From Planctomycetota bacterium (GTDB taxonomy: Bacteria > Planctomycetota > Phycisphaerae > Phycisphaerales > Phycisphaeraceae), in the NCBI GenBank assembly GCA_016350165.1, contig CP066225.1, forward strand, positions 4,030,001-4,094,000: a DNA stretch of 64,000 nucleotides. The letters are read 5' to 3'. The notes below the pieces were generated by a model, which saw only the letters and a list, made by a program, of their open reading frames with translations, had not been told where the DNA came from and ran no database searches. Shown piece after piece: positions 1 through 64,000 of the stretch (its first letter is position 1; every line of letters begins with the position of its first letter). A program made the position numbers and the translations under genes.

Positions 1-1311
1 TTTGAGCAGCAGAGTAAGCTTGAAAGTGCAATCAACATTTATCAAAAAGCGATAGATGCTGGAAATAAAGACGTTTTGCTGCATATTGGCAAAGCTGATG
101 TTCAGTTGAAGATGAATCTAATTAAGCAATGTGAACAAACTTTGCTTGATGCGATTAGTGTGTATCCCAAAGAAGAGCAGCTATATGAAGCTGTGTTCAA
201 ACTGTATGACACACGTAATCTTGAATTGAGTGATATGCAGCGACGTTATCAACGTATTCTTGCACGTTTGATGGGTACGTTGCCAGATAGCCGAATTGCA
301 CGTTTGAAGCGAGGTGAGATTCTAGCTGCACGCGGTGACTATGAAGAAGGCACGAAGCAGTTGAAGGTATTGCTTGAAGAATATCCTCGTGACATTGAAA
401 TTATGAGCCGAGTAATTCAGGCATACATGCGCAGTAATCAAACAACTAAAGCAGAATTATTTATCGAAGATTACGCAGCGAAATGGCAGAAAGATGTTGG
501 TGTTCTGCAGCTGACTATTGATTATTTTAAAGCTGTGAAGAATATGGAGAAGGTATTTGTATACAGCGAAAAAATGATCCTGCTTGAGCCAGAGAATCAT
601 CAGCGTGAGATCAAATTGGCATCTCTTTATGTTGCATGGCAAAAAGATCTCAAGGCTGCTGCTGTTTTGGGGCGATTGATTGAAGATCAAACGATCAAGC
701 AGCCTCACGTTGTCGTAGGTATGTTGTGGTCAGCGTTGCATCGAGTCGATATGGCAGAGCAGGGCGAAACGGAAGTGCGTAAGGCAATGACTCGTTTCCC
801 TGATCATGCATCAGATATCTTTTTCCAGTGGGCGATCCTTGTCGAAAGCACAGGTGATAAGCAGCGTAGTGAAGAACTCATGATTGAATTGTTAGCAGCA
901 AATCAGAATTATGCGCCAGCTAATAATCAGCTCGGTTACCGATGGGTTGTTCGTGGTGAGAATCTTCATGAAGCGAAAGCTATGATTGAGCGAGCTGTGA
1001 AGGTGGAGCCAGAGAACGGTGCTTATATGGATTCACTTGGCTGGGCTCACTATAAGCTTGGCGAGTATAAGGAAGCTGTGAGCTGGCTTCTCAAATCGAC
1101 GCAGACAGCAGATGGTGAATATCCTGTGATCTTAAGTCATCTGGGCGATGCCTACTGGGCTCAGGGAATGAAAGGTGAGGCAATACGAGTTTGGGAAAAA
1201 GCCCGGCTGAAGATGGAGAATGAGCCAGGCAGATATACGGCTGATCGTGACCCAGAGCTAGACGGTCTACAAGAGACGCTAGGCAAGAAAATCATGAAGG
1301 CTGGCGAGTAA
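1..1311 (+). CDS. TPR-repeat protein, 5' end outside the window
   Basis: The frame is open from base 1, so the start codon lies upstream and at least 436 residues are visible. The protein is a string of tetratricopeptide-type helical pairs. The last 130 residues hold the best repeats, with the pattern NNQLGY, then AYMDSLGWAHYKLGEYKEA, then LSHLGDAYWAQGMKGEA. That pattern is typical of long bacterial TPR proteins that act as scaffolds, often at the envelope. No enzyme motif is visible. A hairpin with a T run follows 60 bases after the stop, so it is probably the last gene of its transcript. The TPR call is firm; the cellular role is unknown. Confidence 0.85.
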   Translation, partial: FEQQSKLESAINIYQKAIDAGNKDVLLHIGKADVQLKMNLIKQCEQTLLDAISVYPKEEQLYEAVFKLYDTRNLELSDMQRRYQRILARLMGTLPDSRIARLKRGEILAARGDYEEGTKQLKVLLEEYPRDIEIMSRVIQAYMRSNQTTKAELFIEDYAAKWQKDVGVLQLTIDYFKAVKNMEKVFVYSEKMILLEPENHQREIKLASLYVAWQKDLKAAAVLGRLIEDQTIKQPHVVVGMLWSALHRVDMAEQGETEVRKAMTRFPDHASDIFFQWAILVESTGDKQRSEELMIELLAANQNYAPANNQLGYRWVVRGENLHEAKAMIERAVKVEPENGAYMDSLGWAHYKLGEYKEAVSWLLKSTQTADGEYPVILSHLGDAYWAQGMKGEAIRVWEKARLKMENEPGRYTADRDPELDGLQETLGKKIMKAGE

Positions 1312-1371
1312 TAACAAGCACAATATAGCCCTGTAAAACAGACGTATGAGGGGGAAATGGCAGGGTTTTGG

Positions 1372-1396
1372 AAGGGGTCCTATGAAAGGGCCTTTT
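1372..1396 (+). terminator. Likely intrinsic terminator after the TPR gene
   Basis: Arms 1372-1380 and 1388-1396 pair over 9 positions with G-U wobbles around a 7-base loop, and the right arm runs into six T. It separates the TPR gene from gyrB. Confidence 0.5.
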
Positions 1397-1564
1397 TTGC
1401 CCATTTTTTCGTTTGTAAGTAATTGTAATAGATAGACTTGTGTTAGGCCTCTTTGTGTTGGCAGGGAGGGGTCTGATGTGGTAAAATTAGAAGACTTTTA
1501 ACTTGCGAAATGACAGCTTCAGGGTGAGGTTCGGTCGGTGGGATTGAGGGTGTGGTGATGGTGA

Positions 1565-4204
<2,640 letters not shown>

Positions 4205-4230
4205 ACCTCACCAATATTTTAGATAACACA

Positions 4231-4255
4231 AGGCCTCAATTTTTGAGGCCTTTTT
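4231..4255 (+). terminator. Intrinsic terminator after gyrB
   Basis: Perfect 8-bp stem AGGCCTCA (4231-4238) and TGAGGCCT (4244-4251), 5-base loop, then a T-rich tail. Confidence 0.9.
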
Positions 4256-4343
4256 ATTTGAACATGAAACCAATTGCATTACAGTGTGCATTTAGAATTG
4301 TATATAAATCGCAACTAATACTTAAACGATTGATGCTGGGCAA

Positions 4344-6620
4344 ATGAAACCGATTATAAATATATTACAACATGTATTCTTTATACTATTGATTTCAATA
4401 TCGATAATTTCAAACACCAATGCTAGCGATGTGGTTTCGAAGTTGGATGCCGCTGACTATATCAATCCGATTCCACGTAATGATGAATCGATTACGGTCA
4501 AGCAAAATGATATTGATCATATCGAAGGTATGTTTGAGAAAATCAGTTCATATGCTCAAAAAGGTAAATTAAAAGCGATTGCGAAATTATGGAGTCGTCA
4601 ACAGTTTACCAATTACATGCGTCAGCGTACGCCTGTCCCATTCGTTAAAGAGCCATCGTTCATGAACAATGATCTTGAGTTTGAATCAAGATTGATGACT
4701 GCATTATCTGATAACGTACTTGAGACAGTGTTTACACCAATCACTATCGATTGGATACGTGGCATAGATGAGAACAGAGTAATCGTGCTGACTCGTCATC
4801 AAAATAACGCTCCTAAAACAATCAAAATATGGTGGTGGCTTGACCGCATTGATAATGAATGGCAAATTGTCGATTTGAAGCTAGCTTCATCTATGGGCAT
4901 TTCTTTTACTTCTATGCTTACCTATTCCGTTTTGATGGCGGAGCCAAACAAAGTAGAAGAAATCGAAAATGCTGTCATCTTACTTGAGCCTATTTTGAAA
5001 CGAGAAACTGAAATTGCTCAAGATGAAGAGAGTTTGAAGAAGCTCTATAAGAAACTTAGTGATACGGATGTTTCACGTTGGCCTAAAGATTGGGTGGAAT
5101 GGTGGTTCTCGGAGCGTGTTTATCTATATATTACTGATGCTGTTGAAGAGAATGTGCTGCAGAATGAATATGGTAAAGAAGGCAAGGTTGGATATCATAC
5201 TGATTATCTTTATGCATTAAGACTATCTGCCAAGGGCGAATATCAGCGATCAAATGAAATGTTTTATAGCTTAGAGGATGTGGTTGGTTTCGATGAAACG
5301 ATTTGTCAGCAAGTTGCACTAAATCATTTTCTGCAAAAGGAATACCCACAATCATTATCAATGGCCCGAAAATCACTTGATATGAATCAATCAATGTGGG
5401 CTCCATATTACCTTTATGCAGCGATGCTTAATCAAAGTAATACTAAAGAATTTAAGCAACGTTTACTGCAGAATGAAAATTGGCTCATTATCTTCGATAA
5501 AGTTTGTGCTAATTTCACCAAAGATGAGTTATACAGTGTTATTTGGAAATTCGTTCATCTCATGGAAGATGCCGGAGCAGAGCGTATCGCAATCGTCAAA
5601 TGGGGGGCCATCGCAGGTCATAAACTTGATCGAGTCGGTGAAGCTGTTCGTTTTATCCAATACTATGATCAGTTTATCCCTGAAGAAGAATGGGATGATT
5701 GGTCGTATATTTATGCTCAAGCTCTTATCGAAAGTGATACATGGAAAAAAGCTTACGATGAAGCTGGCGAGGAAAAGCTTTGGTATTTCACGAAGTTAGC
5801 TTCTACTGCTATCGCTCTTGAAGATTGGCCAATTCTTCGTCGTATTGTTGCTAATAGGCAGGAAGATATCTCAGATGATCCATATGGTTTTTATTATAAA
5901 GGCCGTTTATATCAAGAGATTGAGTGGTTTAATAATGCCATGGATATGTATGAGAAAGTATTAGCTTCGGATGTCCATGAAAATTGGAAAAAGAGCGCCA
6001 CAAATTACTATATCTATTGTGCTGGTTATAACGGCTTTTGGCGTCGGGCTTACGATCACTTAAATGTGGATGCAAAACTTTTAGAGCGTATTGCATACGA
6101 GCTTTATTATTATGGCCACTACGAAGCAATTGGTCAGCTAATACGCCACTATGAAAGACAAACAGATCAGGAGATCGTAACGCTCTGGAAACCTCTCGTT
6201 TGGTACAAAAGTCAAGGCTATCAACGTGCATGTGATTATCTGAATGAAAATAAAGACCAGATATTGTCGCTGTGTGAAGAGTTTTCAGATTATCAGTTTA
6301 TACACTTATACGACATGGTTGCTGTCATGGCTAACCTGCAGTTAGAGCACTTCGATCAAGCTTTAGTTAATGCGAAACAATCGACCGCTCGAGATCAAGA
6401 TCCATTCTACGAACTCGTCGTCGCGATTTGGCATTGCAACAACGATGAAGCTATCGCGATTGCAACGAAATGCATTAGTGAACTCAACTATAAACCTGAG
6501 ACAATCATGCAGAGCAGTTACATAGCATGGATTTTGCAAGAACAGGAAGAAGTGAAACCTTTTGTTGATTGGCTTGAATCTCAAATGAAAAATGAGCTTG
6601 CAAGTCAAGAAACGGAATAA
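4344..6620 (+). CDS. Large secreted protein with TPR-like helices
   Basis: 758 residues. The N-terminus has a hydrophobic stretch (about residues 7-24) followed by SNTNA-SD, a plausible Sec signal peptide, so the protein is probably periplasmic. The rest is acidic and rich in Trp and Tyr, with helical pairs that resemble degenerate TPRs, for example around residues 290-370 (YPQSLSMARKSL) and 530-545 (FNNAMDMYEKVL). No catalytic motif or known family was recognised. It stands alone between the gyrB terminator and tag; tag starts 50 bases after its stop, so the two may be cotranscribed. Weak start context: the ATG follows CTGGGCAA. Confidence 0.7.
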   Translation: MKPIINILQHVFFILLISISIISNTNASDVVSKLDAADYINPIPRNDESITVKQNDIDHIEGMFEKISSYAQKGKLKAIAKLWSRQQFTNYMRQRTPVPFVKEPSFMNNDLEFESRLMTALSDNVLETVFTPITIDWIRGIDENRVIVLTRHQNNAPKTIKIWWWLDRIDNEWQIVDLKLASSMGISFTSMLTYSVLMAEPNKVEEIENAVILLEPILKRETEIAQDEESLKKLYKKLSDTDVSRWPKDWVEWWFSERVYLYITDAVEENVLQNEYGKEGKVGYHTDYLYALRLSAKGEYQRSNEMFYSLEDVVGFDETICQQVALNHFLQKEYPQSLSMARKSLDMNQSMWAPYYLYAAMLNQSNTKEFKQRLLQNENWLIIFDKVCANFTKDELYSVIWKFVHLMEDAGAERIAIVKWGAIAGHKLDRVGEAVRFIQYYDQFIPEEEWDDWSYIYAQALIESDTWKKAYDEAGEEKLWYFTKLASTAIALEDWPILRRIVANRQEDISDDPYGFYYKGRLYQEIEWFNNAMDMYEKVLASDVHENWKKSATNYYIYCAGYNGFWRRAYDHLNVDAKLLERIAYELYYYGHYEAIGQLIRHYERQTDQEIVTLWKPLVWYKSQGYQRACDYLNENKDQILSLCEEFSDYQFIHLYDMVAVMANLQLEHFDQALVNAKQSTARDQDPFYELVVAIWHCNNDEAIAIATKCISELNYKPETIMQSSYIAWILQEQEEVKPFVDWLESQMKNELASQETE

Positions 6621-6670
6621 TTAAAGCGTGTCATGTGTTTGTTTACAAACAATCGCGTGGAGATGTGAAG

Positions 6671-7276
6671 ATGACTGTGAAAAAAAAGAAGATAAAGCCA
6701 ATAGTGCGTTGCGAGTGGTGCTCAGATGATGAACTGTATCAAGAATACCACGACAAGGAATGGGGTGTGCCTGTACACGATGATCGCATGTTGTTTGAGT
6801 TTCTTATCCTTGAAGGTGCACAAGCAGGGCTTTCATGGATAACGATCCTTAAAAAACGTGAGCATTATTGCAAGGTTTTCGCCAATTTTGAACCAATCAA
6901 AGTCGCTCGCTTTAATGAAAATAAAATCGAAAAGCTACTTCACGACCCAGGTATCGTTCGTAATCGACTAAAGGTGAATGCCGCAGTTACAAACGCTAAA
7001 GTATTTCTCAAAGTCCAGAAAGAGTTTGGTAGTTTCGATAAATACATCTGGAGTTTTGTTGGTGGTAAACCTATTCAAAATACATTCAAGTCGCTCAAAG
7101 AGATTCCAGCAAAGACAGGCATTTCCGATGCTATGTCTAAAGATCTCAAAAAGCGTGGCTTCAAATTCGTAGGCTCAACGATTTGCTATGCATTCATGCA
7201 AGCCGTCGGTATGGTCAACGATCACATAGTGGATTGCCACTGCTATCAGCGTGTTAAGAAACTTTCCTCAAAGTAA
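6671..7276 (+). CDS. tag: DNA-3-methyladenine glycosylase I
   Basis: Base-excision repair enzyme that removes 3-methyladenine from alkylated DNA. Family signatures are RCEWCSDDELYQEYHDKEWGVP at the N-terminus, GAQAGLSWITILKKRE, and the C-terminal VNDHIVDCHCY, whose His-x3-Cys pairs with the early Cys to form the structural zinc site known for Tag. The frame extends upstream to a GTG at 6635, but the ATG at 6671 has GGAG about 8 bases before it and fits the family's length (201 residues here, about 190 usual), so I use it. Confidence 0.95.
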   Translation: MTVKKKKIKPIVRCEWCSDDELYQEYHDKEWGVPVHDDRMLFEFLILEGAQAGLSWITILKKREHYCKVFANFEPIKVARFNENKIEKLLHDPGIVRNRLKVNAAVTNAKVFLKVQKEFGSFDKYIWSFVGGKPIQNTFKSLKEIPAKTGISDAMSKDLKKRGFKFVGSTICYAFMQAVGMVNDHIVDCHCYQRVKKLSSK

Positions 7277-7295
7277 AATTCGAATATTAAAGACG

Positions 7296-7330
7296 AAGAG
7301 CTGAGTAATCAGGCGTGATACTCAGCTCTT
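7296..7330 (+). terminator. Perfect 12-bp hairpin after tag
   Basis: AAGAGCTGAGTA (7296-7307) pairs fully with TACTCAGCTCTT (7319-7330) over an 11-base loop. There is no T run on the plus side, so termination may be weak on that strand. Confidence 0.5.
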
Positions 7331-7534
7331 ATCTATGGGGAGGGGTTGGAATTCTTGCCAGCAAGGAGTTGTTTTTGCTGACAATGGTTGTGTTTCCAAA
7401 TTTCCGACGTTATCCATGTTTACAACAGCCGAAGTTTCGGTTTTATTTCCAAGCTGCCTCATCAAGCAATATTATGCAAATAAACACACAGATAAATCTT
7501 TCATGCAATCTCTTTTAGAGGGTAGGGTGATGCA

Positions 7535-7566
7535 CAAAAAAGCCCACGAGTGAAAACTCGTAGGCT
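7535..7566 (-). terminator. Intrinsic terminator after rpsI
   Basis: Read on the minus strand: AGCCTACGAGT, loop TTTC, ACTCGTGGGCT, then six T. It closes the rplM-rpsI operon. Confidence 0.9.
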
Positions 7567-7591
7567 TGTATCGTCTGTAATAGGCGTAGTA

Positions 7592-8059
7592 TTAACGCTT
7601 TGAGAACTGGAAGCGACGACGTGCACCACGTTGACCGTATTTCTTACGTTCAACCTTACGTGGGTCACGAGTCAAGTAGTTCAAATCACGCAGTGTCTGC
7701 TCGAGTGCTGGGTCGTAACCCTTCAATGCACGAGCAACACCAAGAAGAATCGCACCGGACTGGCCAGTGATACCACCACCGCCAACATTGACGTATATGT
7801 CAAGCTGACCGAGGGTCTTCGTCGCGTCCAAAGCCTTGCGGCAATCTTCACGATGTTGTGGCTCGGAGAAGTAGTTATCTACTTCACGATTGTTCACGAG
7901 GAACTTGCCTTCGCCAGGACGGACGCGAACACGTGCGACTGAACTCTTACGGCGGCCTGTGCCCCATACGAATCCACCCTTGTCACGCTTTGCGGGCTCT
8001 GCGAGTGGGCGAGCGTTTTCAACTGCTTCTGCTTCTGCGTTGATCTTTAATTCTTCCAT
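7592..8059 (-). CDS. rpsI: 30S ribosomal protein S9
   Basis: Small-subunit protein whose C-terminal tail reaches the decoding site. Diagnostic features are GTGRRKSSVARVRVRPG near residue 33, GGGITGQSGAILLGVARAL near 94, and the basic C-terminus RGARRRFQFSKR. At 155 residues it has an N-terminal extension of about 30 residues that is acidic and Ala/Glu-rich compared with the usual 130-residue form. It is second in the conserved rplM-rpsI operon, 40 bases behind rplM. Confidence 0.97.
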   Translation of the reverse strand: MEELKINAEAEAVENARPLAEPAKRDKGGFVWGTGRRKSSVARVRVRPGEGKFLVNNREVDNYFSEPQHREDCRKALDATKTLGQLDIYVNVGGGGITGQSGAILLGVARALKGYDPALEQTLRDLNYLTRDPRKVERKKYGQRGARRRFQFSKR

Positions 8060-8099
8060 AGTGCTTCAGTTCTCTTACTGATCGATGGATTAACCGCGA

Positions 8100-8543
8100 T
8101 TAAGCGGATTTCAGTTCGTATACCTTAGGCTGTTGAGCCTGGTGTGGATGTTCCTCACCAGCATACACCTTCAACTTGCTCAGCATCACTGATGCAAGTT
8201 TGTTTTTAGGTAGCATGCGGCGAACGGCAAGCTTAATCAGCAACTCTGGCTTCTTCTCTACCAACTCACGGTATGAGTAGAGTTTACGGCCGGATGGGTG
8301 ACCTGAATAAGTTTCATAAAACTTCTGGTCAAATTTATTGCCGGTCAGCTTAATCTTTGAAGCGTTGGTAATCACAACAAAGTCACCCACGTCATGGTGC
8401 GGAGTGTATGTTGGCTTGTTCTTACCCATCAGGAGGACTGCAATTTCAGTAGCCATGCGACCCAGAATCTTGTCTGAGGCGTCTACCAGCAGCCAGTCCT
8501 GCTTTACTTCTTTGTTCTTTGCGAGATAAGTCTGGCGATTCAT
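8100..8543 (-). CDS. rplM: 50S ribosomal protein L13
   Basis: Early-assembly large-subunit protein. Recognised from W[18 protein letters not shown] near residue 18, [18 protein letters not shown] near 53, [15 protein letters not shown] near 79, and [10 protein letters not shown] near 107. The length (147) is normal. First gene of the rplM-rpsI operon. The ATG is preceded only by AAAGAAG, a weak ribosome site. A small hairpin lies 30 bases upstream in the leader. Confidence 0.97.
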
Positions 8544-8574
8544 CTTCTTTAAATCCGTAAATTAGTACCCCCTA

Positions 8575-8591
8575 TAGACGCGACTCGTCTA
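8575..8591 (-). promoter_or_regulatory. Small hairpin in the rplM leader
   Basis: TAGACG (8575-8580) pairs with CGTCTA (8586-8591) around a 5-base loop, about 32 bases before the rplM start. L13 operons in other phyla have autoregulatory leaders; whether this one does is only a guess. Confidence 0.25.
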
Positions 8592-8949
8592 CGGAAGGAT
8601 TGTGAACGGAATAGTTTAGTGAGCACAACAGTCCTGTCAACCGAGCCCGGCTACAGGTCCGCGTGATTGGGTTCCACATTCTAGCGTAACAGGCCTTCCG
8701 ATGCGAACCGCTCACCTCACCACCTGATTTTGCCCTGAATTCTCCCCATCATCTACCCCTTTCATTACCGAACACCTTGCCCCTGTCACCTCATCATGAC
8801 CTCATTTTCAACCCCCAGTAACCACTTCCACCCTTATATCCCCCAAATAAAGCGCCCAAACGTCAAAATAGGCGCTTAATAAACACGCAAATCCTGCTAT
8901 TCACCTCAGTTACCAACAATTTTCTTCCCCAGCTGATTTTTCCCATGAA

Positions 8950-8976
8950 AAAAGGTCCTCTCGGACCTTTTCTTCT
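8950..8976 (-). terminator. Intrinsic terminator after the Wzz-like gene
   Basis: AAAGGTCC (8951-8958) and GGACCTTT (8963-8970) around a TCTC loop. On the minus strand it is followed by six T. Confidence 0.85.
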
Positions 8977-9030
8977 TCATACTTCTGCTAATTGTGGATA
9001 ATCATACCTTTTTCAACCTGCCTTCCCACA

Positions 9031-11745
9031 TCATTTTATGGGTGACCACGTGCTAGGTTTATCCAGCATCTCCAGTTCTGGTGAATCACCACTCTCAAAG
9101 ATACCGCGCGTCTTCGCCATCCATAGCCGCAATATCAAGAACAGCAGCAATCCCACAACGACCAATCCGCCCCAAATCCCACCAGCCATAATCAATGACC
9201 GGTCCTCAATTGGCTCATCTAGCAGCCCCGCAGCATCAACAATCTTTGCGGAATCCGCGCGTCCCAACGTCCGGTCCTGTGCCAGCTGATACGAAACATA
9301 CGCACGACCCAACGCCTGAAGCAACGGCACAGCCTGCCCAGGGTCCTTTGTCGTAAACGTCAGTTTTATCTGTGGCGAACTTCCGCTCACATTCATTTTC
9401 TCACTCAAAACCTGCTTCAAATTCGTCTGGTTGTAGCTTTTCACATTCATCTGCTCGAGCTGCATTAGCGTCTCAGTCAGCACAGGCTTCGAATACAGCA
9501 CCTCTCGCTGACTCTGCAGCCAGTCGGTCTTCTTCTCCTGATTCACAGGTACATCATCCACAGATGCCGTCGTTTGAGCAGTCTGAGGTTTAAATTCAAT
9601 CACCTCAGTCGCCTGATACACCGGCTTCGCAATCCGAATCCCCGCTGCATACGCGAATACGCCCGCTCCAATAACCATGAAGATCAACATCATCGCCTGA
9701 GTGGTCGCTTTCGATGTCGCCCACCGTTTTACCATCTCTGATTCAGAGTTCTCCAAGAACTTCTTCACATCTGTCAGCATTTGGCGTTCTTTTTCCAACC
9801 CCAATTGCATCGCCTGTGTCGATTCCGCATTGACCTCAGTCTGGCGAACCACATAATCACGCTTCTTTAATAGTTCACGGTATCGACGCAAACGTTCCGT
9901 ACGTCGTTGTATAAAAGTCACATCCTCTGACAAGTCCGCAGCCGCGACTTCGCCGACGCCCTCAGCCACTCTCACTTCATACGCAGCTTCCCTCTCGCGT
10001 AGCTTCTCTTGCTCTTGCTCAAGCTGTTCTTTACTCGTTTTTAATATCTGCTTAAACGACAGCTGCTTTTCTTCAAGCTGATGACGTTTACGCGTGAAAT
10101 CTTCTTCATCACGTTTATACCGTTCCAGCTCTTCAGTCAGTTGATGGTTCTGTTCCTCGAGCTGATCCGAACGCTGTTGTAATTCTTCAACGAACTCACC
10201 TTCATGTGATTCACCACCACCGTTCGTCGTTGCAGCTTTCTCCAATTGCGCCGAGCGTGTCTGCAATTGGCTTTCCATCTCATTCAACTGCTTTTCACGA
10301 TCCGCAAGTGCTTGCTCGCGTGTTTCCAATTCTTCAAGCAATTGATCTGCATTCGTAGCCTGTCCCTGTAGCTCGCTCGTCTGAGTCTCAAGCATCGCTT
10401 CCATTGCAGCCAGTTTTTCTTCCTGCTGCTGATACTCACCCCGCAATGCTTCAAACTTCTCATTCGCGTCATCAAGCTGTGTTTTCAGCACACCTGCTTT
10501 ACCACCATCACCCTCAGCATCTGCCAGGTTTGCAGCCTGTTCCGCCAATTGGTGACGCGCATCTTCAAGCTGTTTTTCCTGTGCATCTAGTGCATCGCCG
10601 CGCATCCTCAGCTCAAACTTTTGTTTCTCAAACGTCTTCCGCTGGTCATGCAAATCCGCCTGCTGCGTTTTGATCGTGCCGCGTTCAGCTTCAACTTCTT
10701 CACGGATCTGATCAACCGCATGCTGTTCCTCAGCCACAGCATCACGCATCTGCGTTAGTTCACCCTGCTGTTCTTCAATCAACTTTGCATGAACGTTCTT
10801 CTGTTCATTAAACGCTTCGCATTCTTGTTGGAAATCTGTTTCACGTTTTGTCAGCTTTTCACGATCATCATCGATTAAAGCTTGCAGTTGATTTAAATCC
10901 CCACGTGTCTGCTCGATCTCGTCAAGCACTGCTGTAAATTTCTCACGATCCTCTTCAAACAAGGATCGTTCTTCTTCTAATTTACGCTTAGATTCATTCA
11001 GATTTTCTTCTTCACGCCCCATCGCTTCACGTTGCTGCGCGATCTCTGCATCAAGATCCTGCAGCTTCTGTTCCTGATCACGAAACGATCCCCACTCCTG
11101 ATTCAGCTTCTCACGATCTGCATCATATGCTTCACGTTGTTCCTGCAATTCAGTACGTGCTTCATGCAACTCCGCTTCACGCCCCTCAACATCTTGCTCA
11201 TGCTGCGATACGCGCGTCTGCTGTTCTTCAATCGATTGTCTCTGTTCATCAAGTGCCGCAAACTGCTGCTCATACGCCTGACGCTGTTCGCTCAGCTGCT
11301 TCTCTTTTTCTTCGAGCTCCTGTTCAATTTGCTCGTAAGCTTCCTGCTTCGCTTGAAGCTCACTCATCTGCGCATCAAGATCCGCCCGCTTTGCATCTGC
11401 ATCATTTTGCATCTGCTCAACAAGCTCATACCGTTCTTCCAGCAGCTCCTGTTCTTGCTTCACCCGCGCAACATCAGTCGCATGTGCCTGCTCGCGTGAT
11501 TCCAGCTCGCCACGACGCTCTTCCAGTTGTTCCCCCAACTCCGTCAAACGCGCACGATCCTGCTCCACCTGCTCAGAATCCGCAGCCATTTTCACCTTGT
11601 CCGCTTCATGATCCTGTTGCCAATTCTTCAACAGTTGCAACTTCGACTCAAGATCACCCAACAGCCCAAGCACTTCACCTGTTTCAGGTGACTGCATCGT
11701 TTGCGGATTGTTCACTTTCTCTTCTTTCATTTGGCGTCTCGGCAC
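9031..11745 (-). CDS. Wzz-like membrane protein with a giant N-terminal coiled coil
   Basis: 904 residues. Residues about 15-640 are an almost unbroken heptad-rich Glu/Gln/Leu coiled coil, predicted cytoplasmic. A membrane segment (about 680-702, MMLIFMVIGAGVFAYAAGI) follows, then a periplasmic stretch of about 150 residues with the chain-length-determinant look (KPVYQATEVIEF, later IKLTFTTKDPGQAVPLLQALGRAYVSY), then a second membrane segment (about 852-875) and a short tail. In Wzz/PCP proteins this two-TM module sets polysaccharide chain length. A coiled coil of this size before TM1 is not usual. Start uncertain: GTG at 11745 or ATG at 11730, neither with a good ribosome site. No other polysaccharide gene is adjacent. 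Confidence 0.6.
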   Translation of the reverse strand: MPRRQMKEEKVNNPQTMQSPETGEVLGLLGDLESKLQLLKNWQQDHEADKVKMAADSEQVEQDRARLTELGEQLEERRGELESREQAHATDVARVKQEQELLEERYELVEQMQNDADAKRADLDAQMSELQAKQEAYEQIEQELEEKEKQLSEQRQAYEQQFAALDEQRQSIEEQQTRVSQHEQDVEGREAELHEARTELQEQREAYDADREKLNQEWGSFRDQEQKLQDLDAEIAQQREAMGREEENLNESKRKLEEERSLFEEDREKFTAVLDEIEQTRGDLNQLQALIDDDREKLTKRETDFQQECEAFNEQKNVHAKLIEEQQGELTQMRDAVAEEQHAVDQIREEVEAERGTIKTQQADLHDQRKTFEKQKFELRMRGDALDAQEKQLEDARHQLAEQAANLADAEGDGGKAGVLKTQLDDANEKFEALRGEYQQQEEKLAAMEAMLETQTSELQGQATNADQLLEELETREQALADREKQLNEMESQLQTRSAQLEKAATTNGGGESHEGEFVEELQQRSDQLEEQNHQLTEELERYKRDEEDFTRKRHQLEEKQLSFKQILKTSKEQLEQEQEKLREREAAYEVRVAEGVGEVAAADLSEDVTFIQRRTERLRRYRELLKKRDYVVRQTEVNAESTQAMQLGLEKERQMLTDVKKFLENSESEMVKRWATSKATTQAMMLIFMVIGAGVFAYAAGIRIAKPVYQATEVIEFKPQTAQTTASVDDVPVNQEKKTDWLQSQREVLYSKPVLTETLMQLEQMNVKSYNQTNLKQVLSEKMNVSGSSPQIKLTFTTKDPGQAVPLLQALGRAYVSYQLAQDRTLGRADSAKIVDAAGLLDEPIEDRSLIMAGGIWGGLVVVGLLLFLILRLWMAKTRGIFESGDSPELEMLDKPSTWSPIK

Positions 11746-12022
11746 ACTTTCTCACATTCACTTCGTAATCCGGTCATTCCCATTTTTCATCCTGCGATCA
11801 CGCTCACAGTCCTCACGCCGAACCTCACTTATCTCATCGGCCAGCGCACCAGATCACGACGGAATGCAACTCCATTAACAGTCGGTACCATCCAAATCGG
11901 CAAAAATCCGCACCGAGATAAGGGATAAATCACGATTTGCGATCCAAAAATCCACTTCAATCCACACAATCCCACCACGCGTGATCGCAGGTTGTCTTGA
12001 ACAACTCTCAGTATCGCTAACT

Positions 12023-12056
12023 AACCTTTGTACAGAAGGTTAAAGTAATTACTTTA
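12023..12056. promoter_or_regulatory. Adjacent inverted repeats, candidate operator
   Basis: AACCTT and AAGGTT flank TGTACAG, and directly after comes the perfect 16-bp palindrome TAAAGTAATTACTTTA (12041-12056). Such symmetry is typical of a dimeric regulator site. The ABC ATPase gene downstream is of the iron-complex type, so a metal-responsive repressor is a possible reader; nothing in the sequence proves it. Confidence 0.35.
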
Positions 12057-12208
12057 CCAAACGCAACGACCTGATGGTCAAGGAGCAAGGAATTTCATCA
12101 AGCGCATTTAAACATGCAAATCTTCTCATCCTCTGCTATCGTGAAGACATACGCCCCAGCCCCGCATAATCCCACCCTCATCACCCCGCAACGTCCAGAT
12201 AACCACGC

Positions 12209-12214
12209 TATAAC
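12209..12214 (+). promoter_or_regulatory. Candidate -10 box for a leaderless transcript
   Basis: TATAAC ends 7 bases before the ATG at 12222, so transcription would start at or next to the start codon. Confidence 0.35.
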
Positions 12215-12221
12215 CCCAGAT

Positions 12222-13061
12222 ATGCACATGACTGATTCATCCCAATCATCCACACCTCTCTCCGACGCCATCCTCAACGTCAAAGATGTTCATTTCACAT
12301 ACCCCCAGACCACCAGCCCCGTCCTCACCGACATATCTCTCTCCCTCCGCACTAATCGCATCTGTGCTCTCATCGGCCCCAATGCCGCTGGTAAATCCAC
12401 TCTCATCAAGCTCATGCTCGGCCAACTCTCTCCCACTCAAGGCTCCATCACCCTAGGCTCACACTCCGTCTCCTCACTACCACCCATCGATCGCGCCAAG
12501 CACATCTGCTACGTCCCTCAACGTGGCTCGCTCTCATTCGCCTACACCGTCCGCCAAGTCGTCGAAATGGGCCGCTTCGCTCTCGGCAAATCAGAAGCCG
12601 CCGTCAACTGGGCACTCGAACTCTGTGACTTAAAACCTCAGGAAAACAAAATCTACGCCGAACTCTCAGGCGGCCAACAACAGCGTGTCACCATCGCTCG
12701 CGCCCTCGCTCAAAGTTACACCGACCCCGCATCTTCACCATCCCAAAACCCCGCCTCAAAACTAAAAGTCTTCCTCCTCGACGAGCCCGGCTCCAACCTC
12801 GACCTCTGGCATGTTCAGCAAATGATGAACGTTCTCAAAGAACGTGCAGACGCCGGTTTCGCCGTCCTCGTCGTCCTTCACGATCTCAATCTCGCCGCAC
12901 GTTACGCCGACGACGTCATCCTCCTCAACCAAGGCAACCTTGTCGCAGCAGGTCCTTGGGACACCGTCCTGCAGAAACACATCCTCGAAGACGTCTACCG
13001 TGTTCACCTTCACCAGGTTCATAGCGAACACACCAATCGACCCATGTTCTTTGTCGATTAA
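12222..13061 (+). CDS. ABC transporter ATP-binding protein, iron/haem-complex type
   Basis: ATPase subunit of an importer. Walker A is GPNAAGKST, the signature is ELSGGQQQRVTIARALAQ, Walker B is VFLLDEPGSNLD, and the H-loop is VVLHDLNLAARYADD. The pattern and the DLNLAARYAD wording match the FecE/HmuV/BtuD group that energises iron-siderophore, haem or cobalamin uptake. No permease or binding protein is next to it, so it is an orphan or works with partners elsewhere. The frame extends back to 12114, but the ATG at 12222 follows a -10-like box by 7 bases and gives a normal length (279 residues). A nonconserved insert of about 14 residues precedes Walker B. Confidence 0.85.
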   Translation: MHMTDSSQSSTPLSDAILNVKDVHFTYPQTTSPVLTDISLSLRTNRICALIGPNAAGKSTLIKLMLGQLSPTQGSITLGSHSVSSLPPIDRAKHICYVPQRGSLSFAYTVRQVVEMGRFALGKSEAAVNWALELCDLKPQENKIYAELSGGQQQRVTIARALAQSYTDPASSPSQNPASKLKVFLLDEPGSNLDLWHVQQMMNVLKERADAGFAVLVVLHDLNLAARYADDVILLNQGNLVAAGPWDTVLQKHILEDVYRVHLHQVHSEHTNRPMFFVD

Positions 13062-13166
13062 CCCAATTCTGCATCTCACCTCACTACTTTTCCCAAATAT
13101 ATCAGAGCCTTTTTGCATCACCCTTGTTAAAATAACAACGACGTTATTGCTCACGAAAGGCAAAAC

Positions 13167-14012
13167 ATGCACTTGCTGACCCTTACAACTTCTCTCGCTC
13201 AAGGTGGAGGCTCTTCCAGTTGGAACGAGATCCTCTTCTTTGTCATCGCGCTCATCATCATGATTGCTGGCACCATCGCCAATGCCATCAAAGAATACTT
13301 CAAAGCACAAAAACGAAAGAAGCAAGCACAGCAGCAGGGCAGTAGTGGTCTCAACGAAAATCTCTCAACCATGCAATCACGTCGTCAACAGGAAACACAA
13401 GCCCGTTCAGGAAACCGCATGAACGATCCTGAGCCCGCCAACCTCACCATGGCCGAACGCATCGCCCGTGCTCGTGCAAAAGCTCAATACGAGCAGCGTC
13501 ACCTCAAAGAGCAGCAAAAAGACGAAGCCGCACAAATCCGTCAACAGCAACAACAGCATAAGCACGAACACTACGGACGCACTGAAGAGCAAGACAACGC
13601 ACTCGCCGTAGAACGTGCACGTCAACAAGCTGAAGCATACAAACGCCAACAACGCGAAGAGGAAATTAAGCGGCAACAGGAACAGCGTCGTCAGCAAATT
13701 CAACAGCGTCAACAACAACAGCGTGAACGTCAGCAGCGTGCGCTCACCGATCAACAGCAAGAGCAATCTCGTCGCCGTGCTCGTCAAGCTCAAGCTCAAG
13801 CTCAAAAACAAGCCGCCGAACAGCAGAACCAACCGCAACGCAAACAAGAGCAAGCAGTCGCAGCAACACCGATCGCCGCCTTTGCCACAGGCAACGACAT
13901 CGACTTCTCGCAACTCGATGCAAATGACCTGAGAAAAGCATTTGTCCTCAAGGAAATCCTCGACCGCCCCGTCGGCCTCCGTGACGACGATCCTTCAGCT
14001 TCCCTTCTCTAA
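13167..14012 (+). CDS. Single-pass membrane protein with a Gln/Arg-rich coiled coil
   Basis: 281 residues. An N-terminal membrane segment (about residues 24-45, ILFFVIALIIMIAGTIANAI) is followed by a long, highly charged, Gln-rich helix (about 60-230) and a short compact C-terminus, IDFSQLDANDLRKAFVLKEILDRP. The first 15 residues are hydrophobic, so a signal anchor is likely and the coiled coil probably faces the cytoplasm. I do not recognise a named family. The tail looks like a small folded or docking element, since it breaks sharply with the low-complexity part. GAAAGG sits 6 bases before the ATG. Confidence 0.65.
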   Translation: MHLLTLTTSLAQGGGSSSWNEILFFVIALIIMIAGTIANAIKEYFKAQKRKKQAQQQGSSGLNENLSTMQSRRQQETQARSGNRMNDPEPANLTMAERIARARAKAQYEQRHLKEQQKDEAAQIRQQQQQHKHEHYGRTEEQDNALAVERARQQAEAYKRQQREEEIKRQQEQRRQQIQQRQQQQRERQQRALTDQQQEQSRRRARQAQAQAQKQAAEQQNQPQRKQEQAVAATPIAAFATGNDIDFSQLDANDLRKAFVLKEILDRPVGLRDDDPSASLL

Positions 14013-14067
14013 AATCAACAAAAAACACTTCATTTCCAGTTGTTTCGCATTCACGCTATCCCTCACC

Positions 14068-14073
14068 TAAAAT
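14068..14073 (+). promoter_or_regulatory. Candidate -10 box for a leaderless transcript
   Basis: TAAAAT ends 6 bases before the macrodomain gene's ATG, and no Shine-Dalgarno is present. Confidence 0.35.
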
Positions 14074-14079
14074 ATCCCC

Positions 14080-14736
14080 ATGAACGATATCCCTCTGCAG
14101 CAATCGCCCAACGACCCAATCCTTGATCGCATCGAAGTCATCGTCGAGGACATCACCACGCTCAAAGTGGATGCAATCGTTAATGCCGCTAACGAATCTT
14201 TACTCGGCGGCGGAGGTGTCGATGGTGCGATCCATCGTGCTGCAGGCCCAGACCTCCTCGCACACAACAAGACCCTCGACGGCTGCAAGACAGGACTCGC
14301 CGTTATCACTCCCTCATTCAATCTTGCCCCCCAAGGCATCAAAAATATCATCCATACCGTCGGCCCAATCTGGAACGAAGTTACCGATAACCCACTTCCC
14401 GGCCAACCAAACGTCAACGAAAAAATCGGCTACACACTCGAAGATACCCTTCTTGCAAACTGCTACATGCAATCTCTCTTTCTTGCATCTAATCACAAGT
14501 TAGAAGCTGTCGCATTCCCATCCATCTCCACAGGTGTCTACAACTTCCCCAAACCACGTGCCGCCAAGATCGCCTTCGGCCACGTCTACGGCTATCTCTC
14601 CAACTACGCGCCCTCACTCGAAAACGACTTCCCCCAAAAAGTCATCTTCTGCTGCTACTCACAAGCAGATGCAGACCTCTACCTCCAAACCATTGCCGAT
14701 AAAGATGACTGGATGTTCAATCGAGGTCGTGTTTAA
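14080..14736 (+). CDS. Macrodomain protein (ADP-ribose-binding, YmdB/MacroD-like)
   Basis: Macrodomains bind ADP-ribose and often hydrolyse O-acetyl-ADP-ribose or ADP-ribosylated proteins. The match is good: DITTLKVDAIVNAANESLLGGGGVDGAIHRAAG (residues about 25-58), GCKTGLAVITPSFNL, IIHTVGPIW, and the SISTGVYNFP loop near residue 149 that holds the diphosphate. The Asn and Asp of NAANxxLxxGGGVDGAIH that act in MacroD-type hydrolases are present. About 218 residues against a usual 170-180; the excess is a loop before the second half and the C-terminus. The substrate cannot be told from sequence. No toxin or ADP-ribosyltransferase is next to it. Confidence 0.88.
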   Translation: MNDIPLQQSPNDPILDRIEVIVEDITTLKVDAIVNAANESLLGGGGVDGAIHRAAGPDLLAHNKTLDGCKTGLAVITPSFNLAPQGIKNIIHTVGPIWNEVTDNPLPGQPNVNEKIGYTLEDTLLANCYMQSLFLASNHKLEAVAFPSISTGVYNFPKPRAAKIAFGHVYGYLSNYAPSLENDFPQKVIFCCYSQADADLYLQTIADKDDWMFNRGRV

Positions 14737-14809
14737 ACTAGCACTACTCCCTAACGCCCGACTTTCTATCCCCATTGACAATCACCCTCACATAAATCAA
14801 ACTTGATCC

Positions 14810-15256
14810 GTGAGACTCACACTTTTACTCATCCTTACCACGCTCCTGACCGTTGGCTGTTCCGGCCAACCCAAGGTTGTTCTGCACTCACAACCAGGCC
14901 CTACCAAAACAGTCGTACTCAGTGGATCACACCCACTTCGCCCTGAAATTAAAGACATTTTACGCGATGAAGGATGGACTATTCAGCGCTTTGGCCGCAA
15001 CGAAGATCACCAAGGCAACATCGACGAATACCCGCGTTTCGACCATTCTAAAGCAACGCCAGCCTATCACTTCCTCGACATCGCCTCTTATGTCTACGAG
15101 CCTTCCGACAATCCCTTATTATCAACATACCGCGTTGATATCCGCATGTTCGGATCAGACCCCAATCGTGATATATTCCACATAAAAGGTTACGCAACAA
15201 AGATTCTTATCCTTGATCACTTCAGACATCTCATCAATGGTCGATATATGGAATAG
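14810..15256 (+). CDS. Small lipoprotein of unknown function
   Basis: 148 residues. The signal peptide ends in the lipobox LTVGC near residue 17, so the mature protein should be lipid-anchored at the outer or cytoplasmic membrane. The rest has no motif I recognise. The start is GTG, without a clear ribosome site. A second lipoprotein gene starts 36 bases after its stop; the pair probably forms one transcript ending at the hairpin at 15862. Confidence 0.6.
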   Translation: MRLTLLLILTTLLTVGCSGQPKVVLHSQPGPTKTVVLSGSHPLRPEIKDILRDEGWTIQRFGRNEDHQGNIDEYPRFDHSKATPAYHFLDIASYVYEPSDNPLLSTYRVDIRMFGSDPNRDIFHIKGYATKILILDHFRHLINGRYME

Positions 15257-15292
15257 GGCGGTCCATCAGTAACCAGACCACAGGTGGGATCA

Positions 15293-15829
15293 ATGTCACA
15301 TATCAAATCTGTTCTTCAGGCAACCGTGTTTGTTATGCTTATCCTCACGTTGACTGGATGCTCACTCTTCCGTAGTGAAACAGTCGACGATATGATCGTT
15401 GGATCAGCACCTTCAAACCCTGCTGCCATCGACTACTACAACGTATACGAACCATACAGCGATGCCGCCGAAGGCCTCAAAGGTACATGGTATCTCCACA
15501 ACTCTTCAGGCGGTTGGGACCTCATCCTCTACGAAAACGGCTTCTATTCCCTACAAAAACTCGTCGGCTACGGAATGGATGACTCAGAAGTCGGTACCTT
15601 CAAACTCAAAGGCAACGTCCTATACCTTTCGCCTAATGGACAGTTAGACGAATCTCGCCGTCGTCAATGGGCGCCTCGCAAACTCCTCGTCATGCAAAAC
15701 GAAACCAATACTATCCTCGTCCCGAAACGCTATGAAACCCAGTTCCGTAAATACGGCTCCTCACGCTATGTCTGCTTCAACCGTAAAGCACGTAGCGAAG
15801 TCATGGCCTTCGACGAAGACTATCAATAA
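15293..15829 (+). CDS. Lipoprotein of unknown function
   Basis: 178 residues from an ATG with AGGTGGGA 4-5 bases upstream; a GTG at 15284 is in frame but lies inside that ribosome site. The lipobox TLTGC (near residue 23) marks a lipid-anchored protein. The middle (GTWYLHNSSGGWDLILYENGFYSLQ, then GTFKLKGNVLYLSP) alternates short beta strands with turns, like the small beta-barrel domains of lipocalin-type proteins. No ligand can be suggested. Confidence 0.65.
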   Translation: MSHIKSVLQATVFVMLILTLTGCSLFRSETVDDMIVGSAPSNPAAIDYYNVYEPYSDAAEGLKGTWYLHNSSGGWDLILYENGFYSLQKLVGYGMDDSEVGTFKLKGNVLYLSPNGQLDESRRRQWAPRKLLVMQNETNTILVPKRYETQFRKYGSSRYVCFNRKARSEVMAFDEDYQ

Positions 15830-15861
15830 AGATAATTAGTTTTATAGACATCGGACTCATT

Positions 15862-15901
15862 ACACCCGTGTAGCAAACAACCCAGCTACACGGGTGTTTT
15901 T
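15862..15901 (+). terminator. Strong intrinsic terminator
   Basis: Perfect 13-bp stem ACACCCGTGTAGC (15862-15874) and GCTACACGGGTGT (15885-15897), then five T. Confidence 0.92.
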
Positions 15902-16077
15902 GTATCCACATCTAATCAACGGTTAGTAAACATACTCAATTGTTACGTTTGTGAATAGCCGGCGAGCCACGCTCGCCGTGCTCACCACCTCACGATTCCA
16001 AAACACAACTCGTCTGCAACCAGCACCCAATACCCGCTTGCGTCTTAACTCGCAGTAGCACTAATCATTAGCACTAT

Positions 16078-16548
16078 CTATTCCAAAACATGTTTATCCA
16101 ACAACCCAGCCTTCAGCGATGCTTGCGTCAAAACAATCGCAGCTGTATTCGCTAAGTTATATGATCGCACCGGCCCTGGAATCGGTACATAAATACACGT
16201 TTTCGCATACTTCTCACGCCAATTTTCAGGCAGCCCCGTATTTTCATTCCCAAAAATCAAAACATCCCCATCCTCATATGCAGGTTGATCAAACCGCATT
16301 TCGCCAAACTTTGTCACAAGGTAAGGCACTCGATCGCCCAGCCACGTCAAAAACGCATCTTCATCATCATGCAGCGTAATCGTTAGATCTTCCCAATAAT
16401 CCAACCCCGCACGTTTAGCATTCGTGTCCGTGATCTCAAACTTCGTAGGCCCAACAATATGCAAATGCGCATTCATCCCCACACATTGTCTCGCAATGTT
16501 CCCAGTGTTAGGCGGTATTGCCGGTTGATATAAAACAACGTGTATCAT
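16078..16548 (-). CDS. trmL: tRNA (cytidine(34)-2'-O)-methyltransferase
   Basis: SPOUT-class enzyme that 2'-O-methylates the wobble base of certain leucine tRNAs using S-adenosylmethionine. The signature motifs are LYQPAIPPNTGNIARQC at the N-terminus, FGNENTGLP in the middle, and IPGPVRSYNLANTAAIVLTQ near the C-terminus, which together form the knotted SAM pocket. The length from ATG 16548 is 156 residues, as in E. coli TrmL (157). The frame extends 6 bases further to a TTG, but the ATG fits the family and a -10-like box ends 6 bases before it, which suggests a leaderless mRNA. Confidence 0.94.
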   Translation of the reverse strand: MIHVVLYQPAIPPNTGNIARQCVGMNAHLHIVGPTKFEITDTNAKRAGLDYWEDLTITLHDDEDAFLTWLGDRVPYLVTKFGEMRFDQPAYEDGDVLIFGNENTGLPENWREKYAKTCIYVPIPGPVRSYNLANTAAIVLTQASLKAGLLDKHVLE

Positions 16549-16554
16549 CCCCAA

Positions 16555-16560
16555 ATCTTA
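16555..16560 (-). promoter_or_regulatory. Candidate -10 box for leaderless trmL
   Basis: On the minus strand TAAGAT, six bases (TTGGGG), then the trmL ATG. Confidence 0.35.
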
Positions 16561-16595
16561 GATCATTCCCACCCCTTCGCCAAATCACAGCTCTA

Positions 16596-16631
16596 AATAT
16601 AAAAACAGACGCATCTCAAAGATACGTCTGT
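16596..16631 (-). terminator. Intrinsic terminator after the DUF438 gene
   Basis: Arms 16605-16616 and 16620-16631 pair over 12 positions with one wobble; on the minus strand five T follow. Confidence 0.8.
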
Positions 16632-16668
16632 TCCATTTAGGATTTTTTAGCTTCACGACAATTTTGTT

Positions 16669-18345
16669 CTAATCATAAGATAGTAACCGACGGTCACCCT
16701 CGAGGGATCGCTCGTGCGTTAAGTCCTGAGTAACCTCAAGCGTACCCATATACGCACCATCATCATCACGCAGTGCGTAATACCGGATATGCACGAATTT
16801 CTCACCCATTGGAATCCAGAACTCAGCAACGTTCTGTTCCCCCGCCTTAAAATCATCCAGAATCTTCTCAACAATATGCACACTGTGAGGCGGGTGACAG
16901 TTATGCACCAATCTGCCAATCACAGCCTTCGGCCGTTTAAACACACGCTTCGGACTTTCACTAAAGAATCGAACACGATCCTCAGCATCCACAAACGTTA
17001 AATCAACCGGAATTGTCGAGAAAATAGCTGTCAATTGCTCAAGTGTCAGTATCCCTGTCCCGAACTGGATCTTCGCCTTCTTAGCGCTGGTTAGACTAGG
17101 TTGTTCACTACCACGCCCGGCACCATTCGCTGCATTAACTTCTTCACCTTCAACAGGTGGCGACGTAATTCCCAGCGAAACGCTGCCAGTCTTTTTATCA
17201 GTAACGTTACCTTCGGTATTTCCGCCTAGCTTTGCATCAAACTTTGGTGGGATATAACCTTCCTGCGGATCAACTAAGCACCAACCAAACTGTGGAGACT
17301 GTTCCCATATCTGAGCCCACTCAGTTGCTGTAAGTGTCTTCAGTGACATGGGTAACAGAATGTTCTCTTCTTTGAAGATCATCTCAACGACCGACTGCAA
17401 GGCTGGAACGGCATATTGATTGCAATACTCACGCCATTGTTCAGCGGTAGCATCGATTGTTAAGTAGTTTGTACCACAAGCTTTAAGTAGATCGCGAACT
17501 TGGTCGTCTTTGGCCCACATAACGGTTGATGGCCCATTGATGCCATGGCGTTCGAGCATGGAAAACAGCAGATTTTCCTTACGATCATAGTGTTTATCAA
17601 TATCCATCAATTCATTGAGATGCTGACGGGCAGTGTGGTAGGTGGCGTGTTTTGAGGATGGGGTAGGCGTGGATGGATCACACGGATTGCCGTCTTCATC
17701 GACAGCTTCGCACAACACGGACAAGGCTGATTTCAGATTGACCATCAGTTCACTGAGTGCGTCGTTTTCTCTGCGGAAGGTATCGACGGGATGGCCGGGT
17801 AAAACGTTGACACCAAAGTTGTTCTGCATATCTGCAAGGGTTTTGGCTGCGTCTGGTTTCGGTTCATTCTGTGAGCCGCGGTTGGGCAGATGCGCACGGA
17901 TTTCTTCTTCGATCGATAAATCCTGACGCACGGGCAAGGGGATGTTGCCTAAACCTGGTTGTACTTGAGATTGATCGGGATCAACCTGCTCCAATGCGTG
18001 ACTGATTGGGGTGGTTGTTGAACATGATCCGCCATGACCACAGCCGCAACCACTGTGTGGTGAAGGGCTTACGTTGTTTGGATTGTCGTCAGCCATCATC
18101 GGATTGACCATAATGTCGCGAACGACTTGTGAGTGCAGATCGCACATGGAGGTGATCTCCTCTGGGGAGATGCCTTCTGCGATGAGCTCTTGCTCCATTT
18201 GCGCAATTTCAGTCGCATCAACAGCTTGCACGATCTCTTTGAGCTGATTGCGGACGATGTCCGGATCAAGACCTGCATGGAGATGCTTGATGATCTGCTT
18301 GAGTGTGCGAATGCGATTGGCTCGATTGTCGAGTAATTCGCTCAT
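16669..18345 (-). CDS. DUF438 / hemerythrin-like / PAS protein
   Basis: 558 residues in three parts. Residues 1-80 match DUF438 (RIRTLKQIIKHLHAG, then ISPEEITSMCDLHSQVV). Residues about 195-350 look like a four-helix hemerythrin-type domain, with the ARQHLNELMDIDKHYDRKENLLF and IFKEENILLPMSLKTLTATEWAQI segments carrying the His and Glu residues that would bind a diiron centre. Residues about 425-545 are a PAS domain (FVDAEDRVRFFSESPKRVFKRP). Such proteins are thought to sense oxygen or redox state; the output is unknown. The linker holds CGCGHGGSC (near residue 100), a possible extra metal site. It is longer than the 400-450 residues usual for the family. Confidence 0.85.
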   Translation of the reverse strand: MSELLDNRANRIRTLKQIIKHLHAGLDPDIVRNQLKEIVQAVDATEIAQMEQELIAEGISPEEITSMCDLHSQVVRDIMVNPMMADDNPNNVSPSPHSGCGCGHGGSCSTTTPISHALEQVDPDQSQVQPGLGNIPLPVRQDLSIEEEIRAHLPNRGSQNEPKPDAAKTLADMQNNFGVNVLPGHPVDTFRRENDALSELMVNLKSALSVLCEAVDEDGNPCDPSTPTPSSKHATYHTARQHLNELMDIDKHYDRKENLLFSMLERHGINGPSTVMWAKDDQVRDLLKACGTNYLTIDATAEQWREYCNQYAVPALQSVVEMIFKEENILLPMSLKTLTATEWAQIWEQSPQFGWCLVDPQEGYIPPKFDAKLGGNTEGNVTDKKTGSVSLGITSPPVEGEEVNAANGAGRGSEQPSLTSAKKAKIQFGTGILTLEQLTAIFSTIPVDLTFVDAEDRVRFFSESPKRVFKRPKAVIGRLVHNCHPPHSVHIVEKILDDFKAGEQNVAEFWIPMGEKFVHIRYYALRDDDGAYMGTLEVTQDLTHERSLEGDRRLLSYD

Positions 18346-18698
18346 CGTAAGTGCCTTTCAAAGCAAAGGATACGGCTGGAAACAGGCGGAGACAAGATAA
18401 ACAAAGAAAAAAATATCTTTAATTAGTTAACAAGTTTAATGAGAATGAGTCGCAAATCAAGTTGGCGAGGTATTTTTTTTGATTTAGGTGATTGGCTGTG
18501 CGGAGGGGGCGGAGAGGATTAGAACGGAGAAAATCAGAGGGGATCGAAGGGAGGGGGTAAGCGTTGTGTGGCTGGGAGGCAAATGGTGGAGTGGGAGAGT
18601 TGCTGGGAAGAGCGGGGATATGGAGGGTCGTATCGTGCGTGAGAAATCTGTCGAGGATGCGGCGGATTTGTGCGCAATTGATGTGTCCGAAATTCATG

Positions 18699-18750
18699 CA
18701 AAACGCGCGCACAAAAGCGGTATTTAGAATGGTTTTGTGCGCGCGTTTTG
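18699..18750. repeat. Long perfect inverted repeat, hairpin A
   Basis: CAAAACGCGCGCACAAAA (18699-18716) and its exact complement TTTTGTGCGCGCGTTTTG (18733-18750) enclose 16 bases. The left arm AAAACGCGCGCACAAAA differs in one base of 17 from 58110-58126, the end of a dispersed repeat beside the ars operon. Confidence 0.85.
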
Positions 18751-18946
18751 ATGACGTCACATGCATCATTTTTAAATGTTGAGTTTTTACATGTAGTTGC
18801 CAGTCGGGCGATAGCCATCAAATTGAAAAAGTCGATGTATCGCAAATATGCGAAAATCATTGGTTTTGGGCAGGTTTGGAAAGAAAACAATAAGAAACGG
18901 CGAAGTTTGAGCGACTTTTAGCGAGTTTTGGGCAAGTAAAAATGAC

Positions 18947-18981
18947 GCGCGCACAAAAGTGGCGTGCATTTTTGTGCGCGC
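18947..18981. repeat. Inverted repeat, hairpin B
   Basis: GCGCGCACAAAA (18947-18958) and TTTTGTGCGCGC (18970-18981) are exact complements around 11 bases. Same arm sequence as hairpin A, 230 bases away. Confidence 0.85.
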
Positions 18982-19149
18982 ATGATTTGGCCTTTGGCAG
19001 ATAGTGGAGATTGCATCGAAGATTCTGGCAAAATTATTTAGTAGCTTAATTGATCACTTTTGGGCTCGATTGGGAAAGTGTTCTTTCAGTTTACAGTTTT
19101 CCAATTTTGTATTAAATAAGATAGTGATAATCACATTATTCTTCCGGAA

Positions 19150-20091
19150 ATGAAAATGACAAATTTGATTGATGAGAGTATTAATAGCCTACCTAATGAG
19201 GTCAGTATGCGTGCGTATATTGTGTGCTTTTGTGACTTGCTCGGACAAAACAAACGTATAAATGATCTTGAAGCCAAGTATGATGAAATATACTCGGAAA
19301 GTTTTCAAAGAGCTGCACTTCAAATTGTAGATAATGTTCGATTGTTCCGAGAAATGTTCAGATTATATTTTCGTGGTGTATCATTGCAATCCAATGAGAG
19401 TGAAACTTATAAGAAAAAACTTGAAAGAGAGAATGAGTTTACAGCAGATGATTACGTGAATGAAATCAGAAAAATGGGTATTAAATATCAAACGTTCTCA
19501 GATACTTTAATTGCTTACGCACCTTGTGTAATTGATGAAGATGATGGTAGAGTAAATCTCAATGCTATTCATTTAATAATGGGTGTGGTAAGTAGAGCAT
19601 TTTTAGAGTCGTTTTCACTTGAAATACCGTTTCGAGGTGGGATTGATATTGGTTTAGGCTATGAAATAAATGGAAAAGAAATTTCAGGTCCAGCTTTGAG
19701 AGCGGCGTATTATTGTGAAAATAATTTGGCAAAGTGGCCACGGGTTGTTGTAGGGGAATCATTGGTCAAATTATTACGTGAATATGATTTTAAAACTAAA
19801 GAGCGGATCGATCTGGCGAAGCATTGCCGTGAGTTACTAATTTCGACCTCAGATAATATATCAACATTAGATTTTTGTGGAAATGCAGTTAAAGCTAATT
19901 TTGATTTAGATGGGTGGGGGAAAAAGGTACAAAGAGCATATCAATATGTTTTAGCGTCTGAGGAAGAGTTTCGACTAAAGGAAAAATCAACTTTATGTGA
20001 AAGATACTCATTTTTAAGGCAATTTATTGAAGATCAAGCACCGGGTATCATTGATTCGTATCGTTACAAAAAAGCAAGACAAGTTCATTAG
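19150..20091 (+). CDS. Orphan protein with a nucleotide-cyclase-like pattern
   Basis: 313 residues, no family recognised with certainty. The order of motifs resembles a class III nucleotidyl cyclase core: a first strand with an acidic residue (YIVCFCDLLGQ, near 23-33), a second acidic hairpin (FSDTLIAYAP, near 117-126), then PFRGGIDIGLGYEINGKEISGPALRAAYYCE (near 160-190) and PRVVVGESLV. In cyclases the two Asp residues bind metal and RxGIxxG follows. Here the usual GD is SD and the substrate-selecting residues are not obvious, so the domain may be inactive or of new specificity. The gene is visibly AT-richer than its neighbours, lies between the hairpin repeats and a zinc-ribbon gene, and has no partner gene. 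A transferred gene is possible. Confidence 0.4.
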   Translation: MKMTNLIDESINSLPNEVSMRAYIVCFCDLLGQNKRINDLEAKYDEIYSESFQRAALQIVDNVRLFREMFRLYFRGVSLQSNESETYKKKLERENEFTADDYVNEIRKMGIKYQTFSDTLIAYAPCVIDEDDGRVNLNAIHLIMGVVSRAFLESFSLEIPFRGGIDIGLGYEINGKEISGPALRAAYYCENNLAKWPRVVVGESLVKLLREYDFKTKERIDLAKHCRELLISTSDNISTLDFCGNAVKANFDLDGWGKKVQRAYQYVLASEEEFRLKEKSTLCERYSFLRQFIEDQAPGIIDSYRYKKARQVH

Positions 20092-20187
20092 ATTTGAGTG
20101 CTTGTTTGAACGAAGTGTATGCTGTAGATATATGAATGAGATTACTAATACATGAATAGAATAGATTCGTTGATTAGATAAGGATGA

Positions 20188-20577
20188 ATGATGCTTCGTG
20201 GGCGAAGGCGATATTGGAGGCGGGGATTGGTGGTAGGGTGGGTGTGTTGTTTGTTATTGATCATAATCTTTCCGCCTTGGTATCAAACGAATGCGGGGAG
20301 TTTTGCTGGGTTTGGTCATCGGTATTTGTGGGGTTCGCATTTGGTGGCAGGTCGAAGGCATAGCACGCGGATTGTTTTTTTCTGGGAGTTATATATAGCG
20401 GAGGTTTTGGGGGTTTCGGGTTTTGTGTATTGGACGCGTAAGCGTATTGATCTTATGAGAAGTTATGGCGTGTGTGATGAATGTGGTTATGATTTAAAGG
20501 GGACAAGGGATGCGGGGCGAGAGGTGTGCCCTGAGTGTGGGTGGCAGATTGATTGTTTTGATGAAGGGAAATGTTGA
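20188..20577 (+). CDS. Small membrane protein with a C-terminal zinc ribbon
   Basis: 129 residues. Membrane segments lie near residues 10-30 and 65-85. The C-terminus has CDECGYDLKGTRDAGREVCPECGWQID, a two-CxxC zinc ribbon of the kind repeated in many Phycisphaerae proteins. AAGGA precedes the ATG closely; the next codon is also ATG. Its stop overlaps the start region of the following ACP-like gene, so they are translationally coupled. The function is unknown; the ribbon probably mediates protein or nucleic-acid contacts on the cytoplasmic face. Confidence 0.7.
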   Translation: MMLRGRRRYWRRGLVVGWVCCLLLIIIFPPWYQTNAGSFAGFGHRYLWGSHLVAGRRHSTRIVFFWELYIAEVLGVSGFVYWTRKRIDLMRSYGVCDECGYDLKGTRDAGREVCPECGWQIDCFDEGKC

Positions 20578-20939
20578 TGGGCTTGGAAGATGTTGAACTG
20601 ATTATGGAGGTGGAAAATTACTTTGGGATTAAGATTAGTGATGCGGAAGCGGGGCAGGTGAAGACGGTTGGAGATTTGTGTGATTTGATCAAAAAGCATG
20701 TTGGTAAGGTTATTGAGGAAAAAGTTATTGTTGCGGTAGGATATCGATGTAAAGGTTGTGATTATTCATTGAAGAGTTTGCCACAACGTGGGAAGTGTCC
20801 AGAATGTGGGTTAGCTTATTGTTGCGTTGAAGAGATTGAAACGGTTGTTGTAAAGATTATCCGTGACCTATTTTTTGTATCCAAGAAAGAAGTGATTACG
20901 CGTGAGACTGATTTTCGACGGGACTTGAAGTTTGGTTAG
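20571..20939 (+). CDS. Circularly permuted acyl-carrier-like protein with inserted zinc ribbon (copy 1)
   Basis: 122 residues. Residues 4-44 (GLEDVELIMEVENYFGIKIS..., ...KTVGDLCDLIKKHV) line up with the second half of acyl carrier proteins (SLDTVELVMALEEEF...). Residues 58-80 are a zinc ribbon, CKGCDY...KCPECG. Residues 89-122 (VVVKIIRDLFFVSKKEV, ...TDFRRDLKFG) line up with the first half of ACP, ending exactly where the DSL motif would stand. So the ACP order is swapped around the ribbon. The phosphopantetheine Ser is replaced by Gly, hence it is probably not a carrier but a structural or binding relative. Coupled to the gene before it. A paralogue lies at 24728. The alternative start at 20577 forms a TGATG overlap. 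Confidence 0.65.
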   Translation: MLMGLEDVELIMEVENYFGIKISDAEAGQVKTVGDLCDLIKKHVGKVIEEKVIVAVGYRCKGCDYSLKSLPQRGKCPECGLAYCCVEEIETVVVKIIRDLFFVSKKEVITRETDFRRDLKFG

Positions 20940-21399
20940 TGATAAAGTGGAAATGATTGCGGTCTAATAGTTGGTTAGTTGTTTGAAAAAAGTGGAAGTT
21001 GTTTTGGGTGTTTAATAGTGGTTGCGTCTGTCTTGTAGTTATTTTTGATTAAAGATAAAGATTATTTTGGTCTTTTGTTTCCGCTTTTAATTGCGGCTGT
21101 TTAAGTAAATTCTTTATGTGCAAGATTGTGCCTAAACCACTGTTTTTTAGGGGGTTATGTGGCTGTGCTGTGTTAATGGTTTGGTTAATGGAACAGGTGT
21201 TAAGTTGGGGGTAATGTATAGGTGGATGTGATTGCGGAGGTTTTTAGTGTTAATTTGCTGCGAATGATGATGGAATCTCACTTTTTATTTTTGAATATTT
21301 CTAAAAGAATGGCATAATTCCCACACGTAAAGGAGAAGGATAGGTCAATGCAACGTTGACTTACCTGTGTTAAAGATCAGGATACTAGGAGATAGAAAG
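20940..21399. other. Intergenic leader of the PEP-CTERM gene
   Basis: 460 bases, no convincing open frame. A CCTAAA/TTTAGG inverted repeat near 21134-21155 and a good promoter at 21291 are visible; a three-codon ATG-CAA-CGT-TGA frame at 21348 lies in the leader. Confidence 0.5.
21291..21318 (+). promoter_or_regulatory. Sigma-70-type promoter of the PEP-CTERM gene
   Basis: TTGAAT (21291-21296), 16-base spacer, TGG-CATAAT with an extended -10 (hexamer 21313-21318). Transcription would begin near 21325, giving a 75-base leader. Confidence 0.55.
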
Positions 21400-22170
21400 A
21401 TGCGAGAATTAATCGCGAAATGTTGTGCTGTGGCTGTATTGTGTAGTTTGGGTATGGCTCAGGTGGATGCGGGTATGTTATGGGTGTCTGATGGTAATGG
21501 AAAATTAGCAACGATTGATACGCAGACATGGCAGGTTGATGTGAAGGGTACCATGCCAAAGGTTATGACAGATATTGCTATGGATGATGATGGCAAGCTC
21601 TGGGGTACCGATCGTGAGAACATGTATCGAATTTGGCAGAACACTGCAAAAATTACAGACATCACCAGTGGTACAAAAGATTTTGGTAATGCACTTGGTG
21701 TTGTTGATGGCGAAATGATTAGCCTTAGACCTGATTACATGATGGGCATCAACACAAGCACAGGTAACATCAGTCGTACACTTAGAACAGACAGACTTAC
21801 CAGTGGTGATCTTGAGCAGTTTAATGGTAAGACTTATATGGTTTCTTACTACACGAAGAACAATGATTATACGAACGTGCTTGCTGAGCTTGATGTTAAT
21901 ACAGGTCGTGTGACTGACATTGGTAGTTTTGGTCGTAAGAATGTTTACGGCTTGGCGGAAGCTGATGGTAAGTTGTATGCAGCGAGTGAGAATGTGATTT
22001 ATGAAGTTAATACTAATAACGGTCATTTAACGAAGCTTCGTAAGATTAGTCAGATGGAACAGATTTGGGGCATGACGAGTGTACCAGAGACGCCGGTGAT
22101 TCCGGAGCCAGCGAGTGCGGCATTGATTGGTTTGGGTATTGTTGCATTGCTTGGTCGTCGTCGCGGCTAA
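21400..22170 (+). CDS. PEP-CTERM secreted protein, propeller-like (copy 1)
   Basis: 256 residues from the ATG preceded by AGGAG. A Sec signal peptide (cleavage after AQVDA, near residue 24) is followed by repeated short blade-like units (GKLATIDTQTW, ITDIAMDDDGKLWG, ...VYGLAEADGKLYAASENVIYEVNT), which suggest a beta-propeller. The C-terminus is the sorting tail IPEPASAALIGLGIVALLGRRRG: a PEP motif, a hydrophobic stretch and arginines, the signal for exosortase processing. The protein should end up at the cell surface or in the matrix. It is a paralogue of the protein at 23819, with the same opening LWVxDxNxKLATxDT. A hairpin terminator follows. Confidence 0.85.
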   Translation: MRELIAKCCAVAVLCSLGMAQVDAGMLWVSDGNGKLATIDTQTWQVDVKGTMPKVMTDIAMDDDGKLWGTDRENMYRIWQNTAKITDITSGTKDFGNALGVVDGEMISLRPDYMMGINTSTGNISRTLRTDRLTSGDLEQFNGKTYMVSYYTKNNDYTNVLAELDVNTGRVTDIGSFGRKNVYGLAEADGKLYAASENVIYEVNTNNGHLTKLRKISQMEQIWGMTSVPETPVIPEPASAALIGLGIVALLGRRRG

Positions 22171-22201
22171 TCAAGAGATAGATAATAAAATATAAATGAG
22201 T

Positions 22202-22235
22202 ACAGCACGCTGATGATAAGTCAGCGTGCTGTTTG
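22202..22235 (+). terminator. Intrinsic terminator after PEP-CTERM copy 1
   Basis: Perfect 12-bp stem 22202-22213 with 22221-22232, followed by TTTG. Confidence 0.75.
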
Positions 22236-22267
22236 CGTAAGGTGGATATATGTTTAAACGTTGTTGT

Positions 22268-23395
22268 TTAGTTGGTTTCGAGTTGTGTGTCTGATTGAGG
22301 GTATGGGTTATCAAAGTACTTGTTTTTAAGCTTCAATGCGACGTTGACGAGGGCGATGAGAACAGGTACTTCGACAAGGGGGCCGATGACAGCGGCGAAG
22401 GCAGCACCTGATGTGATGCCGAAGACGGCGATGGTGACGGCGATTGCAAGCTCGAAGTTATTTGAGGCGGCGGTGAAACTGAGTGCTGCGGTTTGTGGGT
22501 ATGTTGCACCGACTTTCTTGGATGTGTAGAAGCTGACGGCAAACATGATGAGGAAGTAGATGAGCAGCGGGACGGCGATGACGAGGACATCGAGTGGGCG
22601 CGCGATGATTTGCGAGCCTTGAAGAGAGAACATGAGGACGATGGTGAAGAGCAGGGCGATGAGTGTGATAGGTGAAATTTTGGGGATGAAAGTTTGCTCG
22701 TACCATTCTTTGGATTTGAGTGCGATGAGTGAGTAGCGTGTGATGATACCTGCGAAGAATGGGATGCCGAGGTAGATGAGTACGCTGATTGCAATGTCGA
22801 GCATTGAGATATCGACGGCTGTTGATTCGAGGCCTAGGAAGGTTGGTATGAGTGTGATGAATATGTAAGCGTATAGTGAATAGAAGAGTATTTGGAAGAT
22901 GGAGTTAACTGCGACTAGGCCTGCACAGTACTGGTTGTCACCTTTGGCGAGTTGGTTCCAGACGATGACCATGGCGATACATCGTGCGAGTCCGATCATG
23001 ATGAGGCCAACCATGTAGGAAGTCCAGCGAGGATCGGGTGTGAGGAAAAGTGGAAGGATGTAGCCAAATGTCAGTATTGCTATAGCAGACATGATGACAG
23101 GTCCAAGAATCCAGTTTTGGATGAGTGAGAGTGTGAGGACTTTGGTGTTGCGAAAGACGTCTGGGAGTTCTTCGTAGCGAACTTTTGCAAGTGGCGGGAA
23201 CATCATGAGGATGAGGCCGAGGGCGAGGGGGATGGAGGTGGTGCTTGTGGGTGAGAGTTTGAGTGAATCGATGGATTCGGTGAGTTGTGGTGCGAGGTGG
23301 CCGAGGAGGATGCCAGCGGCCATGGCGAGGAAAATCCAGAGCGTGAGGTAGCGATCCAGGAAGGAAAGCGATTTGGAGAGTGATTTAGCAGGCAT
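22268..23395 (-). CDS. acr3: Arsenite efflux permease, Acr3 family
   Basis: Inner-membrane pump that exports arsenite by proton antiport. About ten hydrophobic segments. Family motifs: [14 protein letters not shown] at the N-terminus, [43 protein letters not shown] with the essential Cys near residue 147, and [18 protein letters not shown] near residue 315. Start ATG 23395 is supported by GGAG 9 bases before it; an in-frame start further upstream at 23464 would add 23 basic residues. It is 375 residues, near the usual 350-400. No arsR or arsC is next to it; the arsR operon of this window is 35 kb away, and the operator motif seen there is not found here. Confidence 0.93.
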
Positions 23396-23818
23396 GTGTT
23401 GTTCTCCGAAAAAACGGTGTTTTAAGGCTGCTATGGCGGTTTTGATGATATTACGATTCGCCAACTAACGAATTGTATGATTCTTGAAGAGGATGTCAAG
23501 GGGAAGAGGGAGGAATCTGGTGCGAAATGATTGGTGAGTGATGAGAAGACGTGATGATTGTTGTGGAGTGAATGGGTGCAAATTTAACTGTGGGCAAAAT
23601 TTGAATGAATGTTAGTTGTATCGATTGTGCATCTGGTACTGGAACAGCGATGAGGAGAGATACTTAAAAGTGGATAGTTGTTTGGGCAATAATGCGGTTA
23701 TGTCTCATAGTTGAGATCACTAATGGGGTAATCGAGTCAGAGGATCATTTGTTATTAAGCTCGATTGCTAGGATAGGATCAAAGTAGTGTAACACTTGCA
23801 CTCCTGAGGAGGGGTACT
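23396..23818. other. Divergent region between acr3 and PEP-CTERM copy 2
   Basis: 423 bases without a gene. It must hold promoters for both flanking genes. A short inverted repeat TTCG...CGAA sits at about 23456-23471, next to the longer acr3 frame's start. I could not place a confident -35/-10 pair. Confidence 0.45.
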
Positions 23819-24583
23819 ATGAAAATTGGAAAGTTTTTAGCATGTAGCGCGGTTCTGACGTTTACAGGTTGTTTGGTTGGGCAGGTAGATGCAGCGTTGT
23901 TGTGGGTGCATGATACGAATGAGAAGTTGGCGACAGTAGATACGGTGAGTGGTGATATTGTGATTAAGGGGACGATGAGTGCACAGATAACAGATATTGC
24001 TTTTGATACGGATGGGAAGCTCTATGCGATTGATAGTCAGAAGTTTTATGAAGTGAATCCTGAAACAGCTGATCTTACTTTGATTGGATCACATGGGATA
24101 ACGGGTGCTGTTGCGTTAAGTGCGGATGATCAAGGGCGGATGTATGCGGCGAGTGATGAACAGTGTGGTTTGTTTGAGATTGATGAGACGACGGGGAGTG
24201 GTGTGAAGGTGTTGGATGTGCCGTTGTGTGCGGATGGTGATTTGTCGTGGTTAGATGATCGTATGTATTGGAGTACGACGGATAATTACCTTGCACGTAC
24301 GCATTTGGATTTGGGGTATCGGTATATGGGTTATATGCAGCCAAGTAATGTTTGGGGTTTGGCGACAGGGCAGGACGATGAGTTGTATGGTTTTGCAGGT
24401 AAATGTGTTTATAGGTTTGATACTGAGGATGGGGATTACGAGTTTGTGATGAACCTTAATTCTTCGGAGTTGTGTGGTATTGGTGGTGCGACGGCTGCAC
24501 CGATACCTGAGCCTGCGACGGCGATGTTTGGTGTTGCTGGGTTGGTGGGTGTGATGGTGATGCGAAATCGTAAACGTGCATAA
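23819..24583 (+). CDS. PEP-CTERM secreted protein, propeller-like (copy 2)
   Basis: 254 residues. The signal peptide ends after VGQVDA; the region then runs LWVHDTNEKLATVDT, ITDIAFDTDGKLYAID, VWGLATGQDDELYGF, which are blade-like repeats as in the paralogue at 21400. The sorting tail is IPEPATAMFGVAGLVGVMVMRNRKRA. GGAGGGG lies 7-8 bases before the ATG, a strong ribosome site. It contains five or six Cys in the mature part, which copy 1 lacks, so disulphides are possible. The gene is clearly G-rich on the coding strand. An intrinsic terminator follows, then the second ACP-like gene. Confidence 0.85.
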   Translation: MKIGKFLACSAVLTFTGCLVGQVDAALLWVHDTNEKLATVDTVSGDIVIKGTMSAQITDIAFDTDGKLYAIDSQKFYEVNPETADLTLIGSHGITGAVALSADDQGRMYAASDEQCGLFEIDETTGSGVKVLDVPLCADGDLSWLDDRMYWSTTDNYLARTHLDLGYRYMGYMQPSNVWGLATGQDDELYGFAGKCVYRFDTEDGDYEFVMNLNSSELCGIGGATAAPIPEPATAMFGVAGLVGVMVMRNRKRA

Positions 24584-24607
24584 AAAGAAAATAAAAAGAA
24601 GCTGAAA

Positions 24608-24647
24608 GAGAAGGCTGAGCATTTACGTGCTTGGCCTTTTCTTTTTT
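24608..24647 (+). terminator. Intrinsic terminator after PEP-CTERM copy 2
   Basis: Imperfect 14-bp stem with wobbles (24608-24621 with 24628-24641) followed by a T-rich tail. Confidence 0.75.
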
Positions 24648-24727
24648 ACGGATTGGGATGAGTTGATGCAGCTAATCAATGATTAGTTATTGTTTTGTAA
24701 TTGGGTTGATTGGGAGAGGGTGTTACA

Positions 24728-25117
24728 ATGTGTGCTCAATTAAGTGAGGGCAAAATGATGAGTCGTGATTTTTTAGTTGTTGTGATGGATATTGAAGCGT
24801 TTTTTGATGTTACTTTTCCTGGGCATGTTTTTGGGGATGTTGTGACAGTTGGGGATATGTGTACGATTGCGAAGCGGTATGTGAATGTCAACGAAGTTGG
24901 TTGTATTCAAGAAGAAAAACGAGCTTGTTTTGGGTGTGATTATAAGCTGCGAGGATTGTCAATGACGGGGGACTGTCCTGAGTGTGGTTTGGTTTTTGAT
25001 TATACGCAAGCGGGAGTTGAGGAGATGACGATACAAGTGATTGCCCGCACGATTGGAATGGTGCGTGAGAAGATTAAACGTTCAAGTCGATTGAGTGGTC
25101 ATTTGGGGATCAGGTAG
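24728..25117 (+). CDS. Circularly permuted acyl-carrier-like protein with inserted zinc ribbon (copy 2)
   Basis: 129 residues from ATG 24728 (GGGAGAGGG 7 bases upstream); ATGs at 24755 and 24758 are also possible. Same build as the protein at 20571. Residues about 11-54 (MSRDFLVVVMDIEAFFDVTF, ...VVTVGDMCTIAKRYV) match the ACP second half; CFGCDY...DCPECG is the ribbon; and the C-terminus (MTIQVIARTIGMVREKI, ...SSRLSGHLGIR) matches the ACP first half. Here a Ser stands where the phosphopantetheine Ser of DSL aligns (MSRD against DSLD), but the Asp before it is lost. Its last 8 bases overlap the 3' end of mfd, tail to tail. No acyltransferase or synthase is near. Confidence 0.6.
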   Translation: MCAQLSEGKMMSRDFLVVVMDIEAFFDVTFPGHVFGDVVTVGDMCTIAKRYVNVNEVGCIQEEKRACFGCDYKLRGLSMTGDCPECGLVFDYTQAGVEEMTIQVIARTIGMVREKIKRSSRLSGHLGIR

Positions 25118-28100
25118 TTGATGTTTTTTCGCGGATGGGGCGGACGATTAGTTTACGCATGACGGCGAGGAGAGTTGAGGCTGGACTCAAGTAGTTTTGA
25201 GGTGGGCGGTAGTAGATGGTATTGGTGTTGATGACGGAGACGCGGCCGGGGGCGGTGGTGAGGACATTCTCGAGGTTTTTGACCTTGCTTGTGGTGAAGA
25301 TCAGGTCTTTATCGTTTTCGAGCTTAATGCGATCGATTTCGAGGGTGGAAGCTGCGATGCGGAGTTCGGTGAGATCGATGAGGGTTTGGGCTTGCTGTGG
25401 GATTTCGCCATAGGCGTCGGTGAGGTTTTGGGTGACCGACTCGAGTTGTTCGAGTGTGGAGGCACGACTAATCATGCGATAGGCTTCCATACGGTATTTG
25501 TCGGATGAGATGAAGCGTTTGGGTAGTGAGCCTGTGATGGGGAGTTCGAGGTGCGTTTTTGCTGGTTCGATGATTGGTTCGTTTTTGAGACGCTTGGTTT
25601 CGTGTTCAAGGAGCAGGCAGTACATTTCGTAGCCGACGGCGGCGATGTGGCCTGACTGTTCAGAACCGAGGAGGTTACCTGCGCCACGGATTTCGAGGTC
25701 GCGCATGGCGATCTTGAAGCCTGCGCCGAGCATGGAATATTGTTCGATGGCTTTGAGTCGTTTTGCGGCGACTTCGTTGACTGATCGTTCTTCTGGTAGG
25801 AGGAGGTAGCAGTAGGCACGGTGTTTGTAGCGACCGACACGGCCACGGAGTTGGTGAAGTTGAGCGAGGCCGAAGTAGTCGGCGTGGTTGACGAACATCG
25901 TGTTTGCTGTGGGGATGTCGATGCCTGACTCGATGATGGTTGTGGCGACGAGGATGTCGTATTCATGTCGCATGAAGGCGAGCATGATTTGTTCGAGTTG
26001 GCGAGGGGACATTTGGCCGTGCCCGATGATGATGCGTGCGTCGGGGACGAGTTCCTGGAGTTCGTCTTTTATACGCTCGATGGATTGGACACGGTTGTGA
26101 ACGAAGTAGACTTGGCCGTCACGATTTAGCTCGCGAATAATAGCGTTTTTGACGCGGTTGCGATCAAAGGGGATGACTTCGGTGACGATAGAACGTCGAT
26201 CGACTGGTGCAGTGGAGAGTGAGGAGATGTCACGCAAACCGATCATGGACATGTGAAGTGTACGTGGGATGGGTGTTGCGGAGAGGGTGAGGACATCGGC
26301 GGTGAGTCGGTATTGAAGGAGCTTGTTTTTATGCTCGACGCCGAAGCGTTGCTCTTCATCAATGATGACGAGGCCGAGATCGCCGAAGTGGATGTCTTTA
26401 GAAAGGAGGCGGTGTGTACCGATGAGGATGTCGACTTGTCCGAGTTGTAGTGCGGTGAGAATGTCTTTTTGTTGTTTTTTGGTTTTGAATCTTGAGAGTG
26501 ATTCGATGCGGAATGGGTAGTCGGCCATGCGCTGCTTGAATGTGATCTCGTGCTGCTCGGCGAGGACTGTTGTGGGGACGAGTACAGCGACTTGTTTACC
26601 GTATTCGGCGGCTTTGAAAGCAGCGCGAATGGCGAGTTCGGTTTTACCGAAGCCGACGTCGCCACAGATGAGACGGTCCATGGGACGGTCTTGAGACATG
26701 TCGTGCTTGATGGCGTGCATGGATGCGAGCTGATCTTCGGTTTCTTCGTAAGGGAACTCGGCCTCGAATTCGGACATCCATGCTGAAGATTTTGGGTAGC
26801 GTATGCCGGGCATTGTTTCACGCGCGGCTTGAACTTGGAGGAGTTGTTTTGCGAGATCACGTACAGCGTCGGCAACGTTTTTCTTTTGACGTGACCATGA
26901 TTTACCTCCGAGTTTGGAGAGCGGTGGTCGGCCGTGGAAGCCGCCGATGTATTTTTGGATGAGGTCGATTTGTGTTGCGGGTACGTGGAGTAGTGCTTTG
27001 TCTGCGAATTCAAGTGTGAGGTATTCTTGGGTTAGACCAGATCGGCGCATGGATTTTAGGCCGACGAATTGGGCGATACCGTGATCGATGTGAACGACGT
27101 AGTCGCCGACGTCAATATCGAGGAAAGCATCAGATACTTCAGCGGTGATGGGATCTGAAGAGACTTTGCGGACACGGCGTCTTGTTTCGTAGCGGTGGAA
27201 GAGTTCGTGGTGAGGTACGAGATGTACTGTTTTTTCAGCGGATTGTGCGGCGAGTTTATGTTTGCGTGCTTTGGTGAGGCGGCGGGTTTTGGTTGAGGTT
27301 GTGTCGTGAGCATCGTCGCGTATAAGGTCTTTGGACTGGACCCATGTGTAGCCACGATGGATTGAGCCGAGGTCAATGTTGATGAGGTGAGCATGATCGG
27401 GAACGAGTTCTTTGGTGAGTTCTGTGAGACGGTCGGCTTCGGCTTGCTTGCGGCAGAGGACGTGGACGGTGTTGTTTTCAGCTGCGGCGAGATGGCCTAA
27501 CTGATGGATAGCTGACTTTGCATCTTGATCGAATGGGACTAACTGTTGAATAGGAAGGTCGACACGGTCGGCGATGTCTGTGCGTGCTGCGTATTGTGTG
27601 ACTTCGATGTTAGTTTTGCGAGTGAGGCGGCCGAAGGTTGCGTTGGGCGAGAAGATTCCATCAGGTGAAGTGAGTCGTTCGTAGTAACCGCGAGCTTGTT
27701 CGGAGAGCTCGACAGTTTCGTGCATGACGACGAGCGTTTTTTCGGGTAGGAGATCAATGATTGATGTGGTTAGAGAGTTGGCTTGGATTTGCTCAGCAGA
27801 AGCACCTACGATGCGTGCGAGTTTGACGCGATCTTTTGAGCCAAGGGTTTCGGGGTTGATTTGGTTGATGCGATCGATTTCGTCGCCGAAATAGTCAAGG
27901 CGGATAGGGCCTAATGGTAGATTAGACCCAGATGGGAGGTTGCCGATAGAACCTGCTGGTGGGAAAATATCGATGATTCCACCACGAACAGAGAAGTCGC
28001 CGGGCTGGTCGATGGCGTCTTGGCGTGTGTAGCCTGCGTTTGTGAGCCAATTGAAGAGGGCGGTGGGGTCGAGGACGAGGCCTTCTTCAAGGGTGAGTGT

Positions 28101-28532
28101 GAAGTCGATGAGTTTTTCAGGCAGAGGGACGGACTGCATGAGCGCTTGGATGGGGGCAACGATGAGGTCGGGGGTGTTGCCATCAATGACTTGCGAGACG
28201 ACATGGAGCCGCTCGCCGAGCAGTTCGATGGAGATGTTAGACTCGCCGGGCAGGACTTCGAGTGCGCCGAATCGTTCGGTTGTGAGGTTGTGGCCGGCGG
28301 CCTTGACGACGTCGAAATCATCGAGCGCGTCATCGGCTTCGTCAAGGTGTGCGACGACGAGAAGGGTGGGACGTTTGGTGTGAAGTGCTAGTGAGGCAGC
28401 GAGTAGATTGGTGGACGAGCCACGCGAGCCGTTGGCGATGATGCGTTGTGCGGTGGATGTGAGTTCGGTGAGCGCGCGGATTTGGCGCGACTCTAAGAGT
28501 TTGTCGAGCCATGTATTTGGGGAACTGCTCAT
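25110..28532 (-). CDS. mfd: Transcription-repair coupling factor
   Basis: Mfd pushes stalled RNA polymerase off damaged DNA and recruits UvrA. 1140 residues, normal. Order of parts: UvrB-homology N-terminus (TRQDAIDQPGDFSVRGGIIDIFPP near 170), the RNA-polymerase-binding Tudor-like module (DIDVGDYVVHIDHGIAQFVGL near 470), the helicase core with Walker A GDVGFGKTELA near 622, the DEEQ box near 725, SATPIPRTLHMS, and motif VI QLRGRVGRYKHRAYCYLL near 900. A C-terminal TRCF domain ends the protein. A -10-like TACAAT lies 7 bases before the ATG and no ribosome site is present, so the mRNA is probably leaderless. Confidence 0.97.
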   Translation of the reverse strand: MSSSPNTWLDKLLESRQIRALTELTSTAQRIIANGSRGSSTNLLAASLALHTKRPTLLVVAHLDEADDALDDFDVVKAAGHNLTTERFGALEVLPGESNISIELLGERLHVVSQVIDGNTPDLIVAPIQALMQSVPLPEKLIDFTLTLEEGLVLDPTALFNWLTNAGYTRQDAIDQPGDFSVRGGIIDIFPPAGSIGNLPSGSNLPLGPIRLDYFGDEIDRINQINPETLGSKDRVKLARIVGASAEQIQANSLTTSIIDLLPEKTLVVMHETVELSEQARGYYERLTSPDGIFSPNATFGRLTRKTNIEVTQYAARTDIADRVDLPIQQLVPFDQDAKSAIHQLGHLAAAENNTVHVLCRKQAEADRLTELTKELVPDHAHLINIDLGSIHRGYTWVQSKDLIRDDAHDTTSTKTRRLTKARKHKLAAQSAEKTVHLVPHHELFHRYETRRRVRKVSSDPITAEVSDAFLDIDVGDYVVHIDHGIAQFVGLKSMRRSGLTQEYLTLEFADKALLHVPATQIDLIQKYIGGFHGRPPLSKLGGKSWSRQKKNVADAVRDLAKQLLQVQAARETMPGIRYPKSSAWMSEFEAEFPYEETEDQLASMHAIKHDMSQDRPMDRLICGDVGFGKTELAIRAAFKAAEYGKQVAVLVPTTVLAEQHEITFKQRMADYPFRIESLSRFKTKKQQKDILTALQLGQVDILIGTHRLLSKDIHFGDLGLVIIDEEQRFGVEHKNKLLQYRLTADVLTLSATPIPRTLHMSMIGLRDISSLSTAPVDRRSIVTEVIPFDRNRVKNAIIRELNRDGQVYFVHNRVQSIERIKDELQELVPDARIIIGHGQMSPRQLEQIMLAFMRHEYDILVATTIIESGIDIPTANTMFVNHADYFGLAQLHQLRGRVGRYKHRAYCYLLLPEERSVNEVAAKRLKAIEQYSMLGAGFKIAMRDLEIRGAGNLLGSEQSGHIAAVGYEMYCLLLEHETKRLKNEPIIEPAKTHLELPITGSLPKRFISSDKYRMEAYRMISRASTLEQLESVTQNLTDAYGEIPQQAQTLIDLTELRIAASTLEIDRIKLENDKDLIFTTSKVKNLENVLTTAPGRVSVINTNTIYYRPPQNYLSPASTLLAVMRKLIVRPIREKTSTT

Positions 28533-28539
28533 CGTGAAT

Positions 28540-28545
28540 ATTGTA
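28540..28545 (-). promoter_or_regulatory. Candidate -10 box for leaderless mfd
   Basis: On the minus strand TACAAT, then ATTCACG, then the mfd ATG; TTAACT lies 17 bases further upstream as a possible -35. Confidence 0.4.
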
Positions 28546-28722
28546 TCGGCAAGTTGGATGTAAGTTAATTAGGCCTTGGGATGGCTGGAAGGAGGGGGTT
28601 GTATCCCCGATGTATCCCCGTTGTGGTGGAGGATGGTGAAGTGTGTGGTTGAGTCTTGCTGAGATCTGGGGGATTGGGTAGTCTGGGGAAGTAATCAGAG
28701 TTTCAAAATGTGGAGATGATTC

Positions 28723-29283
28723 ATGGGACTGATCCAGAGCTTACGAGGGGTGATGTTGTTGGGGGTGTTGGCGGTATTTTGTACAGGGTGTGCGATTCGT
28801 CATGAGACGAATCTGCTGTTGGATTGTCCGTCTCCTACGGAGAGTGGGTATGTGTTTTCGGTGACGAAGGTGTCGGATAATGAAGTGATCCCGTTGCCAC
28901 ATATTTTCAATGTGAAGAGCGATGAGTATTTGGAAGTGGCGGTGCATAATACGGAGGAATATGAAGTGCCTCCGATGATTTCATTTGGTGGTGAGAACTA
29001 TGTTGTATCGACGAATCATTCGGGGCCAATAAAGGTGAGAGATGATCATGAGACGCATACGACGTTTGATGAGCCGAAGTATCGCGATGGATCGTTTGTG
29101 ATTGAAGTGCAGCGACACAATCGTTATGTGTATGTGACGACGAAGGGGTTGAAGGATAAGCCACGTGCAATGCCGGAACGTAAGGTGAGGCAATACGTAA
29201 GAGGATTTGTGTCGCCGAATAAGGTTGAAGCAGCGGGAGATGAGTATGTGGGGTACTCGAAGGAAGATAAAACGAGTTACTGA
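28723..29283 (+). CDS. Lipoprotein of unknown function
   Basis: 186 residues. Signal peptide with lipobox FCTGC near residue 23. The mature part is polar and looks strand-rich, with no motif I recognise. It is monocistronic: its own terminator follows and mfd is divergent upstream. The coding strand is G-rich, like the other plus-strand genes of the 18-33 kb region. The ATG is preceded by GGAGATGATTC, an acceptable ribosome site about 8 bases away. Confidence 0.65.
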   Translation: MGLIQSLRGVMLLGVLAVFCTGCAIRHETNLLLDCPSPTESGYVFSVTKVSDNEVIPLPHIFNVKSDEYLEVAVHNTEEYEVPPMISFGGENYVVSTNHSGPIKVRDDHETHTTFDEPKYRDGSFVIEVQRHNRYVYVTTKGLKDKPRAMPERKVRQYVRGFVSPNKVEAAGDEYVGYSKEDKTSY

Positions 29284-29303
29284 TTGAATGATAAAAATTA
29301 GAA

Positions 29304-29337
29304 AAAGACTGTGATTTAAGGATCACAGTCTTTTTTT
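29304..29337 (+). terminator. Strong intrinsic terminator
   Basis: Perfect 12-bp stem AAAGACTGTGAT (29304-29315) with ATCACAGTCTTT (29322-29333), then more T. The A run on the left makes it bidirectional, serving the acetyltransferase gene too. Confidence 0.92.
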
Positions 29338-29365
29338 GTTGGTTGTTTTGTATGCTAATCGATGA

Positions 29366-29974
29366 TTAGACTTGAGTATTTTCTTTGCCATTGATTGTGG
29401 TTTGTGTGAGTTGGACGGGGATGATGTATTGATCGCGAGGTGGTGCGGCAGGATTGGGACCGTGAACTTCTGGAACAGGGAGGGTTTGAATCATTGCGAT
29501 TTCGTCACATGCGTGATTCTTGGGGCAATGAATACAAGCGGACCAAACTTTGAGTGGTAGGTTTTGACGATCGACAACGTTGAAGCCAAGTGACTCGAAG
29601 AAATTTTTCTCGTAGGTGAGGGTCATAATCTGTTTGAGTGAGAGGAGCTTTGCTTCTTCGAGGCAGTGCTTGACGAGTGACTTGCCTATGCCGTGACCTC
29701 GGTATTCATCTTTGACAGCGAGTGAAGTAATTTCGCCGAGGTTTGCCCAGATGATGGTGAGTCCACAGACGCCAACAACGGTTGGGTTGTTGTTTGCATC
29801 GTAGTTAGCGGTGTCGATGGCTACGTGGAATTTACGGACATTTTCGTAGAGAGTTGATAGTGATTTTGAGAGCATGAGGCCGAGCTCTGCCCAGTTATTG
29901 ATAATCTGGGCCATCGCTGGAACGTCAGCGAGCGCGGCTTTTCTGTAGATAATGTTGGGAGCTTGGTCCGGCAT
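29366..29974 (-). CDS. GNAT acetyltransferase, short ArgA (N-acetylglutamate synthase)-like
   Basis: Acetyl-CoA-dependent N-acetyltransferase. The acetyl-CoA loop is DEYRGHGIGKSLV near residue 91, preceded by ITSLAVK and followed by LTYEKNFFESLGF. The C-terminal LPLKVWSACIHCPKNHACDEIAM with its Cys pattern is typical of the short, kinase-free ArgA-type enzymes found in several bacterial phyla, which would make N-acetylglutamate, the first step of arginine synthesis. No arginine gene is adjacent, so substrate assignment is by resemblance only. A GTG at 29983 is an alternative start; neither has a ribosome site. Confidence 0.75.
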   Translation of the reverse strand: MPDQAPNIIYRKAALADVPAMAQIINNWAELGLMLSKSLSTLYENVRKFHVAIDTANYDANNNPTVVGVCGLTIIWANLGEITSLAVKDEYRGHGIGKSLVKHCLEEAKLLSLKQIMTLTYEKNFFESLGFNVVDRQNLPLKVWSACIHCPKNHACDEIAMIQTLPVPEVHGPNPAAPPRDQYIIPVQLTQTTINGKENTQV

Positions 29975-30070
29975 GGTTCGCACGTTGTTTTAAATGTTAA
30001 TGATAAGGGTAAAACAGGCGAAACGATGATTATACAGGTGTACTGGGTCTGAAGGAAATGGAGGGTCTGG

Positions 30071-31039
30071 TTAGGGTGAAGAGGCAGGCGGGGGGCGTAG
30101 GGTGATGTTGGCGAGTTCGTAGATGACGAGGACGAAGGCGCCGATGATGAGGGGGATGAGGAAGTAGAAGATTCGGAAGAGGATGATAGAGCCGAGAGCG
30201 ACGTTGGCGTCGTAGAACTGTGAGAGCATGAGGAAGCAGATGGCGTCGAAGACGCCGAGGCCGCCGGGGACGTGGGAGATCATGCCTGAGATTTGGGAGA
30301 TAAGGAAGATGGTGAGGATGAGTGGGAAGTTGACGTTATCGTGCGTGGGGAGGAGTGTGTAGAGGACGGAGGCGGCGAGAGTGTAGTCGATCATGCCGAC
30401 GAGGGGCTGAAGGATGGCGATGCGTAGTTTGGGTAGTTTGAAAAGGATCTTGCCGGGGAGGCGGATGGTGCGACGGTAGTAGTAGCAGAGAAGCATGTAG
30501 ATGATGACGATGGTAATGAGGATGAAGCCGATGGGGCGGATGGCGCGGAAGGGGATATCGATGTCGGGTGGGAGATCGATGGGTTTGAAGATAAATGCGA
30601 GGCTGGAGATGGTGAAGATGCCGAGCCACATGCTGACGGAGGTGAAGATGACTAACTGGAAGATAGAGAAAGTTTTGATGCCCCAGGTTGGGTAGAAACG
30701 TAGACGCATTGCGGAGGCGCCGACGAGTGACATGCCGATGTTGTTTGAGAAGATGTATGAGAGGATAGAGGCGAAGGCGGTTTTGTACCAGGGGAGTTTG
30801 AAGCGGATGTACTTCATGCCAAGCAGGTCATAGCCACAGAGGACGAGGTAGGCACAGAGGTCAAGCAGGAGTGCGAGAAGGAGGACGTGAGTGGGTATGC
30901 TGGTGATGTGTTCAAAGATGGCAGCGATGGTGAGGTGTTTGATTTGTTTTTGCAGGATATATATAACAACGACGAGGACGATGAGTCCGAAGGTCGGGCC
31001 GATAAAATGCGCGATTTTTTTGGGGATGTGAAACCGCAT
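30071..31039 (-). CDS. LPG-synthase-type integral membrane protein (UPF0104)
   Basis: 322 residues with about eight hydrophobic segments. SNNIGMSLVGASAMRLRFYPTWG (near residue 95) and ISGMISHVPGGLGVFDAICFLML (near 250) are the hallmarks of the membrane domain of lysylphosphatidylglycerol synthase/MprF and of the related UPF0104 proteins. In MprF this domain flips lipid across the membrane. The soluble aminoacyl-transferase half is missing, as is common for free-standing members, so a lipid transporter is the best guess. It follows ligA in the same direction with a 62-base gap. Confidence 0.85.
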   Translation of the reverse strand: MRFHIPKKIAHFIGPTFGLIVLVVVIYILQKQIKHLTIAAIFEHITSIPTHVLLLALLLDLCAYLVLCGYDLLGMKYIRFKLPWYKTAFASILSYIFSNNIGMSLVGASAMRLRFYPTWGIKTFSIFQLVIFTSVSMWLGIFTISSLAFIFKPIDLPPDIDIPFRAIRPIGFILITIVIIYMLLCYYYRRTIRLPGKILFKLPKLRIAILQPLVGMIDYTLAASVLYTLLPTHDNVNFPLILTIFLISQISGMISHVPGGLGVFDAICFLMLSQFYDANVALGSIILFRIFYFLIPLIIGAFVLVIYELANITLRPPPASSP

Positions 31040-31101
31040 GCCTATGTTATGTCGGCATAGGGGCGGGGCATGAGTTAGGATTTGTACGTTGGGTTATTGG
31101 G

Positions 31102-33441
<2,340 letters not shown>

Positions 33442-34068
33442 TTAGAGCGAACGGAAAACTTTTTCCATGGCAGATTTTGCCGCGGGGTGTTTGATTTTAG
33501 CTGCGAGTTGCTTGATGGAGTCGAGTTGACCCTGGTGCTTGAAGTCGACAACGATTGAGCGGAGGTGTTGATCGCGGTCACGTGCGAAGCGTGGGAAAGC
33601 GTGCTCGAGTTCGTGACGTGTGTATTTTGAGAGTGGGTCGTTCATGCCTGTTTGCATGACGGCCCAGTCGATGAGGCTACGCGCGTCGGTACTGAAGCGG
33701 TATGTTTCGAGCGTTGCAATCAGTCTGTCGTGAAGACTGACGAACGGATCGGTTAGTTTTTCTGGTAGATCCCAGAGTTCATTTGCTTTTGAGACACCGG
33801 CCGCTTTTTCGAGAGCGCCGAGCCAACCACCTGTTGATTCTTTCAATCCTGAATTCATTTCTTTCGTATCCCTCTTGTTAACCAGCGGTGCGATCGCAGT
33901 GTTTATGACAACACGTCCTTTGTTGGCAAAATCGATCGCGAGGCGTTGAGCTTGTGAGCCATCGTGAGTGATGATGAATGCATCACGTACAACGCCGTCA
34001 CCCCACTCGGGGCGTTTAGGGTGGAGTACTTTATCTCCACGTTGAAAAGTTGAACTACTGTTGTTCAT
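33442..34068 (-). CDS. DUF3553-domain protein
   Basis: 208 residues from the ATG at 34068, which has AAGGA 4-5 bases upstream; the frame continues to 34128 but that stretch has no ribosome site. The first 55 residues (FQRGDKVLHPKRPEWGDGVV, then RLAIDFANKGRVVI) form the small SH3-like DUF3553 domain, also found at the end of UvrD-type helicases, where it touches other proteins. The rest is alpha-helical with no motif I know. Its job is unknown. Followed by its own terminator. Confidence 0.75.
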   Translation of the reverse strand: MNNSSSTFQRGDKVLHPKRPEWGDGVVRDAFIITHDGSQAQRLAIDFANKGRVVINTAIAPLVNKRDTKEMNSGLKESTGGWLGALEKAAGVSKANELWDLPEKLTDPFVSLHDRLIATLETYRFSTDARSLIDWAVMQTGMNDPLSKYTRHELEHAFPRFARDRDQHLRSIVVDFKHQGQLDSIKQLAAKIKHPAAKSAMEKVFRSL

Positions 34069-34781
34069 GAGTTCCTTCTCATGTTGAAAAGCGCAAAACA
34101 AACACATTGGGTTTAGTGCGCATGACAATTAGAGCACTTGCCCCTTAAGTATGATTCAGATGTAATGGGCCGCTTGTCCAAGTGCAGTATGCACGATGAA
34201 ACGACACTTGAAACGGCAGGTTGAACCATTTACCCAGAGCCTGCAGGTCAAACAAATCAAATGAAAGCGTGAACATAGGTCCATGCGATCATGCAGGCCG
34301 ATGTCAGTTGTGCAAGAAGGCACATCTGACGGAACGTGTTTCGGATTTTCACTCTAATACCAACCACGTATGAACGTGATTGTTACCGCAACATGCTTAA
34401 ATAACAAATCTGAGTATATATCTTTGTACACCGCCATTGCAAGCAAATCGGTGCTTTTCCACAGGTATTATTGTCACGATATCGGCTGGAATCAAACTAG
34501 TTTCATAGAATGAACGAAAAGCCTGGAAAATGTAGTTTGACGCTTATACACAGCTTGCAAATTAAAGGGTTCTGGGACGTTGTAAATTCTTAAAGGACGC
34601 AGTTTTGTTGATGGTGTATTGTGTGCTCAGGCAGGGCTTATGCATGTTAAGAATTATCCACTGTAGACCAGATATTGAGCAGTAGATTCGGATTTTTCTT
34701 AGAATAATATGTAATTACCAGAATTCAAAGGACTTAGCGGGTTGTGGGTAGTTGTAAACTGGAATATTTCAAAAAACACAG

Positions 34782-34810
34782 TTGCAGATAAAGTAGAAGT
34801 AGATTATTCT
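34782..34810 (+). promoter_or_regulatory. Promoter of the candidate small RNA
   Basis: TTGCAG (34782-34787), exactly 17 bases, TATTCT (34805-34810). Predicted start near 34817. Confidence 0.45.
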
Positions 34811-34816
34811 AAAATT

Positions 34817-34916
34817 ACATTGATTGAGCGCCGGTATGCCGTGTTTGCTCTCAATTCTACCAGTTTGCCCCCGGAAGCCCGTATCGTAGCGTTCTGTTAC
34901 GGTGCGGGTTTTTTTT
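34817..34916 (+). ncRNA. Candidate small RNA, about 100 nt
   Basis: Transcript bounded by the promoter at 34782 and an intrinsic terminator whose 11-bp stem (34878-34888 with 34898-34908, two G-U pairs) is followed by eight T. The 5' part can fold as ATTGAGC...GCTCTCAAT around a small GGTATGCC hairpin. No gene follows on the plus strand for 1.6 kb, so it is not a leader or attenuator. It does not match SRP RNA, 6S, tmRNA or RNase P signatures that I can recognise. Confidence 0.4.
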
Positions 34917-34956
34917 GTTCTTAGATTGAACGTTTGAACAGCGATAAATTGGGAAT

Positions 34957-35415
34957 CTACACATCCATTGAGAAATCTTTTTCCATCAAGATGAGGTTGG
35001 CGTGAATTTCATTATCATGCCTTAGACCTACGATCTGATAGTTTTTCGCAATAGTCATATGTAGCATCGCACGATGATGGTTGAGGCATTCGATACGAGT
35101 GAGTTGATAGTTTTGCTCTTGTATCCATGTTTGTGATGCATCGATGAGTTGTGAACCTACACCTTGGCCTCGATAGTCTTTAAGGACGCCGTAACGCCAT
35201 TGAAAGAAGACACCGGGGCGATGTTCGTAGCCGAGTGCAAAACCAATTGGTATATCATCAGCGAATGCTGTGAGAATCAATGGCGATCGGTGTGAAGTTA
35301 AGCGATCTACAAAATATTCTAATGGTTGGTTAGGTGTGAATATTTTATTGTATAACGACGTGATGATACTGAGTTCCTGGGTCGTCATTATGTCTACACG
35401 TACATTGCTATGCAT
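34957..35415 (-). CDS. GNAT-family N-acetyltransferase
   Basis: 152 residues, a single GNAT domain. The acetyl-CoA pyrophosphate loop is YRGQGVGSQLIDAS near residue 81, preceded by the beta strand RYGVLKD. The substrate cannot be told from sequence; close relatives acetylate small molecules or protein N-termini. AGGTGA lies about 4 bases before the ATG. The gene stands alone, convergent with the candidate small RNA. Confidence 0.85.
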   Translation of the reverse strand: MHSNVRVDIMTTQELSIITSLYNKIFTPNQPLEYFVDRLTSHRSPLILTAFADDIPIGFALGYEHRPGVFFQWRYGVLKDYRGQGVGSQLIDASQTWIQEQNYQLTRIECLNHHRAMLHMTIAKNYQIVGLRHDNEIHANLILMEKDFSMDV

Positions 35416-35572
35416 AAGTCACCTCATTACTTTGAGATACCTATGAATTATTGTGCGATAAATACCAAAGGTCCAGTGGCGTTAAATGCATTCACGTGCG
35501 CTTGAGCGAGAGTTAATTGAATACATTTGTCTTTTTGTGTGGGGAAAACCATCTATTGATTTTACGCTGAGA

Positions 35573-36352
35573 TTATAGGGGTTCTTTGCCGGTCGTATCC
35601 GAATCTTCGCCTGATAAACCATTGAATTCAGAATCTTCAGTTTCTTGTTCTTCTGACGCGAGTATGTCGTCTCGTGTGTAATCGGTGACAGAAGTTGTTT
35701 CGAGTAGGCTATCGATTTTTCTTCTTAGTAAGAAGAGCATTGGTACGTGCGGTATACGGCGGAGTTCTGAGCGACCTGTTGCTGAGTATACGATCAGTGT
35801 GCCTGCGCCAAGCGATAGTAGTTCGAGTAAATCGGGGTATGTTGAGCGAACACGTTTTGCGCCACGTGCAAGTGAGTCATCTGCACGACCCCATGAGATA
35901 TGTTCGAACTCATTATGAGTAATACGCCAACGGTGCTGTATACGACTCCATAGAAGCATCACGATGTATGGTGGAGTCAAGAGTATGCTGAGTGTGATGG
36001 CAAAACCAGGTTCGTAGCTGACGTCTTTCGAGGCGAAGAATTTGTAGAGGTTGCCGAAGAGGGTGAAGTGTTCGTATTTCTGTAGCCACATACCAAGAAA
36101 GAAGAAGGCTAAGAATATGACTAGCCAAAATGCAGCATGATTACGTTCTATATCGACGCTGATGGTGAGGATGACAATGATGCTAATGAAGAGGTAAATC
36201 CAGCCAAAAACTGGGAGTATGCCTTCGATACCCGTGAAGGGATAGAAGATGTACCCAATGGCGATCAGCGGCCACACAAAGATAAGTTTAGGGTAGGTGT
36301 GGAAGACAACTTGCGATGTGTTGGGCTTTTTTTTGTTCTTGGCTTTAGACAT
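35573..36352 (-). CDS. Membrane protein of unknown function
   Basis: 259 residues. Basic N-terminus, then four or five hydrophobic segments between residues 18 and 135 (LIFVWPLIAIGYIF, GWIYLFISIIVILTI, AAFWLVIFLAFFFLGMWL, ITLSILLTPPYIVMLLW). A cytoplasmic part follows, with WRITHNEFEHISWGRADDSLARGAKRV and a hydrophobic LLELLSLGAGTLIVYSATGRSELRRIPHVP. This last section resembles the membrane-proximal PH-like domains that read lipid head groups, where a strand is followed by Leu-rich turns. The tail is acidic. The family was not identified. Confidence 0.6.
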   Translation of the reverse strand: MSKAKNKKKPNTSQVVFHTYPKLIFVWPLIAIGYIFYPFTGIEGILPVFGWIYLFISIIVILTISVDIERNHAAFWLVIFLAFFFLGMWLQKYEHFTLFGNLYKFFASKDVSYEPGFAITLSILLTPPYIVMLLWSRIQHRWRITHNEFEHISWGRADDSLARGAKRVRSTYPDLLELLSLGAGTLIVYSATGRSELRRIPHVPMLFLLRRKIDSLLETTSVTDYTRDDILASEEQETEDSEFNGLSGEDSDTTGKEPL

Positions 36353-36526
36353 ATTTGCATGATAACACGCAGTGATATGCAGAGGTACTGTTTTGGCGCT
36401 GACTTATTGCAAATATGGGGTATTGAGGTTAATTTTAAGTGGCTTTAATCGGGGCAACTGGCTAAAGCAATGCATCACGCCAAGGACTTTTTTCATACTT
36501 AGCTTTAAAAGGCCAAGGAGTTTATT

Positions 36527-37519
36527 GTGGATCAAAAGGATTTTGATTTTAGTAAGTTAGCACTAGTTGGTGCATTAGTTGGATCATGTTTCGTGGGGCA
36601 GAGTTTACAGGCTGAAGTTGGGCCAGGTTTACTGTTTAAGCCATGGCAAGAAGATGTGAAGCTGGAAACACAAAACAGTGTGTATTCAATCATCGGTAAC
36701 GAGACAGGGCAGGGCGAAGATTTTGATATGAACTACTTCGTTTCATCTGCACGGATGAATATGGAGCAGTTTGGTCAAGCGAACCTGAACGTTGGTTACA
36801 AAGTTACATCAATTCAAATCGATACAGACCAGGCAGGCCTGCCGAGTTCGTTGAATAATATCGCAGCTGCTGTGTCTTATGATTTTGGTGAAATAGCGGA
36901 TAACTGGACGCTTGGTTATACCTTGGGGATGGGGACAGCTAATGACGGGCATTATGACAACAGCGATTCATATTACGGTATGGCAACGGTTGCTGGAACG
37001 TACTCATTTGACGCTCAGCGTAAGTTGTCATTTGGTCTGACTTATGATGGCAATCGGAGTGCTTTCCCAGATGCTCCATTGCCATTTGTGCAGTATTTCC
37101 ATTATGTTTCGCCTGAACTGCAGTACATGCTTGGTTTGTACAGTAGTGTAACGTGGCGCCCAACCGAAGATATCGTTATTAGTGCAGGCTCAGGTTTGTT
37201 CCCGGGCGGGCAAATTATTGGTGCTGATGCGAGAGCAAGCTGGTATGTGACAGAGCAAACTGAATTGTTCATCAGCTTTGATCAGATGACAGAAGGTTTC
37301 TATCAGGATGATCGTGACAACCGTCGTCTATTCTTTATGTACAATATGGCCAGCATTGGTACAAAATTTGATGTGAATGAAAAGATGTCTATTGAAGGTG
37401 GAGTTGGTTATGCCTTTAATCAGAAATTGAGCGAAGGTTTTGATACAAGAACGCTCGACACGATTGCGAAGCCAGATGATCATGCAGTATTGTTCCTGAA
37501 TGTGAAAGCAGACTTCTAA
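36527..37519 (+). CDS. Predicted outer-membrane beta-barrel protein
   Basis: 330 residues from a GTG with AAGGAG 6 bases upstream. A signal peptide ends near SLQA (residue 30). The mature protein is made of alternating short beta strands with aromatic girdles (for example LSFGLTYDGN, LYSSVTWRPTEDIVISAGSG, RASWYVTEQTELFISFDQM, MSIEGGVGYAFNQ) and ends in Phe after an aromatic strand, the usual signal for barrel insertion. I count strands for a small barrel of 10-14. The transported substrate, if any, is unknown. Strong terminator downstream; the gene is a single transcription unit. Confidence 0.7.
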   Translation: MDQKDFDFSKLALVGALVGSCFVGQSLQAEVGPGLLFKPWQEDVKLETQNSVYSIIGNETGQGEDFDMNYFVSSARMNMEQFGQANLNVGYKVTSIQIDTDQAGLPSSLNNIAAAVSYDFGEIADNWTLGYTLGMGTANDGHYDNSDSYYGMATVAGTYSFDAQRKLSFGLTYDGNRSAFPDAPLPFVQYFHYVSPELQYMLGLYSSVTWRPTEDIVISAGSGLFPGGQIIGADARASWYVTEQTELFISFDQMTEGFYQDDRDNRRLFFMYNMASIGTKFDVNEKMSIEGGVGYAFNQKLSEGFDTRTLDTIAKPDDHAVLFLNVKADF

Positions 37520-37873
37520 TTTTTAGTGTCTGAAATATTGATTTTTAAAAGCGACTCATATGGGTCGCTTTTTTATTTGTGTGATGGATTTCTGAAGCAA
37601 TTGAGAACTCAATACAGAATCTGCAGCAAGGATTTAAAATAAGTGCTTGATAACACAGGAGTCATATTGAATGTGGATGGAAGATTGCCTGTTTTAACTC
37701 ACTTTCCTTGTTTACGTGGGTGTTATGTACTGCATTTTTGAGGTTTTACGTAGGAAATATGAGTAAAAATAATTTTATTATTGGTAGTTAAATTCGAGTA
37801 TTGATTAGGCACCTTCTGGGGTAGTGATTCAGGGCAGTGAGGCTTTTGATGATCACGAATACAGGAGCGTGGT
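37520..37873. other. Intergenic region with terminator
   Basis: 354 bases after the barrel gene. Apart from the terminator at 37547 I see no gene or clear promoter; the region 37680-37800 is AT-rich. Confidence 0.5.
37547..37577 (+). terminator. Intrinsic terminator after the barrel gene
   Basis: AAAAGCGAC (37547-37555) with GTCGCTTTT (37564-37572), then more T. Confidence 0.9.
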
Positions 37874-38127
37874 ATGAAAGCGAAGCGAATACTGATAGCA
37901 GATGATGATGCAACGTTGGTGAGAATACTTGAAGTTCGAATGCGGAACTTGGGGTTTGATACACAGGCAAGTCATGATGCGATGCACGCTTTAACAATGG
38001 TTCATAAGAACCCACCCGATCTTCCTGTGATCGTTGATGTGATGCCCGCTGGTGATGGCTTAACTGTTTGCCAAACGATGTGCTTAGAAAATTAATGTCA
38101 GTTACGATGTTAAACCGGCTGGTTCGC
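37874..38127 (+). pseudogene. Decayed response-regulator receiver domain
   Basis: The open frame gives 73 residues that begin as a receiver domain: ILIADDDATLVRILEVRMRNLGFDT with the acidic pocket, and then VIVDVMPAGDGLTVCQTM around the expected phospho-Asp. It stops after the third helix, about 50 residues short. Just beyond the stop, in another frame, SYDVKPAGS is encoded (around 38100-38126), which looks like the conserved Lys-Pro end of a receiver. So the gene seems to have lost its middle and shifted frame. No output domain is present. A terminator follows at 38175. Confidence 0.7.
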
Positions 38128-38174
38128 GATTAACAATACCAGTCGGTGATCAAAATTGATTCTATCCCCCTAGT

Positions 38175-38220
38175 GCGCCGGACCAGATAAGACCCAGACT
38201 GGTTCGGCGCCTATTTTTTT
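38175..38220 (+). terminator. Intrinsic terminator after the receiver remnant
   Basis: 11-bp stem 38175-38185 with 38200-38210 (one wobble), followed by CTA and seven T. Confidence 0.85.
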
Positions 38221-38289
38221 GTTCGACCAATTTCGAATTGACCATAAGGCTATTTATAAAAAAGCGGAGAAGTACGACTATTTTTTGCT

Positions 38290-38319
38290 ACAAATAAAAA
38301 CCACCGCAAAAGCGGTGGT
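38290..38319 (-). terminator. Intrinsic terminator after the PEP-CTERM glycosidase gene
   Basis: Perfect 8-bp stem ACCACCGC (38300-38307) with GCGGTGGT (38312-38319); TTTTTATTT follows on the minus strand. Confidence 0.88.
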
Positions 38320-38357
38320 ACATGTGTTCAATTAAATGTGTATTGAATTAGATCTAC

Positions 38358-40124
38358 TTAAGCAGTGCGTCGTCTAAGCAGCGCTAAGCCGCCGAGCATG
38401 ATCATAGATAAAGTTGCTGGCTCAGGAATTTCTGCAAGTGATCCAAAAGGATTATGTGCAATGGTATCAATGTAGAACTCAGCATCGCCAGAGCCCCTGA
38501 ACATCAGTGCATCAAGTGTAACTTGTAAGAAGTCAACTTCACCGTTGCCGTAGTTTGGAGCAGATAGTGCATTCCATTGTGCAGCATCATCGAGTTCCCA
38601 TTCATACAAGTGCCAACTACCATCAGCGATGACATCTTTCCATACACCAAGTTCTCCTGTCGTAGGGTCATCAAGCAGTAGTGATACAGTCATGTCTGCA
38701 GTAGTTGTTTTCAGCCAAAAGCCGATGTTGCCTTCCGCAAAGAACTCCTGATTACCTTCAGCTTGTGCAAGCTTTTCTTTACCTGCGAGGTGGCGTATTT
38801 GCCAACCACTTGTTGAGCCGGTCAACGTAATTTTTTGTGATGTCTGATCAAGATGTCCTTCATTAACCACTTCGGTTGAGCCGCTTATGACGCCAGATGT
38901 AGAACCTGATGCGGTAAGTGATGCTTTAAAGTAACCCTTACCGTTTTGGAAGCTTTCAATTGTGCTCAATTCAGCACGTTCACGCAGAAGATTTCGATTG
39001 TAGTCGCGTAATGCTTGGCCGAAGGCGTTGAGTGATCCATCATAATTGACCAGATCGCCATATGAGAACAATTCATAGCCGTTAGCACCATTGTTCTTTG
39101 AGTAGTTCAATTGATCAATCATATCCTGTACAGGGTACCAATCAGGATTTTCATCTTTGAGGTATACACCGATACCTGAGATGTGTGCTGCTTGGCGTTG
39201 ATCTGCTGAAGGATATTTCTGGAAGTTTTCAGCAAACTTACTCATTGTGTATGAGTAGTTCATCTGCATGACAGCATCGACGTTGCCGTGCTGTGCCCAC
39301 CATCTCGAATCTTGTTGATAGCTAGATGAACCGACGTATGGATCTGGCCACGTTGCTGCAGAAAGTTCAGCATCTGGTTTTACTGCTTTAAGTGCATCAT
39401 CCGCACGATCAACAATCTTCGTGATCTGTGCAGCGACCCATGCTTTGTAGTGTGAAGACTTTGTATTCACATATTGATTTGATGGGTAGCCATAGTCTTG
39501 GCGGTAAAGGTTGACTGTCGTTGAGTCTGCCATGTAACCATCATGAATTGCACCGCCGATCATACGAATGTAATCAAGGTGTACGCCATCAATGTCGTAG
39601 TTTGTTGCGATGTCACTAACCACGTTCGCCATGTGCTGCTGTACTTCAGGCAATGCAGGATTGAAAGTGACATAACCACTGCCTAATGGCTGTGTTGATC
39701 CATCAGCTTTCTTCAAACGCCATTCAGGATGCTGACTCCAGATGTGATTAGCATTAGGAGTGGATGACCCTTCTTTCATAGGCATTGCGTTGATGTAGGC
39801 ATGCAACTTCATGTTGTAGCCATGGGCTGAACCCACTGCTGCATCAAGCGCATCCCAACTAATGGCTTTGGACTCATAATTACTATCGTAATATGCGTCT
39901 CCAGCACCACGTACTTGGAACGAGATGTTGTTCAACCCCATAAGCTTGGCGTTGTACATGATCTTGTCTACATAATCAGCATCTTGATACTTGTACTCAT
40001 ACCGCGTCACCCAAAGGCCACGGTAATCGTTGAAATTAGTTGTCGAATCAACTTTGGCGGATGCTGTACCGACAGCGGATACGGCCATAATAGGTAGGGT
40101 GGCCGCTAGCAAGTTTCTCAACAT
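38358..40124 (-). CDS. Secreted glycoside-hydrolase-like protein (GHL10/DUF187) with PEP-CTERM tail
   Basis: 588 residues from the ATG preceded by GGAGG at ideal distance; an upstream extension in frame is not needed. Signal peptide ends near GTASA. Residues about 30-400 match the glycosyl-hydrolase-like 10 family: YRGLWVTRYEY, MGLNNISFQVRG, IDGVHLDYIRM, MQMNYSY, a TIM barrel usually linked to cell-wall or polysaccharide cleavage. A beta-rich, carbohydrate-binding-like region (about 400-550) follows, then the sorting tail IPEPATLSMIMLGGLALLRRRTA. The protein is probably anchored or released at the cell surface. The natural glycan is unknown. Confidence 0.82.
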   Translation of the reverse strand: MLRNLLAATLPIMAVSAVGTASAKVDSTTNFNDYRGLWVTRYEYKYQDADYVDKIMYNAKLMGLNNISFQVRGAGDAYYDSNYESKAISWDALDAAVGSAHGYNMKLHAYINAMPMKEGSSTPNANHIWSQHPEWRLKKADGSTQPLGSGYVTFNPALPEVQQHMANVVSDIATNYDIDGVHLDYIRMIGGAIHDGYMADSTTVNLYRQDYGYPSNQYVNTKSSHYKAWVAAQITKIVDRADDALKAVKPDAELSAATWPDPYVGSSSYQQDSRWWAQHGNVDAVMQMNYSYTMSKFAENFQKYPSADQRQAAHISGIGVYLKDENPDWYPVQDMIDQLNYSKNNGANGYELFSYGDLVNYDGSLNAFGQALRDYNRNLLRERAELSTIESFQNGKGYFKASLTASGSTSGVISGSTEVVNEGHLDQTSQKITLTGSTSGWQIRHLAGKEKLAQAEGNQEFFAEGNIGFWLKTTTADMTVSLLLDDPTTGELGVWKDVIADGSWHLYEWELDDAAQWNALSAPNYGNGEVDFLQVTLDALMFRGSGDAEFYIDTIAHNPFGSLAEIPEPATLSMIMLGGLALLRRRTA

Positions 40125-40295
40125 GCTTACCTCCGAGGAATTAGGTTTTGTGTGTCTCTCTATATAGTTATATAACACGCAACTGTGATATCAGCAATAA
40201 AAATTATCACTCATTGATCGAAAAGCTCCACGTAATTACTTCAGTTAAAATAGGTAAACAATTTTCTTCGTGTTCTCCCTGATAAATGACCTCAT

Positions 40296-40336
40296 AAAAA
40301 TAAGAAAACGCCGACCCGCAAATACGAGTCGGCGTT
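40296..40336 (-). terminator. Intrinsic terminator after the isomerase-like gene
   Basis: AACGCCGAC (40307-40315) with GTCGGCGTT (40328-40336), T-rich on the minus strand. Confidence 0.88.
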
Positions 40337-40364
40337 GTATATTTTTTTTATTGTTAAACGGTGC

Positions 40365-42023
40365 TTACTTCCAAGCTTTTCCGTTCTTTTGATTACCACA
40401 GATATTGACTTCAATGCCCATTGCCTGAGCCATTGCAGCCTTTGTCATCATGCAAAGGTCAGCAGATTTTGCATCCTTCGCATAAGCAAATTGTGCGTGG
40501 TTTGCCTTCTGTTGTGCCATCATTTCATTACGGCCTACACCATACAAAACAGCATGCATAATTGGCCACTCAACAGTCGTTTCTGCCCAACGACGCTCAG
40601 TTTCTTCCTGAGGCAGCTTCACGACTTCGCCACGACCAATATCCATCTTTAACTTGCCTGATTCCATGTAGATTCGTGACCAAATAATCTCACCAGGTTT
40701 CGCAATACCACGCAATGTTGAACCACCCTTAGGGAAGTACATCGCAGGTTGACGCAAGCCGTCAGAACCCTTCCAACCATCAATATGATGTGCCGGCGGT
40801 GCCGAACCAGAAATCAACATGACCCAGACATAATCTTCAACCGTGCCAGACTGGTCCCAGTCACCCCAACGAACATCATGCAGTGTATTCTCAACGGGTT
40901 GTTTGAGTTCTTCATGAATGCGATTCGTCATCAAGCCATCAAGACCCGCACATTGGTCAACTTCGTTGTAGTGAGGAATCGCTTTGCCTTTAAACAAAAC
41001 GCGCTTGCCATCACGTGACTTCACTGGTGGGCGATCCTGGTTATTCAATGTGCCTTCAACAAGGTCTGACGCAGGCAGCAAATCTTTCAAACCTTGTTGG
41101 TACTGAATACCAACGCAGTCAAAACCAAAGTCATCAGCAATACGAACCGCAGCAATATACATCTTACATTGCGTCAATACCTGATCTTTAGTCAGTTCAG
41201 TTTTATCCTTCTTTCCAAGGTGGAAAGTGAAGCCCTTTTTAATGTACCAGTCGTAAACTTCCTTAGCTTCTTTATTAGAAACTTGAGTCGTTTCATAGTA
41301 CAAAGCAGATTGACTAACACGCTCTTTGAAAACACCAGTTGCATTTAGAAGTGCATCAGGTATCAACGCATTCATCATGCCCATGCAACCTTCATCGAAC
41401 ACACCCATGATTGCTTTATTCTTCGCAAGATCTGCTGCAAGCGTTTTACCAAGCTTCGTTGCTTTTGCTGGAACTTTTGTCTTTTTGAGTGCAGTGACAT
41501 GCTTCTTACTGTGCGTACATTTACCAGTTTCAAGCCACTTCTTTAAACGAGTGGTAAAGTAGCGATCGGTAAAATCATCAGACCAAAGTGTTGAGTACTT
41601 TACGCCTGCTTTGGTCATACAACCATTTAGGTTCAACATGCCAACCAAGCCCGGCCACTGACCTGACCAGTTTGCGACAGTCAGAATTGGTCCTTCGTGG
41701 GTCATCAAACCATGAAGCACGTGATGCGAATATTGCCACACAGACTCAGCCACAATCAAAGGCTGTTTCGGATCGATCTTACGAAAGATCTCCATACCCA
41801 TTTTCTGTGAGTTGATAAAACCATGCTTTTCAACAGAGTCATATGCGTGAGCACGTTTGATTGTGTATTTGCCACCCGATATTTCTTTTACAGCTTTTGC
41901 AAGCTGCTTTTCCATCGCTTCCTGTGCTTCCCAGCAATTTTGGTTTGCTGACAAACGTAAGTCGCCGTTAGCGATCAGGAGTACTTGTTTTGGAGCCTTG
42001 GCAGATGCTTTTTTTCTGGCCAT
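40365..42023 (-). CDS. Fucose/arabinose-isomerase-like protein
   Basis: 552 residues from the ATG with AAGGA 8 bases upstream. The overall build resembles the L-fucose isomerase family: an N-terminal Rossmann-like part with [21 protein letters not shown], a middle part with [24 protein letters not shown], then [35 protein letters not shown] and LTNRIHEE-type segments that supply metal-binding acidic residues. It would interconvert an aldose and a ketose, but the sugar cannot be told. No kinase or aldolase is adjacent, so it may not belong to fucose breakdown. Many planctomycetes have this protein alone. Confidence 0.65.
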
Positions 42024-42474
42024 GGTAATGTCCTTCATCAATTAAATAATATGATGTATTAAATGTTCATATCTGTACGGAAACAACGCTGTGATTCAAT
42101 CAACAACGTGGGTACAGAAGAAAGTTCAATTTAGTTATGAATAGTATGATTCGTTGAGACCCATATCAGGTATCGTCACCCGATATGTCACGACGATAAA
42201 AGAAGGGGTTAATCCATTGGCGGACTTGGGCGATTCGTACGGATCTGCCCGCGGCAACGCTGAGCGTAGCGCCCAAATGTCGTCACAGATTCATGTGAAA
42301 GTGGATTAAACATGACAACATTCTAGTGCTCGTGAATCTTTCTGTCACGAATTCCTTGATGTTTGTACGATTTTTTGGAGACTCTCCGAAGACAGACTAT
42401 GATGATATATCCCCTGCATGTAGTCGTGCTCGCAACTGTAGCCTGCAAAAAATCGTAACTGTGTTGAAAGAACT
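42024..42474. other. Divergent control region upstream of the uvrC-like gene
   Basis: 450 bases. No gene. A near-perfect inverted repeat TTTGGAGA-C-TCTCCGAA at 42374-42390 lies about 85 bases before the uvrC-like start and is a candidate operator. Confidence 0.45.
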
Positions 42475-43809
42475 ATGGGTAATAGGCGACCTAAACTAAA
42501 AGAACTTCACAAAAAAGCACGTGCATTGCCAAAAGTGCCGGGCGTCTATCTCATGAAAGATGCGAAAGGCCGTGTTATCTACGTTGGTAAAGCGACACGC
42601 CTCGCTGATCGTGTTTCCAGCTACTTCCTCAAATCCACTGACCTTGGCCCCAGTAAACAACGTATGCTCGATATCGTTGAGGATTTCGAGACGATCGAAT
42701 GTGAGGGTGAATGGGAAGCACTGCTCGCAGAAAACCGTCTCATTAAAGACCTTCATCCGCAGTTCAACGTCCGATTAACCGATGGCAAAACATACCCATA
42801 TCTTGCCATCACGATGCGTGACGACTACCCCGGTGTCTTTATCACACGTGAACCCGGCTCCCCAGAATTCAAAGGCTCAAAGGTTTTCGGCCCCTTCACC
42901 AATGCCTACGCACTCCGTGAAGCTGTTCAACTCATGCAACGTATTTTCAAGTTCCGTACATGCCATCTTGATATACGTGAAGACGACGACAAAAAGAAAT
43001 ACTTCCGTCCTTGCCTTCTTTATCCAATCAAACAGTGTACAGCTCCCTGTGGTGCAAAAATTAATAAAGAAGACTATCGAGCAGACATACAACGCTTCAT
43101 CCGTTTCCTCGAATCCAAACGCTCTGTCATGCTTCGGGAGATGCGAGAAGAAATGGAAACGGCTTCCAAGAACCTCGAGTTCGAACAAGCCGCTGTCTTA
43201 CGCGATCAAATCAAAGCGATTGAAAAACTTAATGAGCGTGGCAAAATGTCACAAGGTTGGCAACCCGAATCTGAAAACTTCATGGGTGATCCCAAAAAAG
43301 GAATCGACGCGCTTTCACGTGTACTCGGTCTCGAAGATCCAGTTCGTTGCATGGAAGCAATTGATATCGCACATCTCCAAGGTAACGAAACCGTTGGCTC
43401 CAAAGTGTGCTTCGTTGATGGAAAACCTTTGAAAAATCAGTATCGTCGTTACAAAATCCAAACTGCTGAGAACGATGATTACACATCCATCCGAGAAGTT
43501 GTTTCACGTCGCTATCGTGACGCAGGCCAGGGGCATGAGCTTTACCCCGATGTCATCCTCATTGACGGCGGTCTCGGCCAACTACACGCTGCACTCGAAG
43601 CATTCGAGGATCTCGACATTAAACCGCCCATGGTTATCTCACTCGCTAAGAAAGAAGAACTCATTTACACGCAAGCCAAATCAGAGCCCATTAAACTTGC
43701 ACGCAATAACCCCGCTCTCAAACTCTGTCAGTCAATCCGTGACGAAGCCCACCGTTTCGCTCAGCATTATCACCACATTCTCCGTCGCAAACGTGTCATC
43801 GGTGAATAA
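42475..43809 (+). CDS. uvrC: UvrC-like excinuclease subunit lacking the helix-hairpin-helix end
   Basis: UvrC cuts DNA on both sides of a lesion. 444 residues: GIY-YIG nuclease (PGVYLMKDAKGRVIYVGKA, near 22-40), Cys-rich region (CLLYPIKQCTAPCGAKI, near 180), UVR domain (LEFEQAAVLRDQIKAIEKL, near 232), RNase H-like nuclease with acidic residues in AIDIAH (near 298) and VILIDGGLGQL (near 360) and the His of DEAHRFAQHYH (near 425). It stops right after that domain. The two helix-hairpin-helix motifs of normal 600-residue UvrC are absent, and no HhH coding remains downstream, so this is a shortened protein rather than a fresh frameshift. Confidence 0.9.
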   Translation: MGNRRPKLKELHKKARALPKVPGVYLMKDAKGRVIYVGKATRLADRVSSYFLKSTDLGPSKQRMLDIVEDFETIECEGEWEALLAENRLIKDLHPQFNVRLTDGKTYPYLAITMRDDYPGVFITREPGSPEFKGSKVFGPFTNAYALREAVQLMQRIFKFRTCHLDIREDDDKKKYFRPCLLYPIKQCTAPCGAKINKEDYRADIQRFIRFLESKRSVMLREMREEMETASKNLEFEQAAVLRDQIKAIEKLNERGKMSQGWQPESENFMGDPKKGIDALSRVLGLEDPVRCMEAIDIAHLQGNETVGSKVCFVDGKPLKNQYRRYKIQTAENDDYTSIREVVSRRYRDAGQGHELYPDVILIDGGLGQLHAALEAFEDLDIKPPMVISLAKKEELIYTQAKSEPIKLARNNPALKLCQSIRDEAHRFAQHYHHILRRKRVIGE

Positions 43810-43928
43810 TCAGTATTTCATCTGATCTGTTAATTTATGTTGATTGTGCAGCACAATCACACAGCTTTTTCTGGCAAAATTTCACCTTCACAATTTCTCT
43901 CCATCATGCGTGCCGATCTTTCCATTAC

Positions 43929-44789
43929 ATGAAAGACCAACGCAGAATACTGATATTGTCAGATACACACATGGGGCGGCCAAAATCAGCAGTTTGGGGG
44001 CCAAAAGCGTTGCAACCTCTGTGGAATCGAATGGACGCAACAGATCTTATCATCAACGGGGACGTCGCAGAACTGCATGACCCACGCTATCGTGCGCTCG
44101 CAGCAAGGCAGGTTCTTGAACTTCAGGAACTCTGTCAACAAGACGGCGTCAAGCTCACCATGCTCTCTGGGAATCACGACCCCCACCTCACCGACATGCG
44201 TCATCTCTCACTCTACAAAGGTGAAGTGTTTCTGACTCATGGTGATATCATTCACCCCGCCATTTCACCATGGAATGATTACGCTGTACACCTTCAGGAA
44301 TTGCACGAACACGCCAAAGCATGTCTCGCTGACGATGAACAATCATCGATCGAATCGCAAATGCTCGCTGCACAACATGCTTCACACCTCAAGTGGAACG
44401 AGTTCGCTGCTGATGAAAAACCAAAATCACGCATTGCCCAATTCGAGTCAACTATAGGCAGTGCGATGAAAGTACTTTGGTATTGGAACAGTATTCCAAA
44501 GATGGCCGCAAACTTTGCAGCGAAACATGTACCCAAATCACGCTTCTTCATCTTTGGGCACATTCATCATTCAGGTATTTGGGAAAATAATGGCCGTGTC
44601 GTCATCAACACCGGCTCCTTTGATTTTCCTAAACGCCCACGCGTAGTCGTCATCAAGCGCGATCAACTTTCAGTCTGGAAGCTCAAACGCAACGACATGA
44701 CTTATGGCTTCGATTCTACATCGCTTGCCAAATGGGATCTCAATAACGTACAAGTTTCCCCATTCGGTAACACGCTTCATGCCGCATAG
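43929..44789 (+). CDS. Metallophosphoesterase, LpxH-like
   Basis: 286 residues. All calcineurin-type motifs are present: SDTHMG (near residue 11), NGDVAE, SGNHDPH, THGD and FGHIHHSG, which hold a two-metal centre. The order and spacing resemble UDP-2,3-diacylglucosamine hydrolases of lipid A synthesis, but the central helical insert (about 120-190) differs, and general phosphoesterases of this build exist. It starts 120 bases after the uvrC-like gene. No ribosome site is clear before the ATG. The substrate is uncertain. Confidence 0.8.
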   Translation: MKDQRRILILSDTHMGRPKSAVWGPKALQPLWNRMDATDLIINGDVAELHDPRYRALAARQVLELQELCQQDGVKLTMLSGNHDPHLTDMRHLSLYKGEVFLTHGDIIHPAISPWNDYAVHLQELHEHAKACLADDEQSSIESQMLAAQHASHLKWNEFAADEKPKSRIAQFESTIGSAMKVLWYWNSIPKMAANFAAKHVPKSRFFIFGHIHHSGIWENNGRVVINTGSFDFPKRPRVVVIKRDQLSVWKLKRNDMTYGFDSTSLAKWDLNNVQVSPFGNTLHAA

Positions 44790-44839
44790 CGAAATGTTAA
44801 ATTATGACTAGTTTTATAGTTTTAAAATGCCTTTAAGTA

Positions 44840-45901
44840 CTAATAATCATGCGCCCGCTTACGTCGATCAAATGCAACTGGTACCTGCTGCTTACGTCGA
44901 CATGATACCTGTATCGACCGGTTGGCATAATGAATCAAACCCAAAATTGTAGCGACAGCACCAAATGCAACAATTGGCTCTGTGACATCTATCATCATAT
45001 TAGACGTCACGCCAAGCATCACTTCAATCAGACACGCCAACAACGTCACTAAAATCAATGTCATTCTTGCATGTTGATCAATACCCTTGTATCGAATCAA
45101 AATAAAAATCAAAGCACCAACCATTGCATAAATCAATGCTGAACTTCCCAGCAATGTTGCCGCCACATCATATGACCTTACAAAATGTTCATAAAACGGC
45201 AATCTATTTATATGATAGTTATTCGTACTTAAGTGCAAAGCTAACTGCGAAAAATCAGAAACGTAAACATGTACAGCCAATAAAACTAATATCAGAATAA
45301 TAAGTAGACCAAACATATAGGTCGGGTGTATTCGCAATGTTGGCAAATGATTTGTGAGCGCATTTTTCGTTCTTGCAGACCGTATGTACAAATAAAACGT
45401 TATGTGGATCCGTAATGCATTGACTCGAATGGCAGCTATTATTGCTAGTATGCCACCCAATCCATTTGCAATGACATCATTCAACGAAGCGACGCGATCA
45501 TGGCTCAATGACTGTACACACTCAGTTAGATAACTTTGTCCGATCACTAACAGACTAGGCACAACTAACGCAATCCATCGTTTTCGCCATTTTCCATTAA
45601 AACTTAGCCGTAATAGCAACCCAAGCGGAACGTATAGCAATACATTCACAGCCCAGTCACTTACCCACGCAGGCACACCCAAAGATGACCGTGACCATGA
45701 CATCTGCTGCCAACTTGGAGAACATATAAATTCAAACCAACCTTTGAACGCTTCAAACTCAAACGGTATCAGCGAGCCATAAGCCACCAGCAACCCACAA
45801 GCAACAGCAAGCATCCACCGCCGAACCCATATCGGCTGCGCACGCTCATTCAAACGTCGTTCGCTCAGCAACTGCTTATCTTGGCTTATTTCAATCTTCA
45901 T
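44840..45901 (-). CDS. VanZ-like membrane protein
   Basis: 353 residues. VanZ hallmarks lie in the first half: YGSLIPFEF near residue 41, DWAVNVLLYVPLGLLLRL near 82 and ECVQSLSHDRVASLNDVIANGLGGILA near 127. VanZ gives low-level teicoplanin resistance in enterococci, but most members are unstudied membrane proteins. The second half adds four to five more membrane segments not part of the family. A basic N-terminus suggests the start is inside the cell. Monocistronic, convergent with the phosphoesterase. Confidence 0.82.
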   Translation of the reverse strand: MKIEISQDKQLLSERRLNERAQPIWVRRWMLAVACGLLVAYGSLIPFEFEAFKGWFEFICSPSWQQMSWSRSSLGVPAWVSDWAVNVLLYVPLGLLLRLSFNGKWRKRWIALVVPSLLVIGQSYLTECVQSLSHDRVASLNDVIANGLGGILAIIAAIRVNALRIHITFYLYIRSARTKNALTNHLPTLRIHPTYMFGLLIILILVLLAVHVYVSDFSQLALHLSTNNYHINRLPFYEHFVRSYDVAATLLGSSALIYAMVGALIFILIRYKGIDQHARMTLILVTLLACLIEVMLGVTSNMMIDVTEPIVAFGAVATILGLIHYANRSIQVSCRRKQQVPVAFDRRKRAHDY

Positions 45902-46130
45902 GTGCCTCCACGTATAAACACATACAATTCACGCACCGTAACTAAAAATCAAAACACTCCCCTCAAATCCAAAGAGCTGAACACCTCACCCACAATCCAC
46001 ATAATCGTTATATTTTTACACTTCACCGTTGCCAATGAGGTTCTTCCACAACTTGCTCGTAACCTCATCCCCTCAATTGCTCATATATAATGCATAGACA
46101 TCCGCTATTAACGCATTGAAAGAGATCCCA

Positions 46131-46442
46131 ATGTCACAGGACATTCTCAATTCCATCATCATTCCAGCTGACAATGCGGTTGCCGTCCGTATCAAAGTCG
46201 TTCCCAACGCCAGTCGCACCAAAATCGTGGGTATTCTCGGCGATCGCCTCAAAATCAGCATCGCTGCACCACCTGAGGCAGGCAAAGCAAACAAAATGCT
46301 TGAAGCTCTTCTCGCAAAAACCTTCAATATTCCTAAGAAGCATGTCACCGTCGTCGCAGGTCATACACAACCACAAAAACGTATCGAAATCCAAGGCCTC
46401 ACTCCCCAGCAAATCACAGCCACAATCGCAAAATTGATCTAA
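46131..46442 (+). CDS. DUF167/YggU family protein
   Basis: 103 residues. The pattern AVRIKVVPNASRTKIVGILGDRLKISIAAPPEAGKANKMLEALLAKTF is the whole signature of the small alpha/beta YggU family, conserved in most bacteria but of unknown role. The frame extends 15 bases further to a TTG at 46116; the ATG is chosen because AAGAGA precedes it. A TATAAT box at 46085 suggests a promoter and a 30-40 base leader. Followed after 39 bases by the HDAC-like gene, which seems to have its own promoter. Confidence 0.9.
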   Translation: MSQDILNSIIIPADNAVAVRIKVVPNASRTKIVGILGDRLKISIAAPPEAGKANKMLEALLAKTFNIPKKHVTVVAGHTQPQKRIEIQGLTPQQITATIAKLI

Positions 46443-46469
46443 ACCCTTCCCGCTTCATGTTTCCCTACT

Positions 46470-46475
46470 TATAAT
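46470..46475 (+). promoter_or_regulatory. Candidate -10 box for a leaderless transcript
   Basis: A perfect TATAAT ends six bases (GCCCCC) before the ATG of the deacetylase gene; transcription would start at the start codon. Confidence 0.5.
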
Positions 46476-46481
46476 GCCCCC

Positions 46482-47468
46482 ATGAGGACGGGATTCGTCT
46501 ACGACGATCGATTTCTGGAACACGACACAGGCCCGGGCCACCCCGAGCGTCCTGACCGACTTCGCGCAATTATTGAAAAGCTTCAGCAAAACCATCTCAT
46601 CGATCAACTCATCCGCATCGAACCTGAAAAAATATCATTAGATCGTGTGCTTCGTTTACATGATCGCGAATACATTGAACGTCTCCAGCAATCATGCATG
46701 GACGGTAAACGTTTCATCGACTCCGATGACTCCGCAATCTGTGAGCAAAGCTTCGATATCGCATTATTAGCTGCAGGAAGTATTCTCGCAGCTGTCGATG
46801 CAATCATGAACGATACCATCGATCAAGCCTTCTGTGCAGTACGACCACCCGGACATCATGCTGAGCACGATCAGTCACTCGGCTTCTGTCTCCTCAACAA
46901 CATCGCTCTTGCAGCAGACTATCTCACGGATAGATACAAACTCAAACGCGTCGCCATCATCGACTACGATGTTCATCATGGCAATGGTACACAGCATCTC
47001 TTCGAAAAACGTGACGATATCCTCGTCATCAACATTCACCAGCATCCCTCCACGCTTTTTCCCGGCACAGGCTTTGTTTACGAAGAGGGTGAAGAGCAGG
47101 GCAAGGGCTACACCATGAATCTCCCCCTCCAGCCCAACTCCGATTTCTCAGACTATCGCCAAATTTTCATCCACAAAATCCTCCCTAAACTCAACGAATT
47201 TAAGCCAGAATTTGTTCTCCTCTCTTCAGGCTTCGATGCCTCGCAAGACGACCCCTTATCAAACATGAATCTCTCACCAATCAACTTTGCATGGATCACC
47301 AACATGCTCAAACAGGTCGCAGCTAAGTATGCTCACCATCGTCTCATCTCCGTCCTCGAAGGTGGCTACGACCTCCGTTCGCTCGCCGAATGTACCGCTT
47401 CTCACGTCCAGGCACTTCTTGTTGACCCCGAAGAAGATTCGCTCATGCGTATTAAATCCGGCTTCTGA
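46482..47468 (+). CDS. Histone-deacetylase-family deacetylase (AcuC-like)
   Basis: 328 residues. Zinc-dependent amidohydrolase with the arginase-like fold. Catalytic signatures: GPGHPERPDRL near residue 18, VRPPGHHAEHDQSLGFCLLNNIA near 120 with the His pair, IDYDVHHGNGTQ near 164 with metal-binding Asp and His, SSGFDASQDDPLSN near 248 and EGGYD near 296. Bacterial members deacetylate acetyl-polyamines, acetoin-pathway proteins or other amides; which one applies is unknown. No Shine-Dalgarno is seen; a TATAAT box 6 bases upstream suggests a leaderless mRNA. Confidence 0.92.
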   Translation: MRTGFVYDDRFLEHDTGPGHPERPDRLRAIIEKLQQNHLIDQLIRIEPEKISLDRVLRLHDREYIERLQQSCMDGKRFIDSDDSAICEQSFDIALLAAGSILAAVDAIMNDTIDQAFCAVRPPGHHAEHDQSLGFCLLNNIALAADYLTDRYKLKRVAIIDYDVHHGNGTQHLFEKRDDILVINIHQHPSTLFPGTGFVYEEGEEQGKGYTMNLPLQPNSDFSDYRQIFIHKILPKLNEFKPEFVLLSSGFDASQDDPLSNMNLSPINFAWITNMLKQVAAKYAHHRLISVLEGGYDLRSLAECTASHVQALLVDPEEDSLMRIKSGF

Positions 47469-47590
47469 CATACTTCTGTCACGCTTGTCGCATCCTTTAC
47501 CCCTCCAAACATTTCCAAACAATCTTCCAATCACGTACAATGTTGAGCTTTCTGAAATCAATCACTGCACGCATTAAGCAGGTTTTGCAC

Positions 47591-48046
47591 ATGGCTCAAT
47601 CTTCAAAAAAAGAGGAATGGTACAAAGACGGACTCTCATTCGAGTGCACCCTTTGTGGTAATTGCTGTACAGGCGCTCCCGGCTTCGTCTGGTTCAACGA
47701 CAAGGAAGCCGACGAAATGGCCGCACACCTCGACATCGATAAGCCAACTTTCCTCAAAAAGTACGCACATAAAAAATTCGGACGTTGGACCCTCAACGAA
47801 ATCAAAAACGACAAAGGTCAATATGACTGCGTCTTCCTCATCGACATTGGCGATAACCAACGTGGCTGTGCTCTCTACAAAACACGCCCCATCCAATGCC
47901 GCACATGGCCCTTCTGGCCCGAAAATCTCAAATCCCCTGACACGTGGAAGGAAGCCGCACGCACATGTCCCGGTATGAGACGGCGTGACGCAAACTTCTA
48001 TCCAATCGAAGAAATCCGCATTATTCTCGACCAAAATGAGTTCTAA
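47591..48046 (+). CDS. YkgJ-family Cys-cluster protein (first of two)
   Basis: 151 residues from ATG 47591 (GCAGG 9 bases upstream); an in-frame ATG at 47540 overlaps a -10-like TACAAT, so it is a poor start. The protein has FECTLCGNCCTGAPGFVW near residue 17 and a second cluster GCALYKTRPIQCRTWPFWP near 92, with further Cys near 121. This Cys arrangement is the YkgJ/CxxCxxCC family thought to bind zinc or an iron-sulphur cluster. The biochemical role is not known. A second family member follows 48 bases later. Confidence 0.85.
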   Translation: MAQSSKKEEWYKDGLSFECTLCGNCCTGAPGFVWFNDKEADEMAAHLDIDKPTFLKKYAHKKFGRWTLNEIKNDKGQYDCVFLIDIGDNQRGCALYKTRPIQCRTWPFWPENLKSPDTWKEAARTCPGMRRRDANFYPIEEIRIILDQNEF

Positions 48047-48094
48047 CCCTCTGCACCCTCTTGGCCCGATCATTCATACAGAGCACTCCATAAC

Positions 48095-48697
48095 ATGACA
48101 CAACCAGATCAGCCAATCTCAAGCCGCTTTGATTCTCACTCAGAATTATGGGAACTGTGGTATCACGCAGCCAGCGATCCGAAAATTTCTACGGAAATCG
48201 TTAACTTTTACAACGAACTCTCTGAGGAAATTCGGAACATCGGTGCAACCTGTCTCGCCTCCGGCCGTTGCTGTAAATTCGAAACCTTCGGGCACCGCCT
48301 CTACGTTACCGGCCTTGAAATCGCATGGGTGCTTCATCAACTCATCATGCGGCCCAAAAAGCAAACCGATCTATATTTCCCTCAAGATAAAACTGATGAC
48401 ACGGACCCATCTATTCATCTGAATGTCCTCAATACCGCAGCAAAATCACTCAACAAAGACGGTTCGCCCATCGATGGCTGTGTTTATCAAATTGATAACC
48501 TGTGCACAATTCACGAAATCCGCCCGCTTGGATGTCGCATATTTTTCTGTGATCCATCCAACCAGAAATGGCAAAACGATCTTTACGAAAAATATCTCAA
48601 TAAACTTCGTGATATCCACACTAAATACGATATCCCTTATCGTTACATGGAATGGCGCACAAGCCTTGAAGAAGCATCCAAAAAAATCTCAGCCTAA
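48095..48697 (+). CDS. YkgJ-family Cys-cluster protein (second of two)
   Basis: 200 residues. Cys clusters: CLASGRCCKFETFGHRLYVT near residue 52 and CVYQIDNLCTIHEIRPLGCRIFFCD near 128. These match the same metal-binding family as the gene before it, but the two are only distantly related to each other, and this one has an N-terminal helical extension of about 45 residues. Probably cotranscribed with the first; the pair ends at a hairpin shared with the converging ABC transporter operon. Confidence 0.82.
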   Translation: MTQPDQPISSRFDSHSELWELWYHAASDPKISTEIVNFYNELSEEIRNIGATCLASGRCCKFETFGHRLYVTGLEIAWVLHQLIMRPKKQTDLYFPQDKTDDTDPSIHLNVLNTAAKSLNKDGSPIDGCVYQIDNLCTIHEIRPLGCRIFFCDPSNQKWQNDLYEKYLNKLRDIHTKYDIPYRYMEWRTSLEEASKKISA

Positions 48698-48727
48698 TAG
48701 ATGGTTAGACCGAATCATAGCTAATAA

Positions 48728-48760
48728 AAAACTCCGCCTTTTAAAAGCGGAATTTTCTTT
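48728..48760. terminator. Bidirectional intrinsic terminator
   Basis: TCCGC (48733-48737) and GCGGA (48747-48751) with A/T-rich inner and outer arms; T runs on both strands. It ends the YkgJ pair and the sugar transporter operon. Confidence 0.6.
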
Positions 48761-48775
48761 TAATCGCAATATACT

Positions 48776-49660
48776 TTATCCCTTAACCGCACCTAGTTGA
48801 ATGCCTGCAACCAACTGTTTCTGCAATACAACAAACAGAATAATCAGTGGCACAACCGACATCGTCACTGCAGCCATCAGTAAATTCGTTTCTTGTCCTG
48901 AAGTACTTGAGAACGAAAGAATACCAATAGGCAGTGTGTATTTATGTTCACTCTTCAACATGACCAAAGGCCAGAAGAAGCTGTGATACGTTCCTAAGAA
49001 CGTGAATATGGTCAGCGTAATCAAGCCCGGCCTCGACAGTGGCAAAATTACATCCCAATAAATACGCCATTTACTCGCACCATCAATCTCCGCTGCTTCA
49101 TCCAAACTTGATGGAATCGACAACATGAACTGACGAAGCAGGAACGTGCCAAATGCTGTAAATGCAGCGGGCAAAATCAAGCCTGTCATCGTGTCAACAA
49201 GCCCCAGTGTGATCATGATCTGATAGTTCGGGATCATCAGCACTAAGCCCGGCAACATCATCGTTGCAAGGTACAAAAAGAATACCTTGTCGCGACCACG
49301 CCACTTTAATCTCGCAAAACTAAACGCAGCCAGTGAACTTGTAAACACCTGCAAGAATGTTACCCAAGCAGCAATCAACAGACTGTTCCAGTAGTAAGTT
49401 GCAAACGGTATTTTCTCAAACACCGCTAGATAATTACTCCACTGCCATCCCGCTTCACCAGGTAGCCAACTCGGGTCACTCACCTCGCCAAGATTCTTCA
49501 AGCTCGTCAGAACCATCCAAACAAACGGCAATATCAGCATAAAACTGATGCAGGCTAACAAAATATGCAATCCAGTTTTACCAATAAACTGTCGGCGATC
49601 TCGCTCTGGAGTCGGCTCGTGTACATGTACCTCTTCGACTTGTGTATTAATCATTGACAT
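48776..49660 (-). CDS. Sugar ABC transporter permease, MalG type
   Basis: 294 residues from the ATG at 49660; the frame extends to a TTG at 49672 and an ATG at 49654 is also possible. Six membrane segments. The cytoplasmic coupling motif EAAEIDGASKWRIYWDVILPLSRPGL (near residue 193) is the EAA loop that docks on the ATPase. The C-terminus KQLVAGIQLGAVKG is typical of MalG/UgpE-like carbohydrate permeases. The gene overlaps the upstream permease by 14 bases and is last of the binding protein-permease-permease operon. Confidence 0.93.
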   Translation of the reverse strand: MSMINTQVEEVHVHEPTPERDRRQFIGKTGLHILLACISFMLILPFVWMVLTSLKNLGEVSDPSWLPGEAGWQWSNYLAVFEKIPFATYYWNSLLIAAWVTFLQVFTSSLAAFSFARLKWRGRDKVFFLYLATMMLPGLVLMIPNYQIMITLGLVDTMTGLILPAAFTAFGTFLLRQFMLSIPSSLDEAAEIDGASKWRIYWDVILPLSRPGLITLTIFTFLGTYHSFFWPLVMLKSEHKYTLPIGILSFSSTSGQETNLLMAAVTMSVVPLIILFVVLQKQLVAGIQLGAVKG

Positions 49661-51164
49661 AGCGATTACCAAACTTCCAGTTAAATGTAGTGATCGTGAA
49701 TATCATTAAGAACAAGACCCAAGCGATCGCTGCTGAGTAACCTAAACGTCCCGTCTCAAAACCTTCGTTGTAAATGAAGAAACTAATCGGCGTCGTTGCA
49801 CCAGCTGGCCCACCATTCGTTAACGAACGTGCCATCTCAAAACCGCCTTGCAATCCGCCAATCGTTGACATCACCGCAATGAAGAATGTCGTTGGAGCAA
49901 GTTGTGGCCATGTCACATTCCAGAACCTTGCCCATCTCGATGCACCATCAATATCCGCAGCTTCATACAACTGTTTCGGCACATTCGTTAACGCCGCCAA
50001 GTACAGCAGCATATTGTTCGAACCTATCGCAGCCCAGAAACCAATGATCATCATTGATGGCTTCGCCCATTCATATGAACCCAACCAGTCTGGTGCCGAC
50101 AAACCCGGATCACTCGGATCACTCACCATCGCTGGCAAATTCGTTAGCACTGTTGATACACCAAGCACAATGAATTCAAGAACCATCAAGCCAAGTACCA
50201 ACAAAATACCACTGCCAAACCCATCAAAGCCTGCACATGTAAAATCACGCTTAGCCTTTACTGCTCGCACAACAAGTACCGTTAGTATGATCGCACAAGC
50301 AATCAACAACGCCCATGAAACACCAGCCGTATAGCTCCATTTCAATGCAAGCAAGATTGGCAGCCCTAACGCCAGCATCGTCGGCAACATTGCGACGCTT
50401 CCAATTTCACCATCACGCCACATCTTCAATAGCTTGGAAATTCCATAGCCGAACAACGCAGCAATCAAGCCGAAACCAATCCATCTGCATGAAGTGAATA
50501 GCCAGATCGGTAGTGCATCAACTACCGCACTTAATTTCTCCAGGGCAGGCGTTAAAGTTGTATTAATCGGCCCAGTTCGCGGGTTATACAGCTTCTTCCA
50601 AAGTACATACGTCGGTACACCAGCCGTAAAACTCGGCAGATAAAACAGCGTTCGATAAACAGTATTGCCACCAAGCACGCCAAACATCAGAATGCCACTG
50701 ATCAAACACATCAAAAGCACCATCATGCCCGCGCCGTTGTAGCCACTCACAAATAGCATTGCGATCGATACACCCAGCACCACAGACAGCAAACCAAACG
50801 TACACATCTTCAACCATTTGTGTGCTTTTGCACTATCTGATTTTGGATTCTGACTCAGCAAAATCGCAGCCACCAACGCAGCACCCATTCCAAACGGAAT
50901 ACCCATCATCAAAAACAAAGTATTCTGGAAGTACTGCGTAAACTCATGTTCCGTAAACAAACGGACAAAGTTTTCAAACCCAATGAAATTCAGATCAGGG
51001 TCAGCTTTATACCTGTTATTCTTCGTCAAGTCCCAGTCCGTAAACGCCATGCAAATCGACAGCACAACAGGGAACACAACAAACAACAGAACACCAATAA
51101 TATTTGGCGCTAAAAATAGCAGGCCTGTATACACATTCTTACGTGATTTCGGAATTGAACTCAT
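49647..51164 (-). CDS. Sugar ABC transporter permease, MalF type, enlarged
   Basis: 505 residues against about 300 for usual MalF/UgpA-like permeases. The ends are normal: LAPNIIGVLLFVVFPVVLSICMAF at the N-terminus, YRTLFYLPSFTAGVPTYVLWK, and the EAA loop EAADIDGASRWARFWNVTWPQLAPTTFF near 410. The extra roughly 200 residues form several additional hydrophobic segments, placed after the second and after the third canonical helices. The start ATG overlaps the stop of the binding-protein gene (TAATG), so translation is coupled. The enlarged form may be lineage-specific. Confidence 0.9.
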   Translation of the reverse strand: MSSIPKSRKNVYTGLLFLAPNIIGVLLFVVFPVVLSICMAFTDWDLTKNNRYKADPDLNFIGFENFVRLFTEHEFTQYFQNTLFLMMGIPFGMGAALVAAILLSQNPKSDSAKAHKWLKMCTFGLLSVVLGVSIAMLFVSGYNGAGMMVLLMCLISGILMFGVLGGNTVYRTLFYLPSFTAGVPTYVLWKKLYNPRTGPINTTLTPALEKLSAVVDALPIWLFTSCRWIGFGLIAALFGYGISKLLKMWRDGEIGSVAMLPTMLALGLPILLALKWSYTAGVSWALLIACAIILTVLVVRAVKAKRDFTCAGFDGFGSGILLVLGLMVLEFIVLGVSTVLTNLPAMVSDPSDPGLSAPDWLGSYEWAKPSMMIIGFWAAIGSNNMLLYLAALTNVPKQLYEAADIDGASRWARFWNVTWPQLAPTTFFIAVMSTIGGLQGGFEMARSLTNGGPAGATTPISFFIYNEGFETGRLGYSAAIAWVLFLMIFTITTFNWKFGNRYVND

Positions 51165-52645
51165 TACTCAGCCATCCCCATTTCTTTGTAGTAACGCTTG
51201 TAAAAACTATTACGCACTAGCGAAAGCGGGATCTTCTTGCCTTCCGCTTTAAGTCGATCAATCTTCTTCTGATCCGCGACCGACTTCTCATAATCTTCAT
51301 TTAACCAAGGCTTCTCATGAAGCGTCCGTTGAATTTCTCTATCAATCAATTTCTTCGTCATCGTCGCAGCTTCTTCTGGCGATGACATTTTATTTATCAC
51401 CTTCTCATACCAACGCTTCGAAATACGATCCACCGTAATATCCATCACAAACGGACTGTAAACACTACCGATCGCAATCGTATTCGCTTGCTCATAAAAA
51501 CGTTCATGTGTCCCCCATTCATTTTCATGCCCCTTAGGCCGCCTGAACTCTTCAGTCTCTGCATACTTCGGATTTGGCGGCAATGCATCCGCATCCTTAA
51601 CTAAGTGCATGTTGTAATCTTCGCTCGCAAGGAACGCTAAGAATAACTTCGTTAATTCCTTGTTTTTACCACCCACGTAAACCGATGCCGCTCGCGTTGC
51701 AATCGTTGCGTTTCTAAACTCACCATAAGGCAATTCCGCAACATCCAAATCCATTGGCTTCTCAAACTTCCTGAACTGAATCAGCATGAACCGACCACTG
51801 CGAATCATCGCAAAGTTACCGCGATACAAAAGCTGTGGCGTCGAACCCGCATAACCTGACTCCGTATTAAAAGCCAAGATCGCAGCTTCCGTCGGGATGA
51901 TCTGATCTTCAAACATCCACTGATAAATCTTCGCCAACGTCTTCACATAACGTTCATCATCTAACGTGCATTCAGTCATCGTCTCGTTGAAGATCGACAA
52001 TCCCAAACTTCGATGCATCTGTGTACGATCAACTGTGTCTGCATAGAAATACAACCTCGTTTCACCCGGCTTATTCGCTGCACCCACAAACGCCTTACCC
52101 ATCCGCTCAAACTCTTCCCAAGTCCACGACTTCGGCGGCAACGGCTGACCCTGCGCTTTAAACGCATCCTTGTTCACCCAATACATGAACGAAGTTAGGT
52201 TGCATGGAAACGCATACTGTTTCCCATCAACAAAAAGCTCCGACTCCAATGCAGCATAAGTTTGACTCAAATCAAACTTCATCTTCTTTGCATCTTCAGT
52301 CAGATCTTCAAGAATACCAATGTCATTGAAGTAACGGATATGACGACCATTGAACAGGTCCATCGTGTCACCACCAACCCCCGACACACTCTGGATGATC
52401 TTCTTGCCCGTCGAACTGTTAGCCGCATCAACCTTGATCTGTACCACCGGCTTACCATCCGCCGTCACATGACCATGTTTGAGTTGCCACTTCGTAAACG
52501 CAGCAATCTGCTCCTTGCGGGCAGGGTTCGGGTCTGTCACCCAATAAATCACCGGAACATCTGTGTTCTGGTCAGGGAATCGCATATACGTGATGCCACT
52601 CAAAATGCCCAGAACCACAGCAACGATAAGAAAGATATATTTCAT
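51164..52645 (-). CDS. Sugar ABC transporter substrate-binding protein
   Basis: 493 residues from the ATG at 52645 (GAGG just upstream); the frame continues to 52729 but adds an implausible Cys-rich stretch. An N-terminal hydrophobic segment without a clear cleavage site or lipobox suggests a membrane-tethered periplasmic protein. The family pattern is seen in YWVTDPNPARKEQIAAFTKWQ, DTMDLFNGRHIRYFNDIGILEDLTEDAKK, YAFPCNLTSFMYWVNKDAFKAQG and WTWEEFERMGKAF. First gene of the operon; the ATPase is missing and is probably a shared one elsewhere. The ligand is unknown. Confidence 0.88.
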   Translation of the reverse strand: MKYIFLIVAVVLGILSGITYMRFPDQNTDVPVIYWVTDPNPARKEQIAAFTKWQLKHGHVTADGKPVVQIKVDAANSSTGKKIIQSVSGVGGDTMDLFNGRHIRYFNDIGILEDLTEDAKKMKFDLSQTYAALESELFVDGKQYAFPCNLTSFMYWVNKDAFKAQGQPLPPKSWTWEEFERMGKAFVGAANKPGETRLYFYADTVDRTQMHRSLGLSIFNETMTECTLDDERYVKTLAKIYQWMFEDQIIPTEAAILAFNTESGYAGSTPQLLYRGNFAMIRSGRFMLIQFRKFEKPMDLDVAELPYGEFRNATIATRAASVYVGGKNKELTKLFLAFLASEDYNMHLVKDADALPPNPKYAETEEFRRPKGHENEWGTHERFYEQANTIAIGSVYSPFVMDITVDRISKRWYEKVINKMSSPEEAATMTKKLIDREIQRTLHEKPWLNEDYEKSVADQKKIDRLKAEGKKIPLSLVRNSFYKRYYKEMGMAE

Positions 52646-52999
52646 AGCCTCTATCACGCGCAGCAAAGTGTTAACGATCTGGCATGCAAAACAATGCATG
52701 CACCCACTTCCTATCCACTCAAACTTCAAGCACTAATAATGCTTCAAATGAATAGAACGTGACCGATACTGATTAACTTTGAACATACAAACAATACAAG
52801 CGAAAAACGGTTACGCTTCGCGCTCAACAACAAACATTGCTTGATAGGGCACACCACCCACCACCACAGAGAGGGTATGCCATACATATTCATCTAACGC
52901 GATCAACCCACGCTAAATGATGTATTAAGTATAACAAATTCATTCATCTACAACAGGGAATTCTGCAAAATTGTGGATCACCAAAATCCATACTTCTGC
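52646..52999. other. Region upstream of the sugar transporter operon
   Basis: 354 bases, no gene. The segment nearest the operon has two TGCATGC-like palindromes (about 52681-52702). No confident promoter was placed. Confidence 0.4.
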
Positions 53000-53653
53000 T
53001 TACATGCCTAATATTTCCATCTTTAATTGCTCTGCATCATGCACCAAAACATCAGCACCATTCTGCTGCAATTCCGCTTCATCTCTAAACCCCCACGTCA
53101 CGCCAACCGTAAACAGTCCAGCAGACTTACCTGTTAACATATCTACTTTACTGTCACCGACATACATGCAGCCCTTTCCTTCGACACCAAGGTACGCAAG
53201 CGTATCATGCAACCCCTTCGGATTCGGCTTTATCGGCACGCCTTCCCTCGCCCCGAATACCGCATCAAATTCAATCTCTTTCAGCAACTTCTCCACCACT
53301 TCCTTCGTCGCTGAATTTGGCTTGTTGCTCAGTACACCAATCTTCACACCAGCTGCTTGCACATCTTTCAACATCCCCACAACCCCCTCATAAGGCCCCG
53401 TGTGATCATACATGTGCACATCGTAATACTCATGAAACAGCCGCATCCCCTCATCAATCAGCCCCTCATTTCCAACCCCTAACGCATCCTTGATCAAATT
53501 ACGCAATCCCTGTCCCACTAGATAGCGATACTGCCTCACCTCATGCACCGGCTTCCCCAGCTTCGTCAGCGCATAATTCGTCGCATCAGCCAAATCTTGC
53601 AGGCTATTGACCAGCGTTCCATCCAAATCAAATACAACTGCGGAATATTTCAT
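53000..53653 (-). CDS. gph: HAD hydrolase, phosphoglycolate-phosphatase-like
   Basis: 217 residues from the ATG at 53653 (AGG 8 bases upstream); a GTG two codons earlier is possible. HAD motifs: VVFDLDGTLVNSLQDL with the nucleophile Asp near residue 8, VLSNKPN near 110, KPNPKGL with the conserved Lys near 144, and YVGDSKVDMLTGKSAG near 166. The helical cap sits between motifs one and two. This is the class that removes the phosphate of 2-phosphoglycolate formed in DNA-end repair; sugar phosphates are possible alternatives. Confidence 0.88.
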   Translation of the reverse strand: MKYSAVVFDLDGTLVNSLQDLADATNYALTKLGKPVHEVRQYRYLVGQGLRNLIKDALGVGNEGLIDEGMRLFHEYYDVHMYDHTGPYEGVVGMLKDVQAAGVKIGVLSNKPNSATKEVVEKLLKEIEFDAVFGAREGVPIKPNPKGLHDTLAYLGVEGKGCMYVGDSKVDMLTGKSAGLFTVGVTWGFRDEAELQQNGADVLVHDAEQLKMEILGM

Positions 53654-53853
53654 GCACACAACCTAATTCCCCCTACAATCACCGTCAATTTACCCGTCAT
53701 CTTCTCAGGCAAATCCTGTGCAAAATATCTATTGCCACATCATCACAATATTCATATCTTGCATACAACAATCAGCTTACGTATTGATGTACCCACTCTC
53801 ACCCCTCATCATCGCAACCGACCACATTGCCAAGAAAATCATACGGAGGTTTT

Positions 53854-54378
53854 ATGCCATCAAACATCTCGGATCAATCCACTTCGACACCCACTGATTC
53901 GCCCATTTCTGACATCGCTTCCATTCTTGGCAAAATACCTGCTGGTGTTTACGTCCTCACCGCATATCACGAAACCCGACGTCTCGGCATGCTCACTTCA
54001 TGGGTTCAGCAAGTCTGTTTCCAACCACCCATGATCTCCGTCGCCATCGCCAAAGGCCGACCCATCATGCCACTTATCTCAGAATCTCGTCGATTCGCTC
54101 TCTGTCAGCTCTCACCTGATGACAAGCTCATCCGGCGCAAATTCTCCGCCCCAGGCGATCTCTCCGACGACCCATTCCTCGGCTACGACGTCATTCACGG
54201 CAACTCACCCTCCATCCCCATCCTCGCAGCAGCGCTCAACTTCATGGAATGTGAAGTCGCATGTCACATGGATGTAGACGGCGACCATGACATCTTCATC
54301 GCTAAAGTCACGAACGCCAAAATCCTCAACACCGGCTCCCCCGAAATACACCTCCGTGATGACGGCTTCAAATACTGA
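53854..54378 (+). CDS. Flavin reductase-like FMN-binding protein
   Basis: 174 residues from the ATG with CGGAGG 4-5 bases upstream; the frame opens earlier at 53827, inside which this ribosome site lies. The split-barrel flavin reductase pattern is clear: LGKIPAGVYVLTAYHETRRLGMLTSWVQQVCFQPPMISVAIAKG (near residues 27-70) and later HDIFIAKVTNAKIL. Such proteins bind FMN and either supply reduced flavin or act as flavoprotein oxidoreductases. The electron partner is unknown. Confidence 0.85.
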   Translation: MPSNISDQSTSTPTDSPISDIASILGKIPAGVYVLTAYHETRRLGMLTSWVQQVCFQPPMISVAIAKGRPIMPLISESRRFALCQLSPDDKLIRRKFSAPGDLSDDPFLGYDVIHGNSPSIPILAAALNFMECEVACHMDVDGDHDIFIAKVTNAKILNTGSPEIHLRDDGFKY

Positions 54379-54482
54379 CACACCCCTTAAACGTCAAAAA
54401 ACGCACTAAAAACAGTTGTTTATCTTTTTGTAGACAACTGACTTATCGCACTTTTAAATTCGTTCCAAACTCGCCTTCCTGT

Positions 54483-54488
54483 TACAAT
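54483..54488 (+). promoter_or_regulatory. Candidate extended -10 box for a leaderless transcript
   Basis: TGT-TACAAT ends 7 bases before the ATG of the next gene, which has no ribosome site. Confidence 0.45.
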
Positions 54489-54495
54489 TCCACAC

Positions 54496-55656
54496 ATGAA
54501 CCGCGAGAATCCTACACACGAATCAGGCCAAACCGACATCATCCCCATCGAGGTCGAGGACCCCATCAACACTCAAATCCTCACCATCTCCGAGGATAAA
54601 GTGCAAGGTTTCGAACGATGTCCACTCACTAAAATCTCTGAACTCTCAGACGTCCCGCTCGACACCGTCACCACACGTATCAAAGCCATGCTCGATGCAG
54701 GCATCATCCGTCGTGTCCGTCAAACACTCATGGCCACAAACCTCGCGCCCGGCGCACTCATCGCTTGGAAAGTCCCACAAGACAAACTCAACGACGCCTT
54801 CGAATACATGTTCAAAAACGACAACTTCACAGGCCACGTCGTTCTCCGATCCACAGACCCCGGCACCGCAGGCTCAGAATACAAACTCTGGACCACCCTC
54901 AAAGTCCCCAAGCCTTACTCAATGACCAAGCACTGTGATTATCTCGCATCAAAAACCGGCGCAGAAGATTATATCCTTCTCCCCGCTAAAAAAGTATTCT
55001 CACTCGGCGTAGGTCACATGCGTCGACGCAAACTCAAGCCCGGCGACCGTTCCGACACGCCCGGCCGCGTACATAACGTCACCGTCACTGATCTCACCGA
55101 TCAAGAGTGGCAAGTTCTCATGGCCTTAAAACGTGAATTCAAATCTTCAGAACTCACAACTAATCTTTGGGAATCACGCGCCAAAGAAATTGGTCTTTCC
55201 ATCGACGAATTCAGTGCCATCGCAGACGAACTCAACAACCGCCGTGTCATCGGCCGCTTCTCAACCTTCCTCGAACATCACAAGAAAAACGCCTCCGGCA
55301 AAACCGTCTCGCGTTACAACGCCCTTTATCATTGGGCCGTCCCTCCCGGTCAGGAACTCGAAGCCGGCATCGAAGTCGGCCGTCACACATGCATGACCCA
55401 TGCCTACTGGCGTGACGGCGGCGCAACCTTCGGCAACGTCAACATCATGGGTGTCTCTCATGGCAACGACAAAGAAAACGTCCTCGAACACAAAGCCGCC
55501 ATCGACGCGCATCTCAAAGAAGCCGGCATCCCCGTCCTCTACACAAACATCTTCTGGGGTGGTCGCTCCGAGATTAAACCCTCTGAAATCTCACCCCTCG
55601 TCTACCTCGACTGGTGCAAGCAGCACAACCTAAACCCCGAAGACATGAAAGCCTGA
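54496..55656 (+). CDS. Two-domain AsnC/Lrp-like protein, siroheme-decarboxylase-like
   Basis: 386 residues in two similar halves. Each has a winged helix followed by an AsnC-type alpha/beta domain: first half ISELSDVPLDTVTTRIKAMLDAGIIRRVRQTLMATN...YKLWTTLKV, second half LTDQEWQVLMALKREF...NNRRVIGRFSTF...THAYWRDGGATFGNVNIMGVSHG. The combination of IIRRV, LWTTL and NVxIMGVSHG resembles AhbA/AhbB and the NirD/L/G/H proteins, which decarboxylate siroheme in the alternative haem and haem d1 pathways; those are normally two chains. A plain Lrp-like regulator is the alternative. No other haem gene is nearby. Confidence 0.6.
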   Translation: MNRENPTHESGQTDIIPIEVEDPINTQILTISEDKVQGFERCPLTKISELSDVPLDTVTTRIKAMLDAGIIRRVRQTLMATNLAPGALIAWKVPQDKLNDAFEYMFKNDNFTGHVVLRSTDPGTAGSEYKLWTTLKVPKPYSMTKHCDYLASKTGAEDYILLPAKKVFSLGVGHMRRRKLKPGDRSDTPGRVHNVTVTDLTDQEWQVLMALKREFKSSELTTNLWESRAKEIGLSIDEFSAIADELNNRRVIGRFSTFLEHHKKNASGKTVSRYNALYHWAVPPGQELEAGIEVGRHTCMTHAYWRDGGATFGNVNIMGVSHGNDKENVLEHKAAIDAHLKEAGIPVLYTNIFWGGRSEIKPSEISPLVYLDWCKQHNLNPEDMKA

Positions 55657-55681
55657 TACGCATCCAAAATAAAACATCACC

Positions 55682-55712
55682 AAAACTGCGATTATCCTCG
55701 TCGCAGTTTTTT
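55682..55712 (+). terminator. Intrinsic terminator
   Basis: Perfect 10-bp stem AAAACTGCGA (55682-55691) with TCGCAGTTTT (55701-55710). It ends one base before the stop codon of the converging esterase gene. Confidence 0.88.
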
Positions 55713-56730
55713 ATTGCGCATCTTTCTTCTTTCGCCAATCCATCGCTTTTAACAACGCTTCATCCGCTTCACCCTTCAAATACCCATGCTTCACAAGAAA
55801 CGCATCCACCGCCAGTGTCGTTTCATAAAACATCTTGTACGCACTACGCTGATAATTGAAGAAACCGTGTCCGCGTCCTTCCCACGTTAATAACGTCACA
55901 TCATTCCCCATACCCTTTGCCTTCTCCGTATAAGCCTCTGCCCACTCCAACAACATCACATCTTTCTTCCCAAACATCATCAGCGTCGCAGGCAGACCCG
56001 ATCGAACATGATCAAACGGCGACAAATCCTCCAATCGCTCTGTCCCCATGCGTTCAAGCAGCATATCCCTGTCAAACTCATACGCTGTCTCGCCCACCGG
56101 ATACGTCGCCATCACCGGATTATAAAGCACCAACAGGTCAGCTAAACTCGCAGCCTCAACCTCGTCTATCTTTTGATTAGGCACCCAGTGCCCAAAGATC
56201 GCAGTTGCCGCACCAAGATGACCACCCGACGAACCGCCTCCAGCCGCAATCCGTGTTTCATCAATCCCCAACATCTTCGCATGCTCACGTACCCACCGCA
56301 TCGCATCATTCGCATCGTAAACACATTCAACCGCTGCGACTCCGTGACGTTTCTTCACCCGGTAATCCACCGTGATCGCAACCATCCCGCGCGCCGCCAG
56401 ATACTCACACTGCTTCCAAAACTGACCAGGCGAACCACTCTTCCAGCCCCCACCAAAAAAGAAAATAATCGCAGGTCTCTTCTCGCCTTCAACCTTACGA
56501 TCAGGCTGAAAAACATATAGATTCAAAGCCTCGTCACCCACCTGCTTGTACGCATAATCATCACTCACCTTCGCCATCCGCACAACTGGATACTCAAACA
56601 CCGTCACTCTCTTCGCCCGTTTTTCTTGTCGCTCCACCGCACCCTCATCCTTTGCATGCACCACACACGTGCAGCAGCCTATGACCAACAAACAACCCAA
56701 TGAAGCAAGCAGCCAGCGTCCCTTAAACAT
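55711..56730 (-). CDS. Secreted alpha/beta hydrolase (esterase/lipase)
   Basis: 340 residues; ATG 56730 has AAGGA 8 bases upstream and an in-frame ATG two codons before it is too close to the site. A signal peptide is visible at residues 1-28, with Cys residues near its end. Serine-hydrolase features: oxyanion loop FFFGGGWKSG (near 94, with Phe where HGGG enzymes have His), nucleophile loop GGGSSGGHLG near 168, acid in FGKKDVM near 270 and His in GRGHGFF near 303. The build matches BD-FAE-like carbohydrate esterases, which remove acyl groups from polysaccharides. Mature substrate unknown. Confidence 0.82.
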   Translation of the reverse strand: MFKGRWLLASLGCLLVIGCCTCVVHAKDEGAVERQEKRAKRVTVFEYPVVRMAKVSDDYAYKQVGDEALNLYVFQPDRKVEGEKRPAIIFFFGGGWKSGSPGQFWKQCEYLAARGMVAITVDYRVKKRHGVAAVECVYDANDAMRWVREHAKMLGIDETRIAAGGGSSGGHLGAATAIFGHWVPNQKIDEVEAASLADLLVLYNPVMATYPVGETAYEFDRDMLLERMGTERLEDLSPFDHVRSGLPATLMMFGKKDVMLLEWAEAYTEKAKGMGNDVTLLTWEGRGHGFFNYQRSAYKMFYETTLAVDAFLVKHGYLKGEADEALLKAMDWRKKKDAQ

Positions 56731-56822
56731 CACCATTATCCTTTCAGAATATCAATCACCACGAATGTACACCCCGCCTCACAACCTGTAAATCAAAACG
56801 TACGTCGAATCATGCACCCAAT

Positions 56823-56852
56823 AAAAAAGACCTGAAATTGCAGGCCTTTTTA
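56823..56852 (-). terminator. Intrinsic terminator after the PEP-CTERM gene
   Basis: AGACCTG (56828-56834) with CAGGCCT (56841-56847), one wobble; six T on the minus strand. Confidence 0.85.
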
Positions 56853-56874
56853 TCATTCATTTGTTTTCACATTC

Positions 56875-57564
56875 TCATCCTCGGCGACGCAGCATCAGCA
56901 ATCCGCTGAGCCCAATCAATGATAACGAACTCGGCTCAGGAACAATCTGCAAACTCTTTAAATACATTTCAATATAACCATTAGGCAGTGACGCTCCGGT
57001 ACCATAAAAATAGATATAAGGTGTGTAATAAATACTGTCACGTTCAACTTCATCCGCAAACGTGATCAACTTCCCATCTATCAGTGTGTTAGGATTCGGC
57101 GTACCAAGATTAAAAATGTTCCCATGATTTGCATGAATCGTGTTTGTCCGAAGCTCAAATTCTATGCCATCATCGATATCACCAGCTCCAAAAGTCATGT
57201 AGTTCCATCCACCTGGTGCGCCCGGCAACCGATCCCACAACTCCAACTCAACATCACTGTTTAATGCAAACACTTCATCACCGCCCGTCGTGTTGAAAGT
57301 TAGTTCATCAAAAGTGATGCCGGAATAATACGTGGATGAACCATCTTGTTTGATCTCATTCAAATCCATCTGAAGGTTATCTGAGATCGTGAAAATCATC
57401 TCTCCGCCAGTGATCGACAAATAATCAAATCCGTCGTTTGCATCCTCATCTCCAACATCTTCAATGACCCCAAATTCAACACGATAAATCGTTGCATCCG
57501 CCGCTGTACCGATACCAAAACCACATAACAACAGCGCACATAAAGCCAACTCTTTGCGAACCAT
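56875..57564 (-). CDS. PEP-CTERM secreted protein of unknown function
   Basis: 229 residues from the ATG with GGAGGA 7 bases upstream; the frame continues to 57579 but without need. The signal peptide ends near GTAADA. The middle is acidic and strand-rich (FDYLSITGGEMIFTISDNLQMDL, ITFDELTFNTTGG, NYMTFGAGDIDDGIEFELRT), like the beta-sandwich domains of many PEP-CTERM proteins. The C-terminal sorting tail is VPEPSSLSLIGLSGLLMLRRRG. Exported and processed by an exosortase that is not in this window. Confidence 0.82.
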   Translation of the reverse strand: MVRKELALCALLLCGFGIGTAADATIYRVEFGVIEDVGDEDANDGFDYLSITGGEMIFTISDNLQMDLNEIKQDGSSTYYSGITFDELTFNTTGGDEVFALNSDVELELWDRLPGAPGGWNYMTFGAGDIDDGIEFELRTNTIHANHGNIFNLGTPNPNTLIDGKLITFADEVERDSIYYTPYIYFYGTGASLPNGYIEMYLKSLQIVPEPSSLSLIGLSGLLMLRRRG

Positions 57565-57804
57565 CTTGGCTCCTCCCAAAGTAACATAAAATTGATATGA
57601 TCCTCTCCTCTACATCTCCTACGTGCAGAGTCAATCACTCCCGAGCAACATACTCATTCAATAGCTTGGAATGATCACAGATCCTGCTAAGTATGGCATA
57701 AACTAGAACTAAATCAATACCTATTTGCCGCGGCATTCACCGCAAACCATCACATCACTTTGATTGTTAGCAAAACCCATACCAAACCACACGACTTCTA
57801 ACTT

Positions 57805-57821
57805 GTGCGCACATTCACGCA
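57805..57821 (+). repeat. Partial copy of the GTGCGCAC repeat start
   Basis: GTGCGCAC, four bases, ACGCA: the same 17-base head as the repeats at 57954 and 61927. What follows resembles them only weakly. Confidence 0.5.
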
Positions 57822-57953
57822 TGACCCCTTCAAAAACAGATGATTTCTATATGGTTTTGTGTCATTTTCAGCCTATTCCACGCCATTCTTAGCTCATTTC
57901 TCATCATTTCTGACCATTTCTAACTACGGGGAAATCATCGAAAACCAATAAAC

Positions 57954-58123
57954 GTGCGCACAAACACGCAATACAGGATCGCTTTTACAATCATTTTCGA
58001 CGCAATTCGTACTCCAACCACCAACCCCGCACGTATTTCGTCCAAAACAAAACAGCGTGTTAAAAAATAACACGCTGTTTATAACCATCTCAAAAACCAA
58101 CTTCCGCACAAAACGTGCGCACA
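57954..58123 (+). repeat. 170-bp dispersed repeat, copy at the 3' side of the ars operon
   Basis: Aligns without gaps to 61927-62096. By hand I count 60 of the first 92 positions and 41 of the last 48 identical; the 30 bases between differ and here hold the operon's terminator. Both copies begin with GTGCGCAC, share the 19 bases TCTCAAAAACCAACTTCCG, and end in a GC-rich GTGCGCACA-like block. Confidence 0.75.
58042..58079 (-). terminator. Intrinsic terminator of the ars operon
   Basis: Perfect 12-bp stem AACAGCGTGTTA (58051-58062) with TAACACGCTGTT (58068-58079); TTTTGTTTT follows on the minus strand. Confidence 0.9.
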
Positions 58124-58134
58124 AAACCGAAAAC

Positions 58135-58821
58135 CTAAAACGTCAATCCATAAATATGCGTTAAACAGTAGTAAACACCCGCCAAAATAAACGCAGTGCC
58201 CGCAAAGTATCGCATCCATATCTCGATTTTCGTTAGCTTGTTAAATACCTTGCCAACAAACGCTGATGAAAACGCAATAATAAACGCAAACACAACGACA
58301 GGAAAAGCTGTTCCAATCCCATATACAATCGGCAACGTAAATGTCGATTGCTCTTTCAAAGCCAAAGGAAGTAACCCGCCAAAAAATAATCCAGCCGATA
58401 CAGGACAAAACGATATAGCAAACAGCGCGCCCATCGGCAATGCCCATATCATCCCGCCTTCATTCGCTTTCTTCTGCATCATGGATGTGCCAAGCCTTAA
58501 TGAAAAACTTGTACCCAACCACCCAAGCAAAACCAAACCCAACAAAATTAAGATCGGGCCAAGCGCCTCATTCATATATTTTTGCAAGAAAAGCGACACG
58601 TCTGTACTGCTTAGTAATCCACCAGTGATTATGCTACCAATCCCCACATACGCCAATGTTCTTCCCATTGAATACAAAAGGCCTGAACCTAAAACATGTC
58701 TTTTGTCCCCAGTTTTTCGACCAAGAAATGAAATCGCCGCAATGTTAGTCGCCAGAGGGCAGGGGCTTATCGCTGTGATCAACCCAAGCCACAATGCTGT
58801 AATAATTGATGCAAAAATCAC
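58135..58821 (-). CDS. arsG: ArsG-like permease (CcdA-related, aromatic arsenical efflux)
   Basis: 228 residues with six membrane segments of the CcdA/DsbD type: GLITAISPCPLATNIAAISFLGR near residue 13 with its Pro-Cys-Pro, ALGPILILLGLVLLGWL, then LFAISFCPVSAGLFFGGLLPLAL with a second Cys-Pro near 141. In the arsEFG operons described for nitroaromatic arsenicals, ArsG is the efflux permease for the reduced aminoaromatic product. Start is GTG with GGAGG 7 bases upstream; it overlaps the stop of arsF (GTGA). Last gene of the operon. Confidence 0.8.
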   Translation of the reverse strand: MIFASIITALWLGLITAISPCPLATNIAAISFLGRKTGDKRHVLGSGLLYSMGRTLAYVGIGSIITGGLLSSTDVSLFLQKYMNEALGPILILLGLVLLGWLGTSFSLRLGTSMMQKKANEGGMIWALPMGALFAISFCPVSAGLFFGGLLPLALKEQSTFTLPIVYGIGTAFPVVVFAFIIAFSSAFVGKVFNKLTKIEIWMRYFAGTAFILAGVYYCLTHIYGLTF

Positions 58822-59288
58822 TGCTGTACCTCCATTTCATTAAGGTAACTATCGATCGCATCACTCACGTAAGCATCAAATGCTCGTGGCTCCTTCATTA
58901 AAGTCCACACATCATCTAGCCGTTGAAAATCTTTCACCTTACCATTCTCAACCCAAGCAACAACGATACAACTTGCTATGACATCGAATTTTTTTGCGAT
59001 TGCTTCATGCTCTTGAAAATCGATTTCGTCCCATCGTATCAATTCTGTATGGCGCTCCTTAGCATATGATTGTTCTAATAGCTCGATAGTCATCTGCTCA
59101 ATCGTATTACATGTCACACATCGAAACGAAGAGTGTAAATAATAGACAGCGACATAATCGCCACCTTGATTTGTCGTAAAAGCTGGCATTTGCTCTTTCG
59201 ATACAGAGTTCTTTCCAAATGCATAACCTATACTGATTAAACTAAAGATAACTAAAACATGCGTTATGATTTTTTTACTTTTTTCCAT
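58818..59288 (-). CDS. arsF: ArsF-like protein (nitroreductase-subunit family)
   Basis: 156 residues. An N-terminal signal anchor (residues 6-24) is followed by a thioredoxin-like domain: YVAVYYLHSSFRCVTCNTIEQMT carries a CVTC redox motif near residue 58, and later DVIASCIVVAWVENGKVKDFQRLDDVW. This is the layout of the ArsF family from arsEFG operons, where it takes part in reduction of nitroaromatic arsenicals. It lies between the thioredoxin lipoprotein and arsG. AAAGG about 8 bases before the ATG. Confidence 0.8.
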   Translation of the reverse strand: MEKSKKIITHVLVIFSLISIGYAFGKNSVSKEQMPAFTTNQGGDYVAVYYLHSSFRCVTCNTIEQMTIELLEQSYAKERHTELIRWDEIDFQEHEAIAKKFDVIASCIVVAWVENGKVKDFQRLDDVWTLMKEPRAFDAYVSDAIDSYLNEMEVQQ

Positions 59289-59314
59289 AACACAGACCTT
59301 TAATAAAATGAATA

Positions 59315-59815
59315 TTATTGTGTGTTTTCTGACGATGCTTTAAATTGATAACCCAACTCCTCCCATTTCTTCAGGATGTCTTCCTTAGAAATGAAACCTT
59401 CATGGGTCCATAACCGTTCACCATCTTTATTAAAGAAAATTTGGGTTGGAATTGATCTGATTTGATGCTTAGCTGCAATTGCTTTGTTTTCAGGCTGCCA
59501 TACATCAACAAACTCAACATCGAATACGCCCTTGTATTCAACTGTCAATTCTTCCAGAATTGGTGCCATCTTTTTACATGGAATACACTTTTTAGCACCT
59601 AAATCTAAGAGTTTAGGTAAAATCTTTTTGACATCCTTCTGATCGTCTGAACTTTCCTCTATTTCTGCGAGACTTACCTCTTTTATTTCAGAGTCATCAG
59701 TATGACGTGCATTATTGCTCGGTAAATTTTGTTTAGGTGCATTCTCTTTCGCACAGCCACTTATTACTATAAAAGTAACGATTATCATGATTCCGAATAG
59801 TTTTACAGATTTCAT
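59315..59815 (-). CDS. Thioredoxin-fold lipoprotein
   Basis: 166 residues. Lipobox VISGC near residue 21 gives a lipid anchor; a spacer of about 45 charged residues follows, then a thioredoxin domain with the active site CIPCK near residue 80 and the cis-Pro loop SIPTQIFF near 127. It is probably the periplasmic thiol donor for ArsF/ArsG, the place ArsE takes in other operons. AAGGA precedes the ATG by 9 bases. CxPC in place of the standard CGPC may shift its redox potential. Confidence 0.85.
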   Translation of the reverse strand: MKSVKLFGIMIIVTFIVISGCAKENAPKQNLPSNNARHTDDSEIKEVSLAEIEESSDDQKDVKKILPKLLDLGAKKCIPCKKMAPILEELTVEYKGVFDVEFVDVWQPENKAIAAKHQIRSIPTQIFFNKDGERLWTHEGFISKEDILKKWEELGYQFKASSENTQ

Positions 59816-59871
59816 TAATATGATTCCTTCATCTATTGAATATATTTATAACTCAAATTTAGATTTGTTTG

Positions 59872-60102
59872 TTAGACAAGCATCGCCTTGACTTCATCAA
59901 CTGAAGGTACTTTCCCAGCGAGCTTAACAACACCATCAACCGCTAACGCAGGTGTTATCATGACGCCAAATGTTACAATCTCATTGATGTCCGTTATTTT
60001 CTCTAACTCATATTCCAGCTTTAAATCCTCTGCCGCTAATTCAGCGACTACCGCCAGTTGTTTACACTTTGGACAACCTGTGCCTAAAATTTGAATTTTC
60101 AT
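59872..60102 (-). CDS. Small thioredoxin-like protein (CPKC type)
   Basis: 76 residues from the ATG with GGAG 7 bases upstream; the frame opens 12 bases earlier at a TTG. Residues 1-20 read MKIQILGTGCPKCKQL, the redox motif of the small MTH895/TM0996 glutaredoxin-like family, with the cis-Pro loop VMITPALAVDG near 50. Cytosolic, no signal. In many genomes it is found next to ArsP/permease genes, as here, and probably passes electrons to or chaperones metal for the permease. Confidence 0.88.
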   Translation of the reverse strand: MKIQILGTGCPKCKQLAVVAELAAEDLKLEYELEKITDINEIVTFGVMITPALAVDGVVKLAGKVPSVDEVKAMLV

Positions 60103-60126
60103 TTTGAACTCCAATATTTGAATTAT

Positions 60127-61428
60127 TTATCCAAACAGAATGCCAAACAGCATCCCGCTTATTGTTGCCATAACTATCACAAGACTCACAAACACCACTG
60201 TCTTCTTCGTCCCAAGTACGCTGCGTATCACGAGCATGTTTGGCAAACTCAACGCCGGACCAGCCAACAGCAACGCCAATGCAGGCCCTTTGCCCATCCC
60301 ATTACCGATCAACCCCTGTAAAATTGGTACCTCCGTCAATGTCGCAAAGTACATAAAAGCTCCTGCAAATGAAGCGAAAAAATTTGCATGTAATGAATTA
60401 CCACCTACCGCACTCGCTACCCACTCCGACGGAATTAAACCTTCATGCCCCACGCGCCCAAGTAATGCCCCTGCAATCAAAACGCCAAATAACAGTAAAG
60501 GTAATATCTGTTTTGCAAACCCCCAGGATGATTCAAACCAAGCTGAAGTTTCGCCCTTATCTGTGCTTGTAAATGCAGATAACCCGATCGTCGCGGCTGC
60601 GAATGCAACCATCGGTTGCTCTGGAAATACAATCGCCAACCCAGCCGTAGGCACCGCAGCTAATACAATCTTCCACCATGCCATTTCAAACCACATCACA
60701 AGCATTGCGCCCAACCCTAACGCAAAGATGGATGTTGCAACCCATTTCATACTATAAATCGCCATCCACAACCCTTCGTTCTCCAATGGCTTGCCCCAAT
60801 TCGCAAAAACCAAAATCCCAACCATAGATGCAAAGTACATCGCGTTTTGCCACAGTGGACGCTTCACATCTTCTTTTGGCATCGCTTGTTGTGCCGCAAC
60901 CTTCGCCGCTTCTTCCTTCCTGAAAATCAAGTGCATCAATACACCAATGACGACACTAAACAACACTGCGCCCACCGCTCTTGCTATCCCCAACTCCGTA
61001 CCCAAAATCCTTGCGGTTAACACAATCGCCAGAACATTAATCGCAGGCCCTGAATACAAAAACGCAGTTGCTGGACCCAGCCCCGCACCCATCTTGTGTA
61101 TCCCCGAAAACAAAGGCAAAACCGTACACGAACATACCGCCAAAATACTGCCTGACACCGACGCCACCCCATATGCAAGTATCTTGTTCGCACCTGCTCC
61201 CATATACTTCATCACGGATGCTTGACTGATGAATACCGCTATCGCGCCTGCAATAAAAAATGCTGGTATCAAACACAATAAAACATGTTCACGCGCGTAC
61301 CATTTCGTCAGGTACAACGCTTCTATCACCGACTGACGCAACCGCTCGGATTCCACCGGCAAATAAAAGAACGCTAAAAATACACCAGCGATCAACGCCA
61401 ACTTCTTCCATTCAGTTTTCCAGTTCAC
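60127..61428 (-). CDS. Permease of the ArsP/DUF318 type
   Basis: 433 residues, about ten membrane segments. The family core is seen twice: FFIAGAIAVFISQASVMKYMG...ASVSGSILAVCSCTVLPLFSGIHKMGAGLGPATAFLYSGPAIN (near 55-130), and ATLTEVPILQGLIGNGMGKGPALALLLAGPALSLP near 370. The CSCTVLP motif carries the Cys residues that bind trivalent arsenic in ArsP, an exporter of methylarsenite and aromatic arsenicals. A GTG start with GGAG 9 bases upstream. A second ArsR-like operator sits just before it, so it may have its own promoter. Confidence 0.88.
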   Translation of the reverse strand: MNWKTEWKKLALIAGVFLAFFYLPVESERLRQSVIEALYLTKWYAREHVLLCLIPAFFIAGAIAVFISQASVMKYMGAGANKILAYGVASVSGSILAVCSCTVLPLFSGIHKMGAGLGPATAFLYSGPAINVLAIVLTARILGTELGIARAVGAVLFSVVIGVLMHLIFRKEEAAKVAAQQAMPKEDVKRPLWQNAMYFASMVGILVFANWGKPLENEGLWMAIYSMKWVATSIFALGLGAMLVMWFEMAWWKIVLAAVPTAGLAIVFPEQPMVAFAAATIGLSAFTSTDKGETSAWFESSWGFAKQILPLLLFGVLIAGALLGRVGHEGLIPSEWVASAVGGNSLHANFFASFAGAFMYFATLTEVPILQGLIGNGMGKGPALALLLAGPALSLPNMLVIRSVLGTKKTVVFVSLVIVMATISGMLFGILFG

Positions 61429-61449
61429 GACTTGTTACTCCAATGGTCA

Positions 61450-61467
61450 TTTGGCAAAATAACCAAA
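61450..61467 (-). promoter_or_regulatory. Predicted ArsR operator 2
   Basis: 18-bp inverted repeat; on the minus strand TTTGGTTATTTTGCCAAA. Same pattern as operator 1, located between arsR and the permease. Confidence 0.6.
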
Positions 61468-61488
61468 CGTAAAACTAAAAAAATATTA

Positions 61489-61806
61489 CTACAGCAATGA
61501 TGCTTTGGATTTTGCTTCCGATTTAACAACTGATTCAACACAATTCACAAATTTCATCACACAAGGCGTCTTCAATTTATAAAAAACCTGTTTCCCACGC
61601 TTGTCATCATTCACAATCCCCACCTGCTTCAAAACTGACAAGTGTTTTGAGATCGTCGAAAAATCAGCATCAATCACCTCAACAAATTCGCAAACACACT
61701 TTTCTCCAGCAACTAACTGCTCAACCATCCATAGCCGCGTTGGATGCGCAAGCGCCTTTAGCACTTTCGCCTTTGCTTCAAAAAGTTGTTTTTCTTTTTT
61801 GTTCAT
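61489..61806 (-). CDS. arsR: ArsR/SmtB-family transcriptional repressor
   Basis: 105 residues from ATG 61806; a GTG at 61815 is in frame and could serve for a leaderless transcript. Winged-helix regulator: LKALAHPTRLWMVEQLV, then CVCEFVEVIDADFSTISKHLSVLKQVGIV (helix-turn-helix) and KRGKQVFYKL (wing). The CVC pair near residue 35 with further Cys near 83 and 90 could form the trivalent arsenic site. It likely represses the operon by binding two matching inverted repeats (61830, 61450) and lets go when arsenic binds. Confidence 0.92.
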   Translation of the reverse strand: MNKKEKQLFEAKAKVLKALAHPTRLWMVEQLVAGEKCVCEFVEVIDADFSTISKHLSVLKQVGIVNDDKRGKQVFYKLKTPCVMKFVNCVESVVKSEAKSKASLL

Positions 61807-61829
61807 ATCAATCACTCGTAGGTACTACA

Positions 61830-61847
61830 TTTGGCGAATTTACCAAA
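61830..61847 (-). promoter_or_regulatory. Predicted ArsR operator 1
   Basis: 18-bp inverted repeat; on the minus strand TTTGGTAAATTCGCCAAA, 15-32 bases before the possible transcription start of arsR, between where -10 and -35 would fall. Confidence 0.6.
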
Positions 61848-61926
61848 TAACGGAGCTGTGTCAACCCATCACACCAGAAAGATATCATTACACAATTTCA
61901 ATAGTATCGACTCCCAAGCAAAACCT

Positions 61927-62096
61927 GTGCGCACTTTTACGCATCATAAGTCCGCTTTTGGAGGTAATTTTTACGTTTTTCGCACTTACTCCCACCACAC
62001 CGCACGCATCTCGTCCAATCCTCAGGCTCCACCTCAAAAGAATTTCCTTTTTTATGACCGTCTCAAAAACCAACTTCCGTTCAAAACGCGTGCACA
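61927..62096 (+). repeat. 170-bp dispersed repeat, copy at the 5' side of the ars operon
   Basis: Direct-orientation partner of 57954-58123. Same head (GTGCGCAC-N4-ACGCA), the same 19-base block at 62061-62079, and a GCGTGCACA end. Confidence 0.75.
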
Positions 62097-62190
62097 TGTC
62101 CGCATTGCCCTCAAATCCAACTCGCGAGCATCCAACCCCAAATACCACTAAAATATCTCTAACACCCCGATTCACTCCATTGGATGCCGT

Positions 62191-63042
62191 ATGACCGACC
62201 CAAGACACAACAACCCAGACCCGCAAAGCGATTCAGAACCGTATCTAGGTCCTGAACCGCAAAAGCACCGCTACAAGCTCACCGTTGCCTATGATGGCTC
62301 CGATTTCTTTGGTTGGCAAAAACAAGAACCACCCGATCAGGAACCGCTCCGCACTGTGCAAGGCGTTCTCGAACAGGCACTCATCCGTAAACTCAAACAA
62401 CCCATCATTCTCACAGGCGCATCCCGCACTGATTCTGGTGTTCATGCGCTTGGCCAAGTCGCGCACTTTGACGCAACAACTCGTATTCCAGTTGAAAATC
62501 TCGCCCACGCTGTCAACGGTTGTCTCCCACCTGACATCGATATCCGCAAAGCTGAAATCACAACCGACGATTTTCAATCCATCCTTGGCGCAAAAAATAA
62601 ACAGTATCGATATCGTTTCTATACCTCACGACATCGCCCATTAGGTTTCCGCAACCTCGTCTACCACACCCATTATCCCCTTGATCCGACACGCATGCAG
62701 GACGCTGCAAATCGCCTTGTTGGAGAACATGATTTTGAAGGCTTTGCAACTGCTGGGCATGGGCGCGAATCAACTGTGCGCACGATCTATTCATGCGATA
62801 TAGAAATCAACGGCGAATTCACTGATATCGTTGTAACAGGTAATGGTTTTCTCTGGAATCAAATCCGCATCATAGCCGGCACACTTCTCGAAGTTGGCCG
62901 CGGTCATTTTGAACCTGATCGCATTGATGAAATCATCCGCACGACAGATCGTCAATTGGCTGGCCCGACATTGCCACCATCAGGTCTGACGCTTGAATGG
63001 ATTTCGTATGAAACGCGTAAAGCGCAAGGGGGTGACGTATGA
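62191..63042 (+). CDS. truA: tRNA pseudouridine(38-40) synthase
   Basis: Turns uridines 38-40 of the tRNA anticodon arm into pseudouridine. 283 residues: YKLTVAYDGSDFFGWQKQ near residue 28, the catalytic segment ASRTDSGVHALGQVAHF with its Asp near 80, FYTSRHRPLGFRN, HDFEGFATAGHGRESTVRTI near 180, and GNGFLWNQIRIIAGTLLEVGRG near 222. An acidic 25-residue N-terminal extension is present. Its stop overlaps the next gene's start (ATGA). Confidence 0.96.
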   Translation: MTDPRHNNPDPQSDSEPYLGPEPQKHRYKLTVAYDGSDFFGWQKQEPPDQEPLRTVQGVLEQALIRKLKQPIILTGASRTDSGVHALGQVAHFDATTRIPVENLAHAVNGCLPPDIDIRKAEITTDDFQSILGAKNKQYRYRFYTSRHRPLGFRNLVYHTHYPLDPTRMQDAANRLVGEHDFEGFATAGHGRESTVRTIYSCDIEINGEFTDIVVTGNGFLWNQIRIIAGTLLEVGRGHFEPDRIDEIIRTTDRQLAGPTLPPSGLTLEWISYETRKAQGGDV

Positions 63043-64000
63043 AGATCATGCACATTATTACACGGTTAATTCAGGGTGGGGCGCAGCAGAATACTGTGAT
63101 GAGTTGTAAGGCTCAGGTTGCTGCTGGGCATCAGGTAGTATTAGTTTATGGGCCGATTTATGGGCCTGAGGGATCGTTGTTGGATGAGGCACAACAATCG
63201 GGCTCGAAGTTGGTTGAACTACCATCAATGGTGCGTTCGATTCATCCATTTAAAGATGCACAGTGTTATCAAGCGATGAAACGGCTGATACGTGAAGAGA
63301 AACCTAACATTGTGCATACGCATTCATCGAAGGCAGGGATCACGGGACGTGTTGCAGCTTGGAATGCTTTACCTGCAAAACAGCGGCCGATTGTGATACA
63401 TACGGTGCATGGTTTGCCGTTCCATGATCATCAATCGAAGTTGGTGCATAACTTGTATGTGGGGTTGGAAAAATATGCAGCGAAGCATAGCCATCATCTG
63501 ATCGCGATAACGCCTGCGATGGTGCAAGCGTTTGTTGATAAGAATATTGCGTCCGCTCAACAGTTTTCAGTGATTCCATCGGGTGTAGATTTGAGCCGAT
63601 TTAAACTTGACTCTAACGCGCGGATAGAGACGAGGCGAAAGTATAAGATTCCAGAAGATGCACCGGTGATAGCAAATCTTGCGCGTCTTGATCCTTTGAA
63701 GGGTCATGATGATTTATTGTATGTGTATCCTGAACTTGCAAGACAGTTGGGATCTGAAACGAGGTTGCTGTTTATCGGTGATGGCTATTATCGCCAAGAG
63801 CTTGAACAGAAGATCGTGAGTGCAGGTTTGGAGGATCGCGTGATTATTACGGGATACATCCCACATAAACAGATTGCCGCGACATTGGCTGCTGCAGATA
63901 TGAAGGTGCTTCCTTCGTATCAAGAGGGGCAATCGAGGACGTTGATTGAAGCGTTGCTGCTGGGGGTGCCGATTGTTGCATATAATGTTGGTGGAATTCC
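63039..64000 (+). CDS. Glycosyltransferase family 4 protein, 3' end outside the window
   Basis: About 320 residues visible; the frame is open to the last base. N-terminal domain begins MKIMHIITRLIQGGAQQNTV, with the GGAQ loop of the GT-B fold; IVHTHSSKAGITGRVAAW follows near 85. The second domain has NLARLDPLKGHDDLL near 208, FIGDGYYRQEL, VIITGYIPHKQIAATLAAADMKVLPS, and the EGQSRTLIEA acidic motif that binds the sugar nucleotide. It transfers a sugar to a lipid or glycan for the envelope. The start overlaps truA (ATGA) with GGGGG upstream. Composition turns G-rich here, unlike truA. Confidence 0.93.
   Translation, partial: MKIMHIITRLIQGGAQQNTVMSCKAQVAAGHQVVLVYGPIYGPEGSLLDEAQQSGSKLVELPSMVRSIHPFKDAQCYQAMKRLIREEKPNIVHTHSSKAGITGRVAAWNALPAKQRPIVIHTVHGLPFHDHQSKLVHNLYVGLEKYAAKHSHHLIAITPAMVQAFVDKNIASAQQFSVIPSGVDLSRFKLDSNARIETRRKYKIPEDAPVIANLARLDPLKGHDDLLYVYPELARQLGSETRLLFIGDGYYRQELEQKIVSAGLEDRVIITGYIPHKQIAATLAAADMKVLPSYQEGQSRTLIEALLLGVPIVAYNVGGI

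Follow-up and report, generated by a model that had tools for sequence, protein, structure and literature searches.

Few small proteins have been studied as well as acyl carrier protein (ACP), and no natural circular permutant appears to have been described: a search for permuted or pseudo-ACPs, with partial literature coverage (mainly open access, judged by title and the opening of the abstract), found none. The locus studied here raises the question of whether a small gene in the window, that is, the whole stretch of 64,000 nucleotides that was analysed, encodes such a permutant, built around a zinc ribbon, and whether a Ser at its carrier position means that it still carries acyl chains. 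On balance, we lean towards the reading that the gene, called copy 2 below, encodes a circularly permuted, non-carrier ACP, or "pseudo-ACP". Copy 2 probably no longer carries acyl chains, because most of its relatives have Gly at the attachment point of the phosphopantetheine arm. The features of the locus are as follows.

20577..20939, + strand: copy 1, a paralogue reading MGLEDVEL...DLKFG, with the same permuted plan and with Gly (64.0 bits when wrapped; AF2 pLDDT 71.7)
21367-22170 and 23819-24583: two related genes beside the permuted ACP genes
24710..25117, + strand: ORF of copy 2, with possible starts at 24710 (TTG), 24728, 24755 and 24758 and its end at 25117
24728..24757, + strand: possible 10-residue N-terminal extension of copy 2 (MCAQLSEGKM), with ATG at 24728 and GGGAGAGGG 7 nt upstream
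24758..25117, + strand: most likely CDS of copy 2, the permuted ACP-zinc-ribbon protein (119 aa, MSRDFL...HLGIR; start putative)
24758..24886, + strand: ACP second half (helices II-III-IV), copy 2 residues 1-43 (HMM positions 38-72, 15.5 bits; AF2 helices)
24761..24763, + strand: AGT codon of Ser2, which aligns with the phosphopantetheine Ser (the column holds Gly in 36/38 dereplicated family proteins)
24926..24985, + strand: C4 zinc ribbon CFGC-x12-CPEC, copy 2 residues 57-76 (from sequence; four Cys kept in 3/3 ribbon-type proteins)
25007..25114, + strand: ACP first half (helix I and loop 1), copy 2 residues 84-119 (HMM positions 4-31, 10.4 bits; AF2 helix 84-99)

The start at 24758 was chosen because the first residue of the relatives falls in that column and because GAGGG lies 7 nt upstream of the ATG. 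The ATG at 24728 is an alternative with a likewise good ribosome-binding site, and the choice of start for copy 2 is putative. The original prediction placed the Ser next to the N-terminus, which is true for the start at 24758, where it is residue 2, but not for the start at 24728, where it is residue 12. In the frames of copy 1 and of L041, the related gene of a sister species, a stop lies four codons before the Met-Gly start, and therefore neither can have the 10-residue extension. The ATG of copy 1 and the stop codon of the ribbon gene before it overlap in TGATG. A search for a sigma-70-like promoter near the copy 2 gene found none, with 1.1 expected by chance.

Sequence homology and predicted fold

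An HMM for planctomycete ACP was built from 36 dereplicated canonical ACPs, all with Asp-Ser-Leu-Asp by selection and with the Ser at position 38. Taken alone, the N-terminal 43 and the C-terminal 36 residues of copy 2 give the two partial matches listed above. In the wrap test, the C-half is joined before the N-half, with 500 shuffled C-halves and the C-termini of 198 other ORFs of the window as controls. Joined in this way, the halves of copy 2 give a single match over HMM positions 4-71 with 33.0 bits, a score reached by 0/500 shuffles (top 21.8) and 0/198 other C-termini (top 22.3). The order that had been claimed for copy 2, ACP second half, ribbon, ACP first half, is thus borne out against 698 controls. 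The proposed alignment of MSRD with DSLD is also correct, with Ser2 on position 38, the Ser column. For copy 1, none of the 500 shuffles or 198 other C-termini reaches the wrapped score.

Across the family, 21 of 22 proteins, copy 2 included, score above all of their own controls in the wrap test; the exception, L162, is equalled by 5/500 shuffles and 1/198 other C-termini. The N-halves begin to match the HMM at position 39 (their own residue 3), except those of copy 2 (at 38) and L162 (at 40), and those of L201 and L199 are too weak to place. The C-halves end at or before position 37.

It had been argued that two independent copies make a chance resemblance unlikely. The resemblance is indeed beyond chance, but the copies are not independent evidence, because they are diverged duplicates (34% identity over copy 1 residues 5-103). 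Independent support for the permutation comes from the phylum-wide membrane-type family described below. In profile-profile comparisons with canonical ACP, 16 membrane-type N-halves match with E 2e-16 (template 39-77) and the 16 C-halves with E 1.4e-13 (template 2-37). The family profile A5 (16 rows) matches 131 distinct chains at E<=1 among the sequences of solved structures, with a best E of 1.4e-21 (2ehs). Among the best 60 of these 131, 57 are named as ACPs and 54 have two matched stretches; the other three (NDUAB1-alpha, NDUAB1-beta and SDAP1) we take to be mitochondrial ACP subunits. The match table gives only the better stretch per chain, which is query 2-42 with ACP residues ~35-75 (2ehs) or query 194-228 with ACP residues ~4-38 (6n3p).

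With NF002148, the NCBIfam model for ACP, unjoined copy 2 is matched over its N-half only (14.6 bits, E 0.022, model 39-72), below the curated cut-off of 71 bits, and no Pfam match to PF00550 (PP-binding) was found for copy 2 at E<=10. Unjoined copy 1 matches NF002148 best at residues 5-43 (model 39-77, E 1.5e-11). Re-joining of the halves raises the NF002148 score from 14.6 to 21.6 bits for copy 2 (model 7-72), from 44 to 52 bits for copy 1 (model 3-77), from 32.6 to 40.9 bits for L041 (model 5-72) and from 61.3 to 74.9 bits for P0003 (model 3-76), the last of which exceeds the curated 71. Three of four checked relatives pass the Pfam phosphopantetheine cut-off without the attachment Ser, two by the N-half alone and one with two stretches, which is a warning to annotators.

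Copy 2 does not have the linear ACP helix order of I, loop, II, III and IV, and a collinear match is obtained only after re-joining; its two ACP halves are permuted and meet at the Ser column, as in the other members that pass the wrap test. In comparison with type II ACP (AcpP; TIGR00517, NF002148, PF00550), both halves of copy 2 are homologous and the predicted helices follow I-IV after re-joining, whereas the order is II-III-IV, ribbon, I, the DSL motif is lost, the chain ends at the prosthetic position and the scores are below the curated cut-offs.

The AF2 model of copy 2 (16 alignment rows; pLDDT 85.7, pTM 0.76) has helices at residues 3-16, 22-25, 31-42 and 84-99 and strands at 70-72 and 79-81. 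As modelled, the helices follow ACP I-IV in the expected permuted order, and closure of both halves into one ACP domain is a prediction with which this helix pattern agrees. The model of copy 1 (3 rows; pLDDT 71.7, pTM 0.57) has helices at 3-16, 22-25, 31-49 and 87-99. Its top three Foldseek matches are ACPs (40-43 columns, rmsd 0.9-1.3 Å, probability 0.94-0.98, E 0.4-0.7), and matches of 40-43 columns would fit the modelled N-half. By VIA-align, most ACPs are placed over residues 1-120 of the copy 1 model with Z ~4-5.5, the best with Z 5.0-5.5, rmsd 2.6-3.1 Å and 68-72 aligned residues. These Z scores are no better than those of two unrelated phosphatase-like chains, presumably HAD (Z 5.7-5.8), and are therefore not counted as proof. 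With the copy 2 model, no ACP is among the best 50 of 117 Foldseek matches or among the VIA-align matches listed, for which the candidates came from Foldseek only. This absence counts weakly against the ACP fold, since Foldseek compares chains in sequence order and VIA-align was confined to the candidates from Foldseek, but it lends that fold no support.

In short, the copy 2 chain would start at helix II, run through helices III and IV into a C4 zinc ribbon as connector, and end with helix I. The two halves would close into one ACP-like four-helix domain, with the free chain ends meeting where the prosthetic Ser would be.

Relatives and the carrier column

The ribbon type of the permuted protein is encoded by three genes in 2 of 347 genomes of the class, two in G000 and one in the sister species G001, and so only in the window's genus (profile A3, full-length matches, at most 12 candidates scored per genome). 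Because the genome searches scored the best 7 to 15 candidates per genome, the family counts are lower bounds. A membrane-type form, permuted in the same way, has a scattered distribution in the phylum Planctomycetota. In 392 genomes of the phylum, a search seeded with L042, L050 and L054 gave matches in 28 at E<=1e-7, and a profile search matched 58 at E<=1e-10. Among these 58, 39 match nothing beyond model position 81, which is the pattern of ordinary ACPs (only some of the 39 were individually read), and 19 cover the C-half or most of the model; within the 19, the matches in G127 and G344 are fragments and the one in G350 (L162) is uncertain. Of 170 genomes in the order to which G391 belongs, 31 have a match at E<=1e-14, which in G127, G802 and G854 is only partial. 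Five pairs of close membrane-type genes have dN/dS of 0.16-0.25, and those genes are therefore under purifying selection. With copy 1 as the query, a search for related loci led to two, each of them an ordinary ACP. A DNA pattern for Met-x-Leu/Phe-Asp-x-Val-Glu-Leu, run over the 392 genomes, gave matches that were mostly chance-like or from other families and was not used.

Membrane-type proteins (L102, L104, L113, L163 and others) share with copy 2 the permutation, the two halves and the junction at the Ser column. They differ in having Gly after the start codon and, in place of the ribbon, an insert of 145-177 residues, or of 337-348 residues in three long members, with hydrophobic stretches that appear by eye to be transmembrane. 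The ribbon type would thus be closed through the zinc ribbon and the membrane type tethered via these stretches. Given that the membrane type keeps the ACP halves and the junction without a ribbon, the permuted ACP is the constant part. In the longer proteins L042, L050 and L110 (416-427 aa), the middle unit seems by eye to be repeated, as two similarly patterned stretches that include hydrophobic segments. The idea, also formed by eye, that the membrane-type insert is a second degenerate ACP was not supported, as a profile comparison of the insert of the shorter type gave 1.8% probability over 12 columns. The membrane-type gene fragments L161 (G127) and L170 (G344) have no N-half and are apparent pseudogenes.

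In 42 unique proteins, the Ser column holds Gly in 40, Ser in one (copy 2) and Leu in one (L162, the start of which could not be placed); after dereplication at 90%, Gly is found in 36 of 38, with the same two exceptions. L225, which has an in-frame stop, is counted in the 42 and excluded from the 38. The Gly count leaves out the fragments L161/L229 (G127) and L170 (G344), the partial matches L230 (G802), G854 and L204/L130 (G364, a second match with the C-half out of frame), the second matches G859:C57 and G731:C254, for which no locus was read, and duplicates. The count is to be read with the facts that start placement sought an M/L-G start, a possible bias, and that the family profile itself expects Gly in this column; the retained starts all lie at base 1501, which is also the first base of the profile match. 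For nine members in which the M/L-G pattern was not matched, reading from the beginning of the profile match gives Met-Gly or, in L215, GTG and then Gly. The C-terminus lies exactly one residue before the Ser column in 32/38 proteins, as it does in copy 2, and one residue earlier in 6/38 (L042, L050, L110, L111, L212 and L227).

Copy 2 departs from the family in having Ser2 rather than Gly after the start codon. The original prediction was right that a Ser occupies the carrier column of copy 2 and that the carrier Asp is absent: the Asp column holds the C-terminal Arg, and the Leu column of the Asp-Ser-Leu site also holds Arg. Its further claim, that a carrier Ser has been kept, did not hold up, given that Gly is found in L041, in copy 1 and in all 34 dereplicated membrane-type relatives with placed starts. 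The check that it proposed, conservation of the Ser in orthologues, also went against it: L041, the sole candidate orthologue, whose orthology rests on position, has Gly. Because of the Gly in these relatives, the permuted family is likely to have had Gly ancestrally, with Ser arising later. A change from Gly to Ser takes one base (GGY to AGY), and the Ser of copy 2 is most likely drift in a duplicate.

Helix II of the membrane type is acidic at E. coli positions 38, 41, 47 and 48 in 97, 88, 100 and 79% of proteins, respectively (n=34); at positions 49 and 51 acidic residues are largely gone, being found in only 32 and 24% (n=34). Where E. coli ACP has Asp35, Leu37, Glu41 and Glu48, copy 2 has Arg (the C-terminus), Arg, Val and Ala, and Asp38 and Glu47 remain. 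Because Gly is common in the family and these four residues are lost in copy 2, a kept carrier site appears unlikely. The pseudo-ACP would act without phosphopantetheinylation, as an adaptor that binds proteins through the ACP surface (helix II) and not as an acyl shuttle. The mitochondrial mACP of Plasmodium, as described in the part of the source consulted, works without the phosphopantetheine arm as a binding subunit of Isd11-Nfs1 (PMC8547962). By analogy, it would be a precedent for armless ACP function, like the pseudo-ACP in that an ACP is kept without its prosthetic group; it is a divergent ACP, set beside copy 2 by description, and the abstract mentions neither permutation nor a ribbon (PMC8547962).

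The partner of copy 2 may have changed, or copy 2 may be decaying, since it has lost part of the acidic helix-II surface that the membrane type largely keeps. The case for copy 2 still binding the partners of ACP is weak, because Glu41 and Glu48 are lost and the membrane type has itself mostly lost the acidic residues at 49 and 51. The wider puzzle is why a family scattered over a phylum, opened at the active-site Ser and nearly fixed for Gly there, should keep the ACP shape and much of the binding face and drop the carrier site. The permuted family is a natural system that separates ACP as scaffold from ACP as carrier.

Local duplication and the state of copy 2

In the sister species G001, a single ribbon-type gene (L041, or P0004, which reads MGLEDLEI) lies between c13 and c14, which we take, by eye, to be a transporter and mfd. 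Copy 2 also lies between c13 and c14, together with a PEP-CTERM-type gene, and copy 1 is found beyond c13, at a place where G001 lacks a ribbon-type gene. By position, L041 is a candidate orthologue of copy 2; by sequence, it is nearer to copy 1 (38% over 125 columns, 72.8 bits) than to copy 2 (29% over 127 columns, 55.5 bits), which would fit faster change in copy 2. The products of the two related genes at 21367-22170 and 23819-24583 are presumably PEP-CTERM-type secreted proteins. Because the window holds two ribbon-type genes and two of these related genes, and 18 kb of G001 one of each, the gene pair of the window probably arose by local duplication.

Copy 2 could then be a decaying duplicate of a once useful pseudo-ACP, with relaxed constraint to explain the change from Gly to Ser, the acidic losses and the low ACP score; this is a serious alternative, although on present evidence an unlikely one. 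It is favoured by the NCBIfam ACP score, the lowest of the three ribbon-type proteins (14.6 bits versus 32.6 and 44), by the losses in helix II, by the greater nearness of L041 to copy 1 and by the single copy in G001. However, the frame of copy 2 is intact, its four ribbon Cys are kept, both halves are recognisable, the AF2 model is confident, and the gene occupies the position of the single copy in the sister species.

A search for a conserved operon partner of the permuted ACP in 21 neighbourhoods of relatives and the window found, among simple ORF calls, no adjacent gene that is shared beyond near relatives. Neighbours are shared by members of one genus and by the syntenic window and G001. 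Three clusters reach further, c4 (L187, L188 and L203), c19 (the window and L204) and c22 (L191 and L199), and none of them adjoins the permuted gene in all of its loci. The ORFs of the neighbourhoods were called by a simple longest-frame rule, which produced false ORFs where GC content is high, and 20 of the neighbours were compared with Pfam. Five proteins had no match at E<=0.01 in the anti-phage defence library (PADLOC). A 313-aa ORF upstream of copy 1 (19150-20091) has no match in Pfam, NCBIfam or PADLOC.

The ribbon and the chain ends

The ribbon of copy 2, with its two CxxC pairs, presumably binds zinc. In the AF2 model, the two short strands lie around the second Cys pair only. The insert is like a short planctomycete zinc ribbon, CxxC-(D/G)Y-x-L-x-(G)L...CPECG, with similar stretches at many places in the genome; elsewhere the ribbon lies in other, often larger reading frames, whereas in copy 2 it joins the halves of an ACP. 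The gene immediately upstream of copy 1 (20188-20577) encodes a small protein that is hydrophobic over a stretch near its N-terminus and has a ribbon of the same kind; a gene like this one may be the source of the ribbon in the permuted ACP.

It is doubtful that the ribbon is the working part, binding nucleic acid or protein, with the permuted ACP halves as a frame for dimerisation or stability. In favour of this reading, the genome has 57 further places that copy 2 matches at E<=10, chiefly through the ribbon, and the ribbon accounts for 11 of the 22 columns that are invariant among the three ribbon-type proteins, but the membrane-type relatives conserve the ACP halves and the junction without any ribbon.

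A still less probable reading, and one that we regard as improbable, is that the exactness of the junction is itself functional in a carrier-like, armless protein, in which the amine of Gly at the carrier site is a working group (an acceptor for acyl or other groups) or the termini are sensed or joined. Removal of Met would leave the free amine of Gly at the carrier position, beside the C-terminal carboxylate, and the Ser of copy 2 would be a variant of this N-terminal site. The near-constancy of both termini fits such a role. N-terminal myristoylation was set aside, as we know of no N-myristoyltransferase in bacteria.

That the protein is an acyl shuttle with phosphopantetheine on Ser2 (on Ser12, given the longer form) is highly improbable: the Ser does sit in the carrier column, but Gly is found there in the other ribbon-type proteins and in all 34 placed membrane-type relatives, the four signature columns have changed as given above, and no Pfam PP-binding match was found at the threshold used.

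Two loci with carriers of ordinary order were also observed. In L045 (G038), two ordinary ACP genes lie in tandem at about 1297-2005, and tandem ACP genes are an arrangement from which a permutation can arise. Adjoining the permuted gene L199:6463-7227, L199:7232-7723 (- strand) encodes a carrier-like protein of ordinary order (PF00550, E 2.1e-8) with GGESID in place of DSL, and it is a possible carrier partner in that genome.
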